Positions 1 through 42,469 of a stretch of DNA of 42,469 nt are shown in pieces. The position numbers and the translations under genes are program-made. Position 1 is the first letter of the stretch. The number at the start of each line of letters is the position of its first letter. Source of the stretch: an uncultured Acidimicrobiales bacterium. GTDB taxonomy: Bacteria; Actinomycetota; Acidimicrobiia; Acidimicrobiales; SHLQ01. Below the pieces are notes generated by a model. The model did not search any database and was not told the DNA's origin. It was given only the letters and a program-made list of their open reading frames with translations. The stretch is taken from contig CALHTB010000127.1 in assembly GCA_938038785.1 (NCBI GenBank), positions 1-42,469 on the forward strand. Reading direction: 5' to 3'.

Positions 1-395
1 CCGTCGAGCGTCATCGGGTCGTACGACAGAATCTGGGCGTCGGTCCCGAGCATTTCGACCGCTTCGCTCACCTGCCCGGCGGGCAAGGCGCACACCCGGC
101 AGAGGTCCTGGGTGACGATGATCGTTGGTTCGAGCGAGCGCAGCAGTTCGACGTCGAGGGTGTAGAGCTGTTGGCCCGACGACATCGCCTCGCCGATGAT
201 CACATCGATCTCGGCAGGGGTGGCTCCCGGCGGAATGATGGTGTTGGTGACGTGTGGCTTCGATGCCGCAACGGCAGGTTCGTTGCACTCATAGGTCACG
301 CCAACGACCTGGTCGCCAACGCCAAGCCAGTAGAGAATTTCCGTTGCCGACGGCAGCAACGAGACGATGCGTTGCGAGCTCGCGTCTCCGCTCAT
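1..395 (-). CDS. Cobalamin-binding (BtuF-like) periplasmic-binding-fold protein, 3' end cut by window
   Basis: The 131 visible residues read from an ATG at 393-395. They carry the opening RIVSLLPSATEILYWLG, then VVGVTYECNEP, and a TQDLCRVCA motif near residues 108-116. This set is typical of the BtuF/FecB-like family usually annotated as cobalamin-binding protein. No signal peptide is visible before the first beta strand, so this may be a cytoplasmic member rather than a classical ABC-transporter lipoprotein. The start overlaps the stop of the DUF456 gene by ATGA (392-395), so it is the third gene of a thiD-DUF456-btuF-like operon. A B12 link would fit the MttB-family corrinoid enzyme about 11 kb away, but that link is only inference. 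The C-terminal half lies outside the window. Confidence 0.8.
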   Translation of the reverse strand, partial: MSGDASSQRIVSLLPSATEILYWLGVGDQVVGVTYECNEPAVAASKPHVTNTIIPPGATPAEIDVIIGEAMSSGQQLYTLDVELLRSLEPTIIVTQDLCRVCALPAGQVSEAVEMLGTDAQILSYDPMTLD

Positions 396-886
396 AGATG
401 CACCACCGCAGCCCAGCCAGCCCACAGCACCATGATCGAGAAGCCGATCATGAACTGGGCGATGGCGCTTACCCCAAAGCCCTTCGCGATGGCGACTGTC
501 GACTGCTTCGTGAGTTCCCAGTCTTTGGTGATGAGGTATTCGCTGAGCGCAATGCCGACGATGGCGCCGATGATGATGCCGATAATCGGGATGACGAAGA
601 ACCCAATGACCGCTCCGATCGCCGCCGCCAGTTGCGAACGCTTCGAGGCGCCCGAGTCATCGGCGGCTCGTTTGGGTAAGACCACTCCCGAGACAACTGC
701 GGCCACGGTCAAGATGGTTACCAAGACCACGACGGCGATGCCAGTACCGCTCCACCCAACGACAAACCCGTAGCCAATCGCCGCCGCCCACATCAACAAG
801 ATTCCCGGGAGGATCGGCAAGAGGGTGCCGGCGAGACCGATGAGCATCAAGATGAGAACCACGACGGTTGCTTCGCCATCAGTCAT
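392..886 (-). CDS. DUF456 family membrane protein
   Basis: This 164-residue protein is almost wholly hydrophobic, with about four to five membrane segments. It has the DUF456 pattern: an N-terminal GLAGTLLPILPGILLM segment, a cytoplasmic basic stretch (around residues 72-85), and a glycine-rich pair of helices GAVIGFFVIPIIGIIIGAIVG around residues 91-111. The family function is unknown. The start overlaps the stop of thiD (ATGA at 883-886) and the stop overlaps the next gene, so translation of all three is probably coupled. The context of a thiamine kinase and a cobalamin-binding-like protein hints at vitamin-related expression but does not define a role. Confidence 0.85.
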   Translation of the reverse strand: MTDGEATVVVLILMLIGLAGTLLPILPGILLMWAAAIGYGFVVGWSGTGIAVVVLVTILTVAAVVSGVVLPKRAADDSGASKRSQLAAAIGAVIGFFVIPIIGIIIGAIVGIALSEYLITKDWELTKQSTVAIAKGFGVSAIAQFMIGFSIMVLWAGWAAVVHL

Positions 887-1707
887 TCGTCGGTGCCTCC
901 GGTTTTGGCGCGAGTGAAGTGGTCGATCGGACCTCGGCCCTGGCCAAGCTGCCAGCTCGCAGACGACCGTAGCCCGTCGTGCACGAAGCCAGCTGCTTGG
1001 CTCACGGCGTCTTCAACCGACGCGTCCTTCGCCAAATGCGCAGCCGCCGCGGCGCTGAGGCTGCAGCCAGTGCCCAGCACGTTCTGGGTGACGATGCGTT
1101 CCTGCTCGTGGGTGGTTGTGTGGCCATCGGCAGCGAGCGCGTCGACCGAGAGGTCATCGAGCAGCAACCCGGTCACCACAACCACCTCGGGCCCCATCTG
1201 TTGGATCGCAGCGGCGGCCCGCATGGCCGACGAGCGATCAACAATGTCGATGCCGGTTAGCAATGACGCTTCGGCAACGTTCGGGGTGCACAGGCTTGCG
1301 TGTGGGAACAGGTGCGTGCGGTACGCATCGGGCATCGCCTCGTCGAGCATTGGTTGACCCGCCGACGTGACCAACACCGGGTCGACGACGAGGCGGCCAA
1401 GGCGTGGTGCATGCGCGGCCACCACCTCGACGATGTCGGGAGCGAACAACAGGCCTGTCTTGGTCGCGGCAATGACGAAGTCATCTGCGACGGCATCGAT
1501 CTGTTGGGCGACCATGTCAGCATCGATTGGCTCGACCGATCGAATGCCGGTGCTGTTTTGCGCTGTCACAACGGTGACGGCAAAAACTCCGTGCACATTG
1601 TGGGCCGCGAACGTCTTCACGTCAGCGGCAAGGCCGGCCGAACCACCACTGTCTGTACCCGCAATGGTGAGCGCAGTAGGTGGTGTTGCTGATGTTGTTC
1701 CTGTCAA
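883..1707 (-). CDS. thiD: Hydroxymethylpyrimidine/phosphomethylpyrimidine kinase
   Basis: ThiD phosphorylates HMP and HMP-P for thiamine diphosphate synthesis in the cytoplasm. The 274-residue product has the ribokinase-fold signatures LTIAGTDSGGSAGLAADVKT (residues 13-32), VTAQNSTG (48-55), VDPVLVTSAG and the anion-hole motif LGTGCSLSAA near the C-terminus. The length is normal for the family. The start is a TTG at 1705-1707: an in-frame stop lies six codons upstream, and an AGAGGAA Shine-Dalgarno-like stretch lies about 9 nt before the TTG. It is the first gene of a tightly overlapping three-gene operon. I looked for a TPP riboswitch in the 70-bp leader and found none. Confidence 0.93.
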   Translation of the reverse strand: MTGTTSATPPTALTIAGTDSGGSAGLAADVKTFAAHNVHGVFAVTVVTAQNSTGIRSVEPIDADMVAQQIDAVADDFVIAATKTGLLFAPDIVEVVAAHAPRLGRLVVDPVLVTSAGQPMLDEAMPDAYRTHLFPHASLCTPNVAEASLLTGIDIVDRSSAMRAAAAIQQMGPEVVVVTGLLLDDLSVDALAADGHTTTHEQERIVTQNVLGTGCSLSAAAAAHLAKDASVEDAVSQAAGFVHDGLRSSASWQLGQGRGPIDHFTRAKTGGTDE

Positions 1708-1777
1708 GTTCGTGGGTTCCTCTCACCATCGACACACTGCACTATGACAGGTGCCACACTGAGAACGGAACGTCATT

Positions 1778-1815
1778 CATGGCTGGCACCGAACCCCTCC
1801 TTGGTTCCAGCCATG
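1778..1815 (-). terminator. Hairpin downstream of the copC-like gene
   Basis: CATGGCTGG at 1778-1786 is a perfect inverted repeat of CCAGCCATG at 1807-1815. An inner AACC/GGTT pair makes a longer bulged stem. It starts 11 bp after the stop of the CopC-like gene, so it probably ends the aldolase-methyltransferase-copC transcript. No clear T-tract follows on the minus strand, so termination may be weak or factor-assisted. Confidence 0.5.
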
Positions 1816-1825
1816 ATGGCGTTTC

Positions 1826-2338
1826 CTAATTTCCCGATCGGCCCGGCCAGAAGAGTCCCGCCAAAATCATGACCACACCGGCAATGATGCCGAGCAGCGG
1901 CCAGTTCGGGCCGTCGTTTCCAAGGATCAACGACGTCACTTCGTTCTCGCTGGAGGGGTCGTAGAAGAACTGGAACGACGCGGTTTGGATGTCGCCATCT
2001 TCAGCAAGTTCAGTGTGGGTCACCACGTAGGGGCCGGGAACGGCGAGGGCCGGAAATTCAACTACGGCGATGCGGTCGCCCTGGGCAAGGCTCGTTGCCC
2101 CCACCGCAACTGGATCGCCGTTGGGGTCATCGATCGTGATCTCGCTGGTGGTGACGGTGGCAAAGAACGAAATTTGCAGCTCGTCGATAGTGCCGCCGTA
2201 CGCCTGGCCCTGCTCGGGCGAGCGCTCCCAGACTTCGGTGTGGGCCGCTACCGACGACAGCCCAAGCGCGCCAATGGCAAACACGATCGCAACAATGGCA
2301 ATAACGCGAGAACGCACACGCGAAAGGTTATCGGTCAC
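1826..2338 (-). CDS. CopC-domain (YcnJ/copper-resistance-like) membrane-anchored protein
   Basis: The 170-residue product starts at a GTG. It has an N-terminal hydrophobic signal or anchor (residues 12-32) ending in SSVAAHTEVWERSPEQG. This resembles the CopC start, where the mature N-terminal His (here about residue 33) binds Cu(II). A beta-sandwich-like region follows (IDELQISFFATVTTSEITI), and then a C-terminal membrane helix (about 147-164) with a short basic tail. In the family such proteins sit outside the membrane and handle copper. The second His/Asp copper ligand pattern is not obvious, so metal binding is uncertain. It lies 33 bp after the methyltransferase on the same strand and is probably the last gene of that operon. 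Confidence 0.7.
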   Translation of the reverse strand: MTDNLSRVRSRVIAIVAIVFAIGALGLSSVAAHTEVWERSPEQGQAYGGTIDELQISFFATVTTSEITIDDPNGDPVAVGATSLAQGDRIAVVEFPALAVPGPYVVTHTELAEDGDIQTASFQFFYDPSSENEVTSLILGNDGPNWPLLGIIAGVVMILAGLFWPGRSGN

Positions 2339-2371
2339 CCGGGCAAGGTTGAACGCGCCCCGCCAACGACG

Positions 2372-3001
2372 TCAGAGTCGCTGGAAGACGCCGTAGTACA
2401 CGCCGATGTCCTGGTACTCCTCGTGCTGCGGCAAATACGGCCGGCGCTCGGTGATCTCGACGATTCGCCAGGCATCATCGGCGGCGAGTTGATCAAAGGC
2501 TGCTTGTGTATTGCGCTCGTCGAACAGGTCGGTGCGTTGGGTGAGCACGATAATGCCGTCGGGCTCGACGATCCGACAAAACTCGCTACACACCGCCGCA
2601 ACGTCGAACATGTAGGTCATCACGCCGACGCACATCAGTGCCGAGAACGATTCGTCGGCGAGAGACGTTGGCAGCTCGGCGAAATTCTCCGAGCTCAGCG
2701 CTCGGTAGGCGCCCGTCTTGGCTGCGAGGTCGAGCGATTTCTCGGAGAGGTCGACCCCAACGATGTCGTGGAAGCCCAGGTCGCGTAACGCGACCCCGAC
2801 CATGCCGGTGCCACACCCGACGTCGAGGACCTGGGCCCGCGTCGGCGCATTGGCGGCCAGCAGTGTCGACGCGATCCGAGGAGCTTCGTAGCCCCAGCCT
2901 TCGGTGTCGGAGTTGTACGCGTCAGACCAGTCGTCGTAGATCGTCTCGACCGTCTTGGAATCGTTGGCGAATTGTTTGGACAGACCCGCCTTGCCCGCCA
3001 T
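2372..3001 (-). CDS. Class I SAM-dependent methyltransferase
   Basis: This 209-residue protein has methyltransferase motif I VLDVGCGTGMVGVAL (about residues 58-72), motif II ending IVGVDLSEKSLDLA with the ribose-binding Asp, and a motif-IV-like MCVGVMTYMF. The layout matches the UbiE/COQ5-like Methyltransf_11/25 group. The substrate is unknown. Its start overlaps the stop of the upstream aldolase by one base (TGATG at 2999-3003), which indicates translational coupling. It may act on a small acid or amine handled by the aldolase, but that is inference. Confidence 0.85.
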   Translation of the reverse strand: MAGKAGLSKQFANDSKTVETIYDDWSDAYNSDTEGWGYEAPRIASTLLAANAPTRAQVLDVGCGTGMVGVALRDLGFHDIVGVDLSEKSLDLAAKTGAYRALSSENFAELPTSLADESFSALMCVGVMTYMFDVAAVCSEFCRIVEPDGIIVLTQRTDLFDERNTQAAFDQLAADDAWRIVEITERRPYLPQHEEYQDIGVYYGVFQRL

Positions 3002-3786
3002 CAGTAGCCGCCGCCGTCACCCTCGTCGGCGACGTCCCTGCCCCGACCAACGGCCAAGGCATCGACCAGCCCGAGGCGCATGGCCGAAAGGTCGGTGTGC
3101 ACGGTCAGCATGTGAAACCCGCGAGCGATCTGGCTTTGGACGTTCTCGGGATTGGCATGGATGCCGGGCACCACACCGTGCTCGTTGCACTTCGCGATGA
3201 TGAGGTCGAGCGCCTCGAAGAATGAGGGGTCGGTAGTGCCACGGCCAAGGCCCATGGAGACTCCCAAATCCATCGGCCCAACGTAAATGGCGTCGACGCC
3301 ATCGACCGACAGAATCCCGTCGATGTTGTCCATTGCTTCGACCGTCTCGATCATCGGGATGATCGAGACATGATCGTTCGCCACGTCTGCGTAGTCGGCG
3401 CCTTCAACGGGAGCCACACGAATCGGGCCCGACGAGCGGGCACCCCTCGGCGGATACATGCCTCGCTGCACGGCCTGCTCGGCCTGCTCGACGGTGTTGA
3501 CCATCGGCACGATCACGGCCATGGCGCCAGCGTCGAGAACCTTGCCGATGATGCCAGGTTCGTTCCACGGCACCCGAACGGTTGGCGTTCCCGACCCAAG
3601 CGTGAGGGTCTGCAACATCGAGGTGATGTCGGAGTACCCGATGAGCCCGTGTTGCATGTCGATACACACGTAGTCGAAGCCAACGCGGGCCGCGACCTCC
3701 GACGTCACCGATGACGGAGTGCTGAGCCACACACCCAACGCTGGGGTTTTGGCGGCGAATGCTTCTCGGAGAGGATTGGGGCGCAT
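3001..3786 (-). CDS. HpcH/HpaI family 2-keto-3-deoxy-acid (class II) aldolase
   Basis: This protein probably cleaves or forms 4-hydroxy-2-oxo acids by a metal-dependent (Mg/Mn) retro-aldol reaction giving pyruvate. The 261 residues follow the HpcH/HpaI TIM-barrel plan. GVWLSTPSS is strand 1, DMQHG carries the catalytic His46, and VRVPW carries the pyruvate-binding Arg71. IIPMIETVEA carries metal ligand Glu147, and YVGPMDLGVSMG carries metal ligand Asp173. All expected catalytic residues are present and the length is normal. It is the first gene of a three-gene minus operon and appears leaderless, with a TATCGT -10 six bases before the ATG. It is divergent from the first FAD dehydrogenase, so it may process carbon released by the amine pathway. 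Confidence 0.9.
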   Translation of the reverse strand: MRPNPLREAFAAKTPALGVWLSTPSSVTSEVAARVGFDYVCIDMQHGLIGYSDITSMLQTLTLGSGTPTVRVPWNEPGIIGKVLDAGAMAVIVPMVNTVEQAEQAVQRGMYPPRGARSSGPIRVAPVEGADYADVANDHVSIIPMIETVEAMDNIDGILSVDGVDAIYVGPMDLGVSMGLGRGTTDPSFFEALDLIIAKCNEHGVVPGIHANPENVQSQIARGFHMLTVHTDLSAMRLGLVDALAVGRGRDVADEGDGGGY

Positions 3787-3792
3787 GGGCCG

Positions 3793-3798
3793 ACGATA
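3793..3798 (-). promoter_or_regulatory. -10 element of a leaderless promoter for the aldolase operon
   Basis: Read on the minus strand, TATCGT ends six bases before the ATG at 3784-3786. A TANNNT element at this distance fits an actinobacterial leaderless transcript. A 6-bp GCCGGG/CCCGGC hairpin (3830-3848) lies further out in the 134-bp divergent gap to the FAD dehydrogenase. Confidence 0.5.
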
Positions 3799-3920
3799 CT
3801 TCCGGGCGGGGCCACGAGCACAGATGAACGCCGGGGCTGGCGCCCGGCGAGGCGACTGCTACTGTTCGCTCGAACTATTGACCCTTTGCCCACATCGAGG
3901 TGGGTTGCATGGAGGATCTC

Positions 3921-6389
3921 ATGGCACCGAGCATTCCCGACCGCGCTGAAGTCGTCGTTGTTGGCGGCGGCATCATCGGCTGCAGCATTGCCTACCACCT
4001 GACCCGTCGTGGTCTCACCGATGTGGTGGTGCTCGAACAGGGCACGCTGACCTGCGGCACTACGTGGCATGCCGCGGGGCTGGTGAGCCAGTTGAAGTCG
4101 TCACACTCACTTACCAAGCTCGCCACCTATTCGGCTCGCCTGTTCGAAGAGCTCGAAGACGAAACCGGCCAGGCCACGGGTTACCGAACGCCAGGTTCAA
4201 TTTCGGTTGCCGACAACGAAGAGCGCTGGGAAGAGATCATGCGCGGCGCCACCATGGCCGAAGGCGTCGGCGTTGAAACCCGCGTCATCGACCTCGACGA
4301 GGCGTCCGAGCGTTGGCCGCTAATGCGCACCGACGACCTCGTCGGCGCGCTCTACATTCCCCACGACGGCGTGGCCTCGCCAGTCGACACCACGATGGCG
4401 TTGGCCAAGGGTGCCCGAGCTCGCGGCGCCAACATCGTCGAGGGCGTGTCGGTCACCGACCTCACGACGAAAGCCGGCGCTATCAGCGGCGTGGTCACCG
4501 AGCAGGGCACGATCGAGGCCGACGTTGTGGTGCTCGCCACCGGCATGTGGACCCGTCACCTTGCGGCCAAGATCGGCGTGAACGTGCCGCTGCAGGCGTG
4601 CGAGCACTTCTACATCGTGAGTGAGCAGCTCGAAGGCATGGAGCTCGGCACGCCGACGCTTCGCGACCCCGAGAACTACACCTACTTCAAGGAGGAGACC
4701 GGCAAGATCATGGCCGGCTTCTTCGAGCCGCGAGGCAAGGTCTGGCGAATGGACGAGATCCCCCGTGACTTCAGCTTCGGCACGCTGCCCGAAGACTGGG
4801 AGCACGTTGGCCCGATCTTCGAGAAAGCAATTCACCGTGTACCTGCCCTTGGTGAGGCCGGGCTGCAACTGTTCTTCAACGGCCCCGAAGCGTTCACCCC
4901 CGATGGCGTCTACTACATGGGCGAAACTCCCGAGGTCGACGGCTGTTACGTGGCGGCGGGCTTTAACTCGGTCGGCATCCAAACCGCTGGCGGTGTGGGC
5001 TGGGCGCTGGCCGATTGGATAGCCGACAAGCACCCGCCGATGGACCTGAACTCGGTCGACATTCGGCGAGCGCAACCGTTTCAGACCGACGAGAGCTACC
5101 TGCGCGATCGCATCTCGGAAAGCCTTGGCTTGCTCTACGCCATGCACTGGCCATTCCGTCAGTACGAGTCAGCACGCGGCATCCGCACCTCTCCCCTGCA
5201 CGATCGCATCGAAGGCGCCGGTGCGGTGTTCGGCGAGACCGCAGGCTGGGAGCGCCCGAATTGGTTTGCCGACGACGGCCAGGCCAAGGAGTACGTCTAC
5301 TCCTACGACAAGCAGAACTGGCACGACAACATGGTGCGCGAGTGCATCGGCGTTCGAGAGGCGGTTGGCCTGTTCGATCAGACGTCGTTCGCGAAGGCTC
5401 GGGTCGAGGGGCCCGACGCGCTGGCTGTGTTGAACCACATGAGCGTGGCCCAAATCGACGCACCCATCGGCAAGGCCGTCTACACCCAGTGGTGCAACCA
5501 CAAGGGTGGAATCGAGGCCGACCTCACCGTCACCCGTATGAGCGACGATGCCTTCTTCGTCGTCACTGCGGCCGCCGCCGAGAACCGCGACTTCACCTGG
5601 CTGCGGCGAGCCTGCAAAGGCAAGGACCTCACCATCACCAACGTGACCGACAACTTCGTGATGCTCGGCCTCATGGGCCCGAACAGCCGCAAGCTGTTGT
5701 CCGAGCTCACCGACGCCGACCTGTCGAACAACGACATCGACAGCGGGGGCTTCCCGTTCGGCTGGAGCAAGCGCATTCAGATTGCGGGCGAGACCGTGCT
5801 TGCCCTCCGCATGAGCTATGTGGGCGAGCTCGGGTGGGAGCTGTACGTGATGAACGACTCGGCCGGTGCCGTGTTTGACGCCATCGTCGAAGCCGGAGCG
5901 AAGCACGGCCTGGTGCACGCCGGGTACCACGCCATGAACTCGCTTCGCCTCGAGGCTGGCATGCGCCATTGGGGCCACGACATCACCGACGAAGACACCC
6001 CTATCGAGGCGGGCCTCGGCTTCGCCATCGATTGGGACAAGGGCGACTTCGTTGGCCGAGACGCACTTGCCGCGCAGAAGGACGCACCGCGAAGCAAACG
6101 TCTCATCCAGTTCCGCATCGAGGACCCCGACCTGCTCGCGTACCACGACGAACCGCTCTATCGAGACGGCATCATGGTGGGCCGCACGTCGTCGGCGATG
6201 TGGTCGGCCACTCAAGACCGATGCTGCGCCATGGGGTACGTCGAGCACCCTGACGGCGAGGCCGTGACGAAAGACTGGGTGGAGTCGGCCAGCTGGGGAA
6301 CCAACATCGGCGGACGACAAGTCGCCATGTCAGCCTCGATCCGCTCCTGGTACGACCCACAGAACCAACGCCCACACTTGGCTGACTAG
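3921..6389 (+). CDS. FAD-dependent dimethylglycine/sarcosine-dehydrogenase-like protein (DAO + GcvT domains), copy A
   Basis: This protein probably oxidises an N-methylated amino acid or betaine derivative, passing the methyl carbon to tetrahydrofolate in the GcvT half. It is 822 residues long. The FAD-binding Rossmann motif VVVVGGGIIGCSIAYHL lies at residues 11-27. CGTTWHAAGLV carries His50, which aligns with the covalently flavinylated His of DMGDH/SDH. An FAO_M linker includes GWERPNWF, and a GcvT domain has SYVGELGWELY near 632-642. I chose the ATG at 3921 because GGAGG lies 5 nt before it; an in-frame ATG (3909) and GTG (3900) exist. Its stop shares CTAG with the convergent enolase-family gene. 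A second full-length relative starts at 9219. The exact substrate is unknown. Confidence 0.9.
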   Translation: MAPSIPDRAEVVVVGGGIIGCSIAYHLTRRGLTDVVVLEQGTLTCGTTWHAAGLVSQLKSSHSLTKLATYSARLFEELEDETGQATGYRTPGSISVADNEERWEEIMRGATMAEGVGVETRVIDLDEASERWPLMRTDDLVGALYIPHDGVASPVDTTMALAKGARARGANIVEGVSVTDLTTKAGAISGVVTEQGTIEADVVVLATGMWTRHLAAKIGVNVPLQACEHFYIVSEQLEGMELGTPTLRDPENYTYFKEETGKIMAGFFEPRGKVWRMDEIPRDFSFGTLPEDWEHVGPIFEKAIHRVPALGEAGLQLFFNGPEAFTPDGVYYMGETPEVDGCYVAAGFNSVGIQTAGGVGWALADWIADKHPPMDLNSVDIRRAQPFQTDESYLRDRISESLGLLYAMHWPFRQYESARGIRTSPLHDRIEGAGAVFGETAGWERPNWFADDGQAKEYVYSYDKQNWHDNMVRECIGVREAVGLFDQTSFAKARVEGPDALAVLNHMSVAQIDAPIGKAVYTQWCNHKGGIEADLTVTRMSDDAFFVVTAAAAENRDFTWLRRACKGKDLTITNVTDNFVMLGLMGPNSRKLLSELTDADLSNNDIDSGGFPFGWSKRIQIAGETVLALRMSYVGELGWELYVMNDSAGAVFDAIVEAGAKHGLVHAGYHAMNSLRLEAGMRHWGHDITDEDTPIEAGLGFAIDWDKGDFVGRDALAAQKDAPRSKRLIQFRIEDPDLLAYHDEPLYRDGIMVGRTSSAMWSATQDRCCAMGYVEHPDGEAVTKDWVESASWGTNIGGRQVAMSASIRSWYDPQNQRPHLAD

Positions 6390-7531
6390 CTGCACCTCTC
6401 TGTAGTCGAAGCAGCTTTGGCTTGCTCCCGGTAAACCGCTACCGGGTCGCCGAACTGGCCCTCTTCGAGGACGAGTCCGAGGCCTGGCCCGCCCGCTGGC
6501 AGGGTCGCGAAGCCGTTGGCGATTCGAGGGCCGTTGGCCTCGTCGTAGTGCACCTGGTGATACGGATGGGCCAACCAAGCGCCACGACTGAACTGTGGGT
6601 TGAGGGTGGCACCGAGCGCAACACAGGCAGCGGCGACGATGTCGCCGCCCCAGGCCTCGTCGGAGCTCATCGGCGTGCGGGTGGCCATGCACAGGTCGCG
6701 CACGGCTCGCATCGCGGTGAGTCCGCCGAGCCGGCTTAGCTTCAACCCGAAGCCGTCCGCCAGACCAGACGAGATCATGCGTGCTATCGCGCGGATATCG
6801 GTCGACACCTCGTCCACCACGAGGGGATGTCGCAGCTGCGGCTTGATGTGCAACAACTCGGCTTCGGTGGCACACGGTTGCTCCATCGACATCGTGATGT
6901 TCGCACACGCATTCGACACCTGAATGGCCTCGACCGTCGACCACCCCCGGTTGGTGTCGACCGCCAGATCGGTGCCAGGTCGTCGAACGGCGTCGACGGC
7001 ATGAATGCTGGCGATGTCCTCGTGAATCGGCCGACCGCCTGCCTTGAGCTGAAGCCTGGTGATGCCCTCGGACTGCAACCGCTCGGCGGTTTCGGCGGCG
7101 ACCTCAGGCGAGCTAATGCCCACGACGTGGTAGGTGGTCACTTCGTCCATCTGGGCACCGCCGAGCAGGTCGACAACCGGCAGATCGAGCTTCTTGCCCA
7201 CAAGATCCCAGCAGGCAATGTCGAGTGCGGCTTTGCCTTCGGTGTGGCCATCGAGGGCCGCTCCCATTGCCGCATTGACATGGTTGAGCTTGAGCGGGTC
7301 GAGACCCAAGATCGCAGGCGCCAACACCGACAGAGACGAGCGAACCCCATCGTTATGTGCGGGCTGAAACTGCGGGCTGGCCAGACACGCCTCGCCGTAA
7401 CCGATCGTGCCGTCGCTGTCGACCACCTCGACGATGGTCGACTCGGGCGTGGACACCGTCGAGTTCGACATGTTGTAGGTAGACACAGCAGCCAGCGGTG
7501 TCTTGTACACCCGGATCTCGGTGATCGTCAT
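6386..7531 (-). CDS. Enolase-superfamily (mandelate racemase/MLE) protein, hydroxyproline-betaine epimerase or cis-3-hydroxyproline dehydratase-like
   Basis: Enolase-superfamily enzymes abstract a proton alpha to a carboxylate. The 381-residue form shows Lys163 (RLQLKAGG), metal ligands Asp192 (VDTNRGW), Glu217 (MEQPC) and Asp240 (VVDEV), and Lys264 (GLKLSR). This is a two-lysine arrangement suited to racemisation, epimerisation or syn elimination. GYGEACLASPQFQPAHNDG and HTEGKAALDIACWD resemble the group with 4-hydroxyproline-betaine 2-epimerase and cis-3-hydroxy-L-proline dehydratase, which fits the flanking demethylating dehydrogenases. The ATG at 7531 gives the family-standard MTITEIRVYK start. 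A GTG at 7606 with GGAG 6 nt upstream would add 25 residues and cannot be excluded. It is convergent with copy A. Confidence 0.85.
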   Translation of the reverse strand: MTITEIRVYKTPLAAVSTYNMSNSTVSTPESTIVEVVDSDGTIGYGEACLASPQFQPAHNDGVRSSLSVLAPAILGLDPLKLNHVNAAMGAALDGHTEGKAALDIACWDLVGKKLDLPVVDLLGGAQMDEVTTYHVVGISSPEVAAETAERLQSEGITRLQLKAGGRPIHEDIASIHAVDAVRRPGTDLAVDTNRGWSTVEAIQVSNACANITMSMEQPCATEAELLHIKPQLRHPLVVDEVSTDIRAIARMISSGLADGFGLKLSRLGGLTAMRAVRDLCMATRTPMSSDEAWGGDIVAAACVALGATLNPQFSRGAWLAHPYHQVHYDEANGPRIANGFATLPAGGPGLGLVLEEGQFGDPVAVYREQAKAASTTERCS

Positions 7532-7623
7532 GTCGTCGCGTCCACGCTCATAGCTCACGGTACCCCGCCCCAAACTGCCGGGGCTAAGCGGTGCCACCAT
7601 CGGCACCGATCACTCCTACACGA

Positions 7624-7998
7624 CTACGGCCACGCATGAACCGTTGGCGCTGCGGGACCGAACACCGCGGCGAGGCGCCCGATGTCTTCAACGTCGCCGG
7701 TCATGATGCTGTCGGCTAGCCGAACGGCCAAGAGTGTGAGGTGAGCGTCGACTACATCGGCGGCACCACTCTGACCGAGAAGCTGCCCGACCCGGCGGCC
7801 GTCATCGAGCGGATGCACAACAATCGACTTGAGAAAGGCAGCCAGGCGAGCCTGCCGAGCACCGTTACGCCAAACCTGACCAACGACCGGTTCCGTCGTG
7901 TGCAAGGCAGTGCCCATCTTGCTAGCAGCAGCCAGAAAGACATCTGTCGACCGCTCTGCCCTGTCGACGGCAACAAGAAACCCAGCGTCGAGGATCAA
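7624..7998 (-). CDS. vapC: PIN-domain ribonuclease toxin (VapC-like)
   Basis: This 124-residue protein is a probable VapC toxin, an Mg-dependent endoribonuclease. The PIN acidic residues are visible as Asp4 (MILDAGF), Glu36 (TTEPVVG), an Asp in DVVDAHL near 81-85 and Asp in TGDVEDI near 100-104. The start is a TTG at 7996-7998 that overlaps the antitoxin stop (TTGA, 7995-7998) and has no good Shine-Dalgarno site, so toxin translation probably depends on antitoxin translation. Its stop lies close to the start region of the enolase-family gene. The pair sits inside an otherwise catabolic cluster. Confidence 0.8.
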   Translation of the reverse strand: MILDAGFLVAVDRAERSTDVFLAAASKMGTALHTTEPVVGQVWRNGARQARLAAFLKSIVVHPLDDGRRVGQLLGQSGAADVVDAHLTLLAVRLADSIMTGDVEDIGRLAAVFGPAAPTVHAWP

Positions 7999-8216
7999 AG
8001 ACCAAAACGTTCCGTCATTGCGGCAACCTCATCATTACTGACGTCTTCGACCCACTCATCGAGGAACGAGCGAAGACCGTCTTTGCGTTGATGGTCTGCA
8101 GCAAGGGCCTTCAATGCGTGACGAATCACGCTCGACCGACCCCCGTACTGCTCAGAGAGCAACGCGAGGATCGCTTCATCTTCATCGTCGAGACGAACTG
8201 TTGTTGTGCCTGCCAT
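7995..8216 (-). CDS. vapB: Ribbon-helix-helix antitoxin (VapB/CopG-like)
   Basis: This 73-residue product begins MAGTTTVRLDDEDEAILALL and continues YGGRSSVIRHALKALA, a classical ribbon-helix-helix DNA-binding domain. The tail is acidic, as expected for the toxin-binding region. The open frame extends upstream to 8309, but I place the start at the ATG 8214-8216. A -10 (TACGTT) and a perfect palindrome sit directly upstream of it, and the extra 31 codons are not RHH-like. It overlaps the PIN toxin by TTGA. The RHH dimer would repress its own promoter through the palindrome at 8226-8243. Confidence 0.8.
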   Translation of the reverse strand: MAGTTTVRLDDEDEAILALLSEQYGGRSSVIRHALKALAADHQRKDGLRSFLDEWVEDVSNDEVAAMTERFGL

Positions 8217-8222
8217 GTCCCT

Positions 8223-8243
8223 AACGTAGCACGGGCGTGCTAC
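8223..8243 (-). promoter_or_regulatory. Toxin-antitoxin autoregulatory operator overlapping a leaderless -10
   Basis: GTAGCACG (8226-8233) and CGTGCTAC (8236-8243) form a perfect 8-bp inverted repeat with a 2-bp centre. On the minus strand TACGTT (8228-8223) is a -10 hexamer ending 6 bases before the antitoxin ATG. The palindrome and the -10 share three bases, so a bound RHH dimer would block RNA polymerase. This is visible in the sequence; autorepression is the known behaviour of the family. Confidence 0.65.
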
Positions 8244-8382
8244 ATCTTTGAGAGGCGGCGCCTTGAAGTCCTTTGCCATAGGTCCGACGGTAGTGAGGAG
8301 CTGTGACATCTAACTTGTGGTTGGGTTCGCGGGCGCAGGTCGGCCAACTTCAAGCCCGACTTCGAGCAGATCGAGCACCCAC

Positions 8383-9117
8383 CTATGCGATTCGGTCGCC
8401 GATCTTTGTGCAGGCTTCGGTGAGGATTGCCGCGACTTCGGCGGCGGTGCGGTCGCCGGGGAAGCGGTAGGTCGGGCCATAGGCGTTTAGTGACGCCACT
8501 ACTTCGCCGGTGCCTCGCCGAATGACGGCAGCGACGCCGTTGACGTCGCTTGCGAACTCTTGGAGGGTCCACACGACGCCATGCTTTTTGAGCTCGGCGA
8601 ACTTTTGCTCGATGCCCGCACGCGTGGTGACGGTCGATTCGGTGAACTCCTCGAGGCCGGCCTCGACGAGCTTGGCGAGCGCCTCATCCGACCAGGTCGA
8701 CAGCAAGGCAAGCCCACCGGCCGAGGCGTGATAGGGCAAGCGTTCGCCAGTCCAATCGTGCACCCGCACCGAGCTCTCGGCCACCACCGTGTCGAGGTAC
8801 AGGGTGGCGTCGCCGTCTTCAATGGTGAGCGACACGTTCTCCTGCAACGCTTCGGCCGTTTCGAGCAAGTACGGGCGCGCCACCTCGCGCAGCGCACTTA
8901 TCGGGGCGCCGTGGTGTGAGAGCGCGGCAAGCCCCGGCCCGATGGAATAGCGGCCGGCCAGGCTTTGCACAGCGCCTTGTTCCTCGAGTGCCGCCAAAAG
9001 CCGAAGCACCGTGCTTTTTGGCAAGCCACTGGCCTTAGTGACTTCGGCCAGAGAACTGGTGCCAGTGCGCCCGGCGAGGGCACGCAAAACTGTGAAGGCC
9101 CGTTCGATTCCCTGCAT
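8383..9117 (-). CDS. IclR-family transcriptional regulator
   Basis: This is a 244-residue regulator with an N-terminal winged helix (GTSSLAEVTKASGLPKSTVLRLLAALEEQGAV, about residues 19-51) and a C-terminal IclR effector-binding GAF-like domain (from about residue 70). The effector domain includes ENVSLTIEDGDATLYLD and RLPYHASAGGLALLS. Length and order are normal. I chose the ATG at 9115-9117; a TTG at 9126 would add three residues. It is divergent from the second FAD dehydrogenase across a 101-bp gap carrying an IclR-type palindrome. It very probably controls that gene, and perhaps mttB and its own expression, in response to a small carboxylate or amine. Confidence 0.9.
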   Translation of the reverse strand: MQGIERAFTVLRALAGRTGTSSLAEVTKASGLPKSTVLRLLAALEEQGAVQSLAGRYSIGPGLAALSHHGAPISALREVARPYLLETAEALQENVSLTIEDGDATLYLDTVVAESSVRVHDWTGERLPYHASAGGLALLSTWSDEALAKLVEAGLEEFTESTVTTRAGIEQKFAELKKHGVVWTLQEFASDVNGVAAVIRRGTGEVVASLNAYGPTYRFPGDRTAAEVAAILTEACTKIGDRIA

Positions 9118-9145
9118 GTCAATCAACTACACTAGCTATATTAAA

Positions 9146-9174
9146 TGGAACGTTCCACTCAGTGAAACGTTCCT
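9146..9174. promoter_or_regulatory. Tandem IclR-type operators between iclR-like gene and dehydrogenase copy B
   Basis: TGGAACGTTCCA at 9146-9157 is a perfect 12-bp palindrome of the TGGAA-N2-TTCCA type known for IclR-family regulators. A degenerate second copy, TGAAACGTTCCT, lies at 9163-9174. AACGTTCC repeats with a 17-bp period. An AT-rich TATATT (9137-9142) next to it is a possible -10. The site sits where binding could control both divergent genes. Confidence 0.7.
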
Positions 9175-9218
9175 TCTTTTTGAAACTCAGTACTTGAACC
9201 AATGGGGGTTCCTCGGTC

Positions 9219-11645
9219 ATGCGAGAAGAAGCACGCGTCGTCATCATCGGAGGTGGCGCCATGGGTGTCGGCCTGGCCTACTTCCTAGGCCACGAAGGCT
9301 GGGGCCCCGACACGATCCTCGTCGAAAAGGGCGAGCTCACCTCCGGGTCGACGTGGCACGCTGCGGGCCTCGTCCCCAACTTCATCGGCGACCTCAACAT
9401 GGCCAAGGTCCACGAAGAGGCCATCCAGCTCTACCCCAAGATCGAAGAAGAAACCGGCTTGTCGGCTGGCTGGCACGGTTGCGGCGCCATCCGCTTCGCC
9501 ATCAGCGACCAAGACGTGCTGTGGCACAAGCAAGTCCACGCCCAGCTCAACCAGCTCGGCGTCGAAAGCCACCTCATCGACCGCGAAGAAATCAAACGCC
9601 TCAACCCCCTCTTCGAGAACATCGACGACGTGCAGCTCGGCTTCTACACGCCCAACGACGGCTGGTCCGACCCCACCGGCTCGACCAACGCCATGGCCAA
9701 GGGCGCCCGCCAGCTCGGCGTCGAGATCAGCCGTAACAACCCGGTCGTCGACATGAACCAGCTCGACGACGGCCGCTGGGAAGTCATCACCAAAGAAGGT
9801 CGCATCGTCGCCGAGCACGTGGTTAACGCTGCGGGCTGTTACGCCCCGCAGCTGGGCGAGATGATCGGCCTCGAGGTGCCGATCGTGTCGGTCATCCACC
9901 AATACATCATCACCGAACCCCTCGAAGCTATGAAGGCGCTCGACTTCGAACCGCCCGTCACCCGCGACCCTCGTTCGTCGTCGTACTACCGCCGTGAAAT
10001 CGACGGCATCCTCATCGGCCCCTACGAGATGGCCAACGCCCAGGCCTACGGCGTCGACGGCATCGACTGGGACCTGCACTTCTACCTCACTCCCCCAGAC
10101 CACGACGTCATTGCCGACTGCCTCATCGATGCCCTCGACCGAGTGCCCGCCTGGGCCGAAGCTGGCATCAAGCAGACCGTGTCGGGCCCCATCACCCACA
10201 CGCCCGACTCGGGTTACCTGCTCGGCCCCGCCCCCGGCTTCAAGAACTACTGGCACTGCAACGGCGCGTCGATCGGCATTACCCAAGGTCCGGGCGCTGG
10301 CAAGTACTTGGCCCAGTGGATGGTGCACGGCCAAACCGAAATCAACGTGCGCGGCATGGACCCGCGCCGCTTCGGCAACCACACCGGCGCCAAAGGCGAG
10401 TTCGCCTACGAGAAGGCCATCGAGGAATACCACCTCATGTACCAAACCCGTCCGCCGGGCGAGTACCACCCGGCCGCACGCAAGCAGAAGGTCACCCCGA
10501 TCTACGACAAGCTCGATGCCCTCGGCGCCCAGTGGCAAGAGGTGTACGGCTGGGAACGCCCGCAGTACTTCGGCGAGGCCGAGCAGCACACGTTCAAGCG
10601 TTCGAACGCGTTCGACATCGTGGCCGCAGAAGTCACCGGCACGCGTGAACGTGTCGGCGTCGCCGACCTCACCGCATTCGCCAAGTTCGAAGTAACCGGA
10701 GCCGACGCCGCAGCCCTGCTCAACCGAGTGTCGGCCAACAAGATCCCGGGCAAGGACGGCGGTATGCGCCTCGTGCACATGCTCACCGAGCTCGGCGGCA
10801 TCGAGTGCGAGATGACCATCACCCGCCTCGGCGAGAACCGCTATTACCTGAACTCGGCCATCATGGGCACCACCCACGATGAGGACTGGCTCAACGACCA
10901 CATCGCCCCCGGCGAAGACGTCACGGTCACCGACGTCACCGACGCCAACGCCATCCTTGCGGTCACCGGGCCTCGCTCACGCGACGTACTTGCCCAGCTC
11001 ACCGACGCCGACCTCACCAACGACTCGTTCCGTTGGCTCACCGCCCAAGAGATCGACGTCGCTGGCGTGCCCGTCAAGGCCCTGCGCGTTAGTTACGTGG
11101 GCGAGCTCGGTTGGGAGCTCCACATGCCCATCGACCAGATGGAGACGGTCTACGACGCCATCGTCGCCGCGGGCGAACCGCACGGCATGGTGCACTTCGG
11201 TGCGTACGCCATGAACGTGATGCGCATCGAGAAGGGCTACAAGGCGTGGGGCAGCGAGCTCACCACCGAGATCACCCCCATCGAAGCCCGCCTCGAACGC
11301 TTCGTCGACTTCGACGGCGACTTCGTGGGCAAAGACGCAACCGTGGCCCGCCGCGACCAGAGCGACCCGCTGTCGATGGTGCTCGTCTACTGCGAGCTCG
11401 ACGATGGCGAAAGCGACTTGCTCGGAAACGAACCGGCCTATGGCACGAACGGTGCGGTCATGGGCATCGGCACGTCCGGCGCCTTTGGGCATGCGGTCGG
11501 CAAGAGCCTCGGCTTTGTGTACGTGGCACCCGAGTACGAAGCACCTGGCTCCACGTTCGAGCTCGAAATGCTCGGTGTTCGCAGAACGGCCACCGTGTTG
11601 GCCGAACCGGCCTACGACCCAACCAACGAAGCGCTTCGCGCCTAA
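9219..11645 (+). CDS. FAD-dependent dimethylglycine/sarcosine-dehydrogenase-like protein (DAO + GcvT domains), copy B
   Basis: This 808-residue relative of the 3921 gene has the same domain order. The FAD motif VVIIGGGAMGVGLAYFL is at residues 7-23. SGSTWHAAGLV carries His47, matching the covalent-FAD His of DMGDH-type enzymes. GWERPQYF lies in the linker, and a GcvT domain has SYVGELGWELH near residue 625. The sequence differs clearly from copy A outside these motifs, so the two probably act on different substrates or successive demethylation steps. The start is an ATG with GGGGG about 10 nt upstream. It is followed after 26 bp by the MttB-family gene, so the two are likely co-transcribed under the divergent IclR regulator. 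Confidence 0.9.
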   Translation: MREEARVVIIGGGAMGVGLAYFLGHEGWGPDTILVEKGELTSGSTWHAAGLVPNFIGDLNMAKVHEEAIQLYPKIEEETGLSAGWHGCGAIRFAISDQDVLWHKQVHAQLNQLGVESHLIDREEIKRLNPLFENIDDVQLGFYTPNDGWSDPTGSTNAMAKGARQLGVEISRNNPVVDMNQLDDGRWEVITKEGRIVAEHVVNAAGCYAPQLGEMIGLEVPIVSVIHQYIITEPLEAMKALDFEPPVTRDPRSSSYYRREIDGILIGPYEMANAQAYGVDGIDWDLHFYLTPPDHDVIADCLIDALDRVPAWAEAGIKQTVSGPITHTPDSGYLLGPAPGFKNYWHCNGASIGITQGPGAGKYLAQWMVHGQTEINVRGMDPRRFGNHTGAKGEFAYEKAIEEYHLMYQTRPPGEYHPAARKQKVTPIYDKLDALGAQWQEVYGWERPQYFGEAEQHTFKRSNAFDIVAAEVTGTRERVGVADLTAFAKFEVTGADAAALLNRVSANKIPGKDGGMRLVHMLTELGGIECEMTITRLGENRYYLNSAIMGTTHDEDWLNDHIAPGEDVTVTDVTDANAILAVTGPRSRDVLAQLTDADLTNDSFRWLTAQEIDVAGVPVKALRVSYVGELGWELHMPIDQMETVYDAIVAAGEPHGMVHFGAYAMNVMRIEKGYKAWGSELTTEITPIEARLERFVDFDGDFVGKDATVARRDQSDPLSMVLVYCELDDGESDLLGNEPAYGTNGAVMGIGTSGAFGHAVGKSLGFVYVAPEYEAPGSTFELEMLGVRRTATVLAEPAYDPTNEALRA

Positions 11646-11671
11646 CTACTGATTAGAACAGAGGCAATGAC

Positions 11672-13246
11672 ATGAGCGATGAAGCACCCCGTCGACGCAG
11701 CGGTGGCCGAGCAGCACGAGTGGCAACTCGACAAGCGCCACTGAAGAAGGACGAGCGGCCAATTCGACCCGGCCTCCCCGGCGGTCTCTACAAGCCGCTG
11801 TCTGAAGCACAGTTGAAGCAGGTTTACGAGACCGCACTCGAGCTGCTCGAAGACGTCGGCATGGGCACGCCAGTGCCCGAGTTTGTTGAAGTCGTTACCG
11901 AAGCCGGAGGCCACGTCGACGAACACGGACGCCTGCGCTACCCACGTGGCCTCGTCGAGCGCGGCATCGACATGGCAGCAAAAGAGTGGATCTGGCACGG
12001 ATTCGACGACGATAAATCGATCACGGTCGGAGGCGACCGTGTGCACTTCGGCACGGGCGGCGCGGCCGTCCTCATGTACGACCCGGTGGCGAACACGTTC
12101 CGCCATTCGTCTACCCAGGACTGTTACGACACGGCCCGCATTGCCGACACCCTCGACAACATCCACTTCTTCGCCCGCACCGTGGTGGCACGCGACCGCG
12201 TCGACAGCCGCGAGCTTGATCTCAACACGGCGTTCGCCACCATGGCTGGCACGTCAAAGCCGCAGGGCACCTCGTGGTTCGAACGCCCACACGTGTACGA
12301 GACCGTCGAGATGTATGACATGGCCCTCGGCGGAGAAGGTGAGTTCCGCAAGCGCCCATTCGTATGTGCACAGAACACCTTCGTGGTGCCGCCGTTGCGC
12401 TTCGCTGAAGAGTCGACCAACTGCATGGTTGCCCAGGTCGAGACCGGCATGCCCATCAACCTGCTTTCGGCTGGCCAAGCAGGCGCAACCTCGCCCGCGG
12501 CACTCGCCGGGTCGTTGGCACAAGCATTGGCCGAGTGCCTGGCCGCCCTTACTGCCGTCAACCTGATGAACCCTGGCCACCCGTGCGTCATGGGCCTGTG
12601 GCCGTTTGTCTCCGACCTTCGAACCGGCGCCATGAGCGGTGGGTCCGGAGAAGAAGGTGTGCTCAACGCGGCGGCGGGCCAGATCAGCAATTACCTCGGC
12701 CTGCCATCGGGTTGCGCTGCAGGAATGACCGATTCGAAGGTGCCCGATGCCCAAGGCGGCTACGAGAAGGGCATCAACGTCACCCTCGCCGGCCAAGCCG
12801 GCACCAACCTGGTGTACGAGAGCGCTGGAATGCTCGGCTCGCTTATGTCGTGCTCGCTCGAGGCGCTCGTTATCGACAACGACATGCTCGGCTCGATCAA
12901 CCGCACCGTACGCGGTATCGAAGTAAACGAAGAAACCTTGTCGGTCGACGTCATCAAGGAGGTCGTGCATGGTGCTGGCCACTTCCTCGGATCACAGCAG
13001 ACGCTCGACCTGATGCAGCGCGAATACGTCTACCCAGAGATTGGCGATCGCGAATCGCCTGACAACTGGCTCGATGCTGGCGGCAAAGATCAACTCACCG
13101 TGGCCCAAGAGCAAGTGCAGAAACTGCTCGACGTACACCCCACGCACCTCGACCCGGCTCGGGACCGGGCCATACGAGACAAGCTTCCCATCGTTCTCGA
13201 ACGCCCAGGAATCGAGCCAGGGCTCGGCCACGCCGAGGCGATGTAG
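11672..13246 (+). CDS. Trimethylamine methyltransferase (MttB) family protein, non-pyrrolysine type
   Basis: MttB-superfamily proteins are TIM-barrel methyltransferases that move a methyl group from a quaternary or tertiary amine to a corrinoid protein. The 524-residue product has family features including LYKPLSEAQLKQVYETALEL, VHFGTGGAAVLMYDP and IRDKLPIVLERPGI at the end. There is no in-frame TAG, so it is a non-pyrrolysine member. Characterised non-Pyl relatives act on glycine betaine, proline betaine or carnitine. The first 25 residues are basic and Arg-rich. The ATG is preceded by GAGG at 7-nt spacing. No corrinoid-protein gene lies beside it; the methyl acceptor must be encoded elsewhere or be different. 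It probably shares the transcript of dehydrogenase copy B. Confidence 0.9.
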   Translation: MSDEAPRRRSGGRAARVATRQAPLKKDERPIRPGLPGGLYKPLSEAQLKQVYETALELLEDVGMGTPVPEFVEVVTEAGGHVDEHGRLRYPRGLVERGIDMAAKEWIWHGFDDDKSITVGGDRVHFGTGGAAVLMYDPVANTFRHSSTQDCYDTARIADTLDNIHFFARTVVARDRVDSRELDLNTAFATMAGTSKPQGTSWFERPHVYETVEMYDMALGGEGEFRKRPFVCAQNTFVVPPLRFAEESTNCMVAQVETGMPINLLSAGQAGATSPAALAGSLAQALAECLAALTAVNLMNPGHPCVMGLWPFVSDLRTGAMSGGSGEEGVLNAAAGQISNYLGLPSGCAAGMTDSKVPDAQGGYEKGINVTLAGQAGTNLVYESAGMLGSLMSCSLEALVIDNDMLGSINRTVRGIEVNEETLSVDVIKEVVHGAGHFLGSQQTLDLMQREYVYPEIGDRESPDNWLDAGGKDQLTVAQEQVQKLLDVHPTHLDPARDRAIRDKLPIVLERPGIEPGLGHAEAM

Positions 13247-13266
13247 ACGGCCTGCAATGCCCGCAA

Positions 13267-13283
13267 ACGCTCGGTTTGAGCGT
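13267..13283 (+). terminator. Hairpin after the MttB-family gene
   Basis: ACGCTC (13267-13272), a GGTTT loop and GAGCGT (13278-13283) form a 6-bp stem about 20 bp past the stop, followed by the T-richer CTTGTGTT. It probably separates the dehydrogenase-mttB transcript from the amt gene. Confidence 0.5.
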
Positions 13284-13288
13284 CTTGT

Positions 13289-13324
13289 GTTAACTGAGTG
13301 TTTCCACTGTTACCGCAATGTTTC
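13289..13324 (+). promoter_or_regulatory. Tandem GTTAM-N6-GTTTC repeats upstream of the ammonium channel
   Basis: GTTAA-N6-GTTTC (13289-13304) and GTTAC-N6-GTTTC (13309-13324) are direct repeats with a 20-bp period, 88 bp upstream of the amt start. The pattern recalls the spaced GTNAC and GAAAC half-sites of the actinobacterial nitrogen regulator GlnR, but orientation and spacing are not canonical. A nitrogen-response site is therefore only a hypothesis. Confidence 0.4.
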
Positions 13325-13411
13325 GCATCGGTGAACAGCCGATTGTGAGCAGTGTGTCTGCCATTTGCGCGGTCCATTATTTCTCTCGGGTTCAACACAG
13401 GAGAAACTGAA

Positions 13412-14686
13412 ATGGATAGCGGCAACACCGCATGGATGCTGATTAGCGCAGCACTCGTCGTCTTCATGGTTCCAGGGCTAGCGCTCTTCTACGGTGGCAT
13501 GGTTCGGGCCAAGCACGTCGGCAACATGCTGATGATGAACATGGCAAGCATCGCCATCGTCCCAATTCTGTGGGTGCTGTTCACCTACTCGCTCGGCAAC
13601 GAGGGTGACGGCGCACTGCTCGGCGGGCTTTCCGCCGTAGGCCTCGACGGCATCGAAGGCGTGAACGACTCGGGCGTACCGAACCTCCTGATGGTCGCCT
13701 TCTTCATGACCTTCGCCGCAATCACCCCAGCGCTGATCTCGGGTGCTGTTGCTGACCGAATGAAGTTCTCGTCCTGGTGCGTGTTCCTGTCGCTGTGGTC
13801 GGTTCTCGTCTATACCCCGGTCACCTACTGGGTATACACCGGATGGCACCACACCGGCCTCGACCCTGCCGCACTCGACTTCGCAGGCGGCACCGCCATT
13901 CACATCAACGCTGGCGTCGCCGCGTTGGTCATGGCCCTCATCCTCGGCAAGCGCCGAGGCCTCGGAACCGAAGACATGCGTCCACACAACCTCTCGATCC
14001 TGCTTATCGGCACCGGCATCTTGTGGTTCGGCTGGTTCGGCTTCAACGCTGGCTCTGCCGGAGCCGCTGACGCCTCGGCCGCACAGGCGCTTATCAACAC
14101 CCTCGTCGCTGGCTCGGCCGGCATGGTCGGATGGGTCGCCGTCGAGTGGATCAAGGAAGGCAAAGCCACCATCCTCGGCACCGCGTCGGGCCTCATTGCC
14201 GGTCTCGTCGCCATCACCCCAGCTGCTGGCTTTGTCAGCACACTTTCGGCCATCCTGTTTGGTCTCGCCGCCGGCGCTGTGTGCTTCTACGCCATCATGT
14301 TGAAGGACAAGCTCGGCTACGACGACTCGCTCGACGTCGTCGGCATTCACGGCGTAGGCGGCATCATCGGCGGACTCCTCCTCGGCTTCTTCGCCGAGGC
14401 ATCCATCGGCGGCCAAGACGGGCTGCTCTTCGGAGAGCCCGCGTTCCTGCTCAGTCAGATCATCGCCATGGGATCGGTCATCATCTACTCAGGAATCATG
14501 ACCTTCATCATCGCTAAGGCGCTCGATGCCACGATGGGCCTTCGGGTCAGCGAAGAACAAGAGTACGCAGGCCTCGACCTCAGCCAGCACGGCGAGCGGG
14601 TCTACAGCACGTCCGACAAGGGCATGGGCATGGTCATCGACCTCACCGACGACGCAATGGCCACGGAACCTGTCGAAGTTCCATAG
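13412..14686 (+). CDS. amt: Ammonium transporter (Amt)
   Basis: This is a 424-residue polytopic inner-membrane protein with about 11 helices that conducts ammonium/ammonia. It shows GLALFYGGMVR near the N-terminus, the family signature DFAGGTAIHINAGVAALV (about residues 156-173) with the first pore His, and GIHGVGGIIGG with the second pore His near 312. I chose the ATG at 13412 because AGGAGA lies 7 nt upstream; the open frame extends 20 codons further. No GlnK gene follows, which is unusual because amt is often paired with it. The position after a methylamine-type cluster suggests use of amine-derived nitrogen. Confidence 0.95.
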   Translation: MDSGNTAWMLISAALVVFMVPGLALFYGGMVRAKHVGNMLMMNMASIAIVPILWVLFTYSLGNEGDGALLGGLSAVGLDGIEGVNDSGVPNLLMVAFFMTFAAITPALISGAVADRMKFSSWCVFLSLWSVLVYTPVTYWVYTGWHHTGLDPAALDFAGGTAIHINAGVAALVMALILGKRRGLGTEDMRPHNLSILLIGTGILWFGWFGFNAGSAGAADASAAQALINTLVAGSAGMVGWVAVEWIKEGKATILGTASGLIAGLVAITPAAGFVSTLSAILFGLAAGAVCFYAIMLKDKLGYDDSLDVVGIHGVGGIIGGLLLGFFAEASIGGQDGLLFGEPAFLLSQIIAMGSVIIYSGIMTFIIAKALDATMGLRVSEEQEYAGLDLSQHGERVYSTSDKGMGMVIDLTDDAMATEPVEVP

Positions 14687-14705
14687 ATCGACCTGGACTC
14701 ACCAC

Positions 14706-14734
14706 GCGGGTGCTTGTCGACGACAGGCACCCGC
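14706..14734 (+). terminator. Hairpin downstream of amt
   Basis: GCGGGTGC (14706-14713) and GCACCCGC (14727-14734) form a perfect 8-bp stem 20 bp after the amt stop. No T-tract follows, so its strength is uncertain. The rest of the 185-bp gap to the next (convergent) gene shows nothing I recognise. Confidence 0.5.
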
Positions 14735-14871
14735 AATGAGCCAAGCCCGCGTAGTGACCTGGGCGGCGGTGGTGGCTCCGCCAACGAAAGAGGGCGATGT
14801 TCCAGCTCGGAGAGATGGAACTACACGCCGCTCGGTCCCGTACCGCCTTCAGTTCCCGTGCTTCGACAGCG

Positions 14872-15324
14872 TCAATTCCCTATCAGCTTGAGGTACTCGC
14901 TGCGGAACACCAGCCGAAACGGCATTGAAGCTCGAACTGTGGTTGATGACGTGGAGTTTCCGTAACGACCTACCACGTGCCCGAACCCAAAGCGCTTTCC
15001 ACGACGAGTCTTAGGCAGCGAGACTACAAAGTCTTCTGACCCGTAGGGATCTAAGATTTGGACCGAATCGCCGCCCTGTATGACCATGACCCGTGCCATC
15101 TCCAGGGGTTGCTGAAATGGAGAATTACGAGTTAAGGCGCACGGCACGAAGACATCCTCTTGACCTGCCTCGACCGTGAGAGTTCGCCCCACTCCCTCGA
15201 TAACCGAAGCGGGGTCGGCCACAAGTTCTAGCGCCCTTCTGATGTTTCGCCAGGTGATGTAATTGGCCCAGGCAAATGCTGGCACGAAGACAACCAGCAT
15301 GATCGCAAGAAGTACTTCAACCAT
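14872..15324 (-). CDS. Unknown small membrane-anchored protein
   Basis: I do not recognise this 150-residue protein. It begins with a hydrophobic helix (about residues 3-22, MLVVFVPAFAWANYI), then a short basic segment (RNIRRAL). A soluble region follows with VFVPCALTRNSPFQQPL and a late LPKTRRGKRFGFGHVVGRYG basic stretch. The ATG has only a weak GGAAACGG ahead of it. Base composition here looks lower in GC than the neighbours, which may mean recent acquisition or relaxed selection. It is convergent with amt. Coding is plausible because the frame is intact and starts with a credible anchor, but it could be a remnant. Confidence 0.5.
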   Translation of the reverse strand: MVEVLLAIMLVVFVPAFAWANYITWRNIRRALELVADPASVIEGVGRTLTVEAGQEDVFVPCALTRNSPFQQPLEMARVMVIQGGDSVQILDPYGSEDFVVSLPKTRRGKRFGFGHVVGRYGNSTSSTTVRASMPFRLVFRSEYLKLIGN

Positions 15325-15363
15325 AAACAGCCGTTTCCAGTTCGACTAGCGCGTCTTCGAGGG

Positions 15364-15550
15364 AGGGAGCGGAGCGGACGACCATGTAGGTGTCCGCGGA
15401 TCTCGACCGGAAGTGTCGAGGTGTTAGGGAGCGAAGCTCGCCCGAACGCGCAGCGTTCGCTGTGACCATGTCGGTGTCCGCGGATCTCGACCGGAAGTGT
15501 CGAGGTGTTGGGAGCGGAGCGGACGACCATGTCGGCTTCCGCGGATCTCG
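15364..15550. repeat. Short tandem repeat array with internal hairpins (three copies)
   Basis: Copies begin with GACCATGTNGG at 15378, 15464 and 15525. The first two share GTGTCCGCGGATCTCGACC followed by GGAAGTGTCGAGGTGTT exactly; the third diverges after the GCGGATCTCG core. GGAGCGGAGCGGACGACCAT occurs at 15364-15383 and again at 15511-15530. Full copies contain CTCGAC-N7-GTCGAG, a 6-bp hairpin. The array occupies the 241-bp gap between the unknown small protein and the degenerate GGDEF-EAL gene. Short ORFs through it merely read the repeat. Confidence 0.75.
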
Positions 15551-15565
15551 GCGGCAGTCCGAGCG

Positions 15566-17155
15566 TTATACAGTCGCTGCGTTTACGCGTGCGCGTACGG
15601 CAGCGCCCTGTGCGTAGAAGCCATGCTCGGAGATCTTCTGATCGAGTGCCATCAGCAGACGCAGGTCGTCGTCGGTCTCGACAGCGCTGTGCACCACGTC
15701 AAAGCCAATCGAACCTGAGCTTGCATATACGCCCTTCGCGATTGCGGTCATTCGATTGCGGTCACCCTCGCTGAGGAGCGACGTATGCAACTTGACGCCA
15801 TCGAAGGCGAATGCGTGAAGCGTCCGCAGCGAAGCGAACGACAAGCCAAAGTCATCGAGGACGACCGAAGCCCCAGCGTCTCGCAGCATCTCGAGGTGGC
15901 GCACAACAATGTCGCCGCCGGTGCTTACCGAGGTCTCGCTGACTTCGACGATCAACTTGCCTGGAGCTTCACGTAGGCGCTCAGCCATCCAACCGATCGC
16001 GATCGGATCGCGAAGAGTTGAACCAGAGATGTTGACACCGGTTCGCACCGAATCGCCATCCTGTTCGGCAAGCGCATATTCGAGAACAGCACGCTCGACG
16101 TCAGCAACGCGGCCGATGAGCTCGGCCAAGTCCATGAATTCGGACCGGTCAATAGTTCCGCGGATTGGATGCTCCCAGACCACATGTGCTTCAACACCGA
16201 CGATCTCTCCGCCCGGAAGATGCACGATTGGTTCCATTGCTGTGGTGAGTTGGTTCTTGTCCAAGGCCTCAACAAGTTCGGCAGCTAGTTCTCGGCGGTC
16301 TTCGGTGCGGGTGCGGATCTCGCCGTCGTAGAGAGCAAGTTCGCCAGGTCCAGCTGCCTTGGCCGCCTGCAAAGCAGTGTCACCATTCGAAAGCGTGTCA
16401 TGGGCCTTCTCGCCCTTGGCACGCGAAGCCAGACCAACTCCAGCGGTGATCCTAAGCTCGTTGGACTGCACAACGATCGGGCGGGCCACCGCGGCCTGCA
16501 AGCGAATCGCGAGACGTTGTGCGGTATCGATCGGCATGTTCGGGCAGTAGATACCAAAGATATCGCCACCAAGACGGCTGACGATGTCGCACGAGCGAAG
16601 GGTATCGCGCAGCCGGTCAGCGGTTTCGGCCAAGACGATGTCGCCAACCGTATGGCTCATCGTGTCGTTCACAACACTCATGCCGTCGAGGCCAATGACC
16701 ATGACGGTTGCGTTGCTTGGTCCTGCGGCAAATTCGAGATCGAGGTAGTCGGCGAACGCATCGCGATCGATCGTGTTCGTCAAGCGATCCTTCGTGCCCG
16801 TCGGCGCCATCATCGGCGTCTGTGCGTCGTACGCGCGGCGGTCCTTGGCGAGGAGGGCGAGGTCGATCATGGCTGCGAGCGCTGACAAGCTGTCATCGCG
16901 ATCAGTGTCGGCCTCAGAGTCCCAAAGCACCCGCAGCTGGGAGGCAGAGTGCGCAAGCTCGACCGAGTGTCCCGTCGAGAAGTCGCGGATGCCGCCAATG
17001 CGAGCGACCGACCGACCCGACTGTTCGATCTGCGCCGCGGAGAAGCCAAGCAATTTGCCAGCAGTCGTAAGGACCGCAGAGAAATCTGTCTCACCAAATG
17101 GCTTGACCTGTTCGAGCAGTGCCGACCAGGCCGCCGGCATCATCGTTTGAGCCAT
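15566..17155 (-). CDS. Degenerate GGDEF-EAL domain protein, probable c-di-GMP effector
   Basis: This 529-residue protein has an N-terminal region of unknown fold (1-115), a GGDEF-like domain and an EAL-like domain. The diguanylate cyclase signature reads GGDIF (196-200) instead of GGDEF, while the inhibitory-site RxxD is kept (RSCD, 187-190). The phosphodiesterase signature reads EAH (322-324) instead of EAL, NISGS replaces the usual NVSP-type motif, and DDFGLSFASL (434-443) replaces DDFGTGYSSL. Both catalytic activities are therefore doubtful; the I-site could still bind c-di-GMP. It is divergent from an intact REC-GGDEF-EAL gene across 205 bp with two hairpins, which suggests a regulatory pair. 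No membrane segment is seen. Confidence 0.85.
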   Translation of the reverse strand: MAQTMMPAAWSALLEQVKPFGETDFSAVLTTAGKLLGFSAAQIEQSGRSVARIGGIRDFSTGHSVELAHSASQLRVLWDSEADTDRDDSLSALAAMIDLALLAKDRRAYDAQTPMMAPTGTKDRLTNTIDRDAFADYLDLEFAAGPSNATVMVIGLDGMSVVNDTMSHTVGDIVLAETADRLRDTLRSCDIVSRLGGDIFGIYCPNMPIDTAQRLAIRLQAAVARPIVVQSNELRITAGVGLASRAKGEKAHDTLSNGDTALQAAKAAGPGELALYDGEIRTRTEDRRELAAELVEALDKNQLTTAMEPIVHLPGGEIVGVEAHVVWEHPIRGTIDRSEFMDLAELIGRVADVERAVLEYALAEQDGDSVRTGVNISGSTLRDPIAIGWMAERLREAPGKLIVEVSETSVSTGGDIVVRHLEMLRDAGASVVLDDFGLSFASLRTLHAFAFDGVKLHTSLLSEGDRNRMTAIAKGVYASSGSIGFDVVHSAVETDDDLRLLMALDQKISEHGFYAQGAAVRARVNAATV

Positions 17156-17264
17156 GGAATGTCACCTTTCGGGCGAATGGAAGAAGGACATGGAGGTAGT
17201 ACCTAGTCCTCATCGACCAGTTCGCGCCGTCCTGAAGGGGTCAAATGACCTATGCGCGAAAACG

Positions 17265-17315
17265 TGAGAATTCAACGTGACCGAATTCTCAATCTATCGA
17301 TTTCTGTGTCGATAG
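17265..17315. promoter_or_regulatory. Two adjacent inverted repeats in the divergent GGDEF-EAL promoter region
   Basis: TGAGAATTC (17265-17273) pairs with GAATTCTCA (17283-17291), a perfect 9-bp repeat with a 9-bp spacer. CTATCGA (17294-17300) pairs with TCGATAG (17309-17315), a 7-bp repeat with an 8-bp spacer. Both lie 46-96 bp before the REC-GGDEF-EAL start. They may be operators for a dimeric regulator or leader hairpins. The remaining part of the 205-bp gap shows nothing else clear. Confidence 0.5.
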
Positions 17316-17360
17316 GACGGAGTTAGTCGGGGGTATCGCCTGGCTGGCAATTAGCTCGAT

Positions 17361-19055
17361 ATGCCACCGATTTCCGTACTCCTCATTGAAGACGACGAAG
17401 ATGACTATTGTCTTGCGTGCGATCTTCTCGACTCGGTTACCACACAGGACTATGACGTCCAGTGGTGCGAGACACCCGAGCTGGGCCTGGCCGCTCTGCA
17501 GTCCGGGCAGCACGACGTATGTCTGATCGACTACCGCCTGGGTCGCCAAACGGGTGTAGAAGTTCTTCACCAGGGCAAAGAAGCACTTCGCCTAACCCCC
17601 GCGATCCTGCTCACCGGCGAACACTCCTCTGAGGTCGACGAGCTAGCAATGCTTGCCGGCGCATCTGACTACCTGGTCAAAGACGGCCTCACCTCGGACA
17701 TGTTGGAGCGCACGATTCGGTACGCCCTTCAGCGTCGCGACTACGACGCACGTTTCGAATACTTGGCGTTTCACGATCCCCTAACGGATCTGCCAAACCG
17801 CTCGCTGTTTATCGACCGGGTGAACCAGGCGCTAGCCCGACGCACGCGAACCGGCGAAACGGTCAGTGTTGTGTTCTTCGACGTCGACAACTTCAAGGAC
17901 ATCAACGACACTCTCGGGCACGCCGCAGGCGATGCGCTCCTTACCCAGGTCGCGCGCCGAGTCGCCGGGGTACTACGCGATCACGACACACTCGCTCGTC
18001 TCGGCGGTGATGAGTTCGCGGTATGCCTGGAATCCCCAGAAGGCTTAACCGTCTCAGAGGCATTCGTGCGCCGCGCCCAAGAAGTGCTCATGCCGACCTT
18101 CAACCTCGACGTCGGCCTGTCGGTCGAAGTGCACGCCAGCTTCGGTGTCGCCCATTCAGACCTCGCAGTCAACGACTCCGCTGAGCTGCTTCGCCACGCC
18201 GACATAGCCATGTACGACGCAAAGCGAGAAGGAAAGAACCGTCTGTCGGTATACGAGCAGTCGATGCACGACAGCCTGCTTCGCCGCATCCAGCTCGAGA
18301 AAGATCTGCGAACCGCACTCAAGAAGGATCAGCTCGACGTGCACTTCCAACCCTTCGTCGACCTGTCGACTGGAGATGCGCTCGGAGTGGAAGCCCTCGC
18401 TCGCTGGACCCACCCCATTCTCGGGCGCCAATCACCGTCGGAGTTCATCCCAATCGCCGAGCAAGCTGGCTCAATAATCGAACTCGGCTCGTATGTTCTT
18501 CGAGAGTCGGCGAGAACGGCTCGCAGCTGGGTAGATGACTTCGGCTTTAGCGGCTTCGTGAGCGTGAATGTGTCCCCTCGCCACATCACCGATTCCGCTT
18601 TTGTGTCAACGCTCAACGCAGTCCTGAACGAAACCCAGCTCGACCCCACACAACTCGTGATCGAATTTACCGAATCGGTCATGACCGGCGACGTCAGCCA
18701 CGTGGTCTCGGTGCTCGAAAAAGTCGCCGAGCTCGGTATCGGAATTGCCCTCGATGACTTCGGAACCGGCTACTCGTCGCTCAGCAACGTGCACCAGCTA
18801 CCAATCACCATCATCAAGGTTGATCGCTCATTCGTGAACCGAATCGATGATCGCAAGGGCCGGTCGATGTTGGCCACGATCGCCACCATGGCCCAAAGCC
18901 TCGAAGTTATGACGATCGCCGAAGGTATCGAGGACGAGAGCCAGCAAAGCGCCCTCCTTGGCTTGGGCTACTCGGTTGGCCAGGGTTACCTCTTCGATAA
19001 AGCGCAACCAGCCGACATCGCGGCTGAATTTGTAAAGAAGCGATCAAAAACCTAG
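17361..19055 (+). CDS. Response regulator with GGDEF and EAL domains (bifunctional c-di-GMP enzyme)
   Basis: This 564-residue protein has a REC domain (1-120) with the acidic pocket IEDDEDD (9-15), phospho-acceptor Asp57 (CLIDYRL), Thr85 and Lys107. An intact GGDEF domain follows (GGDEF 215-219; I-site RDHD 206-209) and then an intact EAL domain (EALARW from 344, NVSPRH, DDFGTGYSSL from 465). It can therefore be expected to make and/or degrade c-di-GMP under phosphorylation control. It is cytoplasmic. No histidine kinase gene lies in the window. The ATG start has no clear Shine-Dalgarno site. The divergent neighbour has the same output domains in degenerate form. Confidence 0.93.
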   Translation: MPPISVLLIEDDEDDYCLACDLLDSVTTQDYDVQWCETPELGLAALQSGQHDVCLIDYRLGRQTGVEVLHQGKEALRLTPAILLTGEHSSEVDELAMLAGASDYLVKDGLTSDMLERTIRYALQRRDYDARFEYLAFHDPLTDLPNRSLFIDRVNQALARRTRTGETVSVVFFDVDNFKDINDTLGHAAGDALLTQVARRVAGVLRDHDTLARLGGDEFAVCLESPEGLTVSEAFVRRAQEVLMPTFNLDVGLSVEVHASFGVAHSDLAVNDSAELLRHADIAMYDAKREGKNRLSVYEQSMHDSLLRRIQLEKDLRTALKKDQLDVHFQPFVDLSTGDALGVEALARWTHPILGRQSPSEFIPIAEQAGSIIELGSYVLRESARTARSWVDDFGFSGFVSVNVSPRHITDSAFVSTLNAVLNETQLDPTQLVIEFTESVMTGDVSHVVSVLEKVAELGIGIALDDFGTGYSSLSNVHQLPITIIKVDRSFVNRIDDRKGRSMLATIATMAQSLEVMTIAEGIEDESQQSALLGLGYSVGQGYLFDKAQPADIAAEFVKKRSKT

Positions 19056-19254
19056 GTCAAAGGGCCCGTATTTACAGGTGTCACACCGCCATGACGCTGA
19101 AATGGGCCCCGACTTCTCTATGGTGGATGTTTGGATATCCGCTGAGCTTGTTGTTGCCCGTACGCAACCACGTTCAGAACCGTCGGGCGCCGCGCTCGTC
19201 TTTGCACAACTGCAGACGTAGACGCATCGGACCCGTTGATCGAAGGAGCATCGA

Positions 19255-19572
19255 ATGGCAAAGCAACGCACCACATTCGCGAAACTGCAGCGTGAACGCG
19301 CAAAGGCAGCGAAGAAGGCCGAGAAGCAGGCCGCACGAATCAACGGCTCCAAGCCAGCTCCAGAGCCAGAGGTCGAAGAAGTTCTCCCCGAGGTCGAACT
19401 TGACCTCGAAAACATGACGACCGTCGAGCGACTCTTCGCTGGCAAGGGCAAACTGTCGGCACCCGAGCTCATGTCGATGACCGAGAAAATCCAGCGCCTG
19501 CATCAGCGCGGAGACCTCACCGACGACGAGCTAGAAGACGCAAAGCTCGAGCTCCTCGAACGAATCGAATAG
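19255..19572 (+). CDS. Small charged coiled-coil protein with SHOCT-like tail
   Basis: This 105-residue protein has a Lys/Ala-rich N-terminal half (RERAKAAKKAEKQAARI) that would form a basic helix, an acidic linker (residues 35-52), and a C-terminal helix pair, IQRLHQRGDLTDDELEDAKL. The tail resembles the short C-terminal oligomerisation motif (SHOCT-like). AAGGAG lies 6 nt before the ATG, a strong ribosome site. No function is known; the charge pattern could suit a scaffold or nucleic-acid contact. The 199 bp upstream hold no recognisable gene. The stop codon forms the foot of a large stacked hairpin. Confidence 0.7.
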   Translation: MAKQRTTFAKLQRERAKAAKKAEKQAARINGSKPAPEPEVEEVLPEVELDLENMTTVERLFAGKGKLSAPELMSMTEKIQRLHQRGDLTDDELEDAKLELLERIE

Positions 19573-19690
19573 CTGCAAACGCAGCAGCGACTCCGTCGCG
19601 ATTTTGCTGCCTTCGCAGCTATTCCTACCGTCCCCTTCGGGGAGCGTTCATTTGCCACGCAGGCTTTACGCCGGAGGCGGCGTCAGCCTG
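19570..19690. terminator. Stacked hairpin region between convergent genes
   Basis: A three-tier stem begins in the stop codon: TAGCTGC (19570-19576) with GCAGCTA (19615-19621), GCAGCA (19581-19586) with TGCTGC (19605-19610), and GCGAC (19587-19591) with GTCGC (19595-19599). Then TCCCC-TTC-GGGGA (19631-19643) follows. Last comes CAGGCT-N2-ACGCC with GGCGT-N1-AGCCTG (19660-19690). The region can end transcripts from both sides, since the thioesterase gene converges from 19723. Confidence 0.6.
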
Positions 19691-19722
19691 TCCGTACGTT
19701 TCGTGCCGCTAGAGCGAGAGGT

Positions 19723-20547
19723 TTACATCCCGGTTTGGTAGCCGAGGAGGCTTTGGGTGGCTATTGCGGCTAGGCCGTTGACGTCCCCGAGCTTGGTTAC
19801 TCCCAGGCCCGTTCCCGCACCCACGTAGGTGGTGGCATCGAGTGACACCCAGTCGCCGACGTTCGCCCGAATGCGGTTGATCGTCAGATTGGCATTGATC
19901 AGGCCAACAGGAGACTCAGCTCCGTACACCGCTGAGATACCTGACCCGAAGTCCGCTGCCGCAGCAATCCGCTGCAACCCAGTCGTTGGCTGTCCGGCGA
20001 TGAGCGGCAGACGAAGCCGCATCCAATCGACCGCCGGGCCAGGAGTCCGAAACGAGCCCTCGGTAAAGCGGTGTTCGACGGCGTTGCGGTGATACGTCGT
20101 AACGTCGCCACTCGCCCACCGTGGCGGATCAACCGCCGCATCGGGCGATGGGGGTTCGGTTGCGGGCTCGGCGTCACCAACCCAGTCGGGCGTCGTGAGC
20201 TCGGATTCGGCCAGCACCATTGCCGTCGCCCGTGCAACCGGCTCGGTGCCGCCGCCTCCGCGGTCACTATGAAGCTCGGCGATCACGCGGCTTACCCGTC
20301 CGCTCACCTGCGTTCGCTCGACCGCGGACCACAGAGGGTCGAGGCGAACCGGGCGAAGCAGCTCGATGTGGATCTGCGACAGAAACTCGCCAACGGCCAC
20401 GTGGGGCTCGCACAACGATGCGAGCAGCGCTGATGGTGGACCACCGTGCTGCGCATCGGGCCGCCATGGCCCCCTAGTGAACTCACTGGGTAGGTACTTT
20501 TCGCCGTCGAATGCAAACAGTCCATCGGGCAGTTCGCCTGCGGTCAT
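19723..20547 (-). CDS. TesB-like double-hotdog acyl-CoA thioesterase family protein
   Basis: This 274-residue protein fits the thioesterase-like superfamily with two hotdog folds. The N-terminal half has RGPWRPDAQHGGPPSALLAS and FLSQIHIELLRPV, and the C-terminal half ends with GLGVTKLGDVNGLAAIATQS. The DxxHGG-like turn (DAQHGG) matches the first hotdog helix. The substrate is probably an acyl-CoA, not defined further. I chose the ATG at 20545-20547: GGGAGG lies 4 nt upstream and the start overlaps the GHMP kinase stop as ATGA. An earlier ATG at 20559 is in frame. It is the last gene of the Dabb-GHMP kinase-thioesterase operon. Confidence 0.8.
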   Translation of the reverse strand: MTAGELPDGLFAFDGEKYLPSEFTRGPWRPDAQHGGPPSALLASLCEPHVAVGEFLSQIHIELLRPVRLDPLWSAVERTQVSGRVSRVIAELHSDRGGGGTEPVARATAMVLAESELTTPDWVGDAEPATEPPSPDAAVDPPRWASGDVTTYHRNAVEHRFTEGSFRTPGPAVDWMRLRLPLIAGQPTTGLQRIAAAADFGSGISAVYGAESPVGLINANLTINRIRANVGDWVSLDATTYVGAGTGLGVTKLGDVNGLAAIATQSLLGYQTGM

Positions 20548-21395
20548 GTCGCCTCCCATGTCGCTACCTCATACCCCACGCCCCGGAGTTGCCCCAAGAA
20601 ACCATCGCCGTCCTTGGGAAGCACGCCAAGGATCGCACCGCCGCTCCCGGCGAAGTTGGCCGAAGCCCCCAGGTTTCGAGCGGTCTCAACCATCTCGACT
20701 TGCGCCGGCGCAATGTCCATGACGGTGCGCCGGATGTCGAACGTCGAGTTGATGGCCTGCTTTAGCGAGTGCACATCACCAGAGGCAAAGCTTGCCGCTG
20801 CCTGCCGACCCAGCTCGGCGAGTTCCCGCATCTGGGGGCTCTCGGGGGTGTGCGTGGACTGCAGCTTCGCATGAGCATCGCCACTTGCCTGAGCAGCGGA
20901 ATAAGACCATGCCAGATACAGCGGAATCGGACGGTCAGTCGACATCGCAATCGGATGAACGTTGCGGGGTTCGGCGCATTCGATGAGTGCCGAGTAACCG
21001 TGGCTCTGGATCAGTTGGTCCTGCCATCCCCCGGCGATTCCCAAGTCGACGCGTTCGACGTCGTAAGCCAGCTGAGCGACCTGCATCGGCTCTAGGTTGG
21101 CACTCGTGTGCTTCGCGAGCGCCTGGATCACCGCCACAACGATTGCGCTTGACCCGGCCAAACCAACCGACCGCGGAATCGAGGTTTGGATCGTTACCCC
21201 AACGTCGACAGGCGTGACCTCGCGACCAAAGCGCTCGATAGCGGCCGAGACGAGCGGCACGGAAGCATCAGCTGCGGCCGACGTTGACGCTGTTGCCGAG
21301 AACTGCGGAACGACGACTGAACACACTGCACCGTCATAGCCGTCAGAAGGGTTGCCAGCGACAGCTGCCCGGGCGAAGACCGTGGCGCTACTCAC
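20544..21395 (-). CDS. GHMP-family sugar kinase, glucuronokinase-like
   Basis: GHMP kinases phosphorylate sugars or small alcohols. The 283-residue product has the N-terminal AVAGNPSDGYDGAV, the ATP-binding motif 2 IPRSVGLAGSSAIVVAVI (about residues 73-90), ERVDLGIAGGWQDQLIQ and motif 3 FAGSGGAILG. The GNPSDG start and the GLAGSSAIV form resemble plant-type glucuronokinases more than mevalonate or galactokinases. The start is a GTG at 21393-21395 overlapping the Dabb gene stop (GTGA). If it makes glucuronate-1-phosphate, a uridylyltransferase would be the next step; galU lies 5 kb away in the window. That link is inference. Confidence 0.75.
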   Translation of the reverse strand: MSSATVFARAAVAGNPSDGYDGAVCSVVVPQFSATASTSAAADASVPLVSAAIERFGREVTPVDVGVTIQTSIPRSVGLAGSSAIVVAVIQALAKHTSANLEPMQVAQLAYDVERVDLGIAGGWQDQLIQSHGYSALIECAEPRNVHPIAMSTDRPIPLYLAWSYSAAQASGDAHAKLQSTHTPESPQMRELAELGRQAAASFASGDVHSLKQAINSTFDIRRTVMDIAPAQVEMVETARNLGASANFAGSGGAILGVLPKDGDGFLGQLRGVGYEVATWEAT

Positions 21396-21691
21396 TCCGC
21401 CAGTTCGTATTGCACGGCAGTACGCCCGGCGATGAACGGCTTGATGTACTCCCCGATGACAGCGAGATGATCGGCGTTTGTTGCATATGCCTGATACCCG
21501 GCCTCGTCATCGAAGTCACCAACGACAACGAGATCGAAGTTGTCTTCGGCCAAGCCCGCATCGCGCCCAATTGAATACGACCGGATCTCGGGGATCAGCC
21601 CTGGCAATGTGCCAAGCCCATCGACAATGGCCAAGACGTCTGCCTCGGACGCACTGTCGTTCAAGCGAATCATGACTACGTGACGCAACAT
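21392..21691 (-). CDS. Dabb (stress-responsive alpha-beta barrel) domain protein
   Basis: This 99-residue single-domain protein starts MLRHVVMIRLNDSASEADV and contains NFDLVVVGDFDDEAGYQAY and HLAVIGEYIKP, the pattern of the dimeric alpha-beta barrel Dabb family. Family roles vary (stress proteins, polyketide cyclases, small monooxygenases), so the activity is open. It appears leaderless, with TAGGGT six bases before the ATG. Directly upstream lies a strong intrinsic terminator on the same strand. It leads the Dabb-GHMP kinase-thioesterase operon. Confidence 0.85.
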   Translation of the reverse strand: MLRHVVMIRLNDSASEADVLAIVDGLGTLPGLIPEIRSYSIGRDAGLAEDNFDLVVVGDFDDEAGYQAYATNADHLAVIGEYIKPFIAGRTAVQYELAE

Positions 21692-21697
21692 GGCGCC

Positions 21698-21703
21698 ACC
21701 CTA
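21698..21703 (-). promoter_or_regulatory. -10 element of a leaderless promoter for the Dabb operon
   Basis: On the minus strand TAGGGT ends six bases before the ATG at 21689-21691. The T-tract of an upstream terminator ends about 10 bp further out, so the operon probably starts here independently of that upstream transcript. Confidence 0.45.
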
Positions 21704-21712
21704 GCCGAGGGC

Positions 21713-21802
21713 ACAAAAAGAAAGCGGCCCGCCCCACGGCGGCGGAACCAGGGACGGGCCTCGTTGAAACGGAGGTGGCGGAACCCCCATAGATGTTTCA
21801 AC
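21713..21802 (-). ncRNA. Candidate small RNA or attenuator: two hairpins ending in an intrinsic terminator
   Basis: On the minus strand GTTGAAAC and GTTTCAAC (21802-21763) close a 24-nt loop. Two bases later GGCCCGTCCC and GGGGCGGGCC (21760-21726) form a 10-bp stem with one G-T pair, followed by GCTTTCTTTTTG, a classic Rho-independent terminator. Both loops contain GGTTCCGCC, and the first also contains CCTCC, complementary to Shine-Dalgarno sequences. No long gene runs through it. A 29-codon proline-rich ORF (minus, ATG at 21790, stop at 21701) also spans it, so a leader peptide is an alternative. Confidence 0.5.
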
Positions 21803-21875
21803 GTTCAAGCGTCGGACGGCGGTCACGACGACGTTCAAGTTGTTCGGTCACACGTGTGTGGTATGGCCAGCGCAC

Positions 21876-21905
21876 GAAGTATCGGCATTTCCGTGTCGAT
21901 ACTTC
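21876..21905. promoter_or_regulatory. 9-bp inverted repeat upstream of the small-RNA candidate
   Basis: GAAGTATCG (21876-21884) and CGATACTTC (21897-21905) form a perfect inverted repeat with a 12-bp spacer. A 10-bp palindrome CACACGTGTG lies at 21849-21858, and ACGTTCAAG occurs at 21801-21809 and 21830-21838. The 370-bp gap 21692-22061 holds these elements and the small-RNA candidate but no long gene. Confidence 0.4.
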
Positions 21906-22061
21906 AGAAGCAATCTGAACCAGACCGTTTTCGAGCAGTTACCGATTGGTAGCTTAGGGACGACCTCCGGGGACAACACCAAAATCCCCTGTGGGTCACG
22001 TCACGTCGATTGGACACGCAATCCAGAATGACGCGCCATTTTGCGCGGCATGCGGCTGGTC

Positions 22062-22472
22062 TTAGTAGCCGTCCTCAACAATTGGCTGCAACGACATTCG
22101 CGGGGCAGCGAGAAGCGGGCTGACCGCTCCTACAGCGGGACGCGGGCTTTGCATCGAACGCTGTTCGATGCTCACTACCGCAATGCCATAACACAGCAAC
22201 AGTACATCGATCAGACCGTGGGCCACCCACAACATCGACCAACTCCGGGCGAAAACGAACGACACCATCGCAGCGATGCAAAGGCCGACAAGAACGTCGC
22301 GTCGGCGAGTTCGCGACATGGCTGCAGAACGCGGCATCGCCCAGCGGCCGCTCGACCGGCCTCCCAGCGGGATCGGAGCAAACCCGTGATTCGCAGCGAC
22401 CCGATCGCGCCCCCACGCCCATAACCAGCCAGCCCATCCGAGCGCGAGAACGAGAATTGCGAGAAACAACAT
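22062..22472 (-). CDS. Small membrane protein, possibly SepX/GlpR-like
   Basis: This 136-residue protein has one N-terminal membrane helix (residues 2-20), a basic loop with SRTRRRD, and two further helices (about 60-76 and 80-101), then a soluble tail. The topology and the place next to molybdopterin genes and galU recall the actinobacterial SepX/GlpR proteins that sit in this neighbourhood and act in cell division. The sequence match I can make is weak. The ATG at 22472 has no obvious Shine-Dalgarno or -10 element, so the start is uncertain. Confidence 0.5.
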   Translation of the reverse strand: MLFLAILVLALGWAGWLWAWGRDRVAANHGFAPIPLGGRSSGRWAMPRSAAMSRTRRRDVLVGLCIAAMVSFVFARSWSMLWVAHGLIDVLLLCYGIAVVSIEQRSMQSPRPAVGAVSPLLAAPRMSLQPIVEDGY

Positions 22473-22549
22473 GGGTGGCGAAGCTCTTTGGTCGAGAACA
22501 AACTGAACGGCGAAACCCTACAACCCCAAAGTTGGTAGCTCGTGGACCT

Positions 22550-23038
22550 TCAGTCAGCTGTTTCGCGGTGGTACGCACCGCTCTTACCACCGGTCTTTTC
22601 CCACAACGCAATCTCCGAGATCGTCATTGACTTATCGAGCGACTTGCACATGTCGTAGATCGTTAGCGCTGCGGTGGAACACGCCGTCAAGGCTTCCATC
22701 TCGACCCCTGTCAGTCCAACAGTTTCGACCGACGCTTCGATGTCAATATGGGCATCGGCGAGCTCAAAGTTCACGTTCACCGCACCGATCAGCAAGGGGT
22801 GACACAGCGGAATGAGATCTGACGTTCGCTTTGCGGCCTGGATGCCCGCCACCCGAGCAACGCTCAACACATCGCCTTTGGCGATAGCGCCACGCGCCAC
22901 CGACGATGCGGTATCGGGGGTCATATAGACCCGCCCGCGGGCAATGGCCCGTCGGTGTGTGGGTTCCTTCTGGGTGACATCGACCATGCGAGCCCGACCC
23001 ATTGGGTCGAGGTGGGTGAACTCGTCGTGTGCCGACAC
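22550..23038 (-). CDS. moaC: Cyclic pyranopterin monophosphate synthase
   Basis: MoaC converts the MoaA product to cyclic pyranopterin monophosphate in molybdenum cofactor synthesis. The 162 residues carry the family marks: MVDVTQKEPTHRRA, KGDVLSVARVAGIQAAKRTS, IPLCHPL with the active-site His, GVEMEALTACSTAALTIYDM and the final EKTGGKSG. The start is a GTG with GGAGG 5 nt upstream inside the moaA end; the gap to the moaA stop is a single base, so the two are co-translated. Length is normal. Confidence 0.95.
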   Translation of the reverse strand: MSAHDEFTHLDPMGRARMVDVTQKEPTHRRAIARGRVYMTPDTASSVARGAIAKGDVLSVARVAGIQAAKRTSDLIPLCHPLLIGAVNVNFELADAHIDIEASVETVGLTGVEMEALTACSTAALTIYDMCKSLDKSMTISEIALWEKTGGKSGAYHRETAD

Positions 23039-23039
23039 C

Positions 23040-24017
23040 TCAGCCTCCGATTTGGCTCATGTTGCGCTTCGGACGAATGAAATGCACGGTGTCGATGCCG
23101 TGGCCCGCCCACTTGTCGTGAACTGCGCCCTCGATGATGGCGGCGAGCTCGTCGTCGGTCGCTCCCCCACGCATTGCGTCGCGCAGGTTGTAATCGGTGA
23201 CCGCGAACAAGCAGTTTCGGAACTGGCCGTCCGCGGTGAGGCGGATGCGGTCACAGGTGTCGCAGAACTTTTCGGTGACGGTAGCGATGACGCCAACCTC
23301 GCCTTGTCCATCGAGGTAGCGATATCGCGTCGCCGGCGCCGACGTGCGTTCGATGGCCTCGATCGGGAACGCTTCGTGGATCTCTTCGATGACCCGTTGC
23401 AGAGGCACTACCCGGTCGGGGCCCCATTGCTCGTCGGCGTCGAGTGGCATGAACTCGATGAAGCGAACCATCACGCCCTTGTCGCGGCCGAAGCGAGCGA
23501 AGTCGACTATCTCGTCGTCATTGATGCCATTCATGAGCACGACGTTGATCTTGACCGGGTCGAAGCCGGCATCGATCGCCGCGTCGATTCCTTGGAGCAC
23601 ACGGTCGAGGTCGTCGCGGCGGGTGAGCTCGAGGAATCGATCGCGGTGGAGCGAATCGAGCGAGATGTTCAGACGGCGAAGGCCAGCTTCACGGAGGTCA
23701 TCGGCGACCAACGGCAGCGACACCCCGTTGGTGGTCATTGCCAGGTCGACGCCAAGGTCGGCCAACTTCCTCACCAAACGGCTGAGGTGAGCGCGAACGG
23801 TTGGTTCACCCCCGGTGAGGCGAATGCTGTCGACGTTGTAGCGCTCGACGGCAAGACGGGCGATGCGTTCGATCTCTTCGAAGGTCAGGAGACCGTCACG
23901 GGGCATCCACACCATGCCCTCTTCGGTCATGCAGTACTGGCAACGAAAGTTGCAGCGATCGGTGACAGCGATCCGTAGATCACGGTGCACACGCCCAAAG
24001 GTGTCGACCAGTTCCAT
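23040..24017 (-). CDS. moaA: GTP 3',8-cyclase (radical SAM)
   Basis: MoaA starts molybdenum cofactor synthesis by rearranging GTP. The 325 residues show the radical-SAM cluster C22-x3-C26-x2-C29 (TDRCNFRCQYC), the SAM-binding TGGEPTVR, and the C-terminal second Fe-S cluster motif FCDTCDRIRLTADGQFRNC. The protein ends in the conserved GG. All expected residues are present. The transcript looks leaderless, with TAGAGT six bases before the ATG. moaC follows after one base. On the other side, a repeat-bordered AbiEi-DUF559 gene separates it from divergent moeA. Confidence 0.96.
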   Translation of the reverse strand: MELVDTFGRVHRDLRIAVTDRCNFRCQYCMTEEGMVWMPRDGLLTFEEIERIARLAVERYNVDSIRLTGGEPTVRAHLSRLVRKLADLGVDLAMTTNGVSLPLVADDLREAGLRRLNISLDSLHRDRFLELTRRDDLDRVLQGIDAAIDAGFDPVKINVVLMNGINDDEIVDFARFGRDKGVMVRFIEFMPLDADEQWGPDRVVPLQRVIEEIHEAFPIEAIERTSAPATRYRYLDGQGEVGVIATVTEKFCDTCDRIRLTADGQFRNCLFAVTDYNLRDAMRGGATDDELAAIIEGAVHDKWAGHGIDTVHFIRPKRNMSQIGG

Positions 24018-24023
24018 TCACTA

Positions 24024-24029
24024 ACTCTA
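24024..24029 (-). promoter_or_regulatory. -10 element of a leaderless moaAC promoter
   Basis: Minus-strand TAGAGT ends six bases before the moaA ATG (24015-24017), matching the TANNNT-N6-start pattern seen at several other genes in this window. Confidence 0.5.
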
Positions 24030-24078
24030 CGACCTCAACGCCATCACAGGAAAGCCCTGTCACACCCCACCACTACTC

Positions 24079-24123
24079 TCGAATTTTGATCGCCGCTGGG
24101 CCTTAGCCGCCCACCATCGATCA
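24079..24123. repeat. Left border repeat of the AbiEi-DUF559 gene
   Basis: TCGAATTTTGATCG (24079-24092) is an exact inverted repeat of CGATCAAAATTCGA at 25100-25113. Next to it, the 26 bp 24098-24123 (starting GGGCCTTAGCCGCCCACC) repeat directly at 25080-25105 with two mismatches. Both copies can fold as GGGC/GCCC hairpins. They bracket the 24169-25071 gene. Confidence 0.65.
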
Positions 24124-24168
24124 CAGATCACTTCCCTCACCTCCAACAGACCAAAATCGAGGGAAAAC

Positions 24169-25071
24169 GTGCATGAGTTTTGGACCTTTGCATCTCTGCA
24201 CCACGGCGTCTTCAGTCGGGCTGAGGCCCGCACCTACGGCGTGAGCGATGACCAGCTGAAGCGGATGATTGCGCGTGGAGACGCCATTCGCATCTATCCA
24301 TCCACCTACCGGCTCGTGATGCATCAAGAAACTTGGTTCGCACGTGCTCGGGCGGCGACGGCTTCAACCAACGGCGTAATCAGCCATCGAGGCGCTGCCG
24401 CCTTGTGGGGAATTGACGGCTTCAAGTTTGGCCGAATCGAGCTAACGGTCGACTACAAGAAGCCAGTAACTCGGCCAAACATCACGATCCATCGAACCCG
24501 TCAGTTTGATCTCATCGACGCACATGAGCTCAACGGCTTGCCAGTTACCGGAGCTTCACGCACAATTCTCGACCTCTTTGCGGTCTTGCAACCCTCACAC
24601 ATGCAACTTGCCCTGGACGCAGCTCTGCGGATGAAACTCGTGGACTGGCCCGATCTGCGCAACGTCCTGGACGCACACTCAGAACACGGACGCGACGGGT
24701 GCGGCAAGATTCGAGCCTTCCTCGACGCCGTCGATACGTCGGCTCGGGTTCCCGACAGCCGCTGGAACCGACAGGTAGCCAGTGCCTTCTTCGACGCTGG
24801 CCTTCCAGAGCCTCGCCTCGAGTTCGAGGTCCGACGTAGTGACGGAAGTTTCGTTGCCCGGGTTGATCTTGCGTATCCGCGACATCGAGTCGCAATTGAA
24901 CTCGACAGTGTGCGTTGGCATCACAATCAAAAGTCGTTCGAAGCCGACCCGCGGCGAAAGAACGCTCTATTGCTCGAGGGATGGCGGGTTCTGACGTTCA
25001 CCTGGTCAGACTTCACAAATCATCGCGACCAGATGATCGCCACCGTGCGAGCAGCGCTGGACGATCTGTGA
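24169..25071 (+). CDS. AbiEi-type winged-helix plus DUF559 (PD-(D/E)XK nuclease-like) protein
   Basis: The 300-residue product has an N-terminal AbiEi-antitoxin-like winged helix (FSRAEARTYGVSDDQLKRMI, 15-34, with RGDAIRIYPSTYRL after it). A central region follows with SHRGAAALWGI and GASRTILDLFAVL, and then a C-terminal DUF559/Vsr-like nuclease fold with Asp233, Glu244 and Asp246 (RVDLAYPRHRVAIELD) and EGWRVLTFTWSD. This family is common in actinobacteria as solitary genes; no AbiEii toxin partner is next to it. Its role is not established; mobility or defence is often guessed. The start is a GTG with GAGGG about 5 nt upstream. It sits in the moaA-moeA gap between border repeats. Confidence 0.8.
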   Translation: MHEFWTFASLHHGVFSRAEARTYGVSDDQLKRMIARGDAIRIYPSTYRLVMHQETWFARARAATASTNGVISHRGAAALWGIDGFKFGRIELTVDYKKPVTRPNITIHRTRQFDLIDAHELNGLPVTGASRTILDLFAVLQPSHMQLALDAALRMKLVDWPDLRNVLDAHSEHGRDGCGKIRAFLDAVDTSARVPDSRWNRQVASAFFDAGLPEPRLEFEVRRSDGSFVARVDLAYPRHRVAIELDSVRWHHNQKSFEADPRRKNALLLEGWRVLTFTWSDFTNHRDQMIATVRAALDDL

Positions 25072-25079
25072 TTACTGGT

Positions 25080-25113
25080 GGGCCTCAGCAGCCCACCATC
25101 GATCAAAATTCGA
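25080..25113. repeat. Right border repeat of the AbiEi-DUF559 gene
   Basis: 25080-25105 is the second copy of the 26-bp direct repeat, and 25100-25113 (CGATCAAAATTCGA) is the inverted partner of 24079-24092. GGTGGGC-N7-GCCCACC (25077-25097) is a 7-bp hairpin just after the stop and could terminate the AbiEi-DUF559 transcript. The repeat ends 5 bp before the moeA -10. Confidence 0.65.
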
Positions 25114-25117
25114 CAGG

Positions 25118-25123
25118 TACGAT
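25118..25123 (+). promoter_or_regulatory. -10 element of a leaderless moeA promoter
   Basis: TACGAT ends six bases before the GTG start of moeA at 25130. The out-of-frame ATG at 25122 is followed by a stop after two codons, so it is not a moeA start. Confidence 0.5.
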
Positions 25124-25129
25124 GGCGGG

Positions 25130-26329
25130 GTGATTCCTCTCTCCGAAGCTCGTGAGTTTGTGTTGTCGAAGTGTAAGCCGGGGCCGATGGTGACGGTTCC
25201 CGTCGATGACGCCGCCGATTTGGTCACCTCGTCGGACCTGGCGGCAGTTGGTCCGATCCCGCCGTTCGACAACACCGCCATGGATGGGTTTGCCGTCCGT
25301 GCGGCCGACGTGGCCGACGCCCCAGTAACCCTTGAGATGATCGGAACTATCGCGGCCGGTGGTGCACCCGACATGACCGTCGGCGAGGGCCAAGCCGTTC
25401 GAATCATGACCGGCGCGCCGATGCCCCCCGGAGCCGATGCAGTCGTCATGGTCGAGCTCACCGAAATGGCCGAAGACGAATCGAGCGTCGACGTGGCCGA
25501 ATCGGTGCCTGTCGGCAACCACATCCGCCCGACCGGCGACGACGTGCAGGCAGGCCAGATCGTGTTCGCTGCGGGCACGCACCTGCGCCCAGCCCACCTC
25601 GGGGTGTGTACATCGATTGGGGTGTACGACATTCCGGTGTTTGCCCGTCCACGGCTGGGTGTCATCTCGACCGGTGACGAGCTGGTCGATGGCCCCCGTC
25701 CGCTTGGCATTGGCCAAATCCATGATTCGAATCGCCACACGTTGCTTGCGCTCGTGGCTGCAATGGGAGCAACCCCGGTGGACCTCGGCCTCGTGCCTGA
25801 CGACGAAGACCAGATCCGCACCGCAATGACCAACGCTGCCGATTCGTGCGACGCAGTTATCACCAGCGGCGGCGTGTCGATGGGCGACTTCGACTACGTG
25901 AAGAAGGTGCTCACCGAGATTGGCGACATGCGCTGGATGCAGGTGGCCATCAAGCCCGCAAAACCCCTGGCCTTTGGCACGGTCAACGGCACACCAATCT
26001 TCGGCCTACCCGGCAACCCGGTGTCGTCGATGGTGTCGTTCGAGCTGTTCGCCCGCCCCGGCATCCGCAAGATGATGGGCCATGACGAGCCATTAGTTCC
26101 ATCGGTCCCGGCACTCGCGGGTGCCGACATGAACCGTGGCCCCGACGGCAAAACCCACTTCGCCCGCGTCCACGCAACGCTGCGCGAAGACGGCCGTTAC
26201 GAGGCCAGCTTCTCGGGCGGCCAAGGCAGCCACCAGCTGTCGGCAATGGCCGCAGCAAACGCTCTCGCCATCGTCCCCAGCGGCGACGGTATCAAGCAGG
26301 GCGAACCCGTCGACCTCTTGATGTTGTAA
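25130..26329 (+). CDS. moeA: Molybdopterin molybdenumtransferase
   Basis: MoeA inserts molybdate into adenylylated molybdopterin. The 399-residue protein starts MIPLSEAREFVLSKC and has PPFDNTAMDGFAVRAAD, the GEAVRIMTGAPMPPGADAVV-like segment (G85-V105 region), GVISTGDEL, ITSGGVSMGDFDYVK and IFGLPGNPVSSMVSFELF. It ends with the short domain IV (GSHQLSAMAAANALAIVP). The GTG start lies six bases after TACGAT and no Shine-Dalgarno is present, so the mRNA is probably leaderless. It belongs with moaC and moaA on the other side of the inserted AbiEi-DUF559 gene. Confidence 0.95.
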   Translation: MIPLSEAREFVLSKCKPGPMVTVPVDDAADLVTSSDLAAVGPIPPFDNTAMDGFAVRAADVADAPVTLEMIGTIAAGGAPDMTVGEGQAVRIMTGAPMPPGADAVVMVELTEMAEDESSVDVAESVPVGNHIRPTGDDVQAGQIVFAAGTHLRPAHLGVCTSIGVYDIPVFARPRLGVISTGDELVDGPRPLGIGQIHDSNRHTLLALVAAMGATPVDLGLVPDDEDQIRTAMTNAADSCDAVITSGGVSMGDFDYVKKVLTEIGDMRWMQVAIKPAKPLAFGTVNGTPIFGLPGNPVSSMVSFELFARPGIRKMMGHDEPLVPSVPALAGADMNRGPDGKTHFARVHATLREDGRYEASFSGGQGSHQLSAMAAANALAIVPSGDGIKQGEPVDLLML

Positions 26330-26360
26330 ATCAGCTGTCGCTTCCGCCTAGCCGGCGGCG

Positions 26361-26532
26361 AGGCCTGTTTGTAGGCGGCTGGTGCTCGCGCAGCGGCGTT
26401 TGCCAGCAGAACACGATTGGACTTCTCCCTACGTACAGGGACCGCTTACTGCTCTTCCCGTGCACTCGGTCAGTCACGGCCGGTTGCAAGGCCTGCTTGT
26501 AGGCGGCTGGTGCTCGCGCAGCGCCGTTTGTC
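26361..26532. repeat. Pair of 44-bp direct repeats between moeA and galU
   Basis: 26361-26404 and 26489-26532 are the same 44-bp sequence (starting AGGCCTG, containing GTAGGCGGCTGGTGCTCGCG) with three differences, 128 bp apart. The spacer holds TCCCT-N6-AGGGA. The 282-bp gap lies between convergent moeA and galU. Short ORFs across it only translate the repeat; I see no gene. Confidence 0.75.
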
Positions 26533-26611
26533 GGCACCTGTCCTTGGTGCGTATAGGCACACGTGTTTTAGCTTGCGCGGCTTTTGGGTCAGACCCTCAT
26601 GGTCATCGGGG

Positions 26612-27487
26612 CTACAAATTGGCGGCGGTTTGCTTGATGAGTTCGGCGAAGTCGGCGCCTAGTTCTGGGTGTTGGAGGCCGAGTTCGACTTGAGCTCGAA
26701 GGAAGTCGAGCTTTTGGCCCGCGTCCCAGCTGCCCGAGTTGTCGATGACGCCGTAGAGGCCGCTGCCGTTTGCGATCTGAGCCATTGCGTCGGTGAGCTG
26801 AATCTCATTACCGACGCCCGGTGTGGTCTTGTGGAGGTATTCGAAGATGTCGGGCGTGAACAGGTAACGACCCATCACGACCCGGTTCGACGGGGCGTCC
26901 TCCATTGCGGGCTTCTCGACGATGTGTGGAATCTTCACGATGCCATCGGCGACGTCTTCGGTGGCCGCACAGCCGTAGCTGCTGACCTCGTCCATCGGCA
27001 CTTCGCGAAGCGCAACGTTCGACGCGCCATACGTTTCGAACGCATCGACCATCGACTTGACGGTGCCGCCACGAGAGACCATGAGTTCGTCGGGAAGCAG
27101 CACGACGAACGGTTCGTCACCAACATGCTGTTCGGCCATGAGCACGGCGTGACCAAGCCCGAGGGGCTGACCCTGACGGGTGAAATGGAACTTGGCCATC
27201 TCGGCAATAGCGATGACCTCCGCGAGCGGCTCGGTCTTGCCCTTGCGCTCGAGCAGTGTTTCGAGCTCGAAGTTGCGATCGAAGTGATCTTCAAGCGCCT
27301 TCTTTGCCGTGCCGGTGATTATCAAGATGTCATCGATCCCGGCGGCTACGGCCTCTTCCACGACGTATTGAATCGCAGGCTTATCCACGATCGTCAACAT
27401 CTCTTTGGGTTGAGCCTTTGTTGCTGGCAGGAAGCGGGTTCCGAGCCCAGCTGCGGGGATAACCGCTTTGCGAACACGTGAAGTCAT
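26612..27487 (-). CDS. galU: UTP-glucose-1-phosphate uridylyltransferase
   Basis: GalU makes UDP-glucose from UTP and glucose-1-phosphate. The 291 residues begin with the nucleotide-binding PAAGLGTRFLPATKAQPKEM (11-30) and include KPAIQYVVEEAVAAGI, GLGHAVLMAEQHVGDEPF, LLPDEL, VEKP and GRYLFTPDIFEYL. Length is normal. It lies 58 bp downstream of plsY on the same strand and may share its transcript. The product would feed cell-envelope glycans and, possibly, sugar acids handled by the glucuronokinase-like protein. Confidence 0.95.
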   Translation of the reverse strand: MTSRVRKAVIPAAGLGTRFLPATKAQPKEMLTIVDKPAIQYVVEEAVAAGIDDILIITGTAKKALEDHFDRNFELETLLERKGKTEPLAEVIAIAEMAKFHFTRQGQPLGLGHAVLMAEQHVGDEPFVVLLPDELMVSRGGTVKSMVDAFETYGASNVALREVPMDEVSSYGCAATEDVADGIVKIPHIVEKPAMEDAPSNRVVMGRYLFTPDIFEYLHKTTPGVGNEIQLTDAMAQIANGSGLYGVIDNSGSWDAGQKLDFLRAQVELGLQHPELGADFAELIKQTAANL

Positions 27488-27545
27488 GGGGGCCTTTCGA
27501 AGTCATCAGTGCCCTTCAAGAGCACAGATGCCTTTCGGTGACTCG

Positions 27546-28136
27546 CTACCCGACCTTAAGTTCTTGCCCCGATAGTAGTCGTCCGATGTTCGAGCGATGT
27601 CGGAAGACGATCACCGCCGTGATGATTGCGGAAGCAACGATCTCCAGTTGGTCTTCGTGCAACACAACGACACCAACGAAGGTAAGTCCGGTAATCACCA
27701 ACGAACCGACCGATGCTCGCTTTGTGAGCTTGACCACAACTATGAACACCGGCACCAAAACAAGGCCAAGGTAGGGAAACAGCGGCAACGAGCCGCCACC
27801 GCCGGTTGCCACACCCTTGCCGCCATTGCGCCATCGCGCAAAGGGGATCACGTGGCCCACGGTGGCCGCCGCCCATACCCCCGCAGCCCAGGCCCGGTCG
27901 TCGAGAATCCACATCGTGGCCAGGACCGGTAGAAAGCCTTTGAGCACGTCGATTACCACGGTGATGAGGCCATATGCCGCGCCGGAGGTTCGGTAGACGT
28001 TGGAGGCGCCCGGATTCCCGGACCCTTCCTTGGAATGGTCGTGGCCCGAAATCATGCCAACTGCGCTCGCGGTGGGAAACGAGCCCGCGAAGTACGCCGC
28101 TACGAGCAACGCCACGCCAATGACCGTTTCAGACAC
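27546..28136 (-). CDS. plsY: Glycerol-3-phosphate acyltransferase PlsY
   Basis: PlsY transfers acyl groups from acyl phosphate to glycerol-3-phosphate in the membrane, the first step of phospholipid synthesis. The 196-residue protein has five or so membrane helices and the three conserved loops: GSFPTA early, GSGNPGASNVYRTSG (38-52), and GHVIPFARWRNGGKGVAT followed by FRHRSNIGRLLSGQE at the end. The GTG start has a TAACAT -10 (28143-28148, minus) six bases upstream. It is divergent from the fmdB gene across 73 bp. Confidence 0.95.
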   Translation of the reverse strand: MSETVIGVALLVAAYFAGSFPTASAVGMISGHDHSKEGSGNPGASNVYRTSGAAYGLITVVIDVLKGFLPVLATMWILDDRAWAAGVWAAATVGHVIPFARWRNGGKGVATGGGGSLPLFPYLGLVLVPVFIVVVKLTKRASVGSLVITGLTFVGVVVLHEDQLEIVASAIITAVIVFRHRSNIGRLLSGQELKVG

Positions 28137-28209
28137 GACCTCATGTTACAGGTTGTGGTTGGGCCGAACGGGGCCAATACTTCAATCGGCCTTTGGAGAG
28201 ATCGAACGT

Positions 28210-28548
28210 ATGCCTACATATCAATACCGCTGCAAGCAGTGTGGAGAAGAGTTCGAGAAGGTGCAGTCCTTCTCCGACGACTCCACGCCGAAGTGCCCAT
28301 CATGTGGCACCCGCTCGAAGAAGAACATCTCGAAGGTGTTCGGTGCTGTGGGCATCACGTTCAAGGGCAGCGGCTTCTACAAGAACGATCACGGCAAGAA
28401 GAGTCCGTCTTCGGGATCTTCCAGCTCGTCGTCATCTGATTCGACGTCATCGAAGTCGTCTGACTCGGGATCAAAGTCGGATTCGAGCGCAAAATCAGAA
28501 TCCAGTTCGGGTTCGAGCAGCGATTCATCGTCAAGCTCGTCGGACTAG
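28210..28548 (+). CDS. FmdB-family zinc-ribbon protein with serine-rich tail
   Basis: This 112-residue protein starts MPTYQYRCKQCGEEFEKVQS and has a second pair CPSCG, giving a C-x2-C and C-x2-C zinc ribbon of the FmdB/CxxC_CxxC_SSSS family. From about residue 64 the protein is a low-complexity tail of Ser with Lys, Asp and Gly, probably unfolded. Function is unknown; the family is often annotated as a putative regulator. I chose the ATG at 28210, the family start, with GGAGAG 9 nt upstream. Its TAG stop shares CTAG with the convergent SAF gene. Confidence 0.9.
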   Translation: MPTYQYRCKQCGEEFEKVQSFSDDSTPKCPSCGTRSKKNISKVFGAVGITFKGSGFYKNDHGKKSPSSGSSSSSSSDSTSSKSSDSGSKSDSSAKSESSSGSSSDSSSSSSD

Positions 28549-29192
28549 CGCCTGGCCACAATTACCTGCCCCGACGCTGAAGCTCGGGCCAGCATGGCCA
28601 CATCTGACGAGTTCACCGCAACGGTGACGTCGTCCTCGCCGACATCAACAACGACGGCATGATCGATGGCGTGGGGTTCACCGGATTGCCCAAGAATGTC
28701 AAACACGACATACAGCTCGACGTGGTCACCCACACCGAGCTTTGGGATTCCTGGACCAAGAGGCAGACTGACCGCTCGTTGGCCTACCTCGAGAGGCAAT
28801 GCATGACCAGTGCTGGCCAAATCGCGCCGGGTGACAATGTCACCAGGTTCCAACGGGCGAGCGGCGTGGTCGCCTCCGCCCACCGGAGATCCAAGGGCGT
28901 CCTCGGGCACGAAAGCGGCGGGTCGTGCAGCGAGCTCGACGCGTCCGCTCAGCTCATCGCCAACGGCAAGCGCTTGGGTAACGACGAGGACATCGGTCGT
29001 TTCACCCCAGGTGGATTGGGCGGCGCTCGCCTGTGCTCGAGCTCCGAGAACCACGGAACCGACAAGCACCGCCAGTCCTACGAGCACCACATTTCGGAAC
29101 ACATGGTGCTGGCTAATACGGCTGCGCAGCCGCGCCACTCGAAGCCGGACCCCAAAAGGAACCCAGCGCCATGGTTGACGAAGAATCGTCAC
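28545..29192 (-). CDS. SAF-domain (CpaB/RcpC-like) single-pass membrane protein
   Basis: This 215-residue protein has a basic N-terminus, one membrane helix (about residues 34-51, NVVLVGLAVLVGSVVLGA) and an outer SAF domain with VLVVTQALAVGDELSG, ARPLEPGDIVTRRDL and GQRAVSLPLG. This recalls CpaB-type pilus assembly proteins, but no other pilus genes are nearby, so pilus assembly is not supported here. The start is a GTG. Actinobacteria commonly keep this type of gene convergent with fmdB, as here. Confidence 0.75.
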   Translation of the reverse strand: MTILRQPWRWVPFGVRLRVARLRSRISQHHVFRNVVLVGLAVLVGSVVLGARAQASAAQSTWGETTDVLVVTQALAVGDELSGRVELAARPAAFVPEDALGSPVGGGDHAARPLEPGDIVTRRDLASTGHALPLEVGQRAVSLPLGPGIPKLGVGDHVELYVVFDILGQSGEPHAIDHAVVVDVGEDDVTVAVNSSDVAMLARASASGQVIVARR

Positions 29193-29249
29193 GACACATC
29201 CTCAGTTTCATGAGAGCACGAGGGGAAGTCGTTGACGTAAACGTAGCCG

Positions 29250-30833
29250 CTATTTGCATCCGGGGAGGAATTCGGCGATCTGACCGGTGACCGTCTCCCA
29301 GCCAACGAAATCGTCGAGCGACTGATCAGCAGGAATGGTTGAAGCCTGTGCAATCGCAGCGCAGCGAGCAACCTCGACCGTCTCACCATTCGCGAGATGC
29401 GCAACCGCTGCTTCGTGCGCAACGATCAACGGCATGATCGTACCGAAGCGCTGATCGGCCGGATTACCGATGGGTTCGCACAAGTCGAGCATGGCCTCGT
29501 TGTTGACCAGGCTGTGGTCGCCTTTAACGCTGGCCTCGTCGAGGACGCCGATGAACTCAGCCCCCTCCGATTCAGTTTCAAAGAAGATCGAGAACCGAGC
29601 GCACGTCCTGCCCGAGACGTCGACGATGGCAAAGGCATCGTCGTCGTAGCCAATCAGCGCATCGAACGCGGCTTCGGTGCCAACGATCGGAGCCAGCGCT
29701 TGGAACCATGTGAGGGCTCCGAGGTCACCTACGGCTCCATCAGAACTCTCCGGCACGGTCATGTCTTCGATGGCGTCAAATGTTGAGAACTGTTGATCGC
29801 CGAGCACGTCGACCAGTCGGTCGGTCGTTCCGAGGTTCTTGGCTCGCAAGAGCTCGTTGACCTTCTCGACTCCTTGGGTCGCCACGATCGACTCGACCAG
29901 TGGTGTCCCGATCTCGTAGGACGCGTAGAAGGACGTCGCAAAGAAGCTGTCCCCTGGGTCGTCGAAGGTAGCATCGGGGTCGTAGCCGATTGCATCGAGG
30001 TAGTCGTTCTGAAACGCCTCGGGCTGGGCCCAATACCACGCAAGCGCGATTCGTTCGGCGTCGCCTTCGATGAGGGTGGTTCGTGCGGCCATGTCGTCGT
30101 CGGTTTCGAAAATCCCCGAGCCGCCCAACATCCCGTTCTGGTGCTGCAAGGCATGGGTGAGTTCGTGCACGATGGTGACGCTCAGCTCGATATCGCTTGA
30201 GCCTTCGGGCAGCACGATCGTCTCGCTCCACGGCTCGTAGAACGCGCCTGCGTTCTCCGACAACGTGTCGTTGAGCTCTTGGTCCAGCGTGACATCGGGG
30301 TTGGGGTCTACCAGCCCGAGTAGCCGATAGGCCTCAGTCCAAGGGTCTACCTGTTCAGAGTTCGCGGGGGTAGCTGGCCGTTCGGCTTCCAACTCGGCGG
30401 AAATGTCGGCCCATCGAACGTCGACCGGTTCTGAGAATTCGAGGCCGCGCTCGGCCTCGACGAAGGCGACGTAGGGCTCGAGCGCCGGATCCCACGACTT
30501 CTCGCCGAACGCCCGCAGGCCAGCGAGCGGAACTACAGCGAACAGCACGGCAACAGCGGCGAGGAAGATCCGTCGGCCGAGCGTGGGGATGTCGAGCCCA
30601 CCGGTTGTCTCGACTGGTTGCCATTGTTGCCAGTGGTCGGGTTGGCCGGGTTTGCTCTGTGTCGGTGGAGGAGGGAGCTGGACCTGCGGCGCGTGGCCAT
30701 GGCGGGAAGTAGAGGGAGGCGGCGGCGGTGGTGGTGGAGGAGGAGGAGGAGGCGGCGGCGGCGGGTAGGACACACCAGAAGCTTGTGGAGGGTGGCCCCA
30801 CGGCGTTTGATTGTCGGGCTCCACCGAAGACAT
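29250..30833 (-). CDS. Membrane-anchored HExxH metallopeptidase-like protein with poly-proline N-terminus
   Basis: This 527-residue protein has a cytoplasmic proline-rich N-terminus including 17 consecutive prolines (24-40) and one membrane helix (about 88-106). A large outside domain has the zinc motif HELTH (223-227; TIVHELTHALQHQ) and a possible third ligand in IEGDAE (Glu256). It is likely a zinc peptidase, but no substrate or named family is certain. The proline run is coded by a GGN-type microsatellite at about 30714-30764 and could vary in length. Four Cys residues lie in the C-terminal half. The SAF gene follows 57 bp downstream. Confidence 0.75.
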   Translation of the reverse strand: MSSVEPDNQTPWGHPPQASGVSYPPPPPPPPPPPPPPPPPSTSRHGHAPQVQLPPPPTQSKPGQPDHWQQWQPVETTGGLDIPTLGRRIFLAAVAVLFAVVPLAGLRAFGEKSWDPALEPYVAFVEAERGLEFSEPVDVRWADISAELEAERPATPANSEQVDPWTEAYRLLGLVDPNPDVTLDQELNDTLSENAGAFYEPWSETIVLPEGSSDIELSVTIVHELTHALQHQNGMLGGSGIFETDDDMAARTTLIEGDAERIALAWYWAQPEAFQNDYLDAIGYDPDATFDDPGDSFFATSFYASYEIGTPLVESIVATQGVEKVNELLRAKNLGTTDRLVDVLGDQQFSTFDAIEDMTVPESSDGAVGDLGALTWFQALAPIVGTEAAFDALIGYDDDAFAIVDVSGRTCARFSIFFETESEGAEFIGVLDEASVKGDHSLVNNEAMLDLCEPIGNPADQRFGTIMPLIVAHEAAVAHLANGETVEVARCAAIAQASTIPADQSLDDFVGWETVTGQIAEFLPGCK

Positions 30834-30880
30834 ACCTAGTGGTCGACGTACTCAACCCTCGGCTTGATTAGGTAGAACGG

Positions 30881-30920
30881 CCCAGCGGCTAGCTGATTGT
30901 GCCAGCGGTTAGCTGATTGT
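30881..30920. repeat. 20-bp tandem duplication over the uppP stop codon
   Basis: CCAGCGGCTAGCTGATTGT (30882-30900) repeats as CCAGCGGTTAGCTGATTGT (30902-30920), one base different, in tandem with a 20-bp period. The uppP stop (TAA, 30909-30911) lies in one copy; the other copy has TAG at the equivalent place. Confidence 0.7.
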
Positions 30921-31874
30921 ATTTGTGCCGAGCAGCACGAACGCCAGTACACCCACCGCAATTCGATACCAGCCAAACACCTCGAAGCCCTTGTCGTTGA
31001 GCCAGGAGACCATCCACTTCACCGAAGCGATTGCGGCGACGAACGCCACCACCAGTCCAATGAGCGGTGTGGTGACGCCAAAGGTGTCGATCAGCTGCTC
31101 GCCGCCCTGCAGACCCTCATATGCCGTAGCGGCTGACAGCGTGATGAGGCCGAGCAGAAAGCTGAGCTCGACCGCTGCACGCAGCGACAGCCCAACGAGC
31201 ACGCCGGCGATGATGGTGATCATCGAGCGGCTCACGCCAGGCCACATCGCAACAGCCTGGATCAGACCGATCAACACCGCGTTCTGCCAGGTGATCGCAC
31301 CGAGCTCGTTCGTGGTCTTGTCGAACCAGCCGGTTCGGCTGAGAGCGAGGATCACCAAGCCGCCAACAATCCACGCCGCCGCGGTAGGAGTCACCCCGAA
31401 GAGGTTCTCCTTGATCCGGTCTTCCAACGTAAGGCCGATCACGGCGGTGAATCCGAACGCGATCATCACGGCGATGAGGATTTTGCGACCCTCTTCGTCA
31501 CGACCAAACAACCCGTCGAGCATTTGGCGGATTCGTTCTTGGTAGAGAAACAGTACGGCGATGATTGCGCCCACCTGAATGCAGATGGCGTAGGTGTTGA
31601 TGGCCTCACGACTTGCTTCGGTGTCGTTCAGGCCCAGCAGTTCGTTCGTAACCAGAAGGTGGCCGGTGGAAGACACGGGCAGGTATTCGGTGAGGCCCTC
31701 GACAAGGCCAAGAATGATGGCCTGCAAGATGGTGAGTTCGATTGTGCCGTCGGCCTGCACGAAGCTGGCTCCAGCGGGGCTGGTGGCAAGAAGCCAGATG
31801 ACGATCGTGAGCACCGGCATGGCCAGAAGCCGCCGTGGGGACGCGTTTGTAAGTGCGCTAGCGAGGAGGTTCAT
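30909..31874 (-). CDS. uppP: Undecaprenyl-diphosphatase
   Basis: UppP (BacA) recycles the lipid carrier undecaprenyl diphosphate for wall synthesis. The 321-residue membrane protein has the two catalytic motifs LGLVEGLTEYLPVSSTGH and MWPGVSRSMITIIAG. It carries a longer N-terminus than usual, with a hydrophobic segment (AMPVLTIVIWLLA) ending ASFVQA that looks like an extra helix or a cleavable signal before the core. I chose the ATG at 31872-31874, which overlaps the stop of the PmbA-like gene by one base (TGATG). The open frame extends 22 codons further. Confidence 0.93.
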   Translation of the reverse strand: MNLLASALTNASPRRLLAMPVLTIVIWLLATSPAGASFVQADGTIELTILQAIILGLVEGLTEYLPVSSTGHLLVTNELLGLNDTEASREAINTYAICIQVGAIIAVLFLYQERIRQMLDGLFGRDEEGRKILIAVMIAFGFTAVIGLTLEDRIKENLFGVTPTAAAWIVGGLVILALSRTGWFDKTTNELGAITWQNAVLIGLIQAVAMWPGVSRSMITIIAGVLVGLSLRAAVELSFLLGLITLSAATAYEGLQGGEQLIDTFGVTTPLIGLVVAFVAAIASVKWMVSWLNDKGFEVFGWYRIAVGVLAFVLLGTNTIS

Positions 31875-33256
31875 CAGGCGCCACTCATCGACACGTCGGA
31901 GACAGCGATTGACACGGGCCCAGAGCCGCCTGGCTGCCATTCGGTGTCAGCTCCAACCGCAATGATGTCGGTCAGCATTTTTTGCATTGTGCTCGCAATC
32001 GTTGCCTCACGAATAGGTTCCGCCAAAACGCCGTTGCGAATCATGAGTCCTTCGGCCCCGACAGAAAAGTCGCCGCTGATGGCGTTGACACCTGAGTGCA
32101 GTCCGCTCATCGATGTGACCAACAACCCGTTGTCCACCGACGCAATGATGTCGTCGAGGCTGCCGGTGCCTGGTGTCATCACGATGGCGTGGCTGCCAAC
32201 CCCCGGTGTCGACCGGTATCCGCGCACGCCATTAGCTGTGGTGCCCTCGCCGCTGCGACGTCCGGTGTAGGTGTTGTGCATAAACCCTCCGAGCACGCCC
32301 TTGTCGAGCAGCGTGAGGGGCCGGCATGTCTGGCCTTCGGAATCGACCGACGTCGAGCCAAACGATTCGGGGTTGGTGGGGTCGTCAACCACCGAGAGCA
32401 GGGGCGAGGCAATGACCTCGCCAACTCGATCGAGGAACGGGGTGCGCCCTTTGAGCATCCGTTCGCCGCTGAGCATTCCCACCAAGATGCCAACGATGCT
32501 TGCTGCCATTCGCGGCTCGAGCACGATGGTGAGCTTTTCGGACTTTGGCTGCTTTGCACCAAGCAGCCGGGTGACCCGATGCACGGCGTCGTTGCATGCC
32601 TTGTCAAGCGACAGGTTCGAGGGCCCAAAGTTCACGTCGTAGCCGCCAGCGATCTGCGTGTCGTCGCCGTCCTTGGCCATGGCCGATACCGAAACGTGCG
32701 CTCCCGTGCCCCGGTCGGTGGCCCGCACGCCCGTACTGGTGGCCAACGCCATTTCACCCGAGCCATCGGAGTACACCGAGGTGCGGATGCCGGTGACTCG
32801 CGGGTCGGCCTGCAAAACGGCAGCCTCGAGGTCGATAGCCATTTGCACTTTGTCCTCGGTCGCCATGGTCGCAACGCTGTCATCCCAATGATCGTGAACG
32901 ATCGGCGTTCCGCCATCGGGCTCGCTGAGCGCCACCCATTCATCGGGTTCGGCAAAGGCGCGGTTGTCGCGCGCCTCGGACAACGTTTCAGCGATGACCT
33001 CCTCGTCGAGCGTTCCGGCGTGGGCAAAGCCCACGCGGCCATCTTGGATGACGCGGATGCCAATCCCGGCCGATGTGGCCGACGTGAACGACTCGACCTC
33101 GCCGCCAAACGCTTTGACTTCGGTGGACGAACCCCGCGAGACAAAGGCTTCGACCTGCTCGCCAGACCGAGCTTGCTCGGCGACGCGCTCAGCAATACCG
33201 AGTAGGGCGGACGTGACGTCTGAGGATGTAGAACCGGTCGATGGTGTAGGAGCCAT
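31874..33256 (-). CDS. TldD/PmbA family metalloprotease homologue
   Basis: The 460-residue protein matches the PmbA/TldE side of the TldD/E family, whose heterodimers cleave or mature peptides. Visible marks are GGEVESFTSATSAGIGIRVI early, SPLLSVVDDPTNPESFGSTS, LLDKGVLGGFMHNTYTGRR, and SGVNAISGDFSVGAEGLMI near the end. The zinc-binding HExxxH of TldD is absent, consistent with a TldE-type subunit; no TldD gene is in the window. It appears leaderless and its promoter overlaps that of the divergent FMN gene. uppP follows with a one-base overlap. Confidence 0.88.
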   Translation of the reverse strand: MAPTPSTGSTSSDVTSALLGIAERVAEQARSGEQVEAFVSRGSSTEVKAFGGEVESFTSATSAGIGIRVIQDGRVGFAHAGTLDEEVIAETLSEARDNRAFAEPDEWVALSEPDGGTPIVHDHWDDSVATMATEDKVQMAIDLEAAVLQADPRVTGIRTSVYSDGSGEMALATSTGVRATDRGTGAHVSVSAMAKDGDDTQIAGGYDVNFGPSNLSLDKACNDAVHRVTRLLGAKQPKSEKLTIVLEPRMAASIVGILVGMLSGERMLKGRTPFLDRVGEVIASPLLSVVDDPTNPESFGSTSVDSEGQTCRPLTLLDKGVLGGFMHNTYTGRRSGEGTTANGVRGYRSTPGVGSHAIVMTPGTGSLDDIIASVDNGLLVTSMSGLHSGVNAISGDFSVGAEGLMIRNGVLAEPIREATIASTMQKMLTDIIAVGADTEWQPGGSGPVSIAVSDVSMSGA

Positions 33257-33263
33257 TGTGTTG

Positions 33264-33273
33264 AGCCTACGAT
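33264..33273. promoter_or_regulatory. Overlapping back-to-back -10 elements for two leaderless genes
   Basis: TACGAT (33268-33273, plus) ends 6 bases before the ATG at 33280. TAGGCT (33269-33264, minus) ends 7 bases before the ATG at 33256. The two hexamers share two bases inside a 23-bp gap, so polymerases cannot use both at once. Confidence 0.55.
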
Positions 33274-33279
33274 CTTTCT

Positions 33280-34740
33280 ATGCCGTGGTGGTTGTGGTCT
33301 CTCGTCGTCTTACTCATTGCTGTTTTTGTGCTTGCTATTCACGACGTGTTTCAGAAGAAACACGCGATTCTGCGCAACTTCCCGGTGATCGGCCATCTTC
33401 GCTACCTGATTGAGAAGATCGGGCCAGAACTTCGTCAGTACATCGTGGCCAACAACGACGAAGAACTGCCGTTCAGCCGCGACTCGCGTCGCTTCATTTA
33501 CGCATCGGCCAAAAAGCAGAACGCCTATTTTGGCTTCGGTACTGACAACGACCTCAACCAACCAGGTTACGTGCTGTTCCGACATGCGGCCTTTCCCCAC
33601 GACCCTCCGCCCGAAGAAGATGCCGACAAGCTCAAGATGACGAAGGTTCTTGGCGAAAGCCACGGACGCGCCAAAGCGTTCCAACCCGAATCGGCCGTGT
33701 TCGTATCGGCAATGAGTTTCGGGTCTTTGTCAGCGCCTGCGATCGAGTCGCTCAACAAGGGCTCGGCCATTGCGGGCAACCTGCACAACACGGGCGAGGG
33801 TGGCATTAGCAAGCACCACCGCCATGGCGGGCCGCTGATCTACCAGCTCGGCACCGGCTACTTCGGTGCTCGCAACCCCGACGGCACGTTTTCGATGGAC
33901 CGCATGCTGGCCTCGATGGACGGCACGGACGTGCGCGCCATCGAGATCAAACTGAGCCAGGGGGCAAAGCCTGGCCTTGGCGGAGTACTTCCTGGCGGAA
34001 AGGTGACCCCCGAGATCGCCGAGGCCCGAGGCGTCGAAGTCGGTGTCACGGTAAAGAGCCCCAGCCGACACAACTCGTTCTACGACGTGCCATCGATGGT
34101 CGCCTTCATCGAAGAGGTCGCCAATGCCAGCGGCGTTCCGGTCGGCATCAAATCGGCTATTGGTGAGCAGGCGTTTTGGCACGAACTCGCTGAACACATG
34201 GCGTCGACGGGCAAGGGACCGGACTTCATCAGCGTCGACGGTGGCGAAGGCGGCACGGGCGCCGCTCCCCTTCCCTTCAGCGATCACGTGGCGCTCCCAT
34301 TCCGACAGGGCTTCTCCGAGGTCTACCGGGCGTTCGCCCAACAGGGCCTTCACGAACAGATCACCTTTATGGGCGCTGGACGTCTGGGGCTTCCAACCGA
34401 GGCGATGGTCGCAATGGCGATGGGTTGCGACGGCATCGGCGTCGCGCGCGAAGCAATGATTGCAATTGGCTGTGTGCAAGCCCAAAAGTGCCACGACGGC
34501 CACTGCCCCACCGGCGTCGCTACCCAGAATCGCTGGCTCACCCGGGGCCTCGACCCAACGCTCAAATCGGTTCGACTCGCCAACTACGTGGCCGAGCTGC
34601 GCCACGAGCTCGTCCGATTGGCCAACGCAATGGGAGCCGAACACCCAAGCCAGGTCGACCCAGCTAAGGTCGAAATTCGACTCGAAGCCAACCACGTGAA
34701 GCCAATCCGCGAGATCTACGGCTACGACCCCTCTTGGTAG
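33280..34740 (+). CDS. Membrane-anchored FMN-binding glutamate synthase-like protein
   Basis: The 486-residue protein has one N-terminal membrane helix (2-20) followed by a glutamate-synthase central/FMN domain. AMSFGSLSAPAIESLNKGSA, NTGEGGISKHH, DFISVDGGEGGTGAAPLPFS and the cluster motif C-x5-C-x4-C (GCVQAQKCHDGHCPTG) match the FMN and 3Fe-4S part of GltB. The glutaminase domain and the NADPH subunit are missing. Such stand-alone proteins are widespread but not well characterised; they may move electrons or act on glutamate-like substrates at the membrane. It is probably leaderless. aroQ follows after 22 bp. Confidence 0.88.
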   Translation: MPWWLWSLVVLLIAVFVLAIHDVFQKKHAILRNFPVIGHLRYLIEKIGPELRQYIVANNDEELPFSRDSRRFIYASAKKQNAYFGFGTDNDLNQPGYVLFRHAAFPHDPPPEEDADKLKMTKVLGESHGRAKAFQPESAVFVSAMSFGSLSAPAIESLNKGSAIAGNLHNTGEGGISKHHRHGGPLIYQLGTGYFGARNPDGTFSMDRMLASMDGTDVRAIEIKLSQGAKPGLGGVLPGGKVTPEIAEARGVEVGVTVKSPSRHNSFYDVPSMVAFIEEVANASGVPVGIKSAIGEQAFWHELAEHMASTGKGPDFISVDGGEGGTGAAPLPFSDHVALPFRQGFSEVYRAFAQQGLHEQITFMGAGRLGLPTEAMVAMAMGCDGIGVAREAMIAIGCVQAQKCHDGHCPTGVATQNRWLTRGLDPTLKSVRLANYVAELRHELVRLANAMGAEHPSQVDPAKVEIRLEANHVKPIREIYGYDPSW

Positions 34741-34762
34741 AAAGCAGTGGTAGAAAGTCCCC

Positions 34763-35197
34763 ATGTCGCGCACGGTGCTGATCCTCAACGGACCCAACCT
34801 CAACTTGCTCGGAACCCGAGAGACCGAGGTGTACGGAACTACAACCCTCGACGACATCGTTGCGTCGATACGCAGTCACGCTGGCGACGTGACGATCGAG
34901 GAGTACCAATCGAACGTCGAGGGCGAGCTCATCAACCGACTGCACGCAGGACGCGGCACCGTCGATGGCGTGGTGTTTAACCCCGGTGCTTTCACGCACT
35001 ACAGCTATGCGCTGCGCGACGCGATCTCGGCGAGCGAATTGCCGGTAGTCGAAACCCACCTCTCGAACGTGCACGCTCGCGAAGAGTTCCGTCATCGCAC
35101 CGTGCTCGCAGGGGTGTGCGTGGGGGTTGTCGCGGGCTTCGGAGCCATGAGCTACCAGCTCGCCTTTGATGCACTCATGAACCATCTCGACGGCTGA
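34763..35197 (+). CDS. aroQ: 3-dehydroquinate dehydratase, type II
   Basis: AroQ dehydrates 3-dehydroquinate in the shikimate pathway. The 144-residue protein begins VLILNGPNLNLLGTRETEVYG with the active-site Tyr region, then NPGAFTHYSYALRDAI and VETHLSNVHAREEFRH with the catalytic His region. Length is typical of the dodecameric type II enzyme. It lies just upstream of aroK (6-bp gap) and 22 bp after the FMN protein. The short upstream stretch repeats GGTAGAAAG twice. Confidence 0.96.
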   Translation: MSRTVLILNGPNLNLLGTRETEVYGTTTLDDIVASIRSHAGDVTIEEYQSNVEGELINRLHAGRGTVDGVVFNPGAFTHYSYALRDAISASELPVVETHLSNVHAREEFRHRTVLAGVCVGVVAGFGAMSYQLAFDALMNHLDG

Positions 35198-35203
35198 ACG
35201 TCC

Positions 35204-35725
35204 ATGGCCCGACAACCAGGAACCAACGTGGTTCTGACCGGCTTTATGGGAACCGGCAAGTCGACCGTTGGCCGAGCGCTGGCCCAACGGCTTGAACGCG
35301 ACTTCATTGACACCGACGCCCGCATCGAACAGCAGCACGGATCCATCGCTGAGATCTTCGCCACCAGCGGCGAAGCAACGTTTCGAGATCTTGAACATCA
35401 AGTGGCGAGCGAACTGGCCCAGCGCCACTCCCTCGTCATCGCCACCGGCGGCCGTATGTTGCTCGACGAGCGCAATGCCGATGCCCTCGATGCGACCGGT
35501 GAAATCTTCTGTTTGCACGCCACCGCAGAGGAGCTTGGCGAACGGCTTCTCGTCGACGGCGAGCGCTCAAAACGCCCGCTGCTCGCAGGTGACGATCCGC
35601 TCCAACGCATATCCGACCTCCTGGCTGAACGAGCCGAGGGCTATGGACGTTTCACGCAGATCGCTACCACTGGCAGGTCGGTCGAAGAGATCGTCGACCA
35701 GATCATCGAGGAATTAGAGGCGTGA
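35204..35725 (+). CDS. aroK: Shikimate kinase
   Basis: AroK phosphorylates shikimate with ATP. The 173 residues show the P-loop LTGFMGTGKSTVGRAL, the shikimate-binding DTD (DFIDTDARIE), the FR..E motif (ATFRDLE), GG in IATGGRML and the lid Arg region RPLL. It follows aroQ directly, and its end overlaps the next gene by GTGA at 35722-35725, so the FrhB-like protein is translated with it. Confidence 0.95.
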   Translation: MARQPGTNVVLTGFMGTGKSTVGRALAQRLERDFIDTDARIEQQHGSIAEIFATSGEATFRDLEHQVASELAQRHSLVIATGGRMLLDERNADALDATGEIFCLHATAEELGERLLVDGERSKRPLLAGDDPLQRISDLLAERAEGYGRFTQIATTGRSVEEIVDQIIEELEA

Positions 35726-36939
35726 GCCGCACCGCATTGAGCGTGGCCGAGATTGTCGCCTGCGGGTTGTGCATTGGGTGTGGCCTGTGCGAGTCGGTCA
35801 CCGAGCAGCGCGTCACCATGGCCACCACCGAGGCGGGCAGCCTTCGACCTACACCGCTCGACGGGTTCAGCGAACACGAAGAAGCGACCATTCTCGCCTC
35901 GTGCCCAGGCACCACGTCGAGCCCTCGGTCGGACCTCGACGTACCGGTCGATCCGGTGTGGGGCCGCTTCACCGAGATGACATACGCCTGGGCCGGCAAT
36001 CCCGACGTACGCTTTGAAGCCGCGACCGGAGGTGTGCTCACGGCGCTGGGCATGCACCTCGTCGACAGCGGGCAGGCCGCGTTTGTTCTCCACGTTGGCG
36101 CCGACCCTGACGCGCCAATGCGTAGCCGTTGGGTCATCAGTGAAACATCGGATTCGGTTCGAGCGAACGCCGGCTCGTGGTACGGGCCAACCGCGCCGCT
36201 CGCTGGCCTAGGCGCTGCGCTCGACCGTGGTGAACCGTTCGCCATCATCGCCAAGCCTTGCGATCTCGGAGCGGTGCATGCCTACAGCAAGGCCGACGCC
36301 CGGGTCAACGAGCTGGTGGTTGCTCGTTTGACCATGGTGTGCGGTGGCCAGTCTCGTTTCGAGAAGTCAACCGACGTCATCGACGACCTCGGCGTTTCCG
36401 AAACCGAAGTGTCGTTGTTTCGGTATCGGGGCTACGGCAACCCTGGCCCCACCCGGGTTGAAACCCACGACGGCCGTTCCTTCGAGCTCACCTACAACGA
36501 GATGTGGGACGACGAAGCTGGCTGGAAGACCGAGAGCCGTTGCACGGTGTGCACCGACGCCCTTGGCGAGGCCGCCGACGTTGCCGCGGCCGACGCGTGG
36601 CCCGGTGGTGGACCAACCGGCGAGGATGAAGGCTTCAACGGCATACAAGTCCGCTCGCACGCAGGCACGGCGCTCGTCGAATCGGCCGTAAAGGCTGGCG
36701 CCCTCGTGGTTGGAGACCCAATCACGGCCCGCGAATACGACGGATTGCAGCCACACCAAGTCCGCAAGAAGGAGGCGCTGTCGGCGAGGTTCGCCGGCCT
36801 GACCCAAGCCGGGCACCCGGTCATTGCGACCGAAGGCCTACGAGTAGACGAGTTAGGGCAACGCCTCAGCGACGATGAGCGCGCTAGGGAGATCGCCGGC
36901 ATCGTGCGGCGAGTCGAAGCTGGCCGCTACTCGTCCTAG
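35722..36939 (+). CDS. Coenzyme F420 hydrogenase/dehydrogenase beta subunit (FrhB)-like protein
   Basis: The 405-residue protein has an N-terminal cysteine cluster CGLCIGCGLC (Cys14, 17, 20, 23) for an Fe-S centre. FEAATGGVLTALGMHLVDSG and IIAKPCDLGAVHAYSK follow, and a second cysteine pair RCTVCTD. This is the FrhB/FpoF fold that binds FAD and often F420. Partners of the electron transfer are unknown. The GTG start overlaps the aroK stop, an odd fusion of expression with the shikimate genes. F420 is common in actinobacteria, so an F420-linked reductase is plausible; other members act as ferredoxin-dependent reductases. Confidence 0.85.
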   Translation: MSRTALSVAEIVACGLCIGCGLCESVTEQRVTMATTEAGSLRPTPLDGFSEHEEATILASCPGTTSSPRSDLDVPVDPVWGRFTEMTYAWAGNPDVRFEAATGGVLTALGMHLVDSGQAAFVLHVGADPDAPMRSRWVISETSDSVRANAGSWYGPTAPLAGLGAALDRGEPFAIIAKPCDLGAVHAYSKADARVNELVVARLTMVCGGQSRFEKSTDVIDDLGVSETEVSLFRYRGYGNPGPTRVETHDGRSFELTYNEMWDDEAGWKTESRCTVCTDALGEAADVAAADAWPGGGPTGEDEGFNGIQVRSHAGTALVESAVKAGALVVGDPITAREYDGLQPHQVRKKEALSARFAGLTQAGHPVIATEGLRVDELGQRLSDDERAREIAGIVRRVEAGRYSS

Positions 36940-36940
36940 G

Positions 36941-36981
36941 ACTGAAGTAGTTCAGTGTCTGAAGAGATCCGACCGGATCTC
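36941..36981. terminator. Two hairpins between convergent genes (bidirectional terminator)
   Basis: ACTGAA-GTAG-TTCAGT (36941-36956) and GAGATCC-GACC-GGATCTC (36964-36981) lie back to back in the 53-bp gap between the FrhB-like gene and the convergent 36993 gene. Their symmetry allows action in both directions. T-tracts are short. Confidence 0.6.
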
Positions 36982-36992
36982 GCTTAGCCGCT

Positions 36993-37748
36993 TCAACTAC
37001 AGCCGCTTTGATACACATCGACGCGCTCGGAAGCCGTGATGTTGTTCACCGTGACCGAAGCGGTAAGTACAGCCGGTTGGGTGCCTGACCACACCGTCTT
37101 GGACGACGGGCCGATCATGCGCAGTGGCGTGCGTTGCGCGGCTTCCCAGGGCGACTCGATCTCAAGGAGGTAGTCGCCTTCGAGCGCCTCGGCTGCCTCG
37201 CTTACGATGCGGCAGAAGCGGGTTGGGTTCGCCTCATCGAGAAGGACCTTTTCAAGCCCATCTTCGGCACCCCCATTTGGGTGACCGGGGTCTCCGGGCC
37301 GGACGAGCTCGCCGGTCTCGATGTCGGTGAAGACGTAGTCCCATCCGCGATCTCGCAGGTCGGTGTGTTCGAGCTGGAAGACCTTCTTCACTTCGTCTCC
37401 GGCCTCACACTCGAGTGCCATATCGGGCTCGACACGAAGTGCAGTCGAGGCGAGCACTAGGCCCGATTCAGAGATGAGTTCAACAGTGCCATCACCGACA
37501 TAGACCGGAGCGTGGGCCTGTTCGAGGGCAGTCTCGGCGCCATCGGGCCAGCGAAGCATGTGCGCATCGTCGCCTTCTGCGCTGCAGGTAACCGTGGTGC
37601 CGTAGATTGCGTCGCTGCTGTCGCACGCAATAGTCGGAACGACCTCAGATGCTCCGATTGCGCCAACTTGATAGCCGCTAACCACAACCACGACAGCGAC
37701 CAGGACGGCAAGAAACGCGCGACCCCGAATCGATGACAGTGAACCCAT
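36993..37748 (-). CDS. Unknown extracytoplasmic protein with N-terminal anchor
   Basis: I do not recognise this 251-residue protein. It has a hydrophobic N-terminal segment (11-27, AFLAVLVAVVVVVSGY) that is a signal or anchor, then a soluble, acidic, likely beta-rich domain with Cys residues near 42, 55, 113 and 178 and a final C near 250. Paired cysteines fit an oxidising outside compartment. TACTAT (37761-37756, minus) ends seven bases before the ATG, so it probably has its own leaderless promoter although another secreted-protein gene lies 66 bp upstream on the same strand. Confidence 0.7.
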   Translation of the reverse strand: MGSLSSIRGRAFLAVLVAVVVVVSGYQVGAIGASEVVPTIACDSSDAIYGTTVTCSAEGDDAHMLRWPDGAETALEQAHAPVYVGDGTVELISESGLVLASTALRVEPDMALECEAGDEVKKVFQLEHTDLRDRGWDYVFTDIETGELVRPGDPGHPNGGAEDGLEKVLLDEANPTRFCRIVSEAAEALEGDYLLEIESPWEAAQRTPLRMIGPSSKTVWSGTQPAVLTASVTVNNITASERVDVYQSGCS

Positions 37749-37814
37749 ACGCCAAATAGTACCGGAGCGGGCATTCCTCGTGTTGTGAAATCTGGGCGGC
37801 GACGACCGCTACGG

Positions 37815-39041
37815 CTACTCCGGCAACTCGATGGCGAAGTACGCCGAGTCCCAGGTGCTCTCATCGTCGCCTTCAGCCTCAAACCGAGACATGATGACCT
37901 CATTCGCGCCGATCGCGTGCTGACGTACCTCGACGTAGGTTTCGGGGCCCGCATCAGCGTTGAGGAGAAGATCGCCTGGCAGTGGCGTCCATTTGCGTCC
38001 GTCGGTCGAGTAGGTCAGGCCGTTGTCAGTATCTGCGAGAAGTCCGTCTGGTCCGGCAGCGACTCGCCAGGTGTAGGGGTCGAGTTCCGCACGTTCCCAA
38101 GACGCTCCTGCGTCGTCAGATATCGCCGAGAACACTTCCACCTCGGAGTACCCAAACCCTGTCACGATGAGCAAGTCACCAACCGCATGCAGCTGGCCGG
38201 TCAGGTTGTCGGGGAGCGGCGATGCAACAGCCCACTCCGAATTCGTGCTCGACGTCCAAACGGCCGTTTCGGGGACGTCATCACCGGGAATTTGGACGCC
38301 CACCGCAAACGTACCGTCCACCGCAACAACAGAAGCTGGCGCTCCCTCACCGGGAATCGCCACCGGCACAAATGGGCCACCGATAGGACCGGTGAAGGTG
38401 AAGCCAGCAACGTCATTGCCGTCAACGCCGGCCAACACGCTGACCATGTCACCGTCGAGAGCGAGGTCGACCGGGTAGATACTCTCACGAACGTCGTCCG
38501 GCACCGGTAGTTCCTGAACAGCCCACGTCACCGCATCGGGCGATGTTGCGACGAAAAGGCTCGTTCCCTGATCTGCACCTTCGCCCCAGACGACGACAAC
38601 GGTCGCGAAAGTGCCCTCGCTAGCCACCAGGCCACGGAAGTCACCAAACCCGTCGAGACCCGTTGTTGGAACTGAAACCCAGTCGAGGCCGTTTGACGAT
38701 GTAGCTACTTCAGAGCCTCGAAGTTCGACGTAGCGGCCTCCATCAAACACCACTTGGTCATGCCACTCGACGATGTCTTGAGCTGTGTCGGTTGCGAACG
38801 CAACACGCTCCTCGCGATCGGGCCAAGGGTACGGCTCGTCGGCACTGATTTCGTTGCCGTCTTCATCGATAGCGAACGTTTCGTACTCGACCGTGGCATA
38901 CCCGTCGAACTGCTCGTCGACGCTTCCCACAGCTGCAAGGTTGCTATCGACCTCGCTCACCGAAGCTCTGAGCCCAACCCATAGACCACCCGTCAACAAC
39001 ATCATCAGTGCAGCCGCAGGGAGGACTTTCGACGGTCCCAT
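37815..39041 (-). CDS. Unknown extracytoplasmic beta-propeller-like protein
   Basis: The 408-residue protein has an N-terminal signal/anchor (about 5-25). A region of repeated strands follows with sialidase- or YCF48-like turns, such as ATSSNGLDWVSVP, ATSPDAVTWAVQELP, SDDAGASWERAEL and TYSTDGRKWTPLPG. These Ser/Thr-x-Asp-Gly-x-x-Trp repeats are Asp-box-like blades, so a beta propeller is likely. No catalytic residues can be assigned, and a binding or structural role outside the cell is as likely as hydrolysis. TAATAT (39053-39048, minus) six bases before the ATG suggests a leaderless transcript. Confidence 0.75.
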   Translation of the reverse strand: MGPSKVLPAAALMMLLTGGLWVGLRASVSEVDSNLAAVGSVDEQFDGYATVEYETFAIDEDGNEISADEPYPWPDREERVAFATDTAQDIVEWHDQVVFDGGRYVELRGSEVATSSNGLDWVSVPTTGLDGFGDFRGLVASEGTFATVVVVWGEGADQGTSLFVATSPDAVTWAVQELPVPDDVRESIYPVDLALDGDMVSVLAGVDGNDVAGFTFTGPIGGPFVPVAIPGEGAPASVVAVDGTFAVGVQIPGDDVPETAVWTSSTNSEWAVASPLPDNLTGQLHAVGDLLIVTGFGYSEVEVFSAISDDAGASWERAELDPYTWRVAAGPDGLLADTDNGLTYSTDGRKWTPLPGDLLLNADAGPETYVEVRQHAIGANEVIMSRFEAEGDDESTWDSAYFAIELPE

Positions 39042-39365
39042 AAGCCAATATTAGCGGGTGGGGGCGGTTTGCTCGGCTGTCCGAGCCTCGTCCTGTAGTG
39101 AGCGCGTGAATGTCGCTCAAGCTGAAAGGTTGGGCCCGGGAGGACAAACAGGAACGACTCTGACTCCAGCGTGGCCGGCTCAACATCCTGATACACCGAC
39201 TCTTCGGACAGGTCACTTCCCGGACCCATCAACAACCTAGAGCCCCAAAACAACGCTCGCCAGCGCGCAGGAACTAGCGCGCCCCGAACCCATCAAATCC
39301 TTCCCCTGACACAAAGAGGCTTCTGCATCACGCGCCTACTACCCCACCCGAAGAGGGGAAGACCT
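39042..39365 (-). terminator. 324-bp gap with a probable terminator of the GH63-type gene
   Basis: GCGCGC (39263-39268) and GCGCGC (39277-39282) form a 6-bp stem with an 8-nt loop about 85-100 bp past the glycosidase stop. On the minus strand a GTTGTTTTGG stretch follows nearby. A second stem GCTCGG-CTGT-CCGAGC lies at 39071-39086, close to the -10 of the propeller gene. I see no gene in this gap. Confidence 0.4.
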
Positions 39366-41957
39366 CTAACGACCTTTAGCTCGCCGGCCGAGTGGGTTGG
39401 CCGACTTGGTTGCGAGAGACGCCACGAGGGCGGTCCAGCCGGTCTGATGACTTGCACCGAGGCCACTGCCATCATCGCCGTGGAAATACTCATGGAACAA
39501 CAGCCGGTCGTGCCACGGGCCGCCTTGGGCGTAGAGCGGATGCTTGGGCGTAGCTGGTCGCTGCCCGCTTTCGTTGGGCTCGAATAGCGAGACGAGTCGG
39601 TCGGCAAGAGCGTCCGCCACCTCACCGATGGACTGTTGATTGCCGGACCCGGTGGGGAACTCGACGGTCAGCTCGCCGCCTGCCCAATAGTCAAAGCGCC
39701 GCAGCGACTCGATGAGCAGATAGTTCAGCGGGAACCACACCGGGCCGCGCCAGTTCGAATTGCCGCCAAACAACGAGCTCTTCGACTCGCCCGGCTCGTA
39801 GCCAACCTCGAAGGTTTGGCCGTCGACTGACAGCGAGAACGGCTTGCCCTCGTGCGCTTTCGACAAGCCGCGAAGGCCATGAGGAGAGAGGAACTCGTTC
39901 TCATCGAGGATGACCTGAAGCATGCGAACTAGACGCTCGGGGCTTACGAGCGAGAGCAGCAGGTCGCCCCGATCGTTCTCGCGCATGTGCAGTGTGCAGT
40001 CGGGCTTATTGTCACGGAACCAGGTGAGGTGGGTGGTGAATGAAGTGAGCCGAGCTTGGTTTGTCGCCGACACGATACGGGTGGCGAACAGCGGGATCAG
40101 GCCGACCATCGACCGGACGGCCAAAGGGATCTGCTTGCCGTCGATCCGGAGGGTGTCGTAGTAGAAGCCGTCGTCGTCGTTCCACAGGTTGTTGTCGTCC
40201 ATGGCGGTCGCGATGTACGCGAAGTGTTCGGCGAACTTCGTAGCGAGGTCCTCATATGCCGGGCTCTGTTCCGTTAGCCGAAGCGAGATGTCGAGCAGGT
40301 CGAGTGAGTACATGGCCATCCACGCCGTCGCGTCGGCTTGTTCGAGCTGACCTTTGCCAAGGCCAGCCGAGCGGTCGAACGGGCCGATGTTGTCGAGCCC
40401 GAGGAATCCGCCGTCAAACAGATTGTTGCCGTCGGTGTCGCGGCGATTTACCCACCACGTGAAGTTCAACATGAGCTTGTGCAGCATCCGCTCGAGGAAG
40501 TGCGTGTCCCAGCCGCCATCGAGTTCGAACACCCGAAGCGAGGCCCAAGCGTGCACCGGCGGGTTCACATCGCTGAAGCTCCACTCATAGGCGGGCAGCT
40601 GGCCGTTGGGATGCTGGTACCACTCTCGACCGAGCAGTTGCAGCTGCGTCTTTGCGAACGTGGGGTCCACGAGCGTAAACGGCAGGCAGTGAAACGCGGT
40701 GTCCCAGGCGGCGTACCACGGGTATTCCCACGTATCGGGCATCGCAATGACATCGGCGTTGTTGAGGTGACGCCATTCGGTGTTCCGGCCGGTGAGGCGA
40801 GATGCGGGAGGCGGGTTCGAGGCCGGGTCGCCCTCTAGCCATTGGTCAACATCGAAGTGATACCACTGCTTCGAGAACAACAGACCGGCGAGGGCTTGTC
40901 GAACGATCTGTCGGCGCTGCGGATCGATCGTGTCGGGCAAGAGCTCGGCGTAGAACTCATCAGCTTCGGCTTTACGAGCTGCGAAAATGTCGTCGGTGTT
41001 GTCGGCGTCTTGGGCGGTTGTGGCCAGGCGAACTCGAACGCTGACGCTCTCGCCCGGGTCCACCTCGTACTGATACCAAAGTGCTGCCTTGGTGCCGGTT
41101 CCGGCAGGGTTCACCGTGGGCAGCTGACCAACGACATGATCGTTGATGCCGTCCTTTGGCCATTGCGTCGATGGCTCTTGGCGATGCACCAACATTCGGT
41201 TGGTCTCGTTCTCACACGTCAACTGGGTGGCACCGGGCGAGCAGGTGAGCTCGAGCGTTCCCGTGTCTTGTTCAGCGAGGGATATCCCGCCGTGGTCAGC
41301 AGCGCTCAGCACGGGCTTGTCACCTTCGGCCCGGCCCCAACTCCAACGATTCCGAAACCAAATGGTTGGCAGGATGTGAATCGTGTCGCGTTCGGTCGAG
41401 CGGTTAGTGACCGTGATGTCAACGCACAGATCGTCGGGAGCGGCCTTGGCGTGGGTGACCTCGACATCCCACCATCCGCTGTCGAAGATTCCGGTGTCGG
41501 TGAGCTCGTACTCAGGCTCAAGCCGGTTGCGAGATTGGTTCGTCGCCCGCAGATCGGCATACGGAAATTCGAGACGCGGGTAGGCGTACGCCATCGCGCC
41601 ATAGGAATGGGTCGGGGTGGCGTCGAGGTACCACCACTCCTCTTTTGCATCTTCAGCGTGGTTGCCCTCGTTGCCGTTAAGGCCAAAGAGGCGTTCCTTC
41701 ACGTGCGGGTCTCGGCCATTCCAGAGTGAGACGGCGAAGCACCAGCGCTGATCATTGTCGGAGAACCCGAATAGGCCGTCCTCGTTCCAACGGAAAGCTC
41801 GGCTGCGCGCATTCTCGTAGGTAAACGCGTTCCACGCGTCACCATTCTCGCTGTAGTCCTCGCGCACCGTTCCCCAAGCACGCTCAGCTAGATAGGGACC
41901 CCACGAGATCCACGAGTTGTAGTCATCACTTAGGCGTTGCTGTTCAGCATTCGTCAC
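39366..41957 (-). CDS. GH63/MGH1-type glycoside hydrolase (glucosidase-like)
   Basis: The 863-residue protein has an N-terminal beta-sandwich region and a C-terminal (alpha/alpha)6 barrel of the mannosyl-oligosaccharide-glucosidase-like superfamily. Marks include WGPYLAERAWGTVREDYS at the start, YPWYAAWDTAFHCLPF with the likely general-acid Asp, GQLPAYEWSFSDVNPPVHAW, DGGFLGLDNIGPFDRS and FGGNSNWRGPVWFPLNYLL. Bacterial members cleave alpha-glucosides such as glucosylglycerate or trehalose-like compatible solutes; the substrate here is not defined. No signal peptide, so it should act inside the cell. The start is a GTG. An HNH-like gene precedes it 9 bp upstream. Confidence 0.88.
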   Translation of the reverse strand: MTNAEQQRLSDDYNSWISWGPYLAERAWGTVREDYSENGDAWNAFTYENARSRAFRWNEDGLFGFSDNDQRWCFAVSLWNGRDPHVKERLFGLNGNEGNHAEDAKEEWWYLDATPTHSYGAMAYAYPRLEFPYADLRATNQSRNRLEPEYELTDTGIFDSGWWDVEVTHAKAAPDDLCVDITVTNRSTERDTIHILPTIWFRNRWSWGRAEGDKPVLSAADHGGISLAEQDTGTLELTCSPGATQLTCENETNRMLVHRQEPSTQWPKDGINDHVVGQLPTVNPAGTGTKAALWYQYEVDPGESVSVRVRLATTAQDADNTDDIFAARKAEADEFYAELLPDTIDPQRRQIVRQALAGLLFSKQWYHFDVDQWLEGDPASNPPPASRLTGRNTEWRHLNNADVIAMPDTWEYPWYAAWDTAFHCLPFTLVDPTFAKTQLQLLGREWYQHPNGQLPAYEWSFSDVNPPVHAWASLRVFELDGGWDTHFLERMLHKLMLNFTWWVNRRDTDGNNLFDGGFLGLDNIGPFDRSAGLGKGQLEQADATAWMAMYSLDLLDISLRLTEQSPAYEDLATKFAEHFAYIATAMDDNNLWNDDDGFYYDTLRIDGKQIPLAVRSMVGLIPLFATRIVSATNQARLTSFTTHLTWFRDNKPDCTLHMRENDRGDLLLSLVSPERLVRMLQVILDENEFLSPHGLRGLSKAHEGKPFSLSVDGQTFEVGYEPGESKSSLFGGNSNWRGPVWFPLNYLLIESLRRFDYWAGGELTVEFPTGSGNQQSIGEVADALADRLVSLFEPNESGQRPATPKHPLYAQGGPWHDRLLFHEYFHGDDGSGLGASHQTGWTALVASLATKSANPLGRRAKGR

Positions 41958-41966
41958 GCCCGAAAA

Positions 41967-42469
41967 CTATTCGGCAGCGCCCTCGATGCGTTCGATGGTC
42001 GCAGGTGCAATGTCATCGATGACCATGGTTTGGAGGTCGGGGCCAGCCGAGGTGACGTCAGCGCAGGTCTCGAGCATTTCGGTGAGCGCTGCTTGTTCGG
42101 CGTTGGTAACGCTCATCTCCCAGCGATCCTTCACCGCAATCCAGTCGATCGCGTAGGCACACCACGAAGCTGGCGCGCTTGGCTTCCAAAGCGACGGGTC
42201 ATGACCGCGGGGGTTATGTCCACTGCCAGCGCTAGTGACCTCGAGCGAAGCGGGATGGCCGATGTCGGTGAGGTACGCCTGCCGTGTGGCCGCCGTCCAG
42301 TCGGCCCCGCCCGAAACGTATGCCACTGCGCTCGGGACATGCAAGGTCACGTCGGCATCGAGCGTTCGGGTGATCGTACTTCCGAGATAGCGGTCAACCC
42401 AGCGCCCACGATCGGGAACACACTCGAGTTGGTCAGCCCACTGGATTGGAGTGAGCGAACGGTCGACCA
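41967..42469 (-). CDS. DUF1524/HNH-like protein with altered catalytic motif, 5' end cut by window
   Basis: The frame is open to the window edge, so the start is outside (the in-frame GTG at 42350 is internal). The visible 167 residues align by eye with secreted actinobacterial HNH (DUF1524) proteins: VSGGADWTAATRQAYLTDIG, GHNPRGHDPSLWKPS, WCAYAIDWIAVKDRW and AALTEMLETC. In the family, DHVVPLAEA normally precedes the first motif; here the stretch reads VTLHVPSAVA, so the catalytic Asp-His pair seems lost while the later HN/DP part remains. It may be an inactive or re-purposed domain. It ends 9 bp before the GH63-type gene. Confidence 0.65.
   Translation of the reverse strand, partial: VDRSLTPIQWADQLECVPDRGRWVDRYLGSTITRTLDADVTLHVPSAVAYVSGGADWTAATRQAYLTDIGHPASLEVTSAGSGHNPRGHDPSLWKPSAPASWCAYAIDWIAVKDRWEMSVTNAEQAALTEMLETCADVTSAGPDLQTMVIDDIAPATIERIEGAAE

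Follow-up and report, generated by a model that had tools for sequence, protein, structure and literature searches.

A palindrome-flanked AbiEi-DUF559 nuclease gene in Acidimicrobiales as the putative mobiliser of a proposed REP-type system

Between the divergent moaA and moeA genes of an uncultured Acidimicrobiales bacterium, there is a solitary gene for an AbiEi-DUF559 protein, bordered on each side by a palindrome of a family that also occurs elsewhere in the genome. We consider it probable that this gene and its two flanking palindromes make up a REP-type system that relies on a nuclease of non-HUH type, with the protein as the putative mobiliser. Several observations lead us to this reading: the palindromes are dispersed and fall into gene-specific families, their copies are present or absent from one congener to another, the cassette has been exchanged recently, and the protein is kept under purifying selection. 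Binding, cutting and mobilisation by the protein are what we infer from these observations.

The features discussed below are given by their positions in the window, i.e., the whole stretch of 42,469 nucleotides that was analysed.

23040-24017, minus strand: moaA, host gene, left neighbour.
24046-25199, no strand: approximate high-identity block common to the window and congener G006, drawn from a 100-nt identity profile and a junction base alignment, with approximate ends.
24076-24129, plus strand: left cognate palindrome of family R1, imperfect, 54 nt, 71.2 bits against the family model.
24169-25071, plus strand: AbiEi-DUF559 gene, 300 aa, from Pfam, structure models and profile matches.
25063-25116, minus strand: right cognate palindrome of family R1, inverted, holding the stop codon of the nuclease gene, 74.2 bits against the family model.
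25130-26329, plus strand: moeA, host gene, right neighbour.

The cassette in the moaA/moeA gap

The initial annotation had described a perfect 14-bp inverted repeat (24079-24092 and 25100-25113) and a 26-bp direct repeat with two mismatches (24098-24123 and 25080-25105) enclosing one nuclease-like gene. On recheck, the inverted repeat was exact, the direct repeat had its two mismatches, and the gene at 24169-25071 stood alone between them. Both repeats are parts of a single longer unit, present at 24076-24129 and 25063-25116. These 54-nt units lie in inverted orientation and are 76% complementary; since each of them is imperfectly palindromic, the pair shows up as a direct repeat too. Only one of 5000 dinucleotide shuffles of both flanks attained the inverted score, and none attained the direct score. 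The right-hand repeat overlaps the end of the gene, so that the stop codon falls within it. None of the five sources searched gave an Rfam match to a known RNA at the palindromes, and the R1 termini, as aligned for the window family, show neither GTAG nor CGTC as a conserved tag (other families were viewed by eye only).

The divergent arrangement of moaA and moeA is that of the genus. Their gap was surveyed by a moeA search in 40 genomes and tblastn of the loci. Among the 10 other genomes of the genus, seven have a short gene-free gap (G001, G003, G004, G005, G007, G008 and G010), one is occupied (G006), and two gave no readable gap (G002 yielded no moeA match, and the G009 contig stops inside the gap). 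The initial annotation had proposed to look for empty sites, and its picture of a bordered single-gene cassette inserted in this gap proved right. Repeats left at gene-free sites would have meant a regulatory role, which the same annotation had named as the outcome that would refute it; they are absent from all six empty gaps that were aligned, and this objection thus fails. The gap of G010 is 71 nt long, and the window gap minus the element at 24076-25116 is also 71 nt by hand count, which fits a clean insertion, with divergence preventing base-exact ends. For the same reason, the exact ends are blurred at the empty sites, and no target duplication can be discerned there.

The occupied gap of G006 holds a nuclease gene whose protein is 95% identical to that of the window and which has an ATG at the place matching the window start codon, in support of that start. 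We compared this locus via L078, an Acidimicrobiales MAG contig that is letter-identical to it over the compared stretches. Per 100 nt, the window and L078 share 87-97% identity between 24069 and 25168, versus 76-91% in the parts of moaA and moeA beyond that block; the high identity extends ~30 nt past the left palindrome and ~80 nt past the right one, into the start of moeA. Correspondingly, the nuclease gene has a dS of 0.249, compared with 1.085 for moaA and 0.834 for moeA. With its dS far below that of its neighbours, the cassette is younger, in one or both lineages, than the split between them. The simplest reading of these sequence comparisons would be a transfer of the cassette into the same site between the window and G006 lineages; an unusual constraint on synonymous sites is a possible alternative explanation of the low dS.

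Each tested gene has its own palindromes

A profile built from five proteins of the family detected AbiEi-DUF559 genes in 10 of the 11 genus genomes, including about eleven in this genome (12 matches, one gene lying in two pieces), which are at most 61% identical to each other among the best matches listed. In all ten testable genes of this genome, the left and right flanks resemble each other with scores of 22-61, against a median of 11 and a maximum of 18 in 45 between-gene flank comparisons. That there are several such genes here, the tested ones each with palindromes of their own, is not part of the initial annotation. What was taken there for a mobile cassette is indeed bordered, single-gene and inserted, but its ends belong to a genome-dispersed palindrome family and are not classical transposon ends. 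Two genes of this genome, C34 (L229) and C60 (L228), look broken (internal TGA; split frame) and have kept their palindromes.

Outside this genome, a contig scan turned up 389 relatives, and 80 of these were retained. Loci were taken to pass our flank test if the flank-to-flank alignment exceeded the 99th percentile of 719 same-spacing controls; the test leaves out 7 of the 80 loci and 2 of the 35 genus genes (N runs mimic palindromes, L096). It was passed by 55 of the 73 usable public loci and by 28 of the 33 usable genus genes, and by none of the 27 moeA genes that served as a control. When each independent site was represented by one gene, 40 of 56 passed, versus 1% of the controls, and 16 failed. 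In a draw across the phylum, with one best gene from each of 30 genomes (this one included), 13 loci passed and 17 failed. The link between gene and palindrome is thus common, and either it is not universal or it decays. Ungapped palindromes were detected on both sides of 26 of the 35 genus genes versus none of the 27 moeA genes; one of these 26 two-sided cases, G003:C15, consists of two unrelated hairpins, and imperfect palindromes, such as those of the window gene, of its G006 twin and of gene C7, escape the detector. The palindromes are frequently tandem pairs, also downstream of the stop codon. Of 296 Actinomycetota genomes sampled, 102 yielded a match with E no higher than 1e-20, up to eight candidates being scored in each.

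Close relatives of these genes tend to sit at the same place. Flanks were homologous, as judged by eye, in 39 of the 43 listed pairs with more than 65% amino-acid identity, and none of the listed pairs above 72% were at different sites. Similar copies at the same site, not hopping, resemble REP/RAYT rather than an insertion sequence. Faster evolution of the gene, as told of RAYTs, was considered and rejected: the gene was less identical than its neighbours in only 12 of 19 same-site pairs, and its dS was higher or lower than that of the neighbours (whose frames were picked automatically, some perhaps being spurious). We read these deviations in both directions as an exchange of alleles, not as simple speed. 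At one fixed site, represented by L087 and L090-L093, the gene DNA differs by 9-25% and the neighbours are 88-95% identical, with the gene dS above most neighbours' dS in three of four computed pairs; it looks as if alleles had been swapped.

A co-evolution of palindromes and proteins over all sites was likewise dismissed, as the Mantel correlation between palindrome and protein similarity at the 56 sites was not significant (rho 0.04, with 309 of 2000 permutations as high). Palindromes are shared only by pairs above a relative protein score of about 0.6. We would also like to comment on three records, L110, L113 and L143, titled Bifidobacterium breve or Bacillus sp. AZ43. Their titles look wrong, the genes and flanks matching freshwater Actinomycetota MAGs and Geodermatophilus, respectively.

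Scattered copies of the palindromes

Family R1 was searched for with a covariance model made from five copies, at E 1e-5, with 150 of ~680-1160 candidates scored per genome. Within this scope, R1 occupies at least eight distinct sites in this genome and at least nine in G006, both flanks counted, and has at least six solo copies here and at least seven in G006; no R1 palindrome appeared among the 150 candidates scored in each of the nine other genus genomes. A single solo site is common to both carriers (1 of 6 here, 1 of 7 in G006). Besides the two flanks, an end-motif search allowing one mismatch had already revealed three whole palindromes in this genome. Within the genus, genes of 95% identity are confined to the window genome and G006, and none of the genes found in the nine other genomes is closely related to that of the window. 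With this genome only 73% complete, the absence of a feature from it is weak evidence.

The palindromes of gene C44 are even represented by 16 distinct copies in this genome, 13 away from the gene and 3 beside it, mostly paired at a distance of about 60 nt; the reversed pattern, used as a control, had no match in this genome. Across the genus, the C44 pattern was found in G005 (13 distinct copies), G004 (2) and G006 (1), and not in the other seven genomes. The G005 gene nearest to C44 is 59% identical and has related but different palindrome ends. As G004 and G006, moreover, carry C44 copies without a close cognate gene, the distribution argues against strict co-occurrence. Among isolates, IMCC26207 has 11 palindrome copies, 9 away from the gene and 2 beside it, and Geodermatophilus africanus has 4, split evenly between the two kinds of location. 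Overall, dispersal was found for four gene-palindrome pairs in three lineages, and the scatter is modest, with tens of copies or fewer versus hundreds for classical REPs.

Two further kinds of support were tried and set aside. Covariation as proof of a hairpin was not significant in either family, shuffles reaching the observed score in 105 of 500 cases for the C44 family and 43 of 500 for the window family; we therefore make no claim that folded single strands are the substrate. The conserved outer arms of the C44 set were discarded as evidence, being fixed by the search pattern. Separately, a GC-rich repeat at L176 (G006) and L007 (this genome, C18), sharing the stretches TATACGCATTGAGGA and GCCGCGTGCGGGAG, resembles another repeat family.

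The position of the copies bears on the question of whether the palindromes are simply autoregulatory sites of the AbiEi-like protein, with the scattered copies marking other regulated promoters and the nuclease acting otherwise. The N-terminal fold of the protein is that of AbiEi, and the AbiEi of Streptococcus agalactiae reportedly binds inverted repeats, as found by Hampton in 2018. The same AbiEi is described as autoregulating its own operon (PMC7725324). However, the gene has palindromes to its left and right, frequently in tandem pairs and even past the stop codon, and many of the scattered copies examined follow stop codons and do not precede promoters. The latter was judged by eye, as were seven further same-site and control choices, notably the intergenic position of solo copies. 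Moreover, whole copies are present in one congener and absent or swapped in another, and such a regulatory role seems quite improbable to us.

Turnover at orthologous sites

These differences emerged when we looked in three congeners for the coding flanks of twelve solo sites, 11 of which were found in G006. The family is retained there at 2 of the 11 sites, C26 and C8, the latter with one copy and not two. At C14, C70 and C95, the palindrome is absent and the gap is short and clean; at C95, G006 differs by about 54 nt directly after a stop codon. C112 corresponds to a diverged gap without a palindrome of the family, C11 and C71 to gaps with a different hairpin, and C4, C31 and C39 to other insertions. 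The palindrome is also missing from G010 at C4 and C39 and from G008 at C4. Palindrome families at scattered sites therefore differ among congeners, and this turnover implies that something copies them.

A few of these sites deserve a separate description. The other-family hairpins of G006 at C71 (L164) and C11 (L161) lie precisely at the solo-site positions, as if these gaps were shared landing places for hairpins. The C39 site of G006 (L179) contains an insert of ~1.1 kb with one reading frame of some 340 codons. At the C31 orthologue (L185, G006), there is a Y1_Tnp gene (IS200-like, RAYT/TIRYT-like) between GGGGTCAGACCCC repeats, a repeat in agreement with GGGGWSAS, the motif that PMC3733652 reports for TIRtrons; the C31 site of G010 and G008 has GGGGTCAGACC-type repeats as well.

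The Y1_Tnp gene at this orthologous intergenic site demonstrates that such enzymes occur in the genus. One might then suppose that an unrelated trans-acting enzyme, e.g., a Y1 (RAYT-like) transposase, moves the palindromes, and that the nuclease gene is cargo. Yet cargo would not need palindromes of its own, such as those borne by ten tested genes of one genome, the repeats of the Y1 gene are different ones, and, among the candidates scored in the genus, the window palindromes are limited to genomes with the cognate nuclease gene. We regard such hitchhiking as very unlikely.

The protein

By Pfam, the gene product has an N-terminal AbiEi_4 and a C-terminal DUF559 above the cut-offs, and a C-terminal MTES_1575 slightly below. 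Residues ~1-180 correspond to an AbiEi-like DNA-binding fold (~190 N-terminal residues by the match to 6y8q) and residues ~195-298 to a nuclease domain of the Vsr/I-Bth0305I-like kind. The AlphaFold2 model, made with 74 relatives, had a mean pLDDT of 88; Foldseek matched its N-terminal part to the AbiEi antitoxin 6y8q (E 7e-7) and its C-terminal part to the catalytic domain of the homing endonuclease I-Bth0305I, 3r3p (E 1e-3). By sequence, the family profile matches 3hrl, 3r3p and PvuRts1I. Over 74 rows, D233 and D260 do not vary, and E244 and H251 hardly vary; these four we take to be the EDxHD motif positions. All 14 same-site pairs gave dN/dS of 0.07-0.34, placing the protein under purifying selection. 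Y1_Tnp is absent from the Pfam matches of 74 members. No AbiEii toxin gene lies beside the window gene, the neighbours being moaA and moeA, and a single-sequence query of IMG/VR contigs returned no phage-borne relative.

In the literature, a Thermosynechococcus DUF559 gene is called a member of the EDxHD homing endonuclease family (PMC9403480), and a review describes I-Bth0305I as dimerising on nearly 60 bp of target DNA (PMC3943268), a length that the palindromes roughly equal. It is reasonable to ask whether the protein is confined to defence, as a solitary anti-phage nuclease, or to homing, as a free-standing endonuclease whose cassette passes between lineages at one fixed site. The scattered palindromes would then be its targets or decoys and not its progeny. 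The I-Bth0305I nuclease fold, the exchange of the cassette at a fixed site with short flanking tracts, and the other same-site pairs, in which the gene dS lies above or below that of the neighbours, would all suit this possibility, and so would the PADLOC AbiEi models, which match 74 of 74 members scanned, through the AbiEi part. On the other hand, solo copies turn over at orthologous sites, and it is hard to see why a defence nuclease should require palindromes of its own to the left and right of its gene. We find a purely defensive or homing role unlikely.

Proposed mechanism and comparison with known systems

If the protein is indeed the mobiliser of a REP-type system, its AbiEi-like domain would recognise the cognate palindrome, with a dimer probably contacting both arms, and its Vsr/EDxHD-like domain would cut or nick there. 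Host repair of the cut DNA might then copy the short palindrome to new intergenic places, leaving solo copies; alternatively, repair might transfer a copy of the entire cassette, palindromes and gene together, to the corresponding site in a relative. We are somewhat inclined to go further and see here a second, independently evolved class of REP-type genomic parasites, in which an AbiEi-guided Vsr-like nuclease works with one palindrome that is border, homing address and copied unit at once.

The closest likeness is to RAYTs and REPtrons. The hallmarks given for RAYT/REP systems are a palindrome-flanked gene (the palindromes being mostly inverted or in pairs), dispersed cognate palindromes and a correlation of gene and repeat (PMC2817692, PMC3733652); REPtrons are described as repeat-specific, and REPs as able to supply stop codons (PMC3733652). 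Here, too, the gene lies between palindromes, cognate copies are dispersed in intergenic DNA, several specific gene-palindrome pairs coexist in one genome, the palindrome gives the stop codon, and gene presence correlates with cognate repeats. Unlike in RAYTs, the protein combines an AbiEi-like fold with a Vsr-like nuclease and has no HUH/Y1 domain, the palindromes are 45-60 nt long versus 20-40 and lower in copy number, and no fixed GTAG tag is seen. As the enzyme is not an HUH transposase, the system is not a RAYT.

With the EDxHD homing endonuclease I-Bth0305I, our system has in common the fold and sequence of the catalytic domain, an apparent exchange of the cassette at a fixed site with short flanking tracts (seen as an exchange trace only), and the long target, of nearly 60 bp as reported for I-Bth0305I. 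It differs in lying outside any intron or intein, in having palindrome borders that are also dispersed, and in its DNA-binding part, which has the AbiEi fold. The AbiE (type IV) toxin-antitoxin systems share that N-terminal AbiEi fold, whereas here it is fused to a nuclease, with palindromes on both sides and no AbiEii toxin beside the window gene. Finally, terminal inverted repeats around one gene and short non-autonomous copies recall a MITE or single-gene insertion sequence, but the short copies are single palindromes or tandem pairs and not internally deleted cassettes, and a recognised transposase is absent. In open-licence PMC articles, bioRxiv excluded, we met no earlier report linking DUF559/AbiEi genes with dispersed palindromes, though one may exist elsewhere.

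Actinomycetota frequently have genes with the annotation AbiEi antitoxin or DUF559. No function is accepted for these genes, and the PADLOC AbiEi models, which are defence-family models, match them. Should our scenario be true, a large unexplained class of genes would gain a function and the short palindromes of Actinomycetota an origin; the frequent solitary AbiEi-DUF559 genes would be explained, with about a third of Actinomycetota genomes concerned, and REP-type systems, thought to be HUH-dependent, would have arisen twice. In that case, the DNA target of any such gene should be readable from its flanks, which offers a direct test. CGTC-tagged REPs are said in PMC3733652 to have no dedicated transposase, and it can now be asked whether a nuclease of the AbiEi-DUF559 kind serves them.

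One minor observation concerns another part of the window. Rfam PYLIS_3, the pyrrolysine insertion sequence of mttB, matches at 12725-12824, inside the frame 11672-13246 (Pfam MTTB); as no internal stop codon interrupts this frame, the methyltransferase appears to do without pyrrolysine.
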